DNA of 42,998 nucleotides from an uncultured Mycoplasmatota bacterium (lineage in GTDB: Bacteria > Bacillota_I > Bacilli_A > RF39 > UBA660): positions 1 to 42,998 of the forward strand of contig CAMLWC010000009.1 of assembly GCA_946488855.1 (NCBI GenBank). The letters are read 5' to 3'. Below, piece by piece: positions 1 to 42,998 of the stretch; positions within the stretch are counted from its first letter, which is position 1, and every line of letters begins with the position of its first letter. The translations under genes and the position numbers were made by a program. The notes below the pieces were generated by a model. That model searched no databases. It had not been told where the DNA came from and saw only the letters and a list, made by a program, of their open reading frames with translations.

Positions 1-19
1 TAATTAATATTATTATATA

Positions 20-28
20 TGTTATAAT
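20..28 (+). promoter_or_regulatory. Extended -10 promoter element of the NUDIX gene
   Basis: TGT followed by TATAAT at 23-28 forms an extended -10 box. The matching -35 would fall at the very edge of the window and cannot be judged. A strong AAAGGAGG ribosome site lies just upstream of the ATG at 63. Confidence 0.5.
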
Positions 29-62
29 AATTATATAAAAATTTATTATTAAAGGAGGAAAA

Positions 63-554
63 ATGGAATTAGTAGATTTATTAAATAATAGAAAAGAATT
101 AATTGGTGAAACTTGTGAAAGAAATTCTGTCCCAAATGGAAAATATAGACTATCAATTCATATATGGATTGTTAATGACAAAAATGAAATATTTATTCAA
201 CAAAGAAGTGCGAACAGAAAAAAATTCCCTAATATGTGGACTAATACAGGTGGTGCTTGTGTTGCAGGAGAAACTAGTATTGAAACAGTTTTTAGAGAAT
301 TAAAAGAAGAATTGAATATTACTCCAAATATAGATAATTTAGAATTAATTGCATCTTACAAGAGAGAAAAAGATTATGTTGATGTATGGTTATTAAGACA
401 AAATATAAATATTACAGATTTAAAATTTAATGATAATGAAGTACAAGCAGCAAAGTGGGTGACTATAGAAGAGTGGAAAAAATTATTGATAGAAGAAAAA
501 GCAGTTAAATCTTCTACTGATTATTTTTTTAAATATATAAATAAGGAATTTTAA
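63..554 (+). CDS. NUDIX hydrolase, IPP-isomerase/YfcD-like
   Basis: A 163-residue NUDIX-fold protein that probably hydrolyses a nucleoside-diphosphate-linked substrate; the substrate cannot be told. The Nudix box runs over residues 64-86: G64, five residues, E70, seven residues, then R78-E79-L80-K81-E82-E83-L84-N85-I86. It is canonical except that the usual Gly near the end is Asn85. The early RLSIHIWIVN and QQRSANRKKFP stretches resemble the subgroup related to isopentenyl-diphosphate isomerase and YfcD, but the cysteine and glutamate that define true isomerases are not evident. The start at 63 is set by AAAGGAGG seven bases upstream. It stands alone, with a weak AT-only inverted repeat (547-567) over its stop codon. 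Confidence 0.85.
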   Translation: MELVDLLNNRKELIGETCERNSVPNGKYRLSIHIWIVNDKNEIFIQQRSANRKKFPNMWTNTGGACVAGETSIETVFRELKEELNITPNIDNLELIASYKREKDYVDVWLLRQNINITDLKFNDNEVQAAKWVTIEEWKKLLIEEKAVKSSTDYFFKYINKEF

Positions 555-596
555 ATTAATTAAAATTTAAGCAGAAATTAAGTAAGATAACATTGA

Positions 597-755
597 TATA
601 AATTTAATAAAACAATAATTGATTGTTTTGAAAATATAATAGAAAATGAAGAAATAAATGAATATAATAAATTAGGAAGTTATAATGAATATCCAATATC
701 AAAGAAAAATGAAACAAAATATTTAATATTGGAAAATTTGTTAATAATATTTTAA
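597..755 (+). pseudogene. Start-less open frame, possible gene remnant
   Basis: The gap between the NUDIX gene and spoVG holds an open frame without an in-frame ATG that ends at a TAA at 753-755. Its roughly 50 codons give a plausible, non-repetitive protein tail containing IIDCFENIIENEE and YNEYPISKKNE. I do not recognise the family. It may be the 3' scrap of a lost gene or chance; AT-rich DNA rarely stays open this long with such ordinary composition. Apart from the spoVG promoter nothing else is seen in this gap. Confidence 0.25.
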
Positions 756-787
756 ACTAAATATTTTACAATTTAAAATATAAATAC

Positions 788-816
788 TTGCAATTTTATT
801 AAAAATATTATATACT
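788..816 (+). promoter_or_regulatory. SigA-type promoter of spoVG
   Basis: TTGCAA at 788-793, 17 bases, TATACT at 811-816. The spacing is ideal and the position is right for spoVG, whose ribosome site GAAGGGAGAGG follows at about 831. Confidence 0.75.
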
Positions 817-848
817 TAAATTGTAATACTGAAGGGAGAGGTTTTTAA

Positions 849-1106
849 ATGGAAATTACATCAGTTACAGTTCGTAAAGAAGAAAAAGAAAATTCAAGAA
901 TGAGAGGAAAAGCATCTGTTCTAATTGATGATTGTTTTGCAATTCATGATATTAGAATTATCGAAGGTAATGATGGTTTATTCATCGCTATGCCTAGCCG
1001 TCAAAAAGCAAATGGGGAATATCGTGATATAGCTCATCCAATTAACCAAGAAACTCGTAAGATGTTCCAAGATAAAATATTAGAAGCTTACAAAAATGCT
1101 GAATAA
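849..1106 (+). CDS. spoVG: SpoVG family RNA/DNA-binding regulator
   Basis: 85 residues, the usual length of SpoVG cores. The start MEITSVTVRK, the central DDCFAIHDIRIIEG and the block GLFIAMPSR with DIAHPI are the family hallmarks. SpoVG is a small dimeric nucleic-acid-binding protein that affects septation, sporulation and post-transcriptional control in Bacillota. It is monocistronic: its own promoter (788-816) lies upstream and a terminator hairpin sits across its stop codon. Together with the SigK-like gene at 27.8 kb it hints at sporulation ability, although SpoVG also occurs in non-sporulating bacteria. Confidence 0.95.
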   Translation: MEITSVTVRKEEKENSRMRGKASVLIDDCFAIHDIRIIEGNDGLFIAMPSRQKANGEYRDIAHPINQETRKMFQDKILEAYKNAE

Positions 1107-1116
1107 GCATTTTTTT
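1092..1116 (+). terminator. Intrinsic terminator of spoVG across the stop codon
   Basis: AAAAATGC (1092-1099), loop TGAATAA containing the spoVG stop TAA, then GCATTTTT (1107-1114) running into a T tract. The stem is 8 bp and perfect. Confidence 0.8.
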
Positions 1117-1157
1117 AATTGTAATAAAATTGTGATATAATATAACCGGTGATTTTT

Positions 1158-1979
1158 ATGAAAACTTTAATTATGATTTCTAATTTAAATCAAATTAATT
1201 TAAAATGTGATGGGGTTATTATTGGCATTAAAGGTTTAAGTGTCAATATGCCTGCATATTTTGAATTAGAAGATTTAAAGAATATTAATAAAGAAGTATT
1301 TGTTTGTTTAAATAAAAATATGCATAATAGTGATATAAATTATTTAAAAGAAACATTAATTAAACTAAATGATTATAATATTAAAGGTGTTATATTTTAT
1401 GATTTAAGTATACCTAATTTGGCTAAAAAATTAAATTTAAATTATGATTTGGTATGGAGTCAAGAACATATGACTACAAACTATAACACTATTAATTTTT
1501 GGTATAATAAAAATATAAAATATACTTGGGTATCTAATGATATTACTTTAAGAGAAATGAAAGAAATAAAAGAAAATACTAAATCTAAATTAATGGTTAC
1601 TTTATTTGGTTATTTGCCTATGTTTGTATCAAGAAGACATTTAGTTAAAAATTATTTAGAAACGTTTAATTTAAAAGATGAATCTAAAATAAATTATATT
1701 GAAAAAGAAGATCATATTTATCCTTTAGTTGATAATAATGAAACTATTGTTTATACTGATTTTATTTTAAATGGATTAAAAGAAAAATTATTATTAGATT
1801 ACGATTATATTGTTTTAAATAGTTTTTTAATTGATGAAGATAAGTTTAGTAAAGTAATAGATATATTTAATAATGTAAATAGTGATAATGTAGATGAATT
1901 AGATAATGAATTAAATAATTTATTTAATAATTTAGGAAAGGGCTTTTTCTATAATGAAACTGTTTATAAGGTGAAGTAA
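1158..1979 (+). CDS. U32-family partner protein, TrhP1/YrrN-like
   Basis: 273 residues. It lies directly before, and only one base from, a clear U32 family protein, as yrrN lies before yrrO in Bacillus subtilis. It has the TIM-barrel-like opening of that family (CDGVIIGIKGLS, then FVCLNKNM, then GVIFYDLSIPNLAKK) but none of the clustered cysteines of the longer partner. In B. subtilis the two act together as TrhP1/TrhP2 in prephenate-dependent 5-hydroxylation of tRNA uridine 34; that role here is inferred from family and order. The start at 1158 uses the ribosome site GGTGAT; an upstream in-frame GTG at 1149 lies inside that site and is unlikely. Confidence 0.7.
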   Translation: MKTLIMISNLNQINLKCDGVIIGIKGLSVNMPAYFELEDLKNINKEVFVCLNKNMHNSDINYLKETLIKLNDYNIKGVIFYDLSIPNLAKKLNLNYDLVWSQEHMTTNYNTINFWYNKNIKYTWVSNDITLREMKEIKENTKSKLMVTLFGYLPMFVSRRHLVKNYLETFNLKDESKINYIEKEDHIYPLVDNNETIVYTDFILNGLKEKLLLDYDYIVLNSFLIDEDKFSKVIDIFNNVNSDNVDELDNELNNLFNNLGKGFFYNETVYKVK

Positions 1980-3167
1980 ATGAAACCAGAATTATTAGCG
2001 CCAGCAGGTGATTTAGAAAGATTAAAATTTGCTTTATTATATGGAGCAGATGCTGTATATTTGGGTGGACAATTATTTGGGTTAAGAGCCAATGCCATTA
2101 ATTTTACATTAGAACAATTAAAAGAAGGTGTAGAATTTGCTCATTCTTTAAATAAAAAAGTTTATGTAACTGTTAATATTGTATTACATAATAAAGAAAT
2201 TAAATTTTTAATTGATTATTTAAAACAATTAGATGAAATAAAAGTAGATGCCATAATAGTTAGTGATTTAACCGTATTAGATTTAGCTAAAAAACATACC
2301 AATTTAGAAGTTCATATATCTACACAACAATCAACTTTAAATTATGAAGCAGTAGAATATTTAAAAGCTTTAGGTGTAACTAGAGTAGTACTAGGTAGAG
2401 AAGCAACAAAAGAAGATATTGAAATTATTAAAAAAGTAGGATTAGAAGTTGAAATATTTATTCATGGTGCAATGTGTGCTAGTTATAGTGGTAGATGTGT
2501 TTTATCAAATTATTTAACTAATAGAGATGCTAATCGTGGTGGTTGTAGTCAAATATGTCGTTGGGATTTTGATTTGTTGGATGAAAATAAAAACATAATT
2601 AAAGGAGAAAAAAATTTTACGTTTTGCTCAAAAGATTTATCTTTATTAAAACATATAAATGAAATATGTGATATGGGTGTAACTTCTTTAAAAATAGAAG
2701 GAAGAATGCGTTCTATTTATTATATAGCGACAGTTGTAAATGTTTATAGAAAAGTAATAGATAATTATTATGATAAAAAATATGTATACAATTCTAGTTA
2801 TGAGAATATACTATCTAGAGTAGCAAATAGAGATAGTATTGTTCAATTTTTTGACTCTAATTATGGTAAAGATTGTAGTTATTATAATGACCGTATTGAA
2901 GTGTCTAATCAAGATTTTTTAGGCGTAGTATTAGATTATAATAAAGATACTAAAATTGCTACTATAGAACAAAGAAACTATTTTAAGAAAGGGGATATCG
3001 TTGAATTTTTTGGTCCAGATAAAATAAATACTTATCAAGTAGATGAAATATATGATGAAGATAATAATTTAATTGAAATTGTTAGACATCCTAAACAAAT
3101 AGTTTACTTGAAAATAGATTTCAAACTAAATAAAAATGATTTGATGCGAATTAAGGTTGACAAATAA
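1980..3167 (+). CDS. trhP2: U32 peptidase-like tRNA hydroxylation protein, TrhP2/YrrO-like
   Basis: 395 residues, full length for the family. The N-terminus KPELLAPAGDLERLKFALLYGADAVY is the U32 signature start. The core HGAMC...GRC...GGCSQIC gives Cys166, Cys173, Cys189 and Cys193, a spacing matching the iron-sulphur ligands of TrhP-type proteins, and LKIEGRMRS is also typical. Members once called collagenases are now known to hydroxylate tRNA wobble uridine using prephenate (TrhP in E. coli, TrhP1/P2 in B. subtilis). The start follows the stop of the upstream partner directly, so the two are surely co-translated. No SAM-dependent O-methyltransferase gene (the third member in B. subtilis) is beside them. 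Confidence 0.85.
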   Translation: MKPELLAPAGDLERLKFALLYGADAVYLGGQLFGLRANAINFTLEQLKEGVEFAHSLNKKVYVTVNIVLHNKEIKFLIDYLKQLDEIKVDAIIVSDLTVLDLAKKHTNLEVHISTQQSTLNYEAVEYLKALGVTRVVLGREATKEDIEIIKKVGLEVEIFIHGAMCASYSGRCVLSNYLTNRDANRGGCSQICRWDFDLLDENKNIIKGEKNFTFCSKDLSLLKHINEICDMGVTSLKIEGRMRSIYYIATVVNVYRKVIDNYYDKKYVYNSSYENILSRVANRDSIVQFFDSNYGKDCSYYNDRIEVSNQDFLGVVLDYNKDTKIATIEQRNYFKKGDIVEFFGPDKINTYQVDEIYDEDNNLIEIVRHPKQIVYLKIDFKLNKNDLMRIKVDK

Positions 3168-3213
3168 AAAAAAATATAGTATCATTTTGTAGACTTAAAA
3201 AGAGGTGAATAGA

Positions 3214-3678
3214 ATGACAAATGAAGTTTATGTGACTGCTAAAGGTTTAGAAGATATGAAAAATGAATTAGATTATCTAATTAATGAAAAAAGACCTGAA
3301 GTTATAAATGCATTAAAAGAAGCTAGAGCTTTAGGTGATTTATCAGAAAATGCAGAATATGATGCAGCTAGAAATGACCAAGCAATTACTGAAAATAGAA
3401 TTAAAGAATTAGAAGTTTTAATTGAAAAAGCTAAAATAATCGATGAAGTAGCAACTGATAAAGTAACTATTGGAAATAGTGTTAAATTAGAATATGTTGA
3501 AGATGGTGATGTTGAAACTTATTCGATCGTTGGAAGTACAGAAGCAGATCCATTTGCAAATAAAATTTCTAATGAATCTCCAATTGCAAAAGCTATATTA
3601 GGTGCTAAAGTTAATGATGTTGTAGCAGTTGAAAGTCCTAATGGAACTTACAATGTTAAAATTGTTGAAATATTTTAA
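3214..3678 (+). CDS. greA: Transcription elongation factor GreA
   Basis: 154 residues. The N-terminal coiled coil includes LEDMKNELDYLINEKRPEV, the tip ARALGDLSENAEYDAARNDQ with its acidic residues, and a return helix. The C-terminal FKBP-like domain contains IGNSVKLEY and ISNESPIAKAILGAKVND. GreA inserts its coiled coil into the RNA polymerase secondary channel and stimulates cleavage of backtracked transcripts. The ATG at 3214 sits six bases after the GAGGTG ribosome site; a GTG at 3205 lies within that site. It is followed by a terminator, so it is probably the last gene of the U32 unit or is transcribed alone. Confidence 0.97.
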   Translation: MTNEVYVTAKGLEDMKNELDYLINEKRPEVINALKEARALGDLSENAEYDAARNDQAITENRIKELEVLIEKAKIIDEVATDKVTIGNSVKLEYVEDGDVETYSIVGSTEADPFANKISNESPIAKAILGAKVNDVVAVESPNGTYNVKIVEIF

Positions 3679-3682
3679 AATT

Positions 3683-3704
3683 ACATCTTAATAGATGTTT
3701 TTTT
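3683..3704 (+). terminator. Intrinsic terminator of greA
   Basis: ACATCT, loop TAAT, AGATGT, then seven T. The stem is short but perfect and lies just after the greA stop codon. Confidence 0.7.
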
Positions 3705-3714
3705 AAAATTTTAC

Positions 3715-3743
3715 TTGAAAATAAAAGATAAATATTATATACT
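3715..3743 (+). promoter_or_regulatory. SigA-type promoter of tig
   Basis: TTGAAA at 3715-3720, 17 bases, TATACT at 3738-3743. It lies about 28 bases before the tig ATG, which has GGAGGA upstream. Confidence 0.75.
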
Positions 3744-3771
3744 ATTAAATGTAATTTGAAGGAGGATTATA

Positions 3772-5007
3772 ATGAAAGAAGTTATTATTAAAATTGATGG
3801 TGAAGAATGGAAAACTGCAATGGATAAGGCATTTAAAAAATTAAATAAAGATGCAAAAATTGATGGTTTTAGGCCAGGTAAAGCACCAAAAGAAATATTT
3901 ATAAAAAAATATGGTATGACTAGTATTTATATGGAAGCAGCAGAAGCAAGCTTAAATAAAGCATACGAAATGATGTTAGAAAAAAATGGTGATGATGTAA
4001 TTGTTGCACAACCAGAAGTAAATGTTTCAGCAGTTACTGATGAATATGTAGAATTTAAATTTAATTTAACTTTAAAACCAGAAGTAAAATTAGGTAAATA
4101 TACTGGTTTGGGTGTTAAAAAAGAAGAAGTAAAAGTTACTAAAGAAGAAGTAAGTGAAGCTTTAAAACAAATGCAAGAAAGATATATCGAAAATATCGAT
4201 AAAGAAGGTAAAGTAGAAAATGGTGACATTGCTGTTATCGATTTTGAAGGATTTAAAGATGGAGTTGCTTTTGATGGTGGAAAAGGTGAAGATTATTCAT
4301 TAAAAATTGGAAGCAACACATTTATTCCAGGATTTGAAGAACAAGTAATCGGCATGGAAAAAGGTGAAGAAAAAGATATTAACTTAAGTTTCCCAGATGA
4401 TTATCATGTTGATGAATTAAAAGGTCAACCAGTTGTATTTAAAGTAAAAGTTAAAGAAATTAAAGAACAAAAATTACCAGAGTTAGATAAAGATTTCTTT
4501 GAAGATCTAGGAATGGAAGGAATTGATTCTAAAGAATCTTTAGAAAAACAATTAGAAGAAAATATTAAAGCAAGAAAAGAAGCAGAAGCAGATAATAAAT
4601 ATATTGACGATTTATTAGAGAAAGCTGCAAAGAATACAAAAATAGATATTCCTGAAGTAATAATAAATGAAGAAATTGATCGTATTATTAAACAATATGA
4701 AGAAAATTTAAAAATGCAAGGTATTACTTTAGAAATGTTCTATAAATTTACAAATAGTGATGAACAAGCATTAAGAGATCAAATGAAAGAAGAAGCAACT
4801 AAACGTGTTACATATCGTTTAATGTTAGAAGAAATTGCTAATAAAGAAAACATTGAAGTAACAGATGAACAAGCTGAAACTGAAGCAACAACTTTAGCTA
4901 CTAAATATCAAATGGATAAAGATGAATTCTTAAAATTATTTGGTGGTTTAGAAATGGTTAAATACGATTTAAAAATGCGTCAAGCTATAGAAGTTCTAAA
5001 AAAATAG
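3772..5007 (+). CDS. tig: Trigger factor, ribosome-associated chaperone
   Basis: 411 residues. The N-terminal ribosome-binding domain has the signature GFRPGKAPKEI at about residue 32. The central FKBP-type prolyl isomerase domain runs from about 147 to 230 (GDIAVIDFEG, NTFIPGFEEQVIGM). The helical C-terminal chaperone region follows. Trigger factor docks at the ribosome exit tunnel and shields nascent chains. The N-terminus is slightly short: the protein opens at the strand VIIKIDGEEW and lacks roughly the first ten residues seen in E. coli Tig. The start is fixed by GGAGGATTATAATG and its own promoter, so this shortening looks real and is probably tolerated. Confidence 0.96.
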   Translation: MKEVIIKIDGEEWKTAMDKAFKKLNKDAKIDGFRPGKAPKEIFIKKYGMTSIYMEAAEASLNKAYEMMLEKNGDDVIVAQPEVNVSAVTDEYVEFKFNLTLKPEVKLGKYTGLGVKKEEVKVTKEEVSEALKQMQERYIENIDKEGKVENGDIAVIDFEGFKDGVAFDGGKGEDYSLKIGSNTFIPGFEEQVIGMEKGEEKDINLSFPDDYHVDELKGQPVVFKVKVKEIKEQKLPELDKDFFEDLGMEGIDSKESLEKQLEENIKARKEAEADNKYIDDLLEKAAKNTKIDIPEVIINEEIDRIIKQYEENLKMQGITLEMFYKFTNSDEQALRDQMKEEATKRVTYRLMLEEIANKENIEVTDEQAETEATTLATKYQMDKDEFLKLFGGLEMVKYDLKMRQAIEVLKK

Positions 5008-5016
5008 AACTTTTTT
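4991..5016 (+). terminator. Intrinsic terminator of tig across its stop codon
   Basis: AAGTTCTA, loop of six A, TAGAACTT and a T run. The stop TAG (5005-5007) is the first three bases of the descending arm. rsmD begins only 14 bases later, so read-through is probably needed for rsmD. Confidence 0.75.
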
Positions 5017-5029
5017 CATAGGAGAATAT

Positions 5030-5545
5030 ATGAGAGTAATAAGTGGTAAATATAAAGGAAAAATATTAGATGGATTTAATATAAATGGTACTAGGCCTAC
5101 TATGGATAGAGTAAAAGAATCCATGTTTGCAATGATTCAAAATAATTTAAAAGACAAAGTAGTATTAGATTTATTTGCTGGTAGTGGTAGTTTAGGTATT
5201 GAAGCATTAAGTAATGGAGCTAAAATATGTTATTTTGTTGATAATAATAAAATAGCTATCGATACAATTAAAAAAAATACTATTGGAATAGATAATAAAG
5301 TTATTATTAAAAAAGATTGTTTTGATGCCTTAAGAGATTTTGATTTAAAATTTGATGTTATTTTGTTAGATCCTCCTTATCATGATAATTTGATAAATAA
5401 TGTGTTATTAAAAATAGAAGAATATAATTTGTTAAATGAAAATGGTATCATAGTTTGTGAAGTAGAAGAAGAAATACAAACTGATTATCAAATTATTAAA
5501 GAAAAAAAATATGGTAGTAAAAAAGTCATTATATTAAAATTGTAA
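5030..5545 (+). CDS. rsmD: 16S rRNA m2G966 methyltransferase RsmD
   Basis: 171 residues. It shows MRVISGKYKGKIL at the start, TRPTMDRVKESMF, the SAM-binding motif VLDLFAGSGSLGIEA, and the catalytic motif DPPY at residues 114-117, all as in RsmD. It methylates N2 of G966 (E. coli numbering) in 16S rRNA. The ribosome site is GGAGAA before the ATG at 5030. There is no obvious promoter between the tig terminator and this gene, so expression may come from tig read-through. A coaD gene, often next to rsmD, is absent here. Confidence 0.93.
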   Translation: MRVISGKYKGKILDGFNINGTRPTMDRVKESMFAMIQNNLKDKVVLDLFAGSGSLGIEALSNGAKICYFVDNNKIAIDTIKKNTIGIDNKVIIKKDCFDALRDFDLKFDVILLDPPYHDNLINNVLLKIEEYNLLNENGIIVCEVEEEIQTDYQIIKEKKYGSKKVIILKL

Positions 5546-5562
5546 GAAATTACAATTTTTTT
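5537..5562 (+). terminator. Intrinsic terminator of rsmD across its stop codon
   Basis: AAATTGTAA, loop GAAA, TTACAATTT, then T tract. The stop TAA (5543-5545) closes the ascending arm. The stem is 9 bp and perfect. Confidence 0.8.
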
Positions 5563-5621
5563 AATATATAAGCAGGAATTTGAATTACTTTTGTCGTATA
5601 TAACTAGTAGGAGGTAATTTA

Positions 5622-6482
5622 ATGAAAAAATTATTAACTGCAAAATATGAAGTTATATTTATGTATACAGTAGTAAAAAATGAAAAAATATTAAAATTAT
5701 TAATTGAACAAATATTAAATAGAAAATATAATGAATTTGTAATATTAAATCCTAATTTAATTAAAGATAATATTAATAATATAGGTCAGAAATTAGATTT
5801 GTTAATAAAAGCAGATGATGAATATATAAATGTTGAATTAAATTCTAAATATAATAAATATATAAAAGAAAGAAATTTATTATATGTTTTTAAATTATGT
5901 TTAGATAAAAGCGAAAAAGATAAACAAACCTTAAAAGGAAATGTAAAACAAATAAATATAAATTTTGGAAGAAAAAGTAAAGGAATAGAAGATATAGCAG
6001 TAGTAAATTTAATGAATAATAAAAAAGTAACTACAAAAATAGAAATAAAAAATTTAAATGTAGACTTTTATATTAAAAAGTATTATAATAATTATAAGTT
6101 AACAAAAGAAGAAGAATTGTATGTAATGTTAGGGTTAGAATTAGAGGAATTAAACAAATTAAGTGAAAGGAATGAGATAGTGAAAGAATTTAAAAAAAGT
6201 GTTGAAGAAGCAAACAAAGATGAATTAGTAGTAAAATGGTTTACGCCAGAACAAGAAAGAGAAATGCGGGAAAATTATATAAGGAGTGAAGCCGAAGAAA
6301 AGGGAATGAAAAGAGGTATCAATGAAGGCAAAAAAGTAGGCATCGCTGAAGGTAAAAAAGCAGGAATTTTAGAAGGACTATTACAAACGGCTAAAAATAT
6401 GTTAGATGCAGGTATGAATATTGAAACAATATCAAAACTAACAGGATTATCAGTAAAAAAAATTAAAGATATGTTATTATAA
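5622..6482 (+). CDS. Rpn family recombination-promoting nuclease / PD-(D/E)XK transposase-like protein
   Basis: 286 residues. The N-terminal nuclease-like domain has GQKLDLLIKADDEYINVELN: D59 and E72 fit the PD-(D/E)XK acidic pair, but the residue two after the glutamate is Asn74 where the family usually has Gln, so activity is uncertain. The C-terminus has glycine-rich heptad-like repeats (EGKKVGIAEGKKAGILEG) and a closing helix-turn-helix-like segment (ETISKLTGLSVKKIKDMLL), both typical of Rpn/PDDEXK_2 proteins. Known Rpn proteins are DNA endonucleases linked to RecA-independent recombination and phage defence. It has its own AGGAGGT ribosome site and no partner gene, and such genes are often present in several copies per genome. 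Confidence 0.8.
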   Translation: MKKLLTAKYEVIFMYTVVKNEKILKLLIEQILNRKYNEFVILNPNLIKDNINNIGQKLDLLIKADDEYINVELNSKYNKYIKERNLLYVFKLCLDKSEKDKQTLKGNVKQININFGRKSKGIEDIAVVNLMNNKKVTTKIEIKNLNVDFYIKKYYNNYKLTKEEELYVMLGLELEELNKLSERNEIVKEFKKSVEEANKDELVVKWFTPEQEREMRENYIRSEAEEKGMKRGINEGKKVGIAEGKKAGILEGLLQTAKNMLDAGMNIETISKLTGLSVKKIKDMLL

Positions 6483-6530
6483 ACTATCTTTTTTTTATTA
6501 AATATAGTATAATTTTAAAAGGTGATATAT

Positions 6531-7835
6531 ATGTTTGAAAACTTAGGAGATAGATTAACAAGTGTAGTAAATAAAATTAAAGGTTATGGTAAAATAACTG
6601 AAGAAAATATAAGCGAAATTACAAGAGAATTAAGATTAGCGCTTCTTGAAGCAGATGTTAATTATCAAGTTGTAAAAGAATTTATTAGTAATGTCAAAGA
6701 AAAAGCTTTAGGTGAAGAAGTATCTAATAGCTTAAAACCTAGCGAATTATTTATTAAAATAGTAAAAGATGAATTAGTTGAACTATTAGGTGGAGAAAAA
6801 AAAGATTTAGTTACTAATAAAGATTTAAATGTTTTAATGTTAGTTGGGTTACAAGGTAGTGGTAAAACAACTACTATTGGTAAACTAAGTTTATTATTAA
6901 GAAAAAAATATAATAAAAAACCATTATTAGTGGCTTGTGATGTATATAGACCAGCTGCTATTGACCAATTAAAACAAATAGGTAAAGAATTAAATATTGA
7001 AGTTTATGAAGAAGGAAAAAAAGATCCTCGAGAAATAGTAACTAATGCAATTAAATATGCTAAAGAAAATAATTTTAATTACATTTTAATCGATACAGCA
7101 GGTAGATTACATATAGATGAAGAATTAATGGATGAATTAAATGATATTAAAGATATAGTAAATCCAGATGAAATATTATTAGTAGTAGATGCTATGACAG
7201 GCCAAGATGCTATTAATGTTATAACCGGTTTTAATGATAAATTAGAACTAACTGGAGCTATTTTAACTAAATTAGATGGCGATACTAAAGGTGGTGTTGC
7301 TTTATCAGTAAGACATTTAACTAATGTTCCAATTAAATTTGTTGGTGTATCAGAAAAAATGGATGGCTTAGAAGAATTTTATCCAGAAAGAATGGCTACT
7401 CGTATTTTAGATATGGGCGATTTAATGGGAATGATTGAAAAAGCAGAAAATATTATGGATGATGAAGCAATCGAATCAGCTAAAAAAATGCAAAAGGGTA
7501 ATTTTGATTTAGAAGATTTTTTAGTTCAATTAAAACAAATAAAAAAATTAGGACCTCTAGAAAATATATTAAAAATGTTACCAGGTGCTAAAAAAATGGG
7601 GTTAAATAATATTCAAATTAATCCTAAAGATATGTTACATATTGAAGCTATTATTTTATCGATGACTCCATATGAAAGAAAACACCCTGAAGTACTAAAA
7701 GCGAGTCGTAAACAACGAATTGCTAAAGGTAGTGGCAGAAGTGTTGAAGAAGTAAATAGATTATTAAAACAATTTGAACAAATGAAATTATTAATGAAAC
7801 AATTTAAAAATGGTAATTTTAAAATGCCATTTTAA
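6531..7835 (+). CDS. ffh: Signal recognition particle protein Ffh
   Basis: 434 residues. The N domain helices come first, then the G domain: GLQGSGKT (106-113), DTAGRL, TKLDGDTKGG and a conserved GVSEKMDGLEEFYPERMA linker. The methionine-rich M domain with SRKQRIAKGSGRSVEEVNRLL binds 4.5S/6S RNA. It targets nascent membrane proteins to FtsY and SecYEG. The ATG at 6531 follows the ribosome site AGGTGAT; the in-frame GTG at 6522 is part of that site. A TATAAT lies at 6508-6513. It converges with the anti-sigma gene and shares its terminator. Confidence 0.97.
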   Translation: MFENLGDRLTSVVNKIKGYGKITEENISEITRELRLALLEADVNYQVVKEFISNVKEKALGEEVSNSLKPSELFIKIVKDELVELLGGEKKDLVTNKDLNVLMLVGLQGSGKTTTIGKLSLLLRKKYNKKPLLVACDVYRPAAIDQLKQIGKELNIEVYEEGKKDPREIVTNAIKYAKENNFNYILIDTAGRLHIDEELMDELNDIKDIVNPDEILLVVDAMTGQDAINVITGFNDKLELTGAILTKLDGDTKGGVALSVRHLTNVPIKFVGVSEKMDGLEEFYPERMATRILDMGDLMGMIEKAENIMDDEAIESAKKMQKGNFDLEDFLVQLKQIKKLGPLENILKMLPGAKKMGLNNIQINPKDMLHIEAIILSMTPYERKHPEVLKASRKQRIAKGSGRSVEEVNRLLKQFEQMKLLMKQFKNGNFKMPF

Positions 7836-7836
7836 A

Positions 7837-7867
7837 AAATAGACACTGAATTAATCAGTGTCTATTT
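7837..7867. terminator. Bidirectional terminator between ffh and the anti-sigma gene
   Basis: AAATAGACACTGA, loop ATTAA, TCAGTGTCTATTT: a perfect 13-bp stem with A tract on one side and T tract on the other, usable from both strands. The stop codon of the minus-strand gene is in the loop. Confidence 0.85.
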
Positions 7868-9197
7868 CGTATTCAATAATTTTTCCTGTAGTAGCATTTA
7901 TTTCATAACTATATTCTTTATTATTTGCTTTAAATTCAATTTCATATTTATTATCATCTAATTCAATTTCATAATTAGTTATATTAGTAACATTAGCATG
8001 ATCTAAAGCAATTTGTTTAGCTTTTTCTTTACTAATTACAGGATTAGGTTCTTTATAATTATTATCAATAGAATATTTGATTATTTTACCTGTAGTGGCA
8101 TTTATTTCATAATCATATTCTTTATTATTTGATTTAAACTCAATTTCATATTTATTATCATCTAATTCAATTTCATAATTAGTTATATTAGTAACATTAG
8201 CATGTTTTAAAGTAATTTGCTTTGCTTCATCTTTAGTTATTTTATCAGTTGTTGTATTATTTGAACTATTACTTGAATTATTATTTGAAATTTCGTTATT
8301 ATCAATTTCATATTCAATTATATCGCCAGTTAAAGCATTAATTTCATAATCGTATTCTTTATTGTTTGCTTTAAATTCAATTTCATAAACCATAACATCA
8401 TCAAAATCTAATTCAATTTTATAATTAGTTATATTAGTAACATTAGCGTGATTTAAAGCAATTTCTTTAGCTTTTTTTTCGCCAATATAAGCTTTTTGAC
8501 TAGCACTACCACTAGTTTTTTCATTATCTTTTAAAATTAAATTTAATTCATTAATAGATAAATCAGCTAATTGATCAAAAGTTAACAAATTGTTGTTAGC
8601 CATTATTTGTTTGATTATTTTAACTTTACCTAAAGAAATATTATATTGATTAGCTAAATCAGTTAATTCTTTTTCTTCATTAACAGTTTGGCTAATAATT
8701 GAAATATTTTCCATATTAATTTGATTTAAAATTTCTTGCCTTAAAGTTTCAGCTTTAGCATTATCATTATTTTCAACTGATATTAAAATGGAATTAGCTA
8801 GTTCAGTAATATAACCATTTTTAACCATAGAGCCAATTAAGGCATTAACAGCTACATTAATATCGCTACCTTTTAAATCCATATCGCTAATAATTTTTTT
8901 GCCATCTTCATTATTGGCGATAACTTCTAAAACTTTTTCTTTTTGATTAATTTTTAATTCAACACTTGGATTAACATCGATTCCTACTTTTGAAGTAACT
9001 TTATAATTATTATTATAATATAATCCCCCTATAAATAATAAGCATATTACACAAAGTGTACTGATCGTCGCCATAATAGGCAATTTTCTTTTCTTTTCCA
9101 TATAAACATATCCTTTCTTTTCTAAATTATTTAAATCGAACTTAGGAAGCTTAATATTATTTAAATTTTTACTAATTCTTTTTTCAATATTATTCAT
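7851..9197 (-). CDS. RsgI-like transmembrane anti-sigma factor with three PepSY domains
   Basis: 448 residues. A short cytoplasmic part (1-39, basic before the membrane) is followed by one membrane span (about 40-61). Next comes an RsgI-type extracellular stretch with GIDVNPSVELKIN and NEDGKKII; Asn76-Pro77 matches the bond at which RsgI proteins are known to self-cleave. A helical region follows, then three PepSY-like modules (about 239-302, 321-384, 389-448), each with HANVTNITNY and ending in TG(D/K)II(E/K)Y. The gene overlaps the ECF sigma gene by 8 bases, so I infer that it binds that sigma factor inside the cell and senses an envelope signal outside. The cytoplasmic part is too short for a classical RsgI_N domain, so the binding mode is open. 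Confidence 0.75.
   Translation of the reverse strand: MNNIEKRISKNLNNIKLPKFDLNNLEKKGYVYMEKKRKLPIMATISTLCVICLLFIGGLYYNNNYKVTSKVGIDVNPSVELKINQKEKVLEVIANNEDGKKIISDMDLKGSDINVAVNALIGSMVKNGYITELANSILISVENNDNAKAETLRQEILNQINMENISIISQTVNEEKELTDLANQYNISLGKVKIIKQIMANNNLLTFDQLADLSINELNLILKDNEKTSGSASQKAYIGEKKAKEIALNHANVTNITNYKIELDFDDVMVYEIEFKANNKEYDYEINALTGDIIEYEIDNNEISNNNSSNSSNNTTTDKITKDEAKQITLKHANVTNITNYEIELDDNKYEIEFKSNNKEYDYEINATTGKIIKYSIDNNYKEPNPVISKEKAKQIALDHANVTNITNYEIELDDNKYEIEFKANNKEYSYEINATTGKIIEYEIDTD
7937..8204 (-). repeat. 64-nt exact direct repeat inside the PepSY region
   Basis: The bases at 7937-8000 and 8141-8204 are identical over 64 positions and lie 204 bases (68 codons) apart, in frame. 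They encode the core of PepSY modules 2 and 3. Module 1 (around 8380-8450) is related but more diverged. This looks like a recent in-frame duplication. Confidence 0.85.
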
Positions 9198-9699
9198 TTT
9201 TTCCCTCCTTTGTAAGTTCTTTCAATTTTTTGATTGCCCTATGATATTTAGAGAGAGTAGTAGTTAATTTTAAATCTAAAATCTTAGCAATCTCATGAAA
9301 TTTAAAACCATTCATAGCGTGCAAAATAATAATATTTCTTTCATCGTCATTTAAATTGTTTAGTAAATATTCTATTAATATTTTATCATCATGATTAGGT
9401 TTAGATATAAATTCAATTTCATCAACATTAATTGTTTTTTTGTTACTTCTAATTTTATTGTAGGCAATATTTTTAGTGATTGTTAAAATCCAAGCCATTG
9501 GTTTATTTTGATTTTGATATTTAAAAGCATTGTGATAAATTGTAATAAATACTTCTTGCATAACATCTTTAGCGTCTTCACTATTTTTTAAAATACTTAA
9601 TGCAAAACTATAAACATTATTATTAATTAAATCATATAGTTCATTAAATGCTTCAATATCATTTAAAGCAATTCTTTCTAAGTAGTTACTAATTTCCAT
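9190..9699 (-). CDS. ECF-type RNA polymerase sigma factor
   Basis: 169 residues, the normal length of an extracytoplasmic-function sigma factor. Region 2 is seen in FALSILKNSEDAKDVMQEVF and KPMAWILTITKNIAYNKIRS. Region 4 is LLNNLNDDERNIIILHAMNG with the helix-turn-helix FHEIAKILDLKLTTTLSKYHRAIKKL. It would direct RNA polymerase to a small regulon, held in check by the overlapping membrane anti-sigma factor. Its start at 9699 follows GAGAGGAG. A SigA-type promoter lies upstream; a self-recognised promoter cannot be defined from one site. Confidence 0.92.
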   Translation of the reverse strand: MEISNYLERIALNDIEAFNELYDLINNNVYSFALSILKNSEDAKDVMQEVFITIYHNAFKYQNQNKPMAWILTITKNIAYNKIRSNKKTINVDEIEFISKPNHDDKILIEYLLNNLNDDERNIIILHAMNGFKFHEIAKILDLKLTTTLSKYHRAIKKLKELTKEGKNE

Positions 9700-9759
9700 T
9701 TTTTTACTCCTCTCAATATAACAACACTTTAAAGATTATTTTTATTGCATATTTTTTTA

Positions 9760-9788
9760 AATATATCATATTTTTTTTGATTAGTCAA
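9760..9788 (-). promoter_or_regulatory. SigA-type promoter of the ECF sigma/anti-sigma operon
   Basis: On the minus strand TTGACT (plus 9783-9788), 17 bases, then TGA-TATATT (TATATT at plus 9760-9765, extended -10). It is back to back with the promoter of the MarR-type operon. Confidence 0.65.
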
Positions 9789-9796
9789 AAATAGTA

Positions 9797-9825
9797 TTGA
9801 CATTATATTTATAATTGCATACAAT
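9797..9825 (+). promoter_or_regulatory. SigA-type promoter of the marR-ABC operon
   Basis: TTGACA at 9797-9802, 17 bases, TACAAT at 9820-9825. The -10 is overlapped by inverted repeats that look like the binding site of the regulator encoded just downstream. Confidence 0.75.
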
Positions 9826-9847
9826 TATATAGCGTGTTATATAATTG
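9811..9847. promoter_or_regulatory. Probable MarR-type operator with three half-sites
   Basis: CAATTATATA (9822-9831), spacer GCGTGT, TATATAATTG (9838-9847) is a perfect 10-bp palindrome. A further half-site ATAATTG at 9811-9817 forms a second inverted repeat with 9822-9828. The sites cover the -10 box and the start of transcription, the right place for repression by the MarR-like protein at 9859. Confidence 0.7.
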
Positions 9848-9858
9848 GAGATGATTAA

Positions 9859-10287
9859 ATGGATCGACATATTGGATTTTATTTTAAAAAGATTTTTCAG
9901 ATAATGGAAAGAAATATGAATAAAAAATTAGAAAAAATTGATTTAACTAATAGTCAAGCAAGTATATTAATTTATTTATACAAAAATAAGGAAATTGTTA
10001 ATCAAAGAGATATTGAAAGAAAATTTGAGTTGACTAATCCGACAGTCAATGGCATATTAAATAGATTAGAAAATAAAGATTTTATTAAACGTACTGTTAG
10101 TTTAAAAGATGCTAGAAATAAAGAAATCCATTTAACTGAAAAAAGTATTTCACTAATAAATGAAATGAAAAAAGAGGCTAAACAATTAGAAAAAGAAATG
10201 ATAGCAGGCATATCAAAAGAAGAATTAAATATTTTTAATGAAGTTTTAAAAAAAGTATTTAATAATATGCAAGGAGGATTAAAATGA
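9859..10287 (+). CDS. MarR family transcriptional regulator
   Basis: 142 residues with the winged helix-turn-helix layout of MarR: helix QRDIERKFELTNPTVNGILNRLE, then the wing KDARNKEIHLTEK. The N- and C-terminal helices form the dimer interface. It overlaps the first ABC gene by four bases (ATGA), and a palindrome covers its own promoter, so it very likely represses its operon and responds to a compound that the exporter removes. The ligand is unknown. The start at 9859 follows GGAGATGATTAA. Confidence 0.9.
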   Translation: MDRHIGFYFKKIFQIMERNMNKKLEKIDLTNSQASILIYLYKNKEIVNQRDIERKFELTNPTVNGILNRLENKDFIKRTVSLKDARNKEIHLTEKSISLINEMKKEAKQLEKEMIAGISKEELNIFNEVLKKVFNNMQGGLK

Positions 10288-12464
10288 AACATGTATTAAA
10301 AACATTAAAAAAGTATAGTTTTCAAATAATATTAGTATTTGTATTACTTTTTATGCAAGCAATGTGTGATTTAAGTTTACCAGAATATACTTCTGATATA
10401 GTAAATATTGGTATACAACAAAGTGGTATTGAATCCTCGGTACCAGATGTAATTAGAGAAAGTGAATATGAAAAATTATTGTTGTTTATGGATGATAGCG
10501 ATAAAACAATTGTAAATAATAATTATACTTTAATAACAAAAGATGATACGGAGTATTTAGAAAAATATCCATTATTAAATGAAGAAAATTTATATGTTTT
10601 AACTGGTGATGATGATTTAAATGATATAATGACTTTACCTATTATAATGGTATATAGTTTTTCTAATAATACAATTGAAATACCAGAATTAAGTATTCCT
10701 GAGGGTATGACTATTTTTGATGTTTTAAAAAATATGGATAGTGTTACTCATAGTCAATTTTTAAATAAATTAAAAGAAAATTATTCTAATGAAAAAGTTA
10801 GTTTATTAGAACAAATGGCTACAGTTTATTTAAAAAATGAATATACCGAAATAGGTATTGATGTATCTAATTTACAAATTAGTTATATCGCTAAAACAGG
10901 TATTAAAATGTTAGCTGTTGCTTTAGCTGCAATGGTGTTAACTATCGTAACCGTATTTTTATCAAGTCGTATTGCAGCATTCTTTAGTAGAGATTTAAGA
11001 AGTAAGGTAGTTAATAAAGTTATGACTTATTCAAATAAAGAATTTGAAAGTTTTTCAACTGCTTCTTTAATTACTAGAAGTACTAATGATATTCAACAAG
11101 TTCAAATGTTAATTGTTATGTTACTTAGAATAGTATTCTTTGCTCCAATCATGGGAATAGGTGCTTTAACTAAAGTTAGTGGTAATGAAATGAGTTGGAT
11201 AATTGGTTTAGCTGTATTAGTAATTATAAGTTTTGTAATTATATTATTTAGTATTGCTATGCCTAAATTTAATAAAGTTCAAAAGTTAATTGATAGAGTA
11301 AATTTAGTAGCAAGAGAAATATTATCAGGTATTCAAGTTATAAGAGCTTTTGGTACTGAAAAACATGAAGAAGAAAGATTTGATAAAGCAAATAAAGATC
11401 TAATGAAAGTAAATTTATTTGTAAATAGAACAATGACAATTATGATGCCAACTATGATGTTTATTATGAATGGTGTTAGTGTTTTAATTGTTTGGATAGG
11501 TGCAAGTAAAATTGATGCTGGAACAATTCAAGTTGGTACTTTATTAGCATTTATTACTTATACTATGCAAATAATTATGTCATTTTTAATGATTTCAATG
11601 GTATCAATTATGGTTCCACGTGCATTTGTTTCAATGAATAGAATAGGCGAAGTATTAGATAAAGATACTTCAGTTAAACAAAAAGATAAATGTTTAAAGT
11701 TTAATAATAATCTAAAAGGTACGGTTGAATTTAAGGATGTTTATTTTAGATATCCAGATGCTGAAGAAGATGTTTTACAAAATATTAGTTTCAAAGCAAC
11801 CAAAGGAACAACAACAGCATTTATCGGTTCAACTGGTTCAGGTAAATCAACTTTAATTAATTTAATTCCAAGATTTTTTGATGTTACAGGTGGTAAAATT
11901 TTAATTGATGGAATTGATATAAGAAATGCTAATATCAAAGAATTAAGAGATAAAATTGGTTATGTACCACAAAAAGGAATATTATTTACTGGTACTATTG
12001 AATCTAATATTGGTTTTGGATTACATAAAAAAGATGATGAAGTAATTAAAAAAGCTGCAAAGATAAGTCAAGCTGAAGAATTTATTAATGATAAAAAAGA
12101 TAAATATGAAAGTGCTATATCACAAGGTGGTACTAATGTATCAGGTGGTCAAAGACAGAGATTAGCAATTGCAAGAGCTATTGCAACAGATCCAGAAATA
12201 TATATATTTGATGATAGTTTTTCAGCATTAGATTATAAAACAGATGCTAAATTAAGAAAAGAATTAAATAAAGTAACTAAAGATTCAACTATATTTATTG
12301 TTGCTCAAAGAATAAGTACGGTTATGAATGCTAATCAAATTATTGTTTTAGATAAAGGTCATATAGTAGGAATTGGTAAACATAAAGAATTATTAAAAAA
12401 CTGTGATATTTATAGAGAAATAGCTTACTCACAATTATCAAAGGAGGAGTTAGAAAATGAATAG
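10284..12464 (+). CDS. ABC exporter subunit A with degenerate ATP site
   Basis: 726 residues: membrane domain fused to an ATPase. After a first span (about 12-32) there is an unusual external insert of roughly 170 residues before the second span (near 205), then the remaining spans and the ATPase. Walker A GSTGSGKST is at 515-523, the signature VSGGQ at 619-623, and Walker B ends FDD at 642-644, so the catalytic glutamate is replaced by Asp644 (DDSFSALD). That is the pattern of the non-consensus half of a heterodimeric exporter (YheI/BmrC/TM287 type). The second half follows with an 8-base overlap. Likely a drug or peptide exporter under MarR control. Confidence 0.88.
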   Translation: MKHVLKTLKKYSFQIILVFVLLFMQAMCDLSLPEYTSDIVNIGIQQSGIESSVPDVIRESEYEKLLLFMDDSDKTIVNNNYTLITKDDTEYLEKYPLLNEENLYVLTGDDDLNDIMTLPIIMVYSFSNNTIEIPELSIPEGMTIFDVLKNMDSVTHSQFLNKLKENYSNEKVSLLEQMATVYLKNEYTEIGIDVSNLQISYIAKTGIKMLAVALAAMVLTIVTVFLSSRIAAFFSRDLRSKVVNKVMTYSNKEFESFSTASLITRSTNDIQQVQMLIVMLLRIVFFAPIMGIGALTKVSGNEMSWIIGLAVLVIISFVIILFSIAMPKFNKVQKLIDRVNLVAREILSGIQVIRAFGTEKHEEERFDKANKDLMKVNLFVNRTMTIMMPTMMFIMNGVSVLIVWIGASKIDAGTIQVGTLLAFITYTMQIIMSFLMISMVSIMVPRAFVSMNRIGEVLDKDTSVKQKDKCLKFNNNLKGTVEFKDVYFRYPDAEEDVLQNISFKATKGTTTAFIGSTGSGKSTLINLIPRFFDVTGGKILIDGIDIRNANIKELRDKIGYVPQKGILFTGTIESNIGFGLHKKDDEVIKKAAKISQAEEFINDKKDKYESAISQGGTNVSGGQRQRLAIARAIATDPEIYIFDDSFSALDYKTDAKLRKELNKVTKDSTIFIVAQRISTVMNANQIIVLDKGHIVGIGKHKELLKNCDIYREIAYSQLSKEELENE

Positions 12465-14256
12465 AGGTCCAGGTGCAATAGGCAGTGTTGAAAAAGCCAA
12501 AGATTTTAAAGGAACATTAAAAAAATTATTCAAAAGTATGAGTAAATATAAAATACAATTAATAGTTATATTTATATTTGCTATTGCCAGTACCATATTT
12601 TCCATAGTAGGACCTAAAATACTAGGTAATGCTACAACGGAATTATTTAATGGAATTGTTAGCAAATTATCAGGTGGTGCTGGTATTGATTTTGATAAAA
12701 TTGCTTCTATTTTAATATTTTTGATAATTTTATATATTATAAGTGCATTATTTTCTTATGTTCAAGGATTTATAATGACTGGTATAAGTCAAAAATATAC
12801 ATATCAATTAAGAAAAAAAGTATCTATCAAAATAAACAAATTACCTATTTCTTATTTTGATAAAAAAACTCATGGTGAAGTTTTATCTATTATAACTAAT
12901 GATATTGATACAATGAGTCAAAGTTTAAATCAAAGTGCAACACAATTAATAACTTCTATTACAACAATTATTGGTATATTAGTAATGATGCTATCAATAA
13001 ATGTTACAATGACGATTGTTGCTATATTAATTTTACCAATAGCCTCTTTAATTACAATGTTTATTGTTAAACATAGTCAAAATTATTTTGCTAAACAACA
13101 AGAATATTTAGGTCATGTTAATGGTAAAATTGAAGAAATGTATTCTGGACAAAATGTTATTAAAGTATTTAATGCTGAAAATAAAGTTTTGAAAGAATTT
13201 GAAAAAGATAATACTTATTTAAGTAATGTTGGATGGAAGAGTCAATTTTTCTCTGGTATGATGCATCCAATTATGAATTTTATTGGTAATTTAGGATATG
13301 TTGTAATTGCAATATTAGGTGGTTATTTTACTATTTTAGGTAAAATTACAGTTGGTAATATTCAATCATTTATTTCATATACTAAAAATTTTACAAACCC
13401 AATTGCTCAATTAGCGCAAGTATCAAATATGATTCAATCAATGATTGCAGCTAGTGAAAGAGTATTTGAATTTTTAGATGAAAAAGAAGAAGTAGAAGTT
13501 AAAAATCCACTTAAAGTAGATAATATCGAAGGAAATGTTATTTTTGATCATGTTAAATTTGGTTATAATGAAGATCAAATTATAATTAAAGATTTTAGTG
13601 CAGATGTTAAGAAGGGACAGAAGATTGCTATAGTAGGACCTACTGGAGCAGGTAAAACAACAATGATTAAATTACTTATGAGATTTTATAATGTTAATGA
13701 TGGTGCTATTTTAATTGATGGAAACAATATTAATAATTTTAAAAGAAGTGATTTAAGACATATATTTGGTATGGTTTTACAAGATACTTGGTTATTCTCA
13801 GGAACTATTATGGAAAATTTAAGATATGGAAAATTAGATGCAACTGATGACGAAATAATTGAAGCCGCTAAAAAAGCCCATGTCCATCATTTTATTCAAA
13901 CTTTGCCAGATGCATATAATATGGAATTAAATGAAGAAACAAATAATATATCTCAAGGACAAAAACAATTACTTACAATTGCTCGTGCTATTTTAGCTAA
14001 TCCTAAAGTATTAATATTAGATGAAGCAACAAGTAGTGTTGATACAAGAACAGAAATATTAATTCAAAAAGCAATGGATGAATTAATGAAAGGAAGAACA
14101 TCTTTCATAATTGCTCATAGATTATCAACTATTAGAGATGCCGATTTAATATTAGTTATGAATAATGGAGATATAGTAGAACAAGGAAATCATGAAGAAT
14201 TATTAAAGAAAAATGGTTTTTATGCTAATTTATATAATTCTCAATTTGAACAATGA
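12457..14256 (+). CDS. ABC exporter subunit B with canonical catalytic site
   Basis: 599 residues: six membrane spans, then an ATPase with Walker A GPTGAGKTT (394-402) and Walker B LILDEATSSVD with Asp522-Glu523. Its signature motif is ISQGQ (498-502) instead of LSGGQ. In a heterodimer this weak signature faces the Walker motifs of subunit A, which lack the glutamate, making one dead site. The good signature of subunit A faces the good Walker B of this subunit, making one active site. The two changes fit each other exactly. The start overlaps subunit A, with GGAGGAG upstream. Confidence 0.9.
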   Translation: MNRGPGAIGSVEKAKDFKGTLKKLFKSMSKYKIQLIVIFIFAIASTIFSIVGPKILGNATTELFNGIVSKLSGGAGIDFDKIASILIFLIILYIISALFSYVQGFIMTGISQKYTYQLRKKVSIKINKLPISYFDKKTHGEVLSIITNDIDTMSQSLNQSATQLITSITTIIGILVMMLSINVTMTIVAILILPIASLITMFIVKHSQNYFAKQQEYLGHVNGKIEEMYSGQNVIKVFNAENKVLKEFEKDNTYLSNVGWKSQFFSGMMHPIMNFIGNLGYVVIAILGGYFTILGKITVGNIQSFISYTKNFTNPIAQLAQVSNMIQSMIAASERVFEFLDEKEEVEVKNPLKVDNIEGNVIFDHVKFGYNEDQIIIKDFSADVKKGQKIAIVGPTGAGKTTMIKLLMRFYNVNDGAILIDGNNINNFKRSDLRHIFGMVLQDTWLFSGTIMENLRYGKLDATDDEIIEAAKKAHVHHFIQTLPDAYNMELNEETNNISQGQKQLLTIARAILANPKVLILDEATSSVDTRTEILIQKAMDELMKGRTSFIIAHRLSTIRDADLILVMNNGDIVEQGNHEELLKKNGFYANLYNSQFEQ

Positions 14257-14277
14257 CATACAGTTATTGTTTTTTTT
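14250..14277 (+). terminator. Terminator of the marR-ABC operon across the stop codon
   Basis: ACAATGAC (14250-14257, containing the stop TGA), loop ATACA, GTTATTGT (14263-14270, one G-U pair), then eight T. Confidence 0.75.
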
Positions 14278-14289
14278 ACAAAATAATCA

Positions 14290-14318
14290 TTGATAAATTA
14301 TAAAAAATAAGATATAAT
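14290..14318 (+). promoter_or_regulatory. SigA-type promoter of the phosphoglycerate-mutase-like gene
   Basis: TTGATA at 14290-14295, 17 bases, TATAAT at 14313-14318. Confidence 0.7.
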
Positions 14319-14344
14319 ATTTAATAGAATATGAGGGATGAATA

Positions 14345-15724
14345 ATGAAAAAAACAGTTTTATTTTTAATGAATGGTTTTGGAATTGAACAAATTGATTC
14401 ATATAACATATATAATTCTAAATTAATGCCTAATTTGGATTCATATACTAAAAATTATTTATTTACTGCTATTGAATCTAAAGCATATGATTTAAAAAGT
14501 GGTTATAGAACATTTAGTACAGCATCAGATTTACCTCTTACTTATTCTTTAATAGACAATTATTATTTAAAGTTTAGTGAAAATAAAAATTTAAATTTTT
14601 ATCTAAATAGTATTAGACCAGAAGGTAAAGTACAATTGTTTTTATTTTATGAAAACGAAAAAAGTTTTGAACATATTAAATCATTTTGTAATTATATAAA
14701 AAACAAAAATAATAAAATATATTTACATTTTATTTTAACTTCACATAATACTAATAACTATAAAGAAATAGATAAAATTGTGACAAAAATAAGTTATGAT
14801 TTTAAAGATATAAAGATAGGTATAATTGTTGGAATTAATCAGTTAATGAATCAAAATTTAACTTCATTTATGAATTTATTTAAAAATGAAGTTGGTGAAA
14901 AATGGAAAGAAATTACTAAAAAAATAAGTTATTTAGAAACTTCTAAAATAAAGCCAAGTGATGTAAAAGAATTTTATATGAATGAAGGATTTAAATTTGA
15001 TGTTAATGATAGCTTCTTTTTCTTTAATTATGAATATTATGATATATCTAGTTTTATTTCAAATATTAGTACAATTAATAATATAAATGATTATTGTTCA
15101 TTATTTGAAATGAAAGGCGTTAAATACCCAATGTTTGCTTATCCATTATCAGGTATTTCGATGGCAAATTCACTAAAAAAAATAAATGCAAAAACGTTAA
15201 TTTTATTGGCAAGTGAAAATATTAAACAGATTAATTATTATTGTAATGGATTACAAAATGTTGTTTCTGATAATATTTGTTTTGCTAAAACTGATGACGG
15301 ATTAAATCCTAATTTCTTAAAATCGATAATTAGAGATTCTGAATATGATTTGATAATTATTAATTTTCAAATTGATAATGTTAAAACAGTTACTGAATTA
15401 AATGAAAAATTGAGTAAATTAGATATGATGCTTAAAGTAATCCATGATTTCTGCGTTGAATTAAAAATAAGTTTATTTGTTTCTTCATTATATGGAATGC
15501 AAAAAGAAATTGCTGTTGATAATTTTGTTAAAGCAACGGTAAATTTTTCATTAAAAGTTCCATTTATAGTTATAGATTCAATATTTAATAAATCTAATTT
15601 TTCTATAAGTTCTGGTAATATTTATACTATGGCTAATACATTATATACAAATATTAATCCTAAAAATGAAGGAGCAGTTTTAATTAGAAAAAAGGATTTT
15701 ATAACTAAAATGATAAAAAAATAG
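14345..15724 (+). CDS. Phosphoglycerate-mutase-like pseudoenzyme (iPGM family, metal ligands lost)
   Basis: 459 residues. The frame of cofactor-independent phosphoglycerate mutase is recognisable: an opening KKTVLFLMNGFGI where enzymes have DG(W/F)G; the middle ANSLKKINAKTLILLASENIKQINYYCNG where enzymes have LAEV...LRIAETEKYAHVTFFFNGG; and the end LYGMQKE ... LKVPFIVID where enzymes have DHGN ... VPFI. Nearly every residue that binds manganese or carries phosphate is gone: the first Asp is Asn10, the DHGN motif is L382-Y383-G384-M385, and the catalytic serine motif is not found. I infer a non-catalytic relative with an unknown, perhaps binding or regulatory, role. It is transcribed alone, just upstream of the glycine T-box. 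Confidence 0.6.
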   Translation: MKKTVLFLMNGFGIEQIDSYNIYNSKLMPNLDSYTKNYLFTAIESKAYDLKSGYRTFSTASDLPLTYSLIDNYYLKFSENKNLNFYLNSIRPEGKVQLFLFYENEKSFEHIKSFCNYIKNKNNKIYLHFILTSHNTNNYKEIDKIVTKISYDFKDIKIGIIVGINQLMNQNLTSFMNLFKNEVGEKWKEITKKISYLETSKIKPSDVKEFYMNEGFKFDVNDSFFFFNYEYYDISSFISNISTINNINDYCSLFEMKGVKYPMFAYPLSGISMANSLKKINAKTLILLASENIKQINYYCNGLQNVVSDNICFAKTDDGLNPNFLKSIIRDSEYDLIIINFQIDNVKTVTELNEKLSKLDMMLKVIHDFCVELKISLFVSSLYGMQKEIAVDNFVKATVNFSLKVPFIVIDSIFNKSNFSISSGNIYTMANTLYTNINPKNEGAVLIRKKDFITKMIKK

Positions 15725-15753
15725 TTGACTAATTATACTAAATGTAATAAAAT
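15725..15753 (+). promoter_or_regulatory. SigA-type promoter of the glycine T-box operon
   Basis: TTGACT at 15725-15730, 17 bases, TAAAAT at 15748-15753. It predicts an RNA start near 15760, leaving only about 70 bases of leader before the T-box sequence. Confidence 0.65.
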
Positions 15754-15759
15754 TTATTT

Positions 15760-15880
15760 ATCGATGTGATGACGGAGGTTGGAATCTCTCGAGCAATATA
15801 TTAATAAGTGATTCTATTAGAATAAATAAGGTGGAACCACGGTATAATACCGTCCTTATGTCTTCTAATAGAATTTTATT
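15760..15880 (+). ncRNA. T-box riboswitch, glycine-specific
   Basis: The T-box core GGTGGAACCACGG (15830-15842) with the paired CCGTCCTT downstream is unmistakable. The TGGA at 15832-15835 would pair with a tRNA ending UCCA, and bacterial tRNA-Gly has U at position 73, which agrees with the downstream glyS. A GGA triplet followed by A (15781-15783) is the likely specifier codon. A 12-bp perfect stem joins 15811-15822 with 15863-15874 and is followed by TTTATT, the likely terminator. Uncharged tRNA-Gly should favour the antiterminator and switch on the two genes behind it. The Stem I region is very short (see findings). Confidence 0.85.
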
Positions 15881-15892
15881 ATGGAGGATATT

Positions 15893-16783
15893 ATGATTGA
15901 TATACAAAAATTAAAAAGGTTTTTATCTAATGACTTTGATAATGCTGTTTTAGACATAAAAAAAATAGACGGAATAATAATTCCTAGTTTAGTAATTGAG
16001 GGAAAAACAAAATTAAAAGGTAAATATATTGATATATATAATGAAGAACTTATAAAAGTAAAAAAAGATGTTAAAAAGTTATGCAATTATATGTTGGAAA
16101 ATTTTCTAAGAAACCATGTAGTTATTGGAGCAAGTTATTTTACTTTAAAACAAAATTATCCTGATAGAAATTGTTTTGATATTATAACGACACAAGGAAT
16201 ATTTACTATTGCTATTTCTGGTATGAATATTAACGAAGTGTTTGCAGATTTTATAAAAAAAATAGAATTTGCTAAAAGAGAGGGGATTACAAAACAAATT
16301 GTTCAAGGAAATATGGAATTAGGAACGCAAATGTTTTTGAGTTTAAATCAAAGTAAAAAAAATGTTGTAACCGGATTAGGTGCTTATAGTTATCAAATAT
16401 TATCATTAATAAAAAATGGAAAAATAATAATTCCTAATTATGAAAAAAAATTTGTTATAAAATTTATTCAAGAATTTTTAAGAATGCATGAAATTACTGA
16501 TAATTGTTGCTTTGAAAGAGAAATAATGCGTTTAAAAGATTTTTATGAAAAAATAAAAGAACATAAAAGCAATTCATTTCTTGAAGGCGTAAAAATTAGG
16601 AGATATACAATTGATAATATAGTATTTGATTTTTATGATGATGATAAAGCATTTATTCAATTAGACTTATTAATGGAAGCTATAAGAGGTTTAAAATCAG
16701 AATTTGGTTATCAAACATTTACCGATATGATTGAAAATAAACAATTAGTAATGAAAAGATATGATTATGGAGGAAGAAAATGA
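15893..16783 (+). CDS. Unknown protein in the glycine T-box operon
   Basis: 296 residues, no family recognised. It looks cytoplasmic: no signal peptide, no membrane span. It has a mixed alpha/beta composition, with lysine-rich N-terminal and C-terminal parts and conserved-looking stretches such as NHVVIGASYFTLKQNYPD and TTQGIFTIAISG. It is not RecO, which often precedes glycyl-tRNA synthetase genes: the OB-fold start and zinc cysteines are missing. The ATG at 15893 has GGAGGA five bases before; an earlier in-frame ATG at 15881 overlaps that site and is unlikely. It overlaps glyS by four bases (ATGA) and stands under the glycine T-box, so it is made when tRNA-Gly is uncharged. Confidence 0.7.
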   Translation: MIDIQKLKRFLSNDFDNAVLDIKKIDGIIIPSLVIEGKTKLKGKYIDIYNEELIKVKKDVKKLCNYMLENFLRNHVVIGASYFTLKQNYPDRNCFDIITTQGIFTIAISGMNINEVFADFIKKIEFAKREGITKQIVQGNMELGTQMFLSLNQSKKNVVTGLGAYSYQILSLIKNGKIIIPNYEKKFVIKFIQEFLRMHEITDNCCFEREIMRLKDFYEKIKEHKSNSFLEGVKIRRYTIDNIVFDFYDDDKAFIQLDLLMEAIRGLKSEFGYQTFTDMIENKQLVMKRYDYGGRK

Positions 16784-18150
16784 ATAATTTAACGATGGAA
16801 AAATTAGTAAATCTATGTAAACAATATGGTTTTGTTTTTCAAGGTAGTGAAATCTATGGTGGATTAGCTAATACTTGGGATTATGGACCATTAGGTTCAA
16901 GATTAAAAAATAATATAAAAGATGCATGGAGAAAAAGATTTATTCAAGAAAGAATGAATAGTTATGAAATAGATGCTGATATTTTAATGCACCCAAGAGT
17001 TTGGGAAGCATCAGGTCATGTTAGTTCTTTTTCTGATCCATTACTTGACTGTAAAGAATGCAAAACGAGACATAGAGCTGATAATTTAATTGATGATTTT
17101 GATAGTAATGCTCATGCTGATAGTATGACACAAGAAGAAATGATAAATTATATTAAAGAACATAAAGTTCCATGTCCAAAATGTGGGAAATCTAATTTTA
17201 CTGATATAAGACAATTTAATTTAATGTTTCAAACTTATCGAGGTGTTACTAATGATGCTAAATCTGTTGTATATTTACGCCCAGAAAATGCACAAGGAGA
17301 ATATGTCAATTTCTTAAATGTTCAAAGAAGTATGAGAGCAAAGTTACCTTTTTCAATTGGACAAATTGGTAAAGCTTTTAGAAATGAAATAACACCAGGT
17401 AATTTTACTTTTAGAACAATTGAATTTGAACAAATGGAATTTCAAACTTTTTGTAAAGAAGGAACTGATTCAGAAACTTATAATTATTTTAAAGAATATG
17501 GTAAAAAATTCTTTATGGATTTAGGTTTGAAAGAAGAAGATTTAAGATTTCATGATCATGAAAAATTAGCTCATTACGCTAAAGAAGCTTGTGATATTGA
17601 ATATAAATTTCCATTTGGTTGGGGAGAAATAAATGGCACTCATAACAGAACTAATTTTGATTTATCTAGACATCAAGAATATAGTGGACAGTCACAAACT
17701 TATTTAGATCCTGATACAAATGAAAAATATATTCCATATATTATTGAATCAACTTATGGATTAGATAGAACTTTTTTAGCTGTTATGTTTGCTTCATATC
17801 ATGAAGATACTTTAGAAGATGGTACAACTCGTGAAGTATTAAGTTTATCACCATTTTTAGCCCCTTATAAAGTAGCTGTATTACCTTTAATTAAAAAATT
17901 ACATTCTACTAAAGCTCAAGAAGTATATACTTACTTATCTAAATATTTTATGGTTAATTATGATGAAACTGGTAATATTGGTAAAAGATATAGAAGAAAT
18001 GATGTTATTGGAACACCATTTTGTATAACAATTGATGATGATACTATTAATAATAATACTGTTACATTAAGAGATAGAGATACAATGGAACAAATAACTA
18101 TTAAATTAGATGAAGTAGTAGAATATGTAAACAAGAAACTAGAATTTTAA
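16780..18150 (+). CDS. glyS: Glycyl-tRNA synthetase, single-chain (class IIa dimer type)
   Basis: 456 residues. It opens MEKLVNLCKQYGFVFQGSEIYGG, the mark of the eukaryote/Bacillus-like homodimeric GlyRS. A zinc-type pair CKEC...CPKCG lies near residues 90-135. Motif 2 is in FRNEITPGNFTFRTIEFEQMEF, and motif 3 is ESTYGLDRTFLAVMF. The C-terminal anticodon-binding domain contains APYKVAVLPLIKK and DETGNIGKRYRRNDVIGTPFCITID. It charges tRNA-Gly, and transcription is governed by the upstream glycine T-box. Its terminator overlaps the stop codon. Confidence 0.97.
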   Translation: MNNLTMEKLVNLCKQYGFVFQGSEIYGGLANTWDYGPLGSRLKNNIKDAWRKRFIQERMNSYEIDADILMHPRVWEASGHVSSFSDPLLDCKECKTRHRADNLIDDFDSNAHADSMTQEEMINYIKEHKVPCPKCGKSNFTDIRQFNLMFQTYRGVTNDAKSVVYLRPENAQGEYVNFLNVQRSMRAKLPFSIGQIGKAFRNEITPGNFTFRTIEFEQMEFQTFCKEGTDSETYNYFKEYGKKFFMDLGLKEEDLRFHDHEKLAHYAKEACDIEYKFPFGWGEINGTHNRTNFDLSRHQEYSGQSQTYLDPDTNEKYIPYIIESTYGLDRTFLAVMFASYHEDTLEDGTTREVLSLSPFLAPYKVAVLPLIKKLHSTKAQEVYTYLSKYFMVNYDETGNIGKRYRRNDVIGTPFCITIDDDTINNNTVTLRDRDTMEQITIKLDEVVEYVNKKLEF

Positions 18151-18166
18151 TATTTTAGTTTTTTTA
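18136..18166 (+). terminator. Terminator of glyS across its stop codon
   Basis: AAACTAGAAT (18136-18145), loop TTTAAT containing the stop, ATTTTAGTTT (18152-18161), then T tract. Ten base pairs with one G-U. Confidence 0.7.
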
Positions 18167-18176
18167 ATAAATAATG

Positions 18177-18205
18177 TTCACTTTTTAATTTTTTTATGAT
18201 AAAAT
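18177..18205 (+). promoter_or_regulatory. Probable promoter of sepF-divIVA
   Basis: TTCACT at 18177-18182, 17 bases, TAAAAT at 18200-18205. The boxes are moderate but the spacing and position fit. Confidence 0.5.
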
Positions 18206-18249
18206 TAATATAGTATGTGCAGTGTATGCATCAAGGAGGAAAAAAGGGT

Positions 18250-18654
18250 ATGAATTTAAAAAAATGGTTTTCAACAGATGAAAATGACATATTAACAGAT
18301 AGTTCAAATGATCAATATTATAATATTAAATCAAGTGAAGCAATAGCAGAAGATGGAAGTACAAAATTAGTTTTATTAGAACCAAGAGCTTTTTCAGAAG
18401 CACAACAAATTGCTGATCAATTAAAAAGTAGAAATACAGTTGTTGTTAATTTGAAAAGAGTTACATCAGATCAAGCAAAAAGAATAGTAGACTTTTTAAG
18501 TGGAACTATTTATGCTATTGGAGGTTCTTTACAAAAAGTAGGTGGGGGAATATTTTTATGTACACCTAATAATGTTAAAGTAAATGGAAAAATAACTGAT
18601 GATAATGAAGGTAAAGAAATACACGATAATGGTGATATTAATATAGAGTGGTAA
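18250..18654 (+). CDS. sepF: Cell division protein SepF
   Basis: 134 residues. The N-terminal MNLKKWF is the membrane-binding amphipathic start. An acidic linker follows, then the SepF core: [59 protein letters not shown]. SepF anchors FtsZ to the membrane and makes curved polymers at the septum. The ATG at 18250 follows AAGGAGGA by nine bases; an in-frame ATG at 18217 lies before that ribosome site and is not used. It stands 24 bases before divIVA, in the order seen at the end of the division cluster of Bacillota, but without the usual ylmG and ylmH between them. Confidence 0.95.
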
Positions 18655-18678
18655 ATATACTTATTTTGAGGTGAAGTT

Positions 18679-19179
18679 ATGGAAAAGTTCAGCCGAGTAT
18701 TAAGAGGTTATGATCCTGAAGAAGTAAATGACTTTCTTGATAAAGTAATAGCTAAAGTAGAAGCAATGGTTAAAGAATTAGAAGAAAAAGATAAAAAAAT
18801 AAATGAACTTACAAAATTAAATCAAGATGATAAACAACAAATATCTGATTTAAAAAAATTAGAACAAGAAAATTTAAATTTAACTAGTAAAATTGCTCAA
18901 TTTGAAAGAATGGAAGATAATTTAAAAAAAGCTATTTTGATGGCTGAGAAAACTTCTGAACAAATTAAGTTGACAGCTTATCAAGAAAGAGATATAATAA
19001 TTAGCGATGCGAAGAAAAATGCTAATAGAATAGTAAATGAAGCATTATTAAAAGCTGAAACTATCGAAAAGGAATCTGATATGTTAAGAAGAAATATGAT
19101 AGTTTTTAAAAGAAGATTAAAAGATGCTTTGTCAACACAAGTTGAATTAATTGAAGATATTGAAAAAATAGAGATATAG
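18679..19179 (+). CDS. divIVA: DivIVA-family polar/septal coiled-coil protein
   Basis: 166 residues. The N-terminal lipid-binding module FSRVLRGYDPEEVNDFLDKVI is diagnostic, with F and R near the tip that touches the membrane. It is followed by a long coiled coil (about 25-75) and a second helical region (about 85-165). DivIVA gathers at strongly curved membrane, at septa and poles, and positions division or sporulation factors. It is cotranscribed with sepF. The isoleucine T-box and ileS come directly after, as in Bacillus. Confidence 0.93.
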   Translation: MEKFSRVLRGYDPEEVNDFLDKVIAKVEAMVKELEEKDKKINELTKLNQDDKQQISDLKKLEQENLNLTSKIAQFERMEDNLKKAILMAEKTSEQIKLTAYQERDIIISDAKKNANRIVNEALLKAETIEKESDMLRRNMIVFKRRLKDALSTQVELIEDIEKIEI

Positions 19180-19385
19180 CAGATGAAAAAGACGATATAT
19201 TAAATTTATTTGATAGAGAGTTAGTGGTTGGTGAAAACTAATAAATGATTAATATATAGATCACTTTGGATGCTTTTTATGGATAAGATAAAAACGGTAA
19301 CGCGTTATAGTTAATAAGTTAAAAAAAGGTGGTACCGCGGATATATTCGCCCTTTATGGTATCATCTTTTTTATATATATTACAG
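19180..19385 (+). ncRNA. T-box riboswitch, isoleucine-specific
   Basis: A full-size leader. The Stem I apical region GAGAGTTAGTGGTTGGTGAAAA starts near 19216 and is a classical T-box feature. An ATC triplet followed by A (19260-19262) is the likely specifier for isoleucine. The T-box core AAAGGTGGTACCGCGG starts near 19325, and its TGGT (19330-19333) fits a tRNA with A at position 73, as in tRNA-Ile. The terminator pairs 19321-19336 with 19358-19372 (two G-U pairs) and ends in T. Uncharged tRNA-Ile should allow read-through into ileS. Confidence 0.9.
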
Positions 19386-19395
19386 GAGGTATATT

Positions 19396-22300
19396 ATGGA
19401 ATTTAAAGAATTAAACAAAAAACAAATTAATGAAGCAGAAAGTGAAGTGTTATCTTTTTGGAAAGAAAATAATATTTTTGAAAAATCTATTGAAAATAGA
19501 AAAGATAAAAAAGATTATGTTTTTTATGATGGACCAATTTATGCTAATGCAAAACCTGGAATACATCATGTTTTTGCTAAAACAATTAAAGATTCATTTA
19601 CTAAATATAAAACTATGCAAGGATATCGAGTATTAAGGAAAATTGGACTTGATACTCATGGATTACCAATTGAAGTTAATGTTGAAAAGAAATTAGGTTT
19701 CAAAAACAAATCAGATATTGAAAATTTTGGTATTGAAAATTTTTGTAAAGAATGTAATAAAGAAACTGCTACTAATATTAATGAAGTAAAGAAAATAACT
19801 GATATGATGGGGCAATTTATTGATTGTGATCATCCTTATGTTACTTGTGATAATGAGTATATTGAATCTGAATGGTGGATTATTAAAGAAATGGATAAAA
19901 AAGGTTTAATATATTATGGCAATAAAGTATTACCTTATTGTCCTAGATGTGGCACTGAATTATCTAGTAATGAAGTAGCGCAAGGTTATCAACAAGATCC
20001 AGTTAATACTGTTATTGTTCCTTTTAAGAAAGTTGATGAAGATGTTTATTTTTTAGTATGGACAACAACACCTTGGACTTTAATGGCTAATGTAGCTATT
20101 TGTGTTAATCCAGATTTAACTTATTTAAAAGTAGAAAGTCAAGGTTATAAATTTATTTTATGTGAATCTTTAGCAGATAAAGTATTAGGTGAAGATTATA
20201 AAATATTAGAAAAATATAAGGGTAGTGATTTACAAGGTATCAAATACGAACAATTATTACCATTTGTCAAAGTAGAAGGTAAAGCATTTGAAGTTATTGC
20301 TGATAGTTATGTAACTGATTCTGATGGTACTGGTATTGTTCATATTGCTCCTGCTTATGGTGTTGATGATAATAGAGTATGTAAAGAAAAAGGTATTTCT
20401 TTTGTTAATCCTGTTGGTAAAGATGGCTGTTATTTAGAAGGACCTTGGAAAGGGAGATTAGTAACTGATTCTGATTTAGAAATTGAAATTATTAAATATT
20501 TAAAAGAAAACGATAAATTATTTAAGAAAATTAAAATAGTTCACGATTACCCACATTGTTGGAGATGTAAAAGTCCTTTAATTTATTATGCTAAACCAGC
20601 ATGGTATGTAGAAACTACTAAATATAAAGATAAAATAATCGAAGCAAATAAAAAAGTAAATTGGTATCCTGATTATATTGGTGAAAAGAGATTTGCTAAT
20701 TGGTTAGAAAATATGGTCGATTGGGGAATTTCAAGAAATAGATATTGGGGTTGTCCAATGCCTATATGGACTTGTGAATGTGGTCATAAAGAAGTAATTG
20801 GCTCATTAGATGAATTGCAAGAAAAAATAATCGAAGATGTTAATGTTAAAAATATAGAATTACATCGTCCTTATGTTGATGAATTACATATTAAATGTAG
20901 CAAATGTGGTAAAATTATGGATAGGGTAAAAGATGTTATGGATGTATGGTTTGATTCAGGTGCTATGCCTTATGCACAATTCCATTATCCATTTGAGAAT
21001 AAAGAATTGTTTGAATCACAATTTCCAGCTGATTTTATTGCTGAAGGCGTAGATCAAACAAGAGGATGGTTCTATGTATTATTAGTTATATCGACTATTA
21101 TATCAGGAGAATCAAGTTTTAAAAATGTTGTAGTTAATGATATGATGTTAGATGCTTACGGTAAAAAAATGAGTAAATCAACTGGTAATATTATTGATCC
21201 TACTGAAATAATGACTAAATATGGAGCTGATACAGTAAGATATTATATGTTATATGCATCTCCTGTTTGGACACCTTTAAAATTTGATGAAACAGGATTA
21301 AAAGAAATATATTCTAAATATATATCAACATTTAAAAATGCTTATTCATTCTTTGAAATGTATGCTAATGCTGATCATATCGATCCAAGAGAATATCATA
21401 TTGAAGAAAGTAAAAGAGAATTAATTGATAGATGGTTATTATCTAAATTAAATAAATTAATTAAAAATGTAACTTCAGCTTATGAAGAATACGATTTAAA
21501 TAAAGTTGCAAGATTAATAGTACCATTTTTAAATGATGATTTATCAAATTGGTATATTAGAAGTAATAGAAGAAGATTCTGGGATAGTGAATTATCTGAA
21601 TCTAAAAAAGCTGTTTATTTAACAACTTATGAAGTATTAGTAACATTATGTAAGTTATGTGCTCCTATAACACCTTTCTTAACTGAAGAAATATATCAAA
21701 AATTAACCGGTGAAGAATCAATTCATTTAGCAAATTTCCCTAAATATAATGAAAAATTAATTGATGAACAAATAGAAGAACAAATGGATTTGGTAAGAGA
21801 TATTTGTTCATTAGGTAGATTTGCTCGTGAAGAAGCTAATATTAAAGTAAGACAACCAATATCACATTTAATTTTACCTAAAAATGATGAAAAAATTATT
21901 GGTAATTTAATATCTATTATTGAAGAAGAATTAAACGTTAAAGAAATAATCTTTAAAGAAGATATGAGTGAATATTTAGATTATATTGTAAAACCTAACT
22001 TTAAAGTTTTAGGTAAGACTTTGGGACCTAAAATAAAAGAATTACAAGATAAATTAATTAAACTATCAAGTAAAGACATTAATTTATTACAAAGCGATGG
22101 ATTAACTATTCAATTAGGCAATGAAAATTTTGAATTAACTAATGAAATGGTATTAATTTCTTTAAAACAAAAAGAAGGTTATGCATCAAGCTCAAATAAT
22201 AAAACTTGCGTTGTATTAAATACTGAATTAACGGAAGATTTAATATTAGAAGGTTTAGCTCGTGAATTTGTTCGTAAAGTTCAAAGTTTAAGAAAAGAAG

Positions 22301-22491
22301 CTGACTTTGTTATAACTGATCATATTAAAGTTATTTATCATGGAAGTAATAAGATTAATCAAATGTTAGATAAATATTATGATTATGTTATGGGTGAAGT
22401 TTTAGGTGATGAATTAATTAAAGATGATACTTTAACATTTGATGATAAATTAAATGATGAAGATGTTGTTATTAAAGTAGAAAAGAATTAA
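19396..22491 (+). CDS. ileS: Isoleucyl-tRNA synthetase, type 2 (eukaryote-like) with GIHH signature
   Basis: 1031 residues. It belongs to the IleRS2 group by GLDTHGLPIEVNVEKKLG, by DWGISRNRYWGCPMPIW, and by its long C-terminus. The KMSKS loop is intact at 591-595. The class I HIGH motif reads G55-I56-H57-H58, so first and third positions are swapped against HxGH. Editing-domain sequences (TTTPWTLMANVAIC, GTGIVHIAPAYGVDD) are present, as are CPRCG and CSKCG pairs. It charges and proofreads tRNA-Ile. IleRS2 enzymes are naturally mupirocin-tolerant. The start follows CAGGAGGT; control is by the T-box upstream. Confidence 0.96.
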   Translation: MEFKELNKKQINEAESEVLSFWKENNIFEKSIENRKDKKDYVFYDGPIYANAKPGIHHVFAKTIKDSFTKYKTMQGYRVLRKIGLDTHGLPIEVNVEKKLGFKNKSDIENFGIENFCKECNKETATNINEVKKITDMMGQFIDCDHPYVTCDNEYIESEWWIIKEMDKKGLIYYGNKVLPYCPRCGTELSSNEVAQGYQQDPVNTVIVPFKKVDEDVYFLVWTTTPWTLMANVAICVNPDLTYLKVESQGYKFILCESLADKVLGEDYKILEKYKGSDLQGIKYEQLLPFVKVEGKAFEVIADSYVTDSDGTGIVHIAPAYGVDDNRVCKEKGISFVNPVGKDGCYLEGPWKGRLVTDSDLEIEIIKYLKENDKLFKKIKIVHDYPHCWRCKSPLIYYAKPAWYVETTKYKDKIIEANKKVNWYPDYIGEKRFANWLENMVDWGISRNRYWGCPMPIWTCECGHKEVIGSLDELQEKIIEDVNVKNIELHRPYVDELHIKCSKCGKIMDRVKDVMDVWFDSGAMPYAQFHYPFENKELFESQFPADFIAEGVDQTRGWFYVLLVISTIISGESSFKNVVVNDMMLDAYGKKMSKSTGNIIDPTEIMTKYGADTVRYYMLYASPVWTPLKFDETGLKEIYSKYISTFKNAYSFFEMYANADHIDPREYHIEESKRELIDRWLLSKLNKLIKNVTSAYEEYDLNKVARLIVPFLNDDLSNWYIRSNRRRFWDSELSESKKAVYLTTYEVLVTLCKLCAPITPFLTEEIYQKLTGEESIHLANFPKYNEKLIDEQIEEQMDLVRDICSLGRFAREEANIKVRQPISHLILPKNDEKIIGNLISIIEEELNVKEIIFKEDMSEYLDYIVKPNFKVLGKTLGPKIKELQDKLIKLSSKDINLLQSDGLTIQLGNENFELTNEMVLISLKQKEGYASSSNNKTCVVLNTELTEDLILEGLAREFVRKVQSLRKEADFVITDHIKVIYHGSNKINQMLDKYYDYVMGEVLGDELIKDDTLTFDDKLNDEDVVIKVEKN

Positions 22492-22517
22492 TCGAAAAGA
22501 ATTAATTCTTTTCTTTT
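22480..22517 (+). terminator. Terminator of ileS across its stop codon
   Basis: Bases 22480-22491, which include the stop codon, pair perfectly over 12 bp with 22502-22513 around a 10-base loop, and a T-rich stretch follows. The inner part is also a perfect 20-bp palindrome from 22494. Confidence 0.75.
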
Positions 22518-22530
22518 ATTTATATTAAAA

Positions 22531-22558
22531 TTGACAAAAAAATTAAATTTAATATAAT
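22531..22558 (+). promoter_or_regulatory. Consensus SigA promoter of the transglutaminase-like gene
   Basis: TTGACA at 22531-22536, 16 bases, TATAAT at 22553-22558: both boxes match the consensus fully. Confidence 0.85.
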
Positions 22559-22580
22559 TATATTTAGGAGGCGAAATTTT

Positions 22581-23525
22581 ATGAATTTACATATAGGACA
22601 AAATGTTATACCATCATTAAATTTTATAATGTCATCAATTCCAGATGATTTAACAGATTTAGAAAAAGTTCGTTATATTTATATAAATTTAGGAAAAATA
22701 TTTTGCTATGATTATCGGATAATACTTGATGAAAGTGTAGTGAATGAAAAAATTGATTATGAAAGTAATGAAATTGGACGATATAAAACTTGTTATCAAA
22801 TAAGTGAAATTCTTTCTACTTTTATAAATGGATTAATTCCAACTTGCAAAGCTAAAGTTATTGAAAGAACTATACCAGGTAGAAGATTTAATAATGAACA
22901 TGTGGCAACTGAAGTGGAATTTAAAGATGGTTTAAAAATAATACTTGATTTAACGCTTGACTTAGCTAATATTCAAGGTGGCTTGAAAACTAAAGAATTT
23001 GGTTATTCATCTAATAGTAAAAATGAGTATGATATTATTTCGTTAAGAGAATGTGCTGAAATGGATAAAAAATTAGGATTTATAACAGAAAAATATACTG
23101 ATGATTATATTGATGAATTTGTAGATTCAATAAATAATTTTGACTTTAAAGATAAAACACCAATTGAAAAATTAGAATATAAAATTTTAAAAGCTAAAGA
23201 ATTATTTGCTAAAGATTTTAAAGGTGCTCACGAAGCTACAAGATATATTTATATTTTATTAAATAAAATTTTATCACCACAGGAATTAAGTTGTCTTAAA
23301 CAATATAATTTATCATATAGCAATTCTATTGAATTTAATTTAATGGCAATTTATGCGTTTGATGATTATGGACTATATTATGGTTTTTCAAATGAATTAG
23401 GTTTTATTAAAGTTAATTCCACAATTATATCAAATTTATTAAAAAATGGTTGGAAAACTAATAGCAAATCTATTCAAGAAATATTTGATAAACCAGAACA
23501 AGACAAAAGTAATATCCAAAAATGA
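22581..23525 (+). CDS. Transglutaminase-like cysteine protein
   Basis: 314 residues, no signal peptide or membrane span, so cytoplasmic unless exported by another route. A Cys-His-Asp order like that of the transglutaminase/papain-like fold can be read: Cys71 in YKTCYQISEIL at a helix start, His107 in NNEHVATEVEF, Asp123 in IILDLTLDL, with the spacing of the transglutaminase core. The opening DLTDLEKVRYIYINLGKIFCYD is also usual for such domains. The C-terminal half (about 195-300) is unassigned. Substrate and role are unknown. It is monocistronic, behind a very strong promoter. Confidence 0.55.
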   Translation: MNLHIGQNVIPSLNFIMSSIPDDLTDLEKVRYIYINLGKIFCYDYRIILDESVVNEKIDYESNEIGRYKTCYQISEILSTFINGLIPTCKAKVIERTIPGRRFNNEHVATEVEFKDGLKIILDLTLDLANIQGGLKTKEFGYSSNSKNEYDIISLRECAEMDKKLGFITEKYTDDYIDEFVDSINNFDFKDKTPIEKLEYKILKAKELFAKDFKGAHEATRYIYILLNKILSPQELSCLKQYNLSYSNSIEFNLMAIYAFDDYGLYYGFSNELGFIKVNSTIISNLLKNGWKTNSKSIQEIFDKPEQDKSNIQK

Positions 23526-23612
23526 TAAAATTATTAAGTACATATTAAAGATGAAGTAGAAAAGGTATAAGATTAATCTCTTATATTTTTTTAGATGTAT
23601 TAAAACCGACAA

Positions 23613-23641
23613 TTGACATACAAACATTTGTATTGTACGAT
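23613..23641 (+). promoter_or_regulatory. Promoter with an inverted repeat in its spacer, before the BRO-like gene
   Basis: TTGACA at 23613-23618, 17 bases, TACGAT at 23636-23641. Within the spacer lies ATACAAA-CA-TTTGTAT (23618-23633), a perfect 7-bp inverted repeat, a likely operator for a repressor. Confidence 0.65.
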
Positions 23642-23669
23642 ATGCTTGTAGGAGTTTAGAAGGAGGAAT

Positions 23670-24512
23670 ATGAAACAAGATAAAACATATTTAATTAATA
23701 AAATATTTAATAACGAAAATATTAGAACAGTTTGGGATAAAGATTCCGAAAAATATTATATCAGTGTGGTTGATATTGTAGGTATTTTATCAGAAAGTAA
23801 AGATGGAAGAAAATACTGGAATAAATTAAAACAAAGATTAAAAGAAGAAGGAAATGAAACGGTGACAAATTGTCACCAGTTGAAATTGAAAGCCCAAGAT
23901 GGTAAATATCGTTTGACTGATGTCGTAGACATTGAAGGAATGTTTAGAATAATCGAATCAATACCAAGTAAAAATGCCGAACCAGTGAAACTTTGGTTAG
24001 CTAAATTAGGTAGTGAAAGAATTGATGAAGTATTTGATCCTTCTATTGGTATTCAAAGATTAATAGATTTGTATCGTTCTAAAGGTTATGATGAATTATG
24101 GATAGCTAAGCGAATAAAAGGAATTCAACAAAGAAAAAGTTTAACTGATGTATGGAAAGACAATGGAATTACTGAAAACTATGAATATGGTATTTTAACG
24201 AATGAAATATATAAAAGTTGGTCAGGTATGACTGCTAAAGAGTACAAGGGATTAAGAAAAGAATCTTTAAGGGATAATATGGATAGTATCGAAGTAACAT
24301 TAGCTGATTTAGGTGAAGAGGCAACTAAAAGATTAGCTAATAAACAAAAACCTCAAGGATTAAAAAACAATATTAAAGTAGCTAAAATAGGTGGTAATGT
24401 GGCTAAAGTTGCTCGCGATGAATTAGAAAAACAATTAGGAGAAACTGTTATATCTAAAGATAATTATTTAGGTTATGAATATAAAAATGAAAAATTAATC
24501 GAAAATAAGTAA
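23670..24512 (+). CDS. BRO-N / antirepressor-like protein
   Basis: 280 residues. The N-terminal half has the BRO-N style strand-helix pattern (IRTVWDKDSEKYYISVVDIVGILSE, then KYWNKLKQRLKEEG). It continues with the block VTNCHQLKLKA, DVVDIEGMFRIIESIPS and AEPVKLWLAKLGSERIDE that is common to a widespread prophage-antirepressor/BRO-like group. The C-terminal part has SWSGMTAKEYKGLRKESLRDNM and a basic tail. Such proteins are DNA-binding and often come with prophages, but no integrase or phage gene is near. The promoter contains an inverted repeat, suggesting self-control. The start follows AGAAGGAGGAAT. Confidence 0.75.
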   Translation: MKQDKTYLINKIFNNENIRTVWDKDSEKYYISVVDIVGILSESKDGRKYWNKLKQRLKEEGNETVTNCHQLKLKAQDGKYRLTDVVDIEGMFRIIESIPSKNAEPVKLWLAKLGSERIDEVFDPSIGIQRLIDLYRSKGYDELWIAKRIKGIQQRKSLTDVWKDNGITENYEYGILTNEIYKSWSGMTAKEYKGLRKESLRDNMDSIEVTLADLGEEATKRLANKQKPQGLKNNIKVAKIGGNVAKVARDELEKQLGETVISKDNYLGYEYKNEKLIENK

Positions 24513-24545
24513 TTTATATGGTACAATAGTAATAGGTGTTTAAAT

Positions 24546-25205
24546 ATGAAAGTAGTAAAATATTTATTAATTTTAATAATACTATTTATAGTTGGGGTAT
24601 TAGGTATTAATTATTATGTCGTATTAACTAATGAAGATAAAATAATAACAATCGAAGATGCTAAACAATTAGAAGATGTTGATTGTATTTTAGTTTTAGG
24701 TTCAGGTGTTTTAGATAATAAACCAAGACCTATGTTAGAAGATAGAATTTTAACTGGTATTGAATTATATAATAATAATGTATCTAAAAAAATAATTATG
24801 AGTGGCGATCATATGCAAGAAGATTATGATGAAGTAAACGTTATGAAAACATATGCAATTAGTGAGGGAGTACCATCTAGTGATATTTTTATGGATCACG
24901 CAGGAATATCAACCTATGATAGTTTATATCGAGCTAAAGAAATATTTGAAGTAAAAAAAGTAATTATTGTAACTCAAAAATATCATTTATATCGAGCATT
25001 ATATATTGCTAAAAGTTTAGGAATAGAAGCATATGGTGTTAGCTCTAATCTAAGAGATTATCCAGGACAGTTTAAAAGAGAAATAAGAGAAATATTAGCT
25101 CGTGATAAAGATTTTGTTAAAGCATTATTAAAACCTAATTCTACTTATGGTGGCGAAGTTATTCCCGTTAGTGGTGATGGAAATATAACAAATGATAAAA
25201 ACTGA
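24546..25205 (+). CDS. SanA/YdcF-like DUF218 membrane protein
   Basis: 219 residues. One N-terminal membrane anchor (about 4-26) is followed by an extracellular DUF218 domain: DVDCILVLGSGVLDNKPRPMLEDRI, then KKIIMSGDH, then STYDSLYRAKEIF, then VIIVTQKYHLYRALYIAKSLG. SanA/YdcF proteins are linked to envelope integrity and drug exclusion; the biochemical reaction is not firmly known. The ribosome site is AGGTG. Its stop codon lies inside a hairpin shared with the convergent M16 peptidase gene. Confidence 0.88.
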   Translation: MKVVKYLLILIILFIVGVLGINYYVVLTNEDKIITIEDAKQLEDVDCILVLGSGVLDNKPRPMLEDRILTGIELYNNNVSKKIIMSGDHMQEDYDEVNVMKTYAISEGVPSSDIFMDHAGISTYDSLYRAKEIFEVKKVIIVTQKYHLYRALYIAKSLGIEAYGVSSNLRDYPGQFKREIREILARDKDFVKALLKPNSTYGGEVIPVSGDGNITNDKN

Positions 25206-25226
25206 TGAATTAACATCAGTTTTTTG
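25197..25226. terminator. Bidirectional terminator holding both stop codons
   Basis: AAAAACTGATG (25197-25207), loop AATTAA, CATCAGTTTTT (25214-25224). The TGA of the plus-strand sanA-like gene (25203-25205) and the TGA of the minus-strand M16 gene (25216-25218) sit in opposite arms at mirror positions. A and T tracts on either side make it work both ways. Confidence 0.85.
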
Positions 25227-26481
25227 GATTAATTATTAATGTGGTATTATTTTTAAAATCAATTTTTTTAATAAAGTTCATAAAATCTTTATAATTTAAA
25301 TTTTTAATATCATTATATTTATTATCATTAAATTTACCGTATTTTATAATATCACTAGTTATATTACTATTTAAACTAAATATATTTTCTGTCATATAAA
25401 TAATTGAACTTAGCAATACTTTTTTCTTTCTTTCAAAATCTGTTTTCGATATATTTAAATCTTGCATTTCTTTTTTTATTTTATCTAACAATGTTTGGGG
25501 ATTAGTTGATTCTCCTAAAACAAACATTAAAATATAATCAGTACTATCATCAAAATCAACTGCTAAGGTATCATTGATTATTTTTTCTTCTAATAAGTTA
25601 TGGACAAATTCACTAGTAGAAGAAAATTTACAATCAAATAATGTTAATAAATAGAAGATATTTTGAATATTTTTTTCTATTTTTAATTTATAGCATATAG
25701 CACATTTAGGAATACTGACATTTAGTTTTATTTCATCATTTTTTTTAGCAACTTCTTTTGGTTCATTATAAGATTTAATTTTAATTTTTTCTTCTTTTTT
25801 AAATTCTTTTTTATTTTGATTTTCTCTAATTACATTAATAACTTCTTCGGCATCAACATTACCTGTAACTACAACAAACATATTAGAAGGATGATAGAAT
25901 GTGTTATAGCAAGTATATAAATCTTCTTTAGTAATTTTGTTAATATTTTCAATATCACCAATAATTGGATGCTTCATTGGGTGTATTTTAAAAGTATTTT
26001 CAATTATTTTATCATATATCATTGTCCCAGGCATGTCTTGATACATTTTAATTTCTTGAGTTATTATTCCTTTTTCTTTGTCAACATTTTCATCAGTAAA
26101 ATAAGGTGCTTGTACATAATCTAATAACATATCCATATTTTCTTTAAAGAAATTAGGACAAGAGAATAGGTAAGTTGTTTTAGTATAATTTGTATTAGCG
26201 TTACAATCAGCACCTCGTTCACTATAAAATGAAAATATATCAGAACCATCTTCTTGTTCAAACATTTTATGCTCTAGAAAATGGGCAATACCTAAGGGTA
26301 CTTTTATCATTTTATCTTTATCGATTGGTTTAAATTCACTTATATTAGATCCATATTTAGTATTAAAAGTAACATAGATATTATTAACATTTGTTTTAGG
26401 TAAGACAAATATTTCTAAACCATTATCTAATTTTTCATAGAATAAATCTAAATCTAAATTTTTAAAATTAATTTTCTTCAT
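25216..26481 (-). CDS. M16 family zinc metalloprotease, YmfH-like
   Basis: 421 residues. The inverted zinc motif HFLEH (His67, Glu70, His71 from this start) is present, with the downstream acidic segment EKGIITQEIKMYQDMPG supplying a further ligand. Two tandem M16 halves are seen. It is the active partner of an M16 pair like YmfF/YmfH of Bacillus, in which the other half is inactive. Such pairs cut small peptides, and some process bacteriocins. The start at 26481 has GGTG upstream; a GTG at 26490 is within that site. The gene overlaps its partner by 14 bases. Confidence 0.88.
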   Translation of the reverse strand: MKKINFKNLDLDLFYEKLDNGLEIFVLPKTNVNNIYVTFNTKYGSNISEFKPIDKDKMIKVPLGIAHFLEHKMFEQEDGSDIFSFYSERGADCNANTNYTKTTYLFSCPNFFKENMDMLLDYVQAPYFTDENVDKEKGIITQEIKMYQDMPGTMIYDKIIENTFKIHPMKHPIIGDIENINKITKEDLYTCYNTFYHPSNMFVVVTGNVDAEEVINVIRENQNKKEFKKEEKIKIKSYNEPKEVAKKNDEIKLNVSIPKCAICYKLKIEKNIQNIFYLLTLFDCKFSSTSEFVHNLLEEKIINDTLAVDFDDSTDYILMFVLGESTNPQTLLDKIKKEMQDLNISKTDFERKKKVLLSSIIYMTENIFSLNSNITSDIIKYGKFNDNKYNDIKNLNYKDFMNFIKKIDFKNNTTLIINPKN

Positions 26482-27715
26482 TATTTTCACCTTCTAAAAC
26501 GAATATAGTATCCATATTAATTTTTTTATGTAAGTTAATAATATCTTCTTTTGTTACTTTATTAATATTTTCAATTCTTTCATCTAATAAATCATAGTTA
26601 AAATAAATATGACTTTCATACATTCTTAAAATACTTGCTTGATAGTCTTCAATATCTTTTAAGCTGTTAATATAAGTTATTTTAGCTGATTCAATATCGT
26701 TATCGGTAAAATCACCTTTACCCATTTTATTGAATTCTTTTTTGATTAAACTTAAACACTTTTTAACATCATCTTTATTTGTCCCAACTGTAATATATAA
26801 AACATTGTATATTGCTTTAAATGTAGCATTTATACTATAACATAAACTGTTTTTTTCTCTTACTGTTCTAAATAATTTTGAATTAGGACTACCACCTAAA
26901 ATAAAAGTATAAATATATAAAACATATTGTTTTTCAAATTCGGTTAAATCTTTTATTTTATATCCGATATTTAAATTAGTTTGTTCAATTGGTAATGTTT
27001 CTTTTACTTTATTTAATTTAGTTATATTTTGATTTACAAAATGGGATATTCCAGGTCTTTTAATAGTGTTAACATTAAAGTTTTTATTAAATGTTTCAAC
27101 TATACTTTCTTCATCAACATCACCAATTACAAAAATATCTATTAAATCGCTTTTAAGCATTTTTTTATAATATTCAATTAAATTTTCAGGATCTAAATCT
27201 TCTTTATAGCCAACTGAATTATACTCTAATGGAGTGTCTTTACCTAATATTTCAAACATCCTTTGTAAAGAATATCTTTTAGTATTATCTTTTAAAGAAT
27301 CGATTTCATCAGTTACTAATCTTTTAGCTAAATCAAAGTCTTTAAATTTATTGTTTTCAATATTAGGATCAAATATTAAACTTAATAAAAATTCGATTGA
27401 TTTTTTATTCATATCTTTTTCAGTATATTTTTCATTTAAAAAATTACAATTAAAAGAAGTTACAATATAATTTCCCATCAATGAGTTAGAACACCCAATT
27501 CCGATGCCATATAAATTTTCCGTTTCGATATCTAAATCTCTTTTAGTTTTATATGTATTATTTGAATTTAATAATATTTTTCCTAATAAATTACGATAAG
27601 TTATATCTTTTTTTTCTAATAATTTTTTAAAGTTTATTCTAACTGATATTGTTTTAAATTTATCAGTTTTAATGATGTGTAAATTATAAGCTTTATTTGA
27701 ACAATTAAGATACAT
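26468..27715 (-). CDS. M16 family peptidase-like partner, YmfF-like (no zinc motif)
   Basis: 415 residues with the M16 fold features RKRDLDIETENLYGIGIG-like N-half and the conserved GGSPNSKLFRTVREKNSLCYSI block of the C-half. The HxxEH zinc motif is missing, so it is probably the non-catalytic half of the pair with the gene behind it. The start at 27715 is fixed by GGGTGAT seven bases before the ATG (MYLNCSNKAYNLH); a longer frame extending to 27799 has no good ribosome site. On the minus strand a TATAAT lies at plus 27761-27766, a likely -10. Confidence 0.85.
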   Translation of the reverse strand: MYLNCSNKAYNLHIIKTDKFKTISVRINFKKLLEKKDITYRNLLGKILLNSNNTYKTKRDLDIETENLYGIGIGCSNSLMGNYIVTSFNCNFLNEKYTEKDMNKKSIEFLLSLIFDPNIENNKFKDFDLAKRLVTDEIDSLKDNTKRYSLQRMFEILGKDTPLEYNSVGYKEDLDPENLIEYYKKMLKSDLIDIFVIGDVDEESIVETFNKNFNVNTIKRPGISHFVNQNITKLNKVKETLPIEQTNLNIGYKIKDLTEFEKQYVLYIYTFILGGSPNSKLFRTVREKNSLCYSINATFKAIYNVLYITVGTNKDDVKKCLSLIKKEFNKMGKGDFTDNDIESAKITYINSLKDIEDYQASILRMYESHIYFNYDLLDERIENINKVTKEDIINLHKKINMDTIFVLEGENNEEN

Positions 27716-27820
27716 AAAATCACCCTTTCTAGTATGTGAAAAAAATAATATATTAATACTATTATATCTTAAATTTAATAGTTTTGAAAGTAAAAACATA
27801 AAATTTAATTGAGGTGTGAT

Positions 27821-28513
27821 ATGTTAGAATTTTTAAAAAAATTATTTAAAGACTTTTATATTTTTACAGCCGCTTATTCTAATAATGTTTTTCCTGATCC
27901 TTTAACTAAGGAAGAAGAAGAAAGATGTGTGTCATTAATGCATTTAGGAGATAAAGAAGCAAGAAATAAATTAATTGAACATAACTTAAGATTAGTAGCG
28001 CATATCGTAAAAAAATATGATCATAAAAAAAATGATGTTGATGATTTAATTAGTATTGGGACAATTGGCTTAATTAAAGGAGTAGATAGTTTTAGTTATA
28101 AAAAAGGAACAAGGTTAACTACATATGCGGCTAAATGTATTGAAAATGAAATACTTATGTATTATCGAAGTGATAAAAAAAATAGTAAAAATATTAGTTT
28201 AAATGAATCAATTGGGTTTGATAAAGATGGTAATGAAATAACATTTTTAGATATATTAAAGACTCCAAAACCAGATTTTGAAAATGATATTCAAAAAAAA
28301 GATAACATAGTTTTGTTAAAAAAATATTTCAATGTTTTAAATGAAAGAGAAAAAGAAATTATTATTAAAAGATATGGATTAAATAATGAAGAAGAAGTAA
28401 CTCAAAAAGAAATTGCTAAACAACTAGGTATTTCTAGAAGTTATGTATCAAGAATTGAAAAAAGAGCATTAACTAAAATATTTAAAGAATTTAAAATGCA
28501 AAATAAAAATTAA
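27821..28513 (+). CDS. sigK: SigK-like sporulation sigma factor with pro-sequence
   Basis: 230 residues. The body matches SigK: NVFPDPLTKEEEERCVSLM, RNKLIEHNLRLVAHIVKKYD, LISIGTIGLIKGVDSF, TYAAKCIENEILM, LNEREKEIIIKRYGL, and the end QKEIAKQLGISRSYVSRIEKRALTKIF. The first 20 or so residues (LEFLKKLFKDFYIFTAAYSNN) are amphipathic to hydrophobic, like the pro-sequence that SpoIVFB removes in Bacillus. The gene is intact and not split by a skin-type element. SigK drives late mother-cell genes for coat and cortex. The ATG at 27821 follows GAGGTG. It diverges from the M16 pair. Confidence 0.88.
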   Translation: MLEFLKKLFKDFYIFTAAYSNNVFPDPLTKEEEERCVSLMHLGDKEARNKLIEHNLRLVAHIVKKYDHKKNDVDDLISIGTIGLIKGVDSFSYKKGTRLTTYAAKCIENEILMYYRSDKKNSKNISLNESIGFDKDGNEITFLDILKTPKPDFENDIQKKDNIVLLKKYFNVLNEREKEIIIKRYGLNNEEEVTQKEIAKQLGISRSYVSRIEKRALTKIFKEFKMQNKN

Positions 28514-28516
28514 TTA

Positions 28517-28545
28517 TTTACATATAATTAATTTTATGATATAAT
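28517..28545 (+). promoter_or_regulatory. Promoter of the small hydrophobic peptide
   Basis: TTTACA at 28517-28522, 17 bases, TATAAT at 28540-28545, preceded by TGA (extended -10). It predicts an RNA start at 28552 or 28553, exactly where the 5' fold-back arm begins. Confidence 0.75.
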
Positions 28546-28578
28546 TTATATAGGTAATGCAAGATTGTTAGGTATCTA

Positions 28579-28593
28579 CCTCCTGAAAGGAGG
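28579..28593 (+). promoter_or_regulatory. Hairpin that sequesters the Shine-Dalgarno
   Basis: CCTCCT (28579-28584), loop GAA, AGGAGG (28588-28593). The full ribosome site of the 30-residue peptide is paired with its exact complement, nine bases before the ATG, which should keep translation low unless the hairpin opens. Confidence 0.8.
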
Positions 28594-28602
28594 ATTGATA
28601 AA

Positions 28603-28695
28603 ATGACTAAAAAAGATGTATTTATAATAAATATATTTTTATTAATTATAATCATTTTATTAGTAACTCTATTAATCATAATAGAAATAAAATAG
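28603..28695 (+). CDS. 30-residue hydrophobic peptide, candidate type I toxin
   Basis: The peptide begins MTKKD, then consists of one hydrophobic stretch of about 23 residues rich in Ile and Leu (VFIINIFLL, then IIIILLVTLL, then III), and ends EIK. The layout of a positive N-terminus, one span and a polar tail fits small membrane toxins of type I toxin-antitoxin loci and holin-like peptides. It matches no family I can name. An ideal AGGAGG lies nine bases before the ATG but is locked in a hairpin. Promoter, 5'-3' complementarity and a convergent antisense promoter surround it. A tiny housekeeping membrane protein is possible but would not explain these RNA structures. Confidence 0.65.
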   Translation: MTKKDVFIINIFLLIIIILLVTLLIIIEIK

Positions 28696-28803
28696 GATAC
28701 CTAATCATCAACATAGATTAGGTATCTACACACAATTAATAGGTAGATACTTAACTAGCTAAATCAAGCATTACCTTTTTATTATATGATGTAAATCACA
28801 TCT
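28690..28803 (-). ncRNA. Predicted antisense RNA (candidate antitoxin)
   Basis: Transcription from the minus-strand promoter at 28810-28838 would run leftward over the 3' end of the small-peptide RNA. It would stop at the hairpin 28697-28726, which on this strand is followed by a T-rich tail (CTATTTTATTT). The RNA would be fully complementary to the 3' UTR. Through the direct repeat it would also pair 12 bases of the 5' UTR next to the Shine-Dalgarno. The ends are estimates. Confidence 0.5.
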
Positions 28804-28809
28804 ATATAC

Positions 28810-28838
28810 ATAATAACATATTTTTAAGTTAATTTCAA
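28810..28838 (-). promoter_or_regulatory. Convergent promoter for the predicted antisense RNA
   Basis: On the minus strand TTGAAA (plus 28833-28838), 17 bases, TATTAT (plus 28810-28815). A second TATAAT on the same strand at plus 28781-28786 is followed five bases later by the same GGTAATGC that starts the sense RNA, but its -35 is poor. Confidence 0.55.
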
Positions 28839-28913
28839 GTTATATTGATTAAATAAATTAAAAATGTTATAATTACTTTAGAAAATAAGGTTTATAGTAA
28901 TATAGGTGATGAT

Positions 28914-28955
28914 ATGGTAAGTAAAGTATTTGATATAAGTGGACTTAATATTTAA
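28914..28955 (+). CDS. 13-codon open frame, leader or gene remnant
   Basis: ATG at 28914 with GGTGAT five bases upstream, behind the first repeat promoter (-10 at 28868-28873); it encodes MVSKVFDISGLNI and stops at 28953. It reads like the first codons of a normal gene that has been cut off, or a leader peptide. No family can be named. Confidence 0.25.
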   Translation: MVSKVFDISGLNI

Positions 28956-29027
28956 AGATAATATTGTTAAAAAATTATTTATTTGTTTATTAATGTGATA
29001 TACTATTATTAGTTATGGAGGAATTTT

Positions 29028-29822
29028 ATGTTAGATAGAATATTTGATTTAGCTAAAATACAAAATAAGATTACTAATTTTAATGATAACTTAAAAAAAC
29101 AATATTATAATTATTTAATAAATGAATTTGGAACTTTATTTACATTTCATTCTAATCGTATTGAAGGAACAAATATGACTTTAACCCTTAACGATACAAG
29201 AGAAATATTAAATAATACTTATAATTTAGATATTAAAGATAAACATAAGAAAAGAGAGATTAATGAAACCATAAATCATCAAAATGCATTTAAATATATT
29301 TTTGATATATTAAATAAAGATATAGATATTATTGAAGTGATTAAAAATATTCATTTTATTGTTGGTAAAGATATCATAATAAATGCAGGTGAATATAAAA
29401 TAAAAGAAAATTATTTAATAAATAGTAATGGTAAAGAAATAAATTTTACTAAACCTAGTTTAGTTTCTAAAAGAATGGAAGAATTAAAACAAAAATATGA
29501 AAATGATTGGCAAAATTTAACTGTTTTTGAAAGGGCTATTAAATTACATATGGCTATAGTTAATATTCACCCATTTAGTGATGGTAATGGTCGAGTAGCA
29601 CGTCTTATTATGAATTATGAGTTGATAAAAAATAATTATCCGCCAGTTAATATCAATGAAAGTCAAAAATTATCTTATTATGCTGTTATTGAAGAGATAA
29701 ATATTGATACTGATTATCAGAATAATCCATTAGAAATTGGTGATATTAAATTATTTAATGAGACAATTCAACAATTATCAATTATGACATTTAAAAATAT
29801 GCAAAAGTATTTTAAGAATTAA
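29028..29822 (+). CDS. Fic domain protein, class II (self-inhibited)
   Basis: 264 residues. The Fic core HPFSDGNGRVAR (181-192) has the catalytic His181 and the phosphate-binding loop intact. The N-terminal inhibitory motif S42-N43-R44-I45-E46-G47 fits (S/T)xxxE(G/N), with Glu46 expected to block ATP binding until released. Fic proteins usually attach AMP to target hydroxyl groups. The target is unknown, and no separate antitoxin gene is next to it, as expected when the inhibitor is built in. An extended -10 TGA-TATACT at 28999-29004 and GGAGGA before the ATG are seen. It lies between two 25-nt direct repeats. Confidence 0.9.
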   Translation: MLDRIFDLAKIQNKITNFNDNLKKQYYNYLINEFGTLFTFHSNRIEGTNMTLTLNDTREILNNTYNLDIKDKHKKREINETINHQNAFKYIFDILNKDIDIIEVIKNIHFIVGKDIIINAGEYKIKENYLINSNGKEINFTKPSLVSKRMEELKQKYENDWQNLTVFERAIKLHMAIVNIHPFSDGNGRVARLIMNYELIKNNYPPVNINESQKLSYYAVIEEINIDTDYQNNPLEIGDIKLFNETIQQLSIMTFKNMQKYFKN

Positions 29823-29846
29823 GTGCTTAATTTTAAGTGTTTTTTT
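29821..29846 (+). terminator. Probable terminator after the Fic gene
   Basis: AAGTGCTTA (29821-29829), loop ATTT, TAAGTGTTT (29834-29842) with three G-U pairs, then T. The stop codon touches the hairpin. Confidence 0.5.
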
Positions 29847-29873
29847 GCTTAAATAAATTAAAAATGTTATAAT
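29845..29873 (+). promoter_or_regulatory. Promoter of the ABC exporter gene within the right direct repeat
   Basis: TTGCTT at 29845-29850, 17 bases, TATAAT at 29868-29873 with TGT in front (extended -10). The -10 part lies in the repeated 25 bases. Confidence 0.6.
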
Positions 29874-29893
29874 AACTTCTGGAAGTGAGTTTT

Positions 29894-31624
29894 ATGGAAT
29901 TAAAAAGTATATTAAATAATTTTAAAAATACTTGGAAATTTGTTAAAGAAGATAAAAAATATTTAATATTTTTTTTAATTTTTTCTTTAATTTTATGTGG
30001 TATAAGTGTTATAACACCATTATTATCCGCTAAAATGTTGTTATTTTTAACTAATGGATTATTTAAAGATTTAATAAATATTGCTTTAATTATATTAGTT
30101 GTAGAATTAATAAGAAATCTTTTTAATTATTTATATAATGTTTTATTTAATAAATATTCTTTAAAAGCCACTTCAAGAATTCAAGTTAATATTGCTAAGG
30201 AAACTATGAAATTAGAAGTTTCGGAATTAGATAATAATTCATCAGGAGTGTTTATTGATAGAATTAATAATGATACAAGAGAAATAGTAAATATTTTTTC
30301 TGATTTAGGTGATGGCGTAATTGATGTTGTAAGTAATGTTGGTATTTTAATAGCAATTTATTTTATTAATAAAATAATGTTTGTTTATTTTATACTTATG
30401 TTATTAATTATATTTATATTTGAACATTTAAGAATGAAAAAATTTTTTGAATTGGATAAAAAAAGAAGAAAATTAGCCGAAAAAAATACTGGATTAATTA
30501 GTGAATTAATAAGGGGATCTAGAGATATAAAATCTTTAAATGTTGAAAATAATTTTTTAAAAATAGCCGAAGATAAATTAGTTGAATCTAATAATGAAAA
30601 TTATAAAATGCAAAAAGTTAATGCTAAATACAATATTATAACTGCTAGTGTCAAAGATTTTAGTAATCTGTTTTTGATATTTTTAGGCATATTTTTATGT
30701 TTAAATAATTACTTAAGCATATCTAATTTTGTTATTATTTATATGTATAAAGATAGATTATTAGAATTATTAAGATATTGGAGTTTTTTAATTGAATTAG
30801 CTAAAAAATTTAATGTTGCTGCTACAAGAGTATTTGAAATAATCGATAGTGATAAATTTAAAAAAGAAATTTTTGGTGATAAAATACTAGATAAAATTAA
30901 TGGTGATTTTGAATTTAAAGATGTTAGTTTTTCTTATAATGAAGATAAGGTAATACTTAAAAATATTGGTTTTAAAATAAATGCTAATGAAACTGTTGCT
31001 TTTGTTGGTAAAAGCGGTAGTGGTAAATCAACTATATTTAGTTTATTAAATAGATTATATATGATAGATTCAGGCGAAATATTAATTGATAATGTTAATA
31101 TTAATGAATTAACTAAAGATTCAATTAGAAATAACATGTCAATTATTACGCAAAATCCTTATATATTTAATTTTTCAATAAAAGATAATTTAAGATTAGT
31201 TAAAGAAGATGCGACTTTAGATGAGATGATTGAAGTTTGTAAACTTGCTTGCTTACACGATTTTATTATGACTTTAAAAGATGGTTATGATACTATTGTA
31301 GGTGAGGGAGGAATAACTTTATCTGGTGGTCAAAGACAAAGATTAGCAATTGCTAGGGCACTTCTTAAAAAAACGGAAATAATTTTATTTGATGAAGCTA
31401 CTAGCGCTTTAGATAACGAAACTCAAAAAAATATTCAAACTGCTATTAACAATTTAAAAGGAGAGTATACAGTATTAATTATCGCTCATCGATTATCGAC
31501 AGTAATTGATTCTGATAGAATAATAATTATCGATGATGGACAAATATTAGATGAGGGAACTCACGAATTTTTAATTAAAACAAACGAATTTTATAAAAAA
31601 TTATATGAAAAAGAATTAATTTAA
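29894..31624 (+). CDS. ABC exporter half-transporter (homodimer type)
   Basis: 576 residues: six membrane spans (about 20-290), then an ATPase with Walker A GKSGSGKST (375-383), signature LSGGQ (476-480), Walker B with Asp500-Glu501 in ILFDEATSALD, and the switch His in IIAHRLSTV. All catalytic residues are canonical and no partner subunit is adjacent, so it should work as a homodimer. No peptidase domain is fused at the N-terminus. The substrate is unknown; lipid, drug or peptide export is possible. The ATG at 29894 follows GGAAGTGAG; an in-frame GTG at 29885 is within that site. Confidence 0.88.
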   Translation: MELKSILNNFKNTWKFVKEDKKYLIFFLIFSLILCGISVITPLLSAKMLLFLTNGLFKDLINIALIILVVELIRNLFNYLYNVLFNKYSLKATSRIQVNIAKETMKLEVSELDNNSSGVFIDRINNDTREIVNIFSDLGDGVIDVVSNVGILIAIYFINKIMFVYFILMLLIIFIFEHLRMKKFFELDKKRRKLAEKNTGLISELIRGSRDIKSLNVENNFLKIAEDKLVESNNENYKMQKVNAKYNIITASVKDFSNLFLIFLGIFLCLNNYLSISNFVIIYMYKDRLLELLRYWSFLIELAKKFNVAATRVFEIIDSDKFKKEIFGDKILDKINGDFEFKDVSFSYNEDKVILKNIGFKINANETVAFVGKSGSGKSTIFSLLNRLYMIDSGEILIDNVNINELTKDSIRNNMSIITQNPYIFNFSIKDNLRLVKEDATLDEMIEVCKLACLHDFIMTLKDGYDTIVGEGGITLSGGQRQRLAIARALLKKTEIILFDEATSALDNETQKNIQTAINNLKGEYTVLIIAHRLSTVIDSDRIIIIDDGQILDEGTHEFLIKTNEFYKKLYEKELI

Positions 31625-31658
31625 AATAATATAACCATAATAATAAGGGGATGAATAA

Positions 31659-32843
31659 ATGAAAAAATTATTTTGGCTATTTTTAATATTATTGTCTGGA
31701 TGTTCTTATCAAGAAAAAATTGTTGAAACACCAAAGCCACAAATTGAGACAATTGAAGATAAAGTATTAAATATTATGAATAATATGACAATTGAAGAAA
31801 AAATTGGTCAAATGTTGATGATATATGATACTCATAATATAGTAAACGAAAAATTAATTGATTTTATGAATGATATAAAACCAAGTGGATTTATTATTAA
31901 TCAAAGTAATATTACTACATTATCTAAGACTAAAAAATATATATACGATTTAAAATTAAATAGTAAAATACCTTTAATTATTTCGATTGATCAAGAAGGA
32001 GGCGTTGTTCAAAGATTACAAGGATTACAGGATAAAAAGGCTACTTATATTCCTAGTATGTATGAGTTGGGAAAAACTGAAGATACTAATTTGGCCTATC
32101 AAGTTGGTAAAGTTATGGCTGAAGATATGAGAGTATTAGGAATTAATGTTGTAAATGGCCCTGTTTGTGATATATTTTCCAATCCTAATAATAAAGTTAT
32201 TGGTACTAGAAGTTTCGGTAGTGATAAAAATTTAGTTGCTAGTATGTGCACTAGTTTAGGTAAAGGATTAGAAGATAATGGTATCATAGCTATTTATAAA
32301 CATTTTCCTGGTCATGGAGACACTGCTGTTGATTCTCATACATCTTTACCAATAATTAATAAAACTTATGAAGAAATATTAGATAATGAAATAGTTCCTT
32401 TTAAAAAAGCAATTGAAAATGGTGCTAAAATAATAATGACTGGACATATTGCATTTCCAAAGATAACTAACGAAATAGTTCCTGCAACTTTATCTAAAAA
32501 AATAATAACAGATTTATTAAAAAATCAATTAGGATTTGATGGACTTGTTATGACTGATGCCTTAAATATGGGAGCATTAAACAATAATTATACTGATGAA
32601 GAAATATATATAATGGCAATAAATGCTGGAGTTGATATATTGTTAATGCCTAATAATGCTTATAATGCAATTAAAACAATTAAAGAAAATATTTCTATTG
32701 ATAGGATAAATCAATCAGTAAAAAAAATATTGTTATTTAAGTATACATATTTAAATGATAATGTTTTAGATGAATCTTATTTCAATAGTTTAGAACACCA
32801 AAATATTATAAATATAATAAAAAATCAGGAGTTACCTGATTAA
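31659..32843 (+). CDS. nagZ: Beta-N-acetylhexosaminidase NagZ-like lipoprotein (GH3)
   Basis: 394 residues. A lipoprotein signal peptide ends in the lipobox LLSGC with Cys15. The GH3 domain follows, with the signature KHFPGHGDT (214-222; His219 and Asp221 form the unusual catalytic dyad) and the nucleophile Asp300 in VMTDALNMGAL. It would remove GlcNAc from cell-wall fragments or other glycans outside the membrane. Bacillota NagZ proteins are often lipoproteins with a second domain; here the chain stops after the barrel. It has AAGGGG upstream of the ATG and may be cotranscribed with the ABC gene (34-base gap). Confidence 0.92.
   Translation: MKKLFWLFLILLSGCSYQEKIVETPKPQIETIEDKVLNIMNNMTIEEKIGQMLMIYDTHNIVNEKLIDFMNDIKPSGFIINQSNITTLSKTKKYIYDLKLNSKIPLIISIDQEGGVVQRLQGLQDKKATYIPSMYELGKTEDTNLAYQVGKVMAEDMRVLGINVVNGPVCDIFSNPNNKVIGTRSFGSDKNLVASMCTSLGKGLEDNGIIAIYKHFPGHGDTAVDSHTSLPIINKTYEEILDNEIVPFKKAIENGAKIIMTGHIAFPKITNEIVPATLSKKIITDLLKNQLGFDGLVMTDALNMGALNNNYTDEEIYIMAINAGVDILLMPNNAYNAIKTIKENISIDRINQSVKKILLFKYTYLNDNVLDESYFNSLEHQNIINIIKNQELPD
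32817..32841 (-). terminator. Terminator of tRNA-Lys, overlapping the end of nagZ
   Basis: On the minus strand AATCAGG, loop TAACT, CCTGATT (arms at plus 32835-32841 and 32823-32829) followed by a run of T, 11 bases after the CCA end of the tRNA. On the plus strand the same hairpin covers the end of nagZ, whose stop TAA begins at 32841, but has a poorer T tract. Confidence 0.7.
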
Positions 32844-32852
32844 TATTTTAAA

Positions 32853-32928
32853 TGGTGTCCCGTTAGGGGCTCGAACCCTAGACCCACAGATTAAGAGTCT
32901 GTTGCTCTACCAACTGAGCTAACGAGAC
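32853..32928 (-). tRNA. tRNA-Lys(CTT)
   Basis: 76 bases including an encoded CCA. The acceptor pairs GTCTCGT with ACGGGAC (one T-G), the D arm is GCTCAGTTGGTAGAGC, and the anticodon stem ACAGA/TCTGT encloses the loop CTCTTAA with anticodon CTT (plus 32893-32895). The T arm contains GGTTCGAGCC. It decodes AAG. It stands alone between an upstream consensus-like promoter and a terminator hairpin. Confidence 0.97.
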
Positions 32929-32938
32929 ATACAAATAG

Positions 32939-32966
32939 ATTATAGCATATTTTTAATAAATATCAA
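32939..32966 (-). promoter_or_regulatory. Promoter of tRNA-Lys
   Basis: On the minus strand TTGATA (plus 32961-32966), 16 bases, TGC-TATAAT (TATAAT at plus 32939-32944, extended -10), ending 10 bases before the tRNA. Confidence 0.75.
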
Positions 32967-33054
32967 ATAGTTTTAAAAAAATTAACGAAAAAAAATCAAT
33001 TTCATATAATATAATAGCCATAATATATTATAAAATAAGGGAAAATTATCCGAT

Positions 33055-33083
33055 TTGCATTATTTTTAAAATTATGGTACAAT
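33055..33083 (+). promoter_or_regulatory. Promoter of secG
   Basis: TTGCAT at 33055-33060, 17 bases, TACAAT at 33078-33083 with TGG in front (extended -10). The rest of the gap between the tRNA and this site shows nothing further. Confidence 0.65.
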
Positions 33084-33112
33084 ATAACTCGTTCGAGGAG
33101 GAATGTATTAAA

Positions 33113-33328
33113 ATGTTACAAATTTTATTAATAATAATTTCAATTTTATTAATTTCTATAGTATTATTACAAGCAGGTAAAGCCGAAAGTGCTTCTAATG
33201 TAATAACTGGTGGTAGTGATGCTTTATTTGCTAACAGAAAAGAACGTGGTGGCGAATTATTTATAACTAGATTAACGATGGTGTTAGGTCTATTATTCTT
33301 TGTCATTTGTTTAGTTATTGGATTTTAG
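33113..33328 (+). CDS. secG: Protein translocase subunit SecG
   Basis: 71 residues, the usual size. A first span (LQILLIIISILLISIVLLQ) is followed by the typical cytoplasmic loop AGKAESASNVITGGSDALFANRKERGGE-like region and a second span (LTMVLGLLFFVICLVIGF). SecG assists SecYE in protein export. The ATG at 33113 is preceded by GAGGAGG at a somewhat long distance (11 bases); a longer frame from 33074 would start at the -10 box of the promoter and is rejected. Its stop codon lies in its terminator hairpin. Confidence 0.93.
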   Translation: MLQILLIIISILLISIVLLQAGKAESASNVITGGSDALFANRKERGGELFITRLTMVLGLLFFVICLVIGF

Positions 33329-33349
33329 AGTTTGAATAAACTCTTTTTT
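33327..33349 (+). terminator. Terminator of secG across its stop codon
   Basis: AGAGTTT (33327-33333), loop GAAT, AAACTCT (33338-33344), then T tract. The stop TAG is at 33326-33328. Confidence 0.75.
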
Positions 33350-33394
33350 CTTTATTTAATTTTAAAAATATGGTATCATTAAATAGGTGGTAGT

Positions 33395-34891
33395 ATGTTA
33401 AAAAAAACATTAGATTTTTTAACTCATAGAATATTTATAGTTGGAATTTTATTGATTATTCAATTAATTGTTTTAATTTTGATAATTAATAAATTTGAAG
33501 AATATGGTTGGTACTTTTATTTTGTGTTTTATATAATAGGTATTTTGGCATTATTAAAAATAATTAATAATAAATCAAATCCTAGTTATAAAATAGCTTG
33601 GATTATACCAGTTTTAACAATTCCAATATTTGGAACTTTGTTTTATATGTTATTTGGAAATAAATCAAAAAAATATGCAGTAATAAATAAAAAATTAGTT
33701 CAAAATGAAAATACAATAAAAAAAATAAAAGATATAGATTTAAATTTTTATAATCAAGCAAATTATTTATATCAAAATGCTAATTATCCAGTATATGACA
33801 GTACTTATACTGAATATTTAGAAATTGGAGAAAAATATTATAAAAGGTTAATAGAAGAATTAAAAAAAGCAAAAAAATATATTTTTATGCAATATTTTAT
33901 TATTCAAGAAGGAAAGTTTTGGAATGAAATATTAGAAGTTTTAAAGCAAAAAGTTGAAGAAGGTGTTGATGTAAGAATAATATATGATGATATTGGTTGT
34001 ATTGTAACATTGCCTAATAAATATTATTTAAAATTAAAATCTTTAGGTATTAAAGCTTGTTCTTTTAATAAATTTATTCCAGTTTTAACAGCAAAATTAA
34101 ATAATAGGGATCATAGAAAAATAACTATTATTGATGGTATTGTTGGAATAACAGGTGGTATTAATTTAGCTGATGAATATATTAATGAATATCAAAAATA
34201 TGGCCATTGGAAAGATAATGGAATTTTATTAAAAGGTAAAGCAACTTGGAGTTTAACAATTATTTTTTTAACTTTATGGGACCATATAAATCATAACAAT
34301 GAAGATTATAATTTATTTAAACCAACATATGAAGATTTAAAAGTTAAAGGATTTGTACAACCTTATGATGATAATCCATTAGATGAAGAAAGAGTTAGTG
34401 AAACTGTTTGTCTAAATTTAATAAATAAAGCTAAGAAAAATATTTATATTACAACACCTTATTTAATAATTGATAACGAATTAGAAAATGCTTTATGTAT
34501 AGCTGCCAAAAGTGGTATTGATGTAAGAATTATAACACCAGGAATTCCAGATAAAAAAATTGTTAATGAAGTAACTAAAGCATATTATAATAATTTATTA
34601 GAAAGTGGTGTCAAAATATATGAATATAGCAAAGGCTTTATTCATGCTAAAACATTTTTAGTTGATGATGAAATTGCTACTATTGGTACAGTAAATTTAG
34701 ATTATAGAAGTTTATATTTACATTTTGAGTGTGGTGTTTTAATGTTTCAAACTGAAGCTATAAAATATATAAAAAAAGATCTAGAAGAAACTATAAAAAT
34801 ATCTAAAGAAATAAATTTAAATGATACGAAAGTAAGTTTATTTACAAATTTAAAAAGAGCAATTTTAAAATTGTTTGCTCCTTTAATGTAG
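33395..34891 (+). CDS. cls: Cardiolipin synthase
   Basis: 498 residues. Two N-terminal membrane spans with a short loop (the PLDc_N region, about 10-90) precede two phospholipase D motifs: H240-R-K242-x4-D247 in NRDHRKITIIDG, and H417-A-K419-x4-D424 in IHAKTFLVDD. It joins two phosphatidylglycerol molecules to make cardiolipin at the membrane. Both catalytic motifs are complete. The ribosome site is AGGTGGT. The last nine bases overlap the stop of the XRE regulator on the other strand. Confidence 0.95.
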   Translation: MLKKTLDFLTHRIFIVGILLIIQLIVLILIINKFEEYGWYFYFVFYIIGILALLKIINNKSNPSYKIAWIIPVLTIPIFGTLFYMLFGNKSKKYAVINKKLVQNENTIKKIKDIDLNFYNQANYLYQNANYPVYDSTYTEYLEIGEKYYKRLIEELKKAKKYIFMQYFIIQEGKFWNEILEVLKQKVEEGVDVRIIYDDIGCIVTLPNKYYLKLKSLGIKACSFNKFIPVLTAKLNNRDHRKITIIDGIVGITGGINLADEYINEYQKYGHWKDNGILLKGKATWSLTIIFLTLWDHINHNNEDYNLFKPTYEDLKVKGFVQPYDDNPLDEERVSETVCLNLINKAKKNIYITTPYLIIDNELENALCIAAKSGIDVRIITPGIPDKKIVNEVTKAYYNNLLESGVKIYEYSKGFIHAKTFLVDDEIATIGTVNLDYRSLYLHFECGVLMFQTEAIKYIKKDLEETIKISKEINLNDTKVSLFTNLKRAILKLFAPLM

Positions 34892-35122
34892 TCCTTTGAA
34901 AAATTCTTCAATTGGAATATTTAATTTTTTAGATAAAATATATAAAAACTCTAAACTAAATGTTTGGTAACTATCATTTTCTATATTAGCGATAGTGCCC
35001 TCACTATATTGTATTAAATCTGCTAATTGGACTTGAGTAAGTCCTTTTTCTTTTCTAATTCTTTTAATATTTTTTCCTACTATTACATATATATATTTAT
35101 TATTATTTTTATCAATTTTCAT
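34883..35122 (-). CDS. XRE-family helix-turn-helix regulator
   Basis: 79 residues, a bare Cro/C1-type DNA-binding domain: VGKNIKRIRKEKGLTQVQLADLIQYSEGTIANIENDSYQTFSLEFLYILSKKLNI-type layout with recognition helix around SEGTIANIEN. No ligand domain. The ATG at 35122 follows AGGTGG. It faces a second small XRE gene across a 105-base gap, so the two may cross-regulate. Confidence 0.88.
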   Translation of the reverse strand: MKIDKNNNKYIYVIVGKNIKRIRKEKGLTQVQLADLIQYSEGTIANIENDSYQTFSLEFLYILSKKLNIPIEEFFKGLH

Positions 35123-35200
35123 TCATACCACCTAATTAAATCTTCTCATACACAAATAGAAAACGACTACATTTAATATATGTACTTTATTTTAAAAATA

Positions 35201-35209
35201 TGTTAAAAT
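35201..35209 (+). promoter_or_regulatory. Extended -10 of the second XRE gene, with a nearby short inverted repeat
   Basis: TGT-TAAAAT at 35201-35209; no good -35 is visible. Upstream, TACAT and ATGTA form a short inverted repeat (about 35168-35184), a possible operator between the two divergent regulators. Confidence 0.35.
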
Positions 35210-35227
35210 AATTATGGAAGGATGAAA

Positions 35228-35470
35228 ATGAAAAGAGATTATTTTAAAAAATTACAAGAATTAAGAATTAGTAAAGGATATACATATCAAAGAATGGCTG
35301 ACAAATTAAAAATCAGTAAATGTTTTTATTGGCAAATTGAAAATAAACAAAGAAGTTTAACTTATAAGATGGCTTTTAAAATAGCAAGTATTTTAAATAC
35401 TAAACCTGATAAATTATTTTTAGATGAATTAAAGGAGGATATTAAATATTTTGACAAATACAAAAAATAA
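35228..35470 (+). CDS. XRE-family helix-turn-helix regulator
   Basis: 80 residues, a lone helix-turn-helix domain: LQELRISKGYTYQRMADKLKISKCFYWQIENKQRSLTYKMAFKIASILNTKPDKLF-like order with recognition helix near SKCFYWQIEN. The ATG at 35228 is placed properly after GGAAGG; an in-frame ATG at 35222 touches the ribosome site. The prepilin-like gene follows after 26 bases, so the two are probably in one operon. Confidence 0.85.
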   Translation: MKRDYFKKLQELRISKGYTYQRMADKLKISKCFYWQIENKQRSLTYKMAFKIASILNTKPDKLFLDELKEDIKYFDKYKK

Positions 35471-35496
35471 TGTAATAAAATTAGGAGATGAAATAT

Positions 35497-36243
35497 GTGA
35501 TTAAAGAAAAATTTAATAAAGCATTTACATTAATAGAATTATTAGGAGTATTAATATTATTAGCTGTAATAGCTTTAATAACATTTCCAATAATAGATAA
35601 AGTATTATCTAATGCGAAAAACGAAGCATACGAAAGGCAAAAAGATAGTATAATTGAAGCAGCAAGATTATATGTGACAACAAATGGTAATTATAGTACA
35701 AACCAAACACAATTAAGTTTTCAAACATTGATAGATTCAGGATTTTTAAAAGAAGGAGAAATATTAGATCCAAGAGATTCTTCTAAGGAAATGCCAGGAT
35801 GTATAGTATATAATTGGGATGAATCTAAAAATCAATATACATTTGAATATAGTGAGGATTGTGTGGTAGCAACCCCAGCAGAATGTTTTACTTACCAAGA
35901 TTATGAAGATGGTGTTGAAATAACTGATTATGATGAATCTTGTGGTGGATATGATGTAGTAATTCCTGATATAATTGATGGAAAAAAAGTGTTATCAATA
36001 TATGAGTGGTCACTTAATGGGAAAGGATTGACAAGTGTAAAATTTTCTGAAAATATTAAAAATATTGGTAGTTATGCATTTATTTGGAATAATTTTACAA
36101 AAATTGATTTGTCTATACTAATAAATATTAATTACATTGATAAAACAGCTTTTTGTGCTAATAATAATGAATTGACACGTGATAATTTTGTTGGCATTAA
36201 AGAATATACTTATGATTATTTTAATTTTAATTGTCCTCTTTAA
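35497..36243 (+). CDS. Prepilin-type protein with BspA-like leucine-rich repeat
   Basis: 248 residues. The N-terminus is a type IV prepilin signal: basic leader, then A9-F10-T-L-I-E14-L-L with the conserved Glu at mature position 5 and a hydrophobic helix. The residue before the cut is Ala rather than the usual Gly. A pseudopilin-like helix (LSNAKNEAYERQKDSIIEAARLYV) follows. The C-terminal part (about 150-225) resembles BspA-type repeats: VVIPDIIDGKKVLSI, LTSVKFSENIKNIGSYAF, FTKIDLS. It has several cysteines. It would sit on the cell surface in a pilus-like fibre. GTG at 35497 has the better distance to AGGAGA; an ATG at 35488 is the alternative start. Confidence 0.75.
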   Translation: MIKEKFNKAFTLIELLGVLILLAVIALITFPIIDKVLSNAKNEAYERQKDSIIEAARLYVTTNGNYSTNQTQLSFQTLIDSGFLKEGEILDPRDSSKEMPGCIVYNWDESKNQYTFEYSEDCVVATPAECFTYQDYEDGVEITDYDESCGGYDVVIPDIIDGKKVLSIYEWSLNGKGLTSVKFSENIKNIGSYAFIWNNFTKIDLSILININYIDKTAFCANNNELTRDNFVGIKEYTYDYFNFNCPL

Positions 36244-36269
36244 CTTTATTTTTAAATAAAGTTTTTTTT
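36242..36269 (+). terminator. Terminator of the prepilin-like gene at its stop codon
   Basis: AACTTTATT (36242-36250), loop TTTA, AATAAAGTT (36255-36263), then T tract. The stop TAA overlaps the first arm. Confidence 0.8.
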
Positions 36270-36346
36270 ACATATAAATTACAACATAAATCAAAAATAA
36301 TAGATAAAATTTAAGACTTATGATATAATGTTGCTAGGGTGTAATT

Positions 36347-37366
36347 ATGAATATATATAACTATACAATTAAACAATTAGAAGACTATTTTATAAGTAAA
36401 GGTGAGAAGAAGTTCAAAGCAACTCAAGTGTTTGAATGGTTATATCAAAAAAGAGTAAAATCATTTGATGAAATGACTAATATAAAAAAAGAAGTTATTA
36501 GTTATTTAAAAGAAGATTTTAAAATAAATAGTTTAGAAATATTAACAAAACAAGAGGATGTTGATGTAATTAAATATTTATTTAAATTAGAAGATAATAA
36601 CAAAATTGAAGCAGTATTAATGAAACATGATTATGGTAATTCTTTATGTGTATCTAGTCAAGTTGGATGTAATATGGGATGTAGATTTTGTGAAAGTGGT
36701 AGACTAAAAAAAGTTAGAAATTTAAATACTAGTGAAATGGTTTTACAATTACTTAAAATAGAGGAAGATTTAAATATAAGAATATCTCATTTAGTTTTAA
36801 TGGGAATAGGTGAACCATTTGATAATTATGAAAATGTTATTAATTTTATAGATATTATTAATACACCTAAAGGAATTGCTTTAGGAAGTAGACATATAAC
36901 AGTATCTACTTGTGGGATAATTCCTAAAATAAAAGAATTTATTAAAGATGGTAAACAAGTTAATTTGGCTATATCTTTACATGCATCTAATGATAAATTA
37001 AGAAACGAATTAATGCCAATAAGTAAAGTTTATAAATTAGATGATTTAATGAAAACAATAAAAGAATATATTAAACAAACTAATAGAAGAGTAACATTTG
37101 AATATATTTTATTAAAAGGTATCAATGATAGATATGAAAATGCTATAGAATTATCTAAATTATTAAAAGGTATGAATTGTTATGTTAATTTAATACCTTA
37201 TAATGAGACTAGTCACATTGAATTTAAAAAAAGTGATCAAGATACTATTTTAAAGTTTTATGATACCTTGAAAAAAAACAATATTGGCGTAACGATTAGA
37301 AGAGAATTTGGAAAAAAAGTAAGTGCAGCTTGTGGACAATTAAGAGCCAATTACAAGGAGGAATAA
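36347..37366 (+). CDS. rlmN: Dual-specificity rRNA/tRNA methyltransferase RlmN
   Basis: 339 residues. A radical SAM cluster motif Cys108-x3-Cys112-x2-Cys115 (CNMGCRFC), the RlmN block GNSLCVSSQVGCNMGCRFCESG, LVLMGIGEPFDNYENV, and the C-terminal catalytic Cys329 in SAACGQL are present. It makes C2-methyladenosine at A2503 of 23S rRNA and in some tRNAs. It opens the kinase-phosphatase block as in Bacillus. The promoter has TGA-TATAAT (36321-36329) but a weak -35. The phosphatase gene starts one base after its stop codon. Confidence 0.96.
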   Translation: MNIYNYTIKQLEDYFISKGEKKFKATQVFEWLYQKRVKSFDEMTNIKKEVISYLKEDFKINSLEILTKQEDVDVIKYLFKLEDNNKIEAVLMKHDYGNSLCVSSQVGCNMGCRFCESGRLKKVRNLNTSEMVLQLLKIEEDLNIRISHLVLMGIGEPFDNYENVINFIDIINTPKGIALGSRHITVSTCGIIPKIKEFIKDGKQVNLAISLHASNDKLRNELMPISKVYKLDDLMKTIKEYIKQTNRRVTFEYILLKGINDRYENAIELSKLLKGMNCYVNLIPYNETSHIEFKKSDQDTILKFYDTLKKNNIGVTIRREFGKKVSAACGQLRANYKEE

Positions 37367-37367
37367 T

Positions 37368-38108
37368 ATGGAATATGCATATATAACTGATACAGGAAAA
37401 GTAAGAGACCATAATGAAGATAGTGTTATTATAAATGAAAATAAAATGGGGGAAGTTTTATTAGCTGTTGCTGATGGTATGGGTGGTCACTGTGGTGGTG
37501 AAATTGCTTCTAGTATTGCAATTTCTCATATTGGTGATAGATTTAGAAAAATTAGTTCAGTAGGAACTAAAGAAGATGCTATCAGTTTTATTAAAGAAAT
37601 AGTAAGTGAAGCTAATGTATTATTATATAAATATACTAGTGAACATAAAGAAAGTTCTGGTATGGGAACAACTATTGTTTTAGCCATTGTTACTAAAGAT
37701 TTCTTATTATTTGGTAATATTGGGGATTCATCAGGATATGTTTTAAGAAAAAATAAACTTCATAAAATAACAACCGATCATACTTTAGTTAATTTATTAG
37801 TTAAATCTGGTGAATTATCTTTAGAAAAGGCTAAAGAACATCCAAGAAAAAATGTTTTAATGCGAGCTTTAGGAGCTACTAGTACAGTTGAAATGGATAT
37901 TTTTGATGTTGAGAGAGATGTCGATGGAATAATGCTATGTAGTGATGGATTAACAAATATGTTAGATGATGAACAAATAACTAAAGTATTATTAGATAAT
38001 GATATTTCAATTGAAGATAGATTAAAAAAATTAGTTGTTAAATGCAATAATAGAGGGGGAACAGATAATATTTCAGTTGCATTTTTAAAGGATGGTGTAA
38101 ATAAATGA
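37368..38108 (+). CDS. prpC: PP2C-type Ser/Thr protein phosphatase PrpC/Stp
   Basis: 246 residues. PPM family motifs: TDTGKVRDHNEDS, VADGMGGH (Asp36, Gly37 and neighbours), SGMGTTIVLAI, GNIGDSSGYVLR, and DGLTNML near the end, giving the metal-binding aspartates. It removes phosphate from Ser/Thr residues placed by the kinase encoded next. Overlap with the kinase gene by four bases (ATGA) means strict co-expression. Confidence 0.95.
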   Translation: MEYAYITDTGKVRDHNEDSVIINENKMGEVLLAVADGMGGHCGGEIASSIAISHIGDRFRKISSVGTKEDAISFIKEIVSEANVLLYKYTSEHKESSGMGTTIVLAIVTKDFLLFGNIGDSSGYVLRKNKLHKITTDHTLVNLLVKSGELSLEKAKEHPRKNVLMRALGATSTVEMDIFDVERDVDGIMLCSDGLTNMLDDEQITKVLLDNDISIEDRLKKLVVKCNNRGGTDNISVAFLKDGVNK

Positions 38109-39823
38109 TTGTAAAAGGGGATAAAATAAACGATAGATATCAAATTATCAAAACTATTGGTGAAGGTGGTATGGCTAATGTTTATTTAGCTAAAGATACA
38201 ATTTTAGATAGAAATGTTGCTGTTAAAGTATTAAGAGGAGATTTGGCTGATGATGAAAAGTTTGTAAGAAGATTCCAAAGAGAGGCTTTATCAGCTAGCA
38301 AATTAAATCATCCTAATATTGTAGAAATGTATGATGTTGGTGAAGATGATGGTAGATATTATATAGTTATGGAATATGTTCAAGGAAAAACTTTAAAAAG
38401 TTTAGTAAAAAAACGTGGAGCTTTAACTTTACCAGAAGTAATTGACATAATGACACAATTAACTAGTGCTATTATGTGTGCTCATGATAGTTATATAATT
38501 CATAGAGATATTAAACCACAAAATGTTATGATACTAGATGATGGTAGAGTAAAAATAATGGATTTTGGTATAGCTATGGCTTTAAATAGTAATGAATTAA
38601 CCCAAACTAATTCAGTAATGGGATCTGTTCATTATCTACCACCAGAACAAGCTAATGGTAGTGGTTCAACTATTAAATCAGATATTTATTCATTAGGAAT
38701 TTTAATGTATGAATTATTAACTGGTAAAGTTCCTTTTAAAGGTGATAACGCTGTTGAAATAGCTATTAAACAAATGAAAGAACCAATTCCTTCCATTTGT
38801 AAACAAAATCCTGATATACCACAATCAGTTGAAAATATAGTATTAAGAGCTTGTGCTAAAAATCCTAAAAATAGATATGATTCAGTAAGAGAAATGTATG
38901 ATGACATTAAATCATGTTTAACTGAAGATAATTTAAATCAAAAAAAATTAGTATATAAATATCCAGAACATGAATTGGAAGAAACAAAAGTAATGCCAAA
39001 TTTAAGTAGACTTAATAAAAAGCATGAGGAGGAAAGTGATGTGCCTAAAAAACAAAAAAAATCTAAAAAAGATAAAGCATTATGGATAACAGGTGGAATA
39101 TTTGCTGGATTAGTAGCTTTAATTTGTTTATTTATAATAATATATCCTAAACTAGTATCAGTCCCAGATGTAACGATACCAGATGTTAGTAATTTAACGG
39201 TAGTAGAAGCAGAAAGTAAATTAAAAGAATTAGGTTTATTAGTAGCAAGTGATGTTGAAGAAAAAGAAAACGATGAAATAGAGCCTGGAAAAGTAATAGG
39301 AACTAATCCACAAGTTGGTAGAACAGTAAAAGAGGGAACAGAAGTAACCATTATAATAGCTAAAGAAAGTGATAAAATTACAATAGAAGATTATACTGGT
39401 AAAGATTATCAAATTGTTAAAACTAATTTGGAAAATGCTGGATTAAATGTTATTGTAAATCCTAAAAAAATTAGTAAAGAAGATCAAGATAAATATAAAG
39501 AAAATCAAATTGTTGAACAAAGTGCAGCTGTTGATTCAAAATTAGATCCAGGAGATACAATTTTCTTATATTACGCAGTATTTACAATTGAATATCCTGA
39601 TTTTGTAAATGAAAATTATACTATTGATATGGTTCAAGAATTTTGTGATAAAAATGGAATAACTTTAGTAGTTCAATATCAAGTAAGTGATGAATATCCT
39701 AGTGAAACAATTATAAAACAAGATAGAACTGGAGAAGTAATCAGTGGTTCAACATTAACTATTACAGTAACTAAACAAACATCAACTGAACAACCAGAAG
39801 AAGTACCAGAAGGAACTGAATAA
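38105..39823 (+). CDS. prkC: PASTA-domain Ser/Thr kinase PrkC/Stk
   Basis: 572 residues. The cytoplasmic kinase (about 8-270) has GEGGMANVYLA, catalytic HRDIKPQN (H133-R134-D135) and DFG. A basic linker follows, one membrane span (about 325-349), then three PASTA repeats outside (about 353-420, 421-490, 491-562), with a short Pro/Glu tail. It senses muropeptides or lipid II and controls growth, division and, in spore formers, germination. The terminal base pair of its stop is shared with the start of rsgA. Confidence 0.96.
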   Translation: MIVKGDKINDRYQIIKTIGEGGMANVYLAKDTILDRNVAVKVLRGDLADDEKFVRRFQREALSASKLNHPNIVEMYDVGEDDGRYYIVMEYVQGKTLKSLVKKRGALTLPEVIDIMTQLTSAIMCAHDSYIIHRDIKPQNVMILDDGRVKIMDFGIAMALNSNELTQTNSVMGSVHYLPPEQANGSGSTIKSDIYSLGILMYELLTGKVPFKGDNAVEIAIKQMKEPIPSICKQNPDIPQSVENIVLRACAKNPKNRYDSVREMYDDIKSCLTEDNLNQKKLVYKYPEHELEETKVMPNLSRLNKKHEEESDVPKKQKKSKKDKALWITGGIFAGLVALICLFIIIYPKLVSVPDVTIPDVSNLTVVEAESKLKELGLLVASDVEEKENDEIEPGKVIGTNPQVGRTVKEGTEVTIIIAKESDKITIEDYTGKDYQIVKTNLENAGLNVIVNPKKISKEDQDKYKENQIVEQSAAVDSKLDPGDTIFLYYAVFTIEYPDFVNENYTIDMVQEFCDKNGITLVVQYQVSDEYPSETIIKQDRTGEVISGSTLTITVTKQTSTEQPEEVPEGTE

Positions 39824-40647
39824 TGGAAGGAAAAATAATAAAAATAATTAGTAATGCTTTTACAGTTTTAAGTGATAAAGAATATATATGTAACGCTAGA
39901 GGAAAATTTAGAAATTTAAAAATTACGCCTTTAGTAGGAGATAATGTTATATTTGATAATAATAAAAAAATAATTTTAGATATTAAAGAAAGAAAAAATA
40001 GTTTAATAAGACCTCCAATTGCTAATATTGATCAAGCAGTAATAGTAGCAAGTGTTAAAGAACCTAATTTAGATTTATATTTGTTAGATAAATTATTATG
40101 CTTAATTGAATTTAATAATATAAAACCTATTATTTGTTTTACTAAATTAGATTTATTAGATGATTTAACTTATATTGATAAAATAAAAAAATATTATCAA
40201 AGTATTGGTTATCAAGTTTATTATAATAAAGAAGAAAAGATTAAAACAATATTTAAAGATAAAATTACTGTTTTTGCTGGTCAATCAGGTGCTGGGAAAT
40301 CTACTTTATTAAATATTTTGGATAGTAATTTAAATTTAAAAACAAATGATATCTCTAAAGCTTTAGGTAGAGGAAAACATACCACTCGTCATGTAAGTTT
40401 AATTAAAATATTAGATGGGTGGTGTGCTGATACACCTGGTTTTTCAAGTTTAGATTTAAGAGAAATGAGCTTATCTGAAATAAGAGATAATTTTATAGAA
40501 TTTAATTTATATCGTGATAAATGTGCTTATAAAGATTGTATGCATGATAAAGAAGAAGACTGTGAAATAAAACGAAGATTAAACAAAGATATATTAGAAT
40601 CTAGATATAATAATTATATTAAATTGATAAGAAAGGAAAAAATATGA
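39823..40647 (+). CDS. rsgA: Ribosome small subunit GTPase RsgA
   Basis: 274 residues. An OB-fold at the N-terminus is followed by a circularly permuted GTPase: the FTKLDLLDD specificity motif comes before the P-loop GQSGAGKST (153-161), then the ADTPGFSSLD switch. A zinc knuckle near the end holds cysteines in CAYKDCMHDKEEDC. It checks late 30S assembly. It starts within the last base of prkC, in the usual block order. Confidence 0.95.
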   Translation: MEGKIIKIISNAFTVLSDKEYICNARGKFRNLKITPLVGDNVIFDNNKKIILDIKERKNSLIRPPIANIDQAVIVASVKEPNLDLYLLDKLLCLIEFNNIKPIICFTKLDLLDDLTYIDKIKKYYQSIGYQVYYNKEEKIKTIFKDKITVFAGQSGAGKSTLLNILDSNLNLKTNDISKALGRGKHTTRHVSLIKILDGWCADTPGFSSLDLREMSLSEIRDNFIEFNLYRDKCAYKDCMHDKEEDCEIKRRLNKDILESRYNNYIKLIRKEKI

Positions 40648-41249
40648 AAATATCCGCTTCATTTTTAACAATAGGTAATATAGAAAATGTAAATAAATTA
40701 GTTAATTGTGATATTGATTATCTTCATTTAGATATAATGGATGGTATATTTGTCAACAATAAAAATGAAGTAATTAATATTACTAATAAAAAACCTTTAG
40801 ATGTCCATTTAATGGTTAATGATGTTTATAAATATATTGATAAATATAAAAATTTAAATCCATCATTTATAACATTTCATTATGAAGTAGATGCTGATAT
40901 ATTAGATGTTATTAATTATATAAAAAAGTTTAACATTAAAGTTGGATTATCAATTAAACCATCTACTAAAGTAGAAGAGATAATTCCATATTTACCTTAT
41001 TTAGATTTAGTATTAGTTATGAGTGTTGAACCAGGTCAAGGTGGTCAAGTCTTTATTATGGATACAGTTGATAAAATTAAAAGATTAAAAGAATTAAAAG
41101 GAAACTATTTAATTGAAGTTGATGGCGGAATTAATGATAGCACCATTGATTTAGTTAAAGATGCTGATATAGTAGTGGTTGGTAGTTATATTACTAGTGG
41201 AAATTATGAAGAAAGAATTAAAAGTTTAAAGGAGAAAATTTATGGATGA
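40644..41249 (+). CDS. rpe: Ribulose-phosphate 3-epimerase
   Basis: 201 residues, a little short for the family (about 215-220). The TIM barrel motifs are present: LHLDIMDGIFV, DVHLMVND, ITFHYE, MSVEPGQGGQVF, EVDGGIN. It interconverts ribulose-5-phosphate and xylulose-5-phosphate in the pentose phosphate pathway. It overlaps rsgA by four bases and frr by eight. No thiamine pyrophosphokinase gene, which often follows, is found. Confidence 0.93.
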   Translation: MKISASFLTIGNIENVNKLVNCDIDYLHLDIMDGIFVNNKNEVINITNKKPLDVHLMVNDVYKYIDKYKNLNPSFITFHYEVDADILDVINYIKKFNIKVGLSIKPSTKVEEIIPYLPYLDLVLVMSVEPGQGGQVFIMDTVDKIKRLKELKGNYLIEVDGGINDSTIDLVKDADIVVVGSYITSGNYEERIKSLKEKIYG

Positions 41250-41784
41250 TATTTTATTAGAAACTGAAACAAGAATGGAAAGTGCAATTGAATCTTTAGA
41301 AAAAAGATTAATTAATATTAGAGCAGGAAGAGCTAACCCTAGTATGTTAGATGGAGTAGTAGTTAATTATTATGGAGTAGATACACCATTAAAACAATTA
41401 GCTAATATTTCAATTCCTGAAGCAAGACAATTATGTATTAAACCTTTTGATAAAAGTTGTTTAAATTTAATTGAAAAAGGAATATATGAAGCAAATATTG
41501 GTTTAACACCTAATAATAATGGTGAAATAATTATTTTAAATATTCCAGCTTTAACAGAAGAAACAAGAAGAGAATATGTAAAACAAGCTAAAAATATTGC
41601 TGAAGAAGCTAAAATTGCTTTAAGAAATATAAGACAAGATGCTAATAATGATGCTAAAAAATTAGAAATACCTGAAGATGATATTAAATATTGTACAGAA
41701 GAAATACAAGATTTAATTAATAAATATAATAAAATTGTTGATGAAAAGCTAGCAGTAAAAGAAAAAGAATTACTAAGCGTATAA
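41242..41784 (+). CDS. frr: Ribosome recycling factor
   Basis: 180 residues. The three-helix bundle plus hinge domain shows IRAGRANPSMLDGVVVNYYG, TPLKQLANISIPEARQL and the end helix ALTEETRREYVKQAKNIAEEAK. It splits post-termination ribosomes with EF-G. Its place behind rpe is unusual, since frr commonly follows pyrH. The overlap with rpe ties it to the kinase-phosphatase operon. Confidence 0.96.
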   Translation: MDDILLETETRMESAIESLEKRLINIRAGRANPSMLDGVVVNYYGVDTPLKQLANISIPEARQLCIKPFDKSCLNLIEKGIYEANIGLTPNNNGEIIILNIPALTEETRREYVKQAKNIAEEAKIALRNIRQDANNDAKKLEIPEDDIKYCTEEIQDLINKYNKIVDEKLAVKEKELLSV

Positions 41785-41796
41785 AGGGGGATAAAA

Positions 41797-42924
41797 ATGA
41801 AAAAAGAGATTAATTATTCAAAATTAAATGATTTAATTTCTCTATCTCATAATATATTAAAAATATTATTTGTTTTATTAATAATAGTTGGATTATATGC
41901 AATTATTATGCTTATAAAAGAAGTGAAGATATTACCTTTTCTTTTTTCTATATTTAAGATAATAGCACCTCTTTTTGTTGGTGTATTCATAGCTTGGTTA
42001 TTTGATCCAATTGTTACAAAACTAAATAAAAAAGGTGTTAGGAGAATTATAGGTACTATTTTGTGCTATGTAGTATTTTTAGGAATAATATTTTTAATTA
42101 TGTATGCAATAATACCACTTCTTTCAGAACAAATAAATGATTTTGTATCGACAACAATTCCATCATTATATGAAACTTCAAAAAATTGGATAGATAGTAT
42201 TTTAAGTAATGTTAATAATGTTGAAGGTTTTGATGCCATAGCAATGCGTAATGAAATATTTAAAAAATTAGAATTAGCAGCAACTAATTTGGCTAATTCA
42301 TTACCAGATATATTAGTAGTATCATTAAAAACAATTTTTTCATGGTTGGGAGTATTTGGTATTGGATTAATTATTGGATTTTACTTATTATTAGATTTTG
42401 ATGATAATATAGATACTTTATATACATTAATTCCAAAAAAATATCGTAGTGAAACTAAAAGATGTTTATCTGCTGTTAATAAACCTTTGAAAAGATTTGT
42501 TAATGGAGCGTTGTTAGATTGTACAGTAGTTTTTGTTATAACTGCTATTGGATTTTCATTTATTGGTTTAAAAGCCCCTTTATTATTTGCTTTGTTTTGT
42601 GCATTAACAAATGTAATTCCTTATGCTGGTCCTTATATAGGTGGTGCTCCTGCTGTATTTGTTGGATTAACGCAATCTACACCAATAGGAATAGCAATAT
42701 TAATATTTATTATCATTGTTCAAATGGTTGAAGGTAATTTCTTCCAACCTTTAATAATGAGTAAAACAACTAAATTAAGTCCAGTTACAATTATGTTAGG
42801 ATTATTAATATTTGGTCATTTCTTTGGTATTTTAGGTATGATCATTTCAACTCCTTTAATTGGAGCAATTAAAGAATTAGTCAACTTTTTTGATGAAAAA
42901 TATGATTTTTTAAATTTTAGTTAA
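41797..42924 (+). CDS. AI-2E family transporter-like membrane protein
   Basis: 375 residues, about seven to eight membrane spans with the family marks: LFVGVFIAWLFDPIV, a long extracellular or cytoplasmic helical loop in the middle, GIGLIIGFYLLLDFDD, LCALTNVIPYAGPYIGG-like stretch (here FCALTNVIPYAGPYIGGAP), and EGNFFQPLIMSKTTKLSPV near the end. Members include quorum-signal exporters and, in Bacillus, the sporulation-related YtvI. The substrate here is unknown. AAAGGGGG precedes the ATG, 12 bases after frr. Confidence 0.88.
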   Translation: MKKEINYSKLNDLISLSHNILKILFVLLIIVGLYAIIMLIKEVKILPFLFSIFKIIAPLFVGVFIAWLFDPIVTKLNKKGVRRIIGTILCYVVFLGIIFLIMYAIIPLLSEQINDFVSTTIPSLYETSKNWIDSILSNVNNVEGFDAIAMRNEIFKKLELAATNLANSLPDILVVSLKTIFSWLGVFGIGLIIGFYLLLDFDDNIDTLYTLIPKKYRSETKRCLSAVNKPLKRFVNGALLDCTVVFVITAIGFSFIGLKAPLLFALFCALTNVIPYAGPYIGGAPAVFVGLTQSTPIGIAILIFIIIVQMVEGNFFQPLIMSKTTKLSPVTIMLGLLIFGHFFGILGMIISTPLIGAIKELVNFFDEKYDFLNFS

Positions 42925-42946
42925 AATGTAAATGTATATTTGCATT
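42925..42946 (+). other. Hairpin without T tract after the membrane protein gene
   Basis: AATGTAAAT, loop GTAT, ATTTGCATT: nine base pairs with one G-U. No T run follows, so it is not a standard terminator by itself. Confidence 0.4.
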
Positions 42947-42957
42947 GACCGTGTAAG

Positions 42958-42996
42958 AATAACTGTGTAAGTTGAAAACTTATGCAGTTATTTTTT
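42958..42996 (+). terminator. Intrinsic terminator at the window end
   Basis: AATAACTG pairs with CAGTTATT (42985-42992), two wobble pairs follow, then TAAGTT pairs with AACTTA around a GAA loop: sixteen pairs, then a T tract. It probably ends the large rlmN-frr operon. Confidence 0.8.
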
Positions 42997-42998
42997 GT

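Follow-up and report, generated by a model that had tools for sequence, protein, structure and literature searches.

The closest described systems are the SigI-RsgI pairs of B. subtilis and C. thermocellum (RsgI1-9), and it is with SigI that RsgI self-cleavage has previously been studied. C. thermocellum also possesses sigma24C, which we take to be an ECF-type sigma factor. This protein and its membrane partner Rsi24C (Cthe_1470-1471) form a pair that is listed beside the SigI-RsgI pairs in the accessible part of one report (PMC3990059). For RsgI, the available text of a second report has self-cleavage, RseP, and ClpXP acting in turn (PMC12203970), and RsiV, from the SigV-RsiV system, is cut by RasP according to the accessible portion of a third (PMC7478892).

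The window analyzed here, that is, the whole stretch of 42,998 nucleotides from an uncultured Mycoplasmatota bacterium, contains a gene pair that resembles each of these systems in part. The first gene (9190-9699, reverse strand, ATG start), defined by its open reading frame and profile matches, encodes a protein of 169 aa with regions 2 and 4 only; it matches Sigma70_r2 (5.5e-14) and Sigma70_r4_2 (3.1e-9), and is therefore of the ECF type, and it also matches TIGR02937 above the cut-off (2.4e-21). It overlaps by 8 bases (9190-9197) the reading frame of a candidate membrane anti-sigma factor of 448 aa (7851-9197, reverse strand, ATG start), which is defined by reading frame, profile matches, and a structural model. 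On the same strand, this second frame encodes a cytoplasmic segment (residues 1-39; 9081-9197), one transmembrane helix (residues 40-64; 9006-9080; a helix in the AlphaFold2 model and hydrophobic by eye), an RsgI_M/SEAL autoproteolysis domain (residues 71-196; 8610-8987; PF23750, 4.5e-28, and Foldseek), within which lie the codons of the predicted self-cleavage site Asn76-Pro77 (8967-8972), and three PepSY repeats (7866-8486, with stretches at 8307-8486, 8076-8243, and 7866-8036; PF03413, 8.9e-33 overall). Pfam profiles at E up to 1 found no RsgI_N (PF12791), DUF3298, or DUF4179 in the 448-aa protein, and a profile search at E up to 0.001 found no RsgI_N in the window's genome, an incomplete assembly of 1.23 Mb; DUF4179 was weakly matched (0.0029) in one of 55 homologues. 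A search of 17 genomes of the same genus recovered the whole 448-aa protein in 15, at 62-96% identity. The locus of Ca. Faecisoma merdavium shows 90% identity, which places the window's genome in the genus Candidatus Faecisoma or very close to it.

A gene pair with these domains is far beyond chance. An earlier sequence-only reading had described an ECF sigma gene overlapping a membrane protein by 8 bases, with three PepSY repeats and no evident RsgI_N, and the observation of an ECF factor paired with an RsgI-type, PepSY-bearing protein is confirmed in each of these points, with the same coordinates of the reading frames; the contrary result that it had named, a standard RsgI_N found by profile search, did not occur.

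The pair shares with SigI-RsgI the RsgI_M/SEAL domain, an Asn-Pro at the solved cleavage position, the single membrane crossing, C-terminal extracellular modules, an operon with the sigma gene, and a site-2 protease in the genome, in this case an M50, RseP-type gene (PF02163, 1e-67). Unlike SigI-RsgI, its sigma partner has the regions 2 and 4 of an ECF factor and is not SigI, RsgI_N is missing, and PepSY repeats stand in place of carbohydrate-binding modules. With sigma24C-Rsi24C it has in common a sigma factor paired with a membrane anti-sigma factor, a precedent that stands beside the RsgI set, whereas Rsi24C carries a GH5 module where the window protein carries PepSY (PMC3990059, accessible part). 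It resembles SigV-RsiV and the DUF4179 anti-sigma factors in its ECF partner, its short cytoplasmic segment, and its predicted site-2 proteolysis (for RsiV, the available text of PMC7478892), and differs from them in having neither DUF3298 nor DUF4179. The window's own genome also encodes an RsiV-type DUF3298 domain, in a frame of 464 aa (L225, G000:C1:19385-19612).

Residue 1 of the cleaved RsgI periplasmic chains 8u9o_B, 8hep_B, 8her_B, 8heq_B, and 8hdj_B aligns to Pro77 of the window protein, and Asn76-Pro77, which had been singled out earlier as an RsgI-type motif, is therefore the predicted scissile bond. Asn-Pro is invariant in 55 aligned homologues and is kept in 80/80 loci from named genomes and in 67 of 68 ECF-linked ORFs of the class census described below. 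In an AlphaFold2 model of the 448-aa protein built with 54 homologues (mean pLDDT 82.9, pTM 0.59), residues 2-13 are predicted to form a cytoplasmic helix and residues 40-64 a long one, Asn76-Pro77 is placed between strands 69-74 and 78-83, and there are three PepSY units. In Foldseek searches, the SEAL part reached target-based TM-scores of 0.75-0.77 with RsgI2 (8hdj) and B. subtilis RsgI (8t9n); the top match was YpeB 5boi (1.9e-10), to the PepSY part, the C-terminal domains of YpeB having the PepSY fold. To our knowledge, YpeB is not a sigma regulator.

Conservation of Asn-Pro alone is no proof of a role in sigma release, because the motif is also kept in RsgI_M lipoproteins without a neighboring sigma gene. 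In the census, RsgI_M ORFs without an adjoining sigma gene show a lipobox-like pattern in 46/54 cases, yet retain Asn-Pro (e.g., L047, L053, L045, L110), and the pattern occurs in 15 of the 19 that lie behind another RsgI_M gene; some RsgI_M lipoprotein-like genes come immediately after an ECF-RsgI_M pair. It is not obvious why lipoproteins that lack a cytoplasmic part would cleave themselves.

Profile searches of 296 genomes of the window's class placed RsgI_M above the cut-off in 102 and RsgI_N in 5. The census, drawn from the best matches listed, comprised 150 RsgI_M ORFs in 120 regions, one ORF having been dropped beforehand. The gene just upstream was ECF-like in 68, SigI-type in 7, and another RsgI_M gene in 19; 54 ORFs had no sigma gene next door, meaning none by iterated ECF profile within 250 nt, and 2 were at a locus end. 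The seven genes counted as SigI-type encode proteins of 237-268 aa, and in five cases the genome also has RsgI_N above the cut-off. When the 90 upstream proteins (83 ECF-like and 7 long) were scanned with Pfam, Sigma70_r2 was found in 88 and Sigma70_r4_2 in 78.

Control of SigI by RsgI-like proteins is thus not the rule in the window's class, where ECF partners outnumber SigI by 68 to 7 among the 150, contrary to the premise of the sequence-only reading that RsgI proteins normally control SigI and not ECF factors. Its proposal that an RsgI-like switch had been joined to an ECF factor is borne out by the single operon, the SEAL domain, and the lack of RsgI_N, but the joining is not peculiar to this locus, and its interpretation as a whole is partly supported. 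Across a whole class, and in many Clostridia, the main partners of the self-cutting RsgI domain are ECF sigma factors. This points to a sensing module that can be exchanged and can serve different sigma families via different cytoplasmic ends.

The cytoplasmic end of the window protein fits such a role. Pro18 is nearly invariant across the 55 homologues, the rest of the 39-residue end being variable. When a segment profile of the PepSY form (69 distinct ends and that of the window) was compared with one made from 50 PepSY-less ECF-linked RsgI_M proteins, the two matched with probability 94.8 and E 5.5e-8, against at most 1.0 for 30 column-permuted decoys. Judged from these profiles, the segment, which is unlike RsgI_N, is common to ECF-linked RsgI_M proteins, and of all parts of the protein residues 1-39 are the most likely to bind the ECF factor. 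An origin of the segment from RsiV/DUF4179-type ECF anti-sigma factors was also considered, but the profiles, with six typed comparators only, gave no match (probability 0.6). A SigI-linked set gave no match; this set contained six RsgI_M lipoproteins, and the comparison was therefore left unused.

To follow the PepSY form more widely, named genomes were scanned with an alignment of PepSY-bearing members, and the best 80 of 438 relatives were kept; 15 of these loci are from the window's genus, several are the same contigs as census loci L002-L016, and the PepSY content of the set is biased by the query, which itself bore PepSY. An ECF-like gene lies no more than 400 nt upstream in 80/80 (78/80 under a stricter rule), and the proteins have one to five PepSY units. 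The loci come from Bacilli, Erysipelotrichaceae, Lachnospiraceae, Oscillospiraceae, Christensenellaceae, and others, Clostridia included. Both PepSY and RsgI_M were matched in 55/55 aligned homologues. In the census, however, 55 of the 68 ECF-linked RsgI_M proteins are without PepSY, and PepSY is therefore not needed for the basic switch. On a sigma tree made by a quick method (130 rows, with eight outgroup rows that include long branches), the PepSY label needs 2 changes, and the PepSY form is thus mostly one lineage. A literature search found no paper on RsgI and PepSY together; the original papers on SEAL, RsgI, and RsgI9 autoproteolysis and on ECF re-classification were outside its reach, and an earlier description there is possible.

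A predicted ECF autoregulatory promoter, TGCAATAAAA...GTGTTG, lies before the sigma gene at 9722-9749 on the reverse strand (-35 at 9749-9744, -10 at 9727-9722), and downstream of it, on the same strand, is GAGAGGAG (9714-9707). The block TGCAATAAAA is unbroken in the alignment of 13 loci of the genus. Outside the genus, TGCAATAA occurs in 54/65 upstream regions, compared with 1.4 expected, and among the 80 named loci the element TGCAATA-N17-RTT is found at the sigma gene in 69, with a single match in 1.18 Mb of control sequence (the remainder of the same loci, both strands); 11 loci were without a match, three of these having incomplete upstream sequence. The consensus is TGCAATAAAA-N12-GCATTA, i.e., TGCAAT, 16 bases, and GCATTA or GCGTTA, followed mostly by TGAAAGGAG, and this ribosome site soon after the -10 would make the leader short.

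The position of a conserved promoter just before the sigma gene in 69/80 loci makes autoregulation probable, and there is strong sequence evidence that the sigma factor would use promoters of the TGCAATAAAA-N12-GCATTA type to transcribe its operon. Among ECF-linked census loci, the element is present in 6/13 that bear PepSY, being missing from the other 7, and in 1/52 that do not, which assigns the promoter to the PepSY lineage. The same switch with the same promoter in many gut bacteria argues that the switch is real, and, with this promoter conserved, the regulon can be tested directly in the cultured relatives Longibaculum muris DSM 29487 and Massiliimalia timonensis. Upstream of the ECF-type promoter, a sigma-A-like promoter recognized by consensus match alone (TTGACT-17-TATATT, with TG before the -10; 9760-9788, reverse strand), and alike in near relatives, may possibly serve as the basal operon promoter. 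A simple scan found no terminator at the operon's end.

Further predicted targets were found in other genera. Two genomes of one genus (G207 and G306) have tandem copies of the promoter before a gene for a secreted or anchored PepSY-repeat protein (L344, 2092 and 2171, forward strand; L345, 4742 and 4670, reverse strand), which is a five-repeat frame in L345 and two separate frames in L344. In other genomes, genes with PepSY alone have no such promoter, and this target is therefore limited to one genus. A different genus has, in two genomes (G161 and G260), one site that precedes murA (NCBIfam equivalog, 2.8e-190), with the -35 and -10 kept and the spacer bases diverged. Together, murA and the secreted PepSY-repeat gene point to the cell envelope, and there is moderate evidence that envelope stress may be the theme of the pathway.

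A shared ECF promoter motif had also been among the checks proposed at the outset, and it was found at 69/80 loci; for the genome of the window itself, a target beyond the operon is not established. That genome (G000) has 7 exact matches to a looser pattern, TGCAATAA-N16-RTT, and the two examined are the operon and a site without a downstream gene. In the window itself, the only exact pattern match is the operon's own, and with one mismatch allowed there are 10 matches against 10.07 expected from shuffles. The looser pattern was rejected as a regulon finder, being too common: it has 231 matches in 24 genomes, compared with 55 for the reversed control, and the sites with examined context are mostly inside genes.

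These features probably make up an operon of an ECF sigma factor and its anti-sigma factor, in which regulated intramembrane proteolysis is preceded by a cut that the anti-sigma factor makes in itself. Given homology to RsgI and an RseP-type gene in the genome, the protein likely cleaves itself and sheds its ectodomain, after which site-2 cleavage would set the sigma factor free. The 448-aa protein would cross the membrane once and hold the ECF factor through residues 1-39. Outside, the SEAL domain would cut itself at Asn76-Pro77, to judge from homology, fold, and the place of the motif, and the two pieces would stay joined by a beta-sheet until the ectodomain was pulled off by a change that the three PepSY repeats sense or pass on. 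By analogy with RsgI, the remaining stub would then be cut by the RseP-type site-2 protease and degraded, and the freed sigma factor would transcribe its own operon and, in some genera, probably also the gene for the secreted PepSY-repeat protein or murA.

Several other explanations deserve consideration. The protein could be a true RsgI whose SigI partner is encoded elsewhere, the ECF neighbor being incidental. RsgI_M is indeed the RsgI domain, and C. thermocellum has an orphan RsgI, RsgI9 (accessible part of PMC12203970); we nevertheless regard this as very improbable, as the 448-aa protein has no RsgI_N, an ECF-like gene is directly upstream in 80/80 named loci, the cytoplasmic segment is common to other ECF-linked proteins, and RsgI_N exceeds the cut-off in so few class genomes (5/296) compared with RsgI_M (102). 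With no RsgI_N and a partner other than SigI, "true RsgI with SigI" was rejected as a family name and is kept only in the sense of "works like". A somewhat less remote alternative, though still an unlikely one, is a sigma/anti-sigma pair in which SEAL no longer cleaves and an outside protease makes the site-1 cut, as for RsiV or RsiW. According to the available text of PMC12203970, C. thermocellum RsgI8 undergoes degradation even though it has no motif for self-cleavage, and signaling by B. subtilis RsgI is not completely prevented when the site is closed; against this stand the Asn-Pro of all 80 named loci and its place at the scissile position.

What the PepSY repeats do is a further matter. 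They may be an anchor or a protease-inhibitor tail, with the signal received by the SEAL domain or by another protein, and we consider this a real if minority possibility: PepSY is known from peptidase propeptides and YpeB (Pfam description), YpeB 5boi is the Foldseek match, and most ECF-linked census proteins do without PepSY (55/68). On the other hand, PepSY is kept in all 55 aligned subfamily members, and a secreted PepSY-only protein is a predicted target. The most likely reading of the operon is that of an envelope-stress pathway, probably sensing envelope damage. More tentatively, and with the odds rather against it, it may represent a separate, ancient ECF-SEAL-PepSY envelope-stress pathway of gut Bacillota, with a promoter code (TGCAATAAAA-N12-GCATTA) and a short anti-sigma segment of its own, that drives murA and secreted PepSY-repeat proteins copying the repeats of the sensor. 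If this were true, secreted PepSY repeats would compete with or shield the sensor and so provide feedback.

At 9859-14256 on the forward strand, divergent from the sigma operon and having a common intergenic region with it, are a gene for a MarR-family regulator (profile match) and then two ABC-exporter-like genes (by eye). On the other side of the operon, a PD-(D/E)XK transposase-family protein is encoded at 5622-6482 on the forward strand (PF12784, 3.1e-8), flanked by methyltransferase-like and SRP54-like genes, both recognized by eye.

Follow-up and report, generated by a model that had tools for sequence, protein, structure and literature searches.

A predicted type I toxin-antitoxin family combining convergent RNAs with an end-to-end mRNA clamp in uncultured Bacilli

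The Bacillus subtilis systems bsrG/SR4 and bsrE/SR5 consist of convergent RNAs that pair at their 3′ ends, with a small hydrophobic toxin; the Shine-Dalgarno sequence lies under a short helix, and the antisense RNA contacts helix P1 of the toxin mRNA (PMC6562991). The par locus of pAD1 (Fst/Ldr) has convergent promoters, a ~230-nt toxin mRNA with a Shine-Dalgarno stem-loop, a helix protecting the 5′ end, and complementarity through direct repeats (PMC7472228). In aapA/IsoA of Helicobacter pylori and in hok/sok, the toxin mRNA is closed by a 5′-3′ long-distance interaction, local Shine-Dalgarno hairpins form during transcription, and the loci form a multi-copy family (PMC6733600). Type I systems have been reported from Proteobacteria, Firmicutes, Tenericutes, and newly from Cyanobacteria (PMC12390103).

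Here we describe a locus at 28553-28785 of a 42,998-nucleotide stretch of DNA (the window) from an uncultured bacterium whose assembled genome comprises 1.23 Mb in 76 contigs and is 71% complete. The coding character of its peptide, a covarying clamp, both promoters, both terminators, and the antisense overlap make it, in our judgement, quite likely a resident chromosomal type I toxin-antitoxin locus. Two of the features by which such loci are recognized, a hydrophobic coding peptide and an overlapping antisense gene with its own promoter and terminator, were found, the latter by sequence. Like bsrG/SR4 and bsrE/SR5, the locus is predicted, here from sequence alone, to give convergent 3′-overlapping RNAs, a small hydrophobic peptide, and a covered Shine-Dalgarno sequence. 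The toxins nevertheless differ, with no sequence match found and the two sets distinguished by description, and, unlike the family here, bsrG/SR4 and bsrE/SR5 reside on prophages or prophage-like regions. With par of pAD1 it shares convergent promoters, a similar mRNA size, the Shine-Dalgarno stem-loop, the 5′-end helix, and direct repeats; in contrast to par, it has two separate predicted terminators rather than one shared bidirectional terminator, an antisense RNA of ~118 nt rather than ~40 nt, inverted outer arms, and peptides without the tryptophan/PxxxG signature. A predicted 5′-3′ long-distance pairing of the toxin mRNA and a multi-copy occurrence recall aapA/IsoA and hok/sok. Differences from these are that the antisense RNA here lies opposite the last third of the mRNA and that thermodynamic folding does not predict release of the Shine-Dalgarno sequence on 3′ trimming. 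The locus is thus a predicted type I system of a variant kind, joining the convergent layout to an end-to-end clamp. The literature found contains no description of this family (T1TAdb lay outside the search).

A sequence-only reading of the window had pointed to a mirror-image arrangement at this locus, and its letters and coordinates are exact. Plus-strand positions 28781-28786 read ATTATA, giving TATAAT on the minus strand, followed after a 5-base gap (28776-28780) by GGTAATGC on that strand (28775-28768), and 28567-28581 (GTTAGGTATCTACCT) differs by one mismatch from the complement of 28741-28755 (GTTAAGTATCTACCT). A repeat search recovered the inverted arms of 28553-28785 as two inverted pairs (I4 and I5). 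Folded as RNA, this segment reached –73.2 kcal/mol, where shuffled sequences averaged –32.6 (z = –11.15; 0 of 200 shuffles as low), and its outer helix is formed by the two arms. We agree with the same reading that such symmetry goes beyond a plain gene, and we find the arms to be a conserved pair. The symmetry is real and is best explained by RNA structure rather than transposition: both strands look alike because the terminator hairpin approximates its own reverse complement and the 5′ end is complementary to it. None of the curated Rfam models matched the locus.

The predicted sense promoter (28517-28545, plus strand) is TTTACA-17-TATAAT preceded by TG, with 11 of 12 matches, and its –10 box is kept in paralogues and orthologues. 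Transcription is predicted to start at GGTAATGC and to yield an RNA of ~225 nt. Positions 28553-28581 (plus strand) at the 5′ end of this RNA are the 5′ arm of the clamp, and their pairing partner is its 3′ end (28741-28775, plus strand). Next to the 5′ arm, the hairpin CCTCCT-GAA-AGGAGG (28579-28593, plus strand) encloses the Shine-Dalgarno sequence AGGAGG (28588-28593); the base of this hairpin covaries, relatives carrying CTACC/GGAGGT or CTGCC/GGAGGC. The repeat search also found a direct repeat of 5′UTR positions 28568-28579 (TTAGGTATCTAC) at 28718-28729 (plus strand). The 3′ arm combines a predicted local terminator hairpin with the clamp partner of the 5′ arm, and the putative sense U-tract follows at 28776-28783 (plus strand).

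On the minus strand, the predicted antisense promoter is TTGAAA-17-TATTAT with an extended –10 (28810-28838), and the RNA would start near 28803 with a 5′ hairpin, GATGT-AAATC-ACATC plus flanks (28784-28807, minus strand), replaced in relatives by GCAAG..CTTG, TATGTAAG..CTTACATA, or ATGAGAGATATCTCAT. Its candidate intrinsic terminator (28684-28726, minus strand; stem 28696-28706/28716-28726) takes its U-tract from the strand opposite the last toxin codons. By sequence, the antisense RNA ends just past the toxin stop codon and overlaps the 3′ third of the mRNA, with a predicted length of ~118 nt in the window and a family median of 121 nt. Among 120 relatives, the post-stop stem-loop was below –8 kcal/mol in 111, and the A-richness preceding it averaged 7.8/11. 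This stem-loop also forms in the sense RNA; a role as a par-like bidirectional terminator was rejected, the sense side having no U-tract. Through its complement of the direct repeat, the antisense RNA can base-pair with the 5′UTR of the toxin mRNA, and complementarity was higher for own pairs than for swapped pairs.

We collected 167 unique antisense sites by their hairpin and U-tract; the promoter played no part in anchoring them. A minus-strand promoter (TTG-type –35, 17-bp spacer, extended –10 TGnTATnAT) lies directly upstream of the short hairpin in this set, in one register in 145 of the 167 sites. The sequence-only reading had suggested that both RNAs may start with the same sequence, each behind its own TATAAT. 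Promoters on both strands are indeed present by sequence, but the common start does not stand, the conserved antisense promoter lying ~28 bp further upstream; the minus-strand TATAAT (28781-28786) was therefore rejected as the antisense –10 box; it is the region of the sense U-tract read on the opposite strand. It falls inside the predicted antisense transcript, and most of the family have TAAAAT in its place. Outside the window's genus (e.g., L135, L218, and L222), a hairpin such as CGACTTGTCAAAAAGTCG, with TTTTT behind it, contains the antisense –35 and has the look of a terminator that overlaps the promoter. In the copies on contigs C50 and C27 (L002/L003), TTGACAAA and TTTGTCAA flank the antisense promoter after the U-tract on either side; together they form an inverted repeat, possibly an operator.

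The sense RNA encodes a 30-residue hydrophobic peptide, MTKKDVFIINIFLLIIIILLVTLLIIIEIK (28603-28695, plus strand), a predicted type I toxin. The family comprises ~75-80 different hydrophobic peptides, mostly of 24-31 residues with basic N-termini. In close pairs of the 30-residue class, changes at codon positions 1, 2, and 3 numbered 236, 86, and 320, and the other three length classes showed the same trend (210/81/345, 44/17/102, and 23/3/31). Because substitutions fall mostly at position 3 and least at position 2, the peptide is very probably translated. No peptide matched Pfam or NCBIfam or, through these, a known toxin family, and inspection showed the Fst/Ldr signature (conserved Trp, P/D/S/TxxxG motif, charged C-terminus) to be absent from the family. 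A translated peptide of this kind could instead be a small membrane protein under antisense control with a benign regulatory or stress role. Same-genus peptides that persist despite a lost or decayed 3′ arm (the C31 copy, L004; L241) fit such a role, this state being risky for a strong toxin. Yet a single greasy helix with basic ends, a convergent antisense RNA, a covered Shine-Dalgarno sequence, and an end clamp make up the usual design of type I toxins, while toxin-antitoxin loci typically show high copy number, exchange of peptides, and loss; we consider the benign role improbable and favor a toxin. Two loci in which the peptide is retained and the 3′ arm is lost or decayed (L011, positions 72-232, and L241) are natural tests of the need for the clamp.

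A DNA search of the window's genome detected at least eight copies. Besides the one in the window, C50 carries three in tandem, C27 two, and C4 and C31 one each; the C31 copy has lost its 3′ half. A protein-profile search added one more distant copy on C66. Every copy in this genome encodes a hydrophobic peptide of 29-30 residues, and same-genus genomes hold up to ten matches each. In 9 of 18 same-genus genomes, the window copy, with paired arms, stands immediately downstream of a sigma-70-family gene, in which Pfam recognizes regions 2 and 4 and which looks by eye like a sporulation sigma factor. L244 and L246 have neither the locus nor a Fic gene, and there the sigma gene leads directly into an ABC transporter gene. 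L238 carries at the orthologous site a diverged locus with a different peptide (MLKKEKYIFVINLFLTLIIILLIILLFLIIKKIPN) and matching arms (GGTAATAC...GTATTACC), its sense U-tract missing, possibly the result of a toxin swap or of deep divergence. L241 retains the peptide with a decayed 3′ arm. Most extra copies stand in tandem, spaced by ~350 bp, at conserved sites, for example downstream of mutL, where the C4 copy and its 1-3 relatives occur in much the same genome group. From these comparisons of placement, the locus is resident, multiplying in tandem and sometimes being lost.

Some observations concern the surroundings of the copies. Tandem arrays with ~350-bp spacing occur in L009 (contig C50) and L091; the C50 array mixes peptide classes, and in the arrays the antisense promoter of one copy and the sense promoter of the following copy stand back to back. 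Five of the nine genomes having the window copy carry an adjoining Fic-domain gene (window 29028-29822); the other four lack it, and there an ABC transporter gene follows the locus directly. At 23670-24512, the window encodes a protein with a BRO-N domain. Proteins with this domain are often phage-related.

The sequence-only reading had also raised the possibility that the small gene is carried by a mini mobile element whose ends are terminal inverted repeats. For such a MITE-like element, the inverted arms at both ends and the eight or more copies would speak. It had set dispersed copies, as the mark of such an element, against a single syntenic copy, as the mark of a resident locus; the search gave further copies, but mostly tandem, which counts against mobility, and the synteny of the window copy in half of the same-genus genomes favors residence. 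That reading had named loss of the paired arms in relatives keeping the peptide as its refutation; the arms stay together in 9 of 9 same-genus genomes retaining the window peptide. Against mobility, the arms vary among copies yet remain complementary within each, unlike terminal repeats that a single transposase would have to recognize, and the conserved promoters are situated beyond the arms. As that reading had noted, no target-site duplication is visible; none appears at the junction with the sigma-factor gene, and locus-free genomes show no matching clean excision. A strict 3′-pattern search of viral contigs gave no match, plasmids gave none, and phages gave only a spurious match of 36 bp in AT-rich coding sequence. 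Covarying arms, synteny, tandem extras, the absent duplication, and the lack of viral-contig and plasmid matches together leave transposition very improbable, and the resident toxin-antitoxin locus is preferred. The 3′-pattern matched in 67 of 193 sampled members of the family of the host and in 1 of 341 sampled genomes of the class's other families, so matches hardly occur beyond one family of small-genome uncultured Bacilli. Among the matches listed, named records are mostly metagenome-assembled genomes of uncultured Bacilli, Tenericutes, and Erysipelotrichaceae, including Candidatus Ventrenecus; the host group is presumably the GTDB order RF39.

To characterize the clamp, we used 120 unique loci in which the start was set only by the –10 box and GG and the end only by the U-tract, with no pairing criterion. 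The first 32 nt bound the last 46 nt with a mean of –32.4 kcal/mol for own partners and –20.3 for swapped partners (standard deviation of the mean, 0.69; n = 120). Own-partner pairing being the stronger, the two arms covary within copies. In an earlier locus set, own partners gave –32.7 kcal/mol and partners drawn from different arm clusters –13.9; a first covariation count was limited to loci with at least 6 of 8 pairs, a filter from which the 120-locus analysis is free. End-to-end pairing was below –20 kcal/mol in 116 of 120 loci, and the clamp was more stable than both local hairpins summed in 118. An inverted repeat acting in DNA, as an operator or cruciform bound by protein, is hardly tenable: a palindromic DNA design also yields complementary arms, but here the pairs change freely among loci, G-U included, without loss of pairing (at terminal pairs 3-8, several standard pair types occur), where a DNA site would keep its letters, and the arms sit exactly at the predicted start and end of the transcript.

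Returning to the RNA, the 3′ arm by itself forms a local hairpin with a mean of –7.8 kcal/mol vs. –3.5 for shuffles, beating shuffles in 114 of 120 loci and ending 0-1 nt before the U-tract in 111; that of the window copy is weak (–3.3 kcal/mol). Since this local hairpin abuts the U-tract, the 3′ arm probably doubles as sense terminator and clamp half, and the idea that the clamp is the only possible sense terminator was dropped. In thermodynamic folding only, the mean unpaired probability of the Shine-Dalgarno sequence was 0.18 at full length vs. 0.22 without the 3′ arm, and in the window copy it went from 0.39 to 0.01 on trimming. As removal of the 3′ arm leaves the Shine-Dalgarno sequence covered in silico, activation by 3′ trimming of the hok/aapA kind is not supported by these models. 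This outcome, the weak 3′ hairpin of the window copy, the missing sense U-tract of L238, and the lack of a match to a known toxin family count against the toxin-antitoxin reading.

For toxicity, antisense expression, mRNA lifetime, folding order, and the mode of mRNA activation, we infer the following scheme. The sense strand would give the ~225-nt mRNA for the 30-residue membrane peptide, and the convergent promoter a ~118-nt antisense RNA running across the 3′ third of the mRNA and stopping just past the toxin stop codon. During transcription, the small hairpin would mask the Shine-Dalgarno sequence, and the 3′ arm hairpin would terminate the transcript at the U-tract. The 3′ arm would then re-pair with the 5′ end into the far more stable clamp, closing the mRNA and protecting its ends. 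First contact of the antisense RNA with the mRNA is probably through the stem-loops behind the stop codon, which are complementary throughout, and the duplex would then extend over the 3′ region; the direct-repeat copy in the antisense RNA can mask the 5′UTR as well. Silencing of the mRNA or its degradation by RNase III would be the outcome. Should the antisense supply fail, the long-lived mRNA would eventually be translated, and the peptide would damage the membrane.

More tentatively, and with some doubt, a 3′ arm that serves first as terminator and then, the 5′ end being its complement, as clamp, so that each correctly terminated toxin mRNA would be born closed, together with mixed-toxin arrays whose arms coevolve within each copy, may mark a distinct class of type I loci with its own specificity code among paralogues. 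The loci apparently represent a large, undescribed family of type I toxin-antitoxin-like elements in uncultured gut bacteria, adding ~75-80 peptides, with up to ten copies per genome, in small-genome gut Bacilli. The family would provide a natural covariation data set for an RNA element used as both terminator and clamp, and for how paralogous toxin-antitoxin pairs stay separate.
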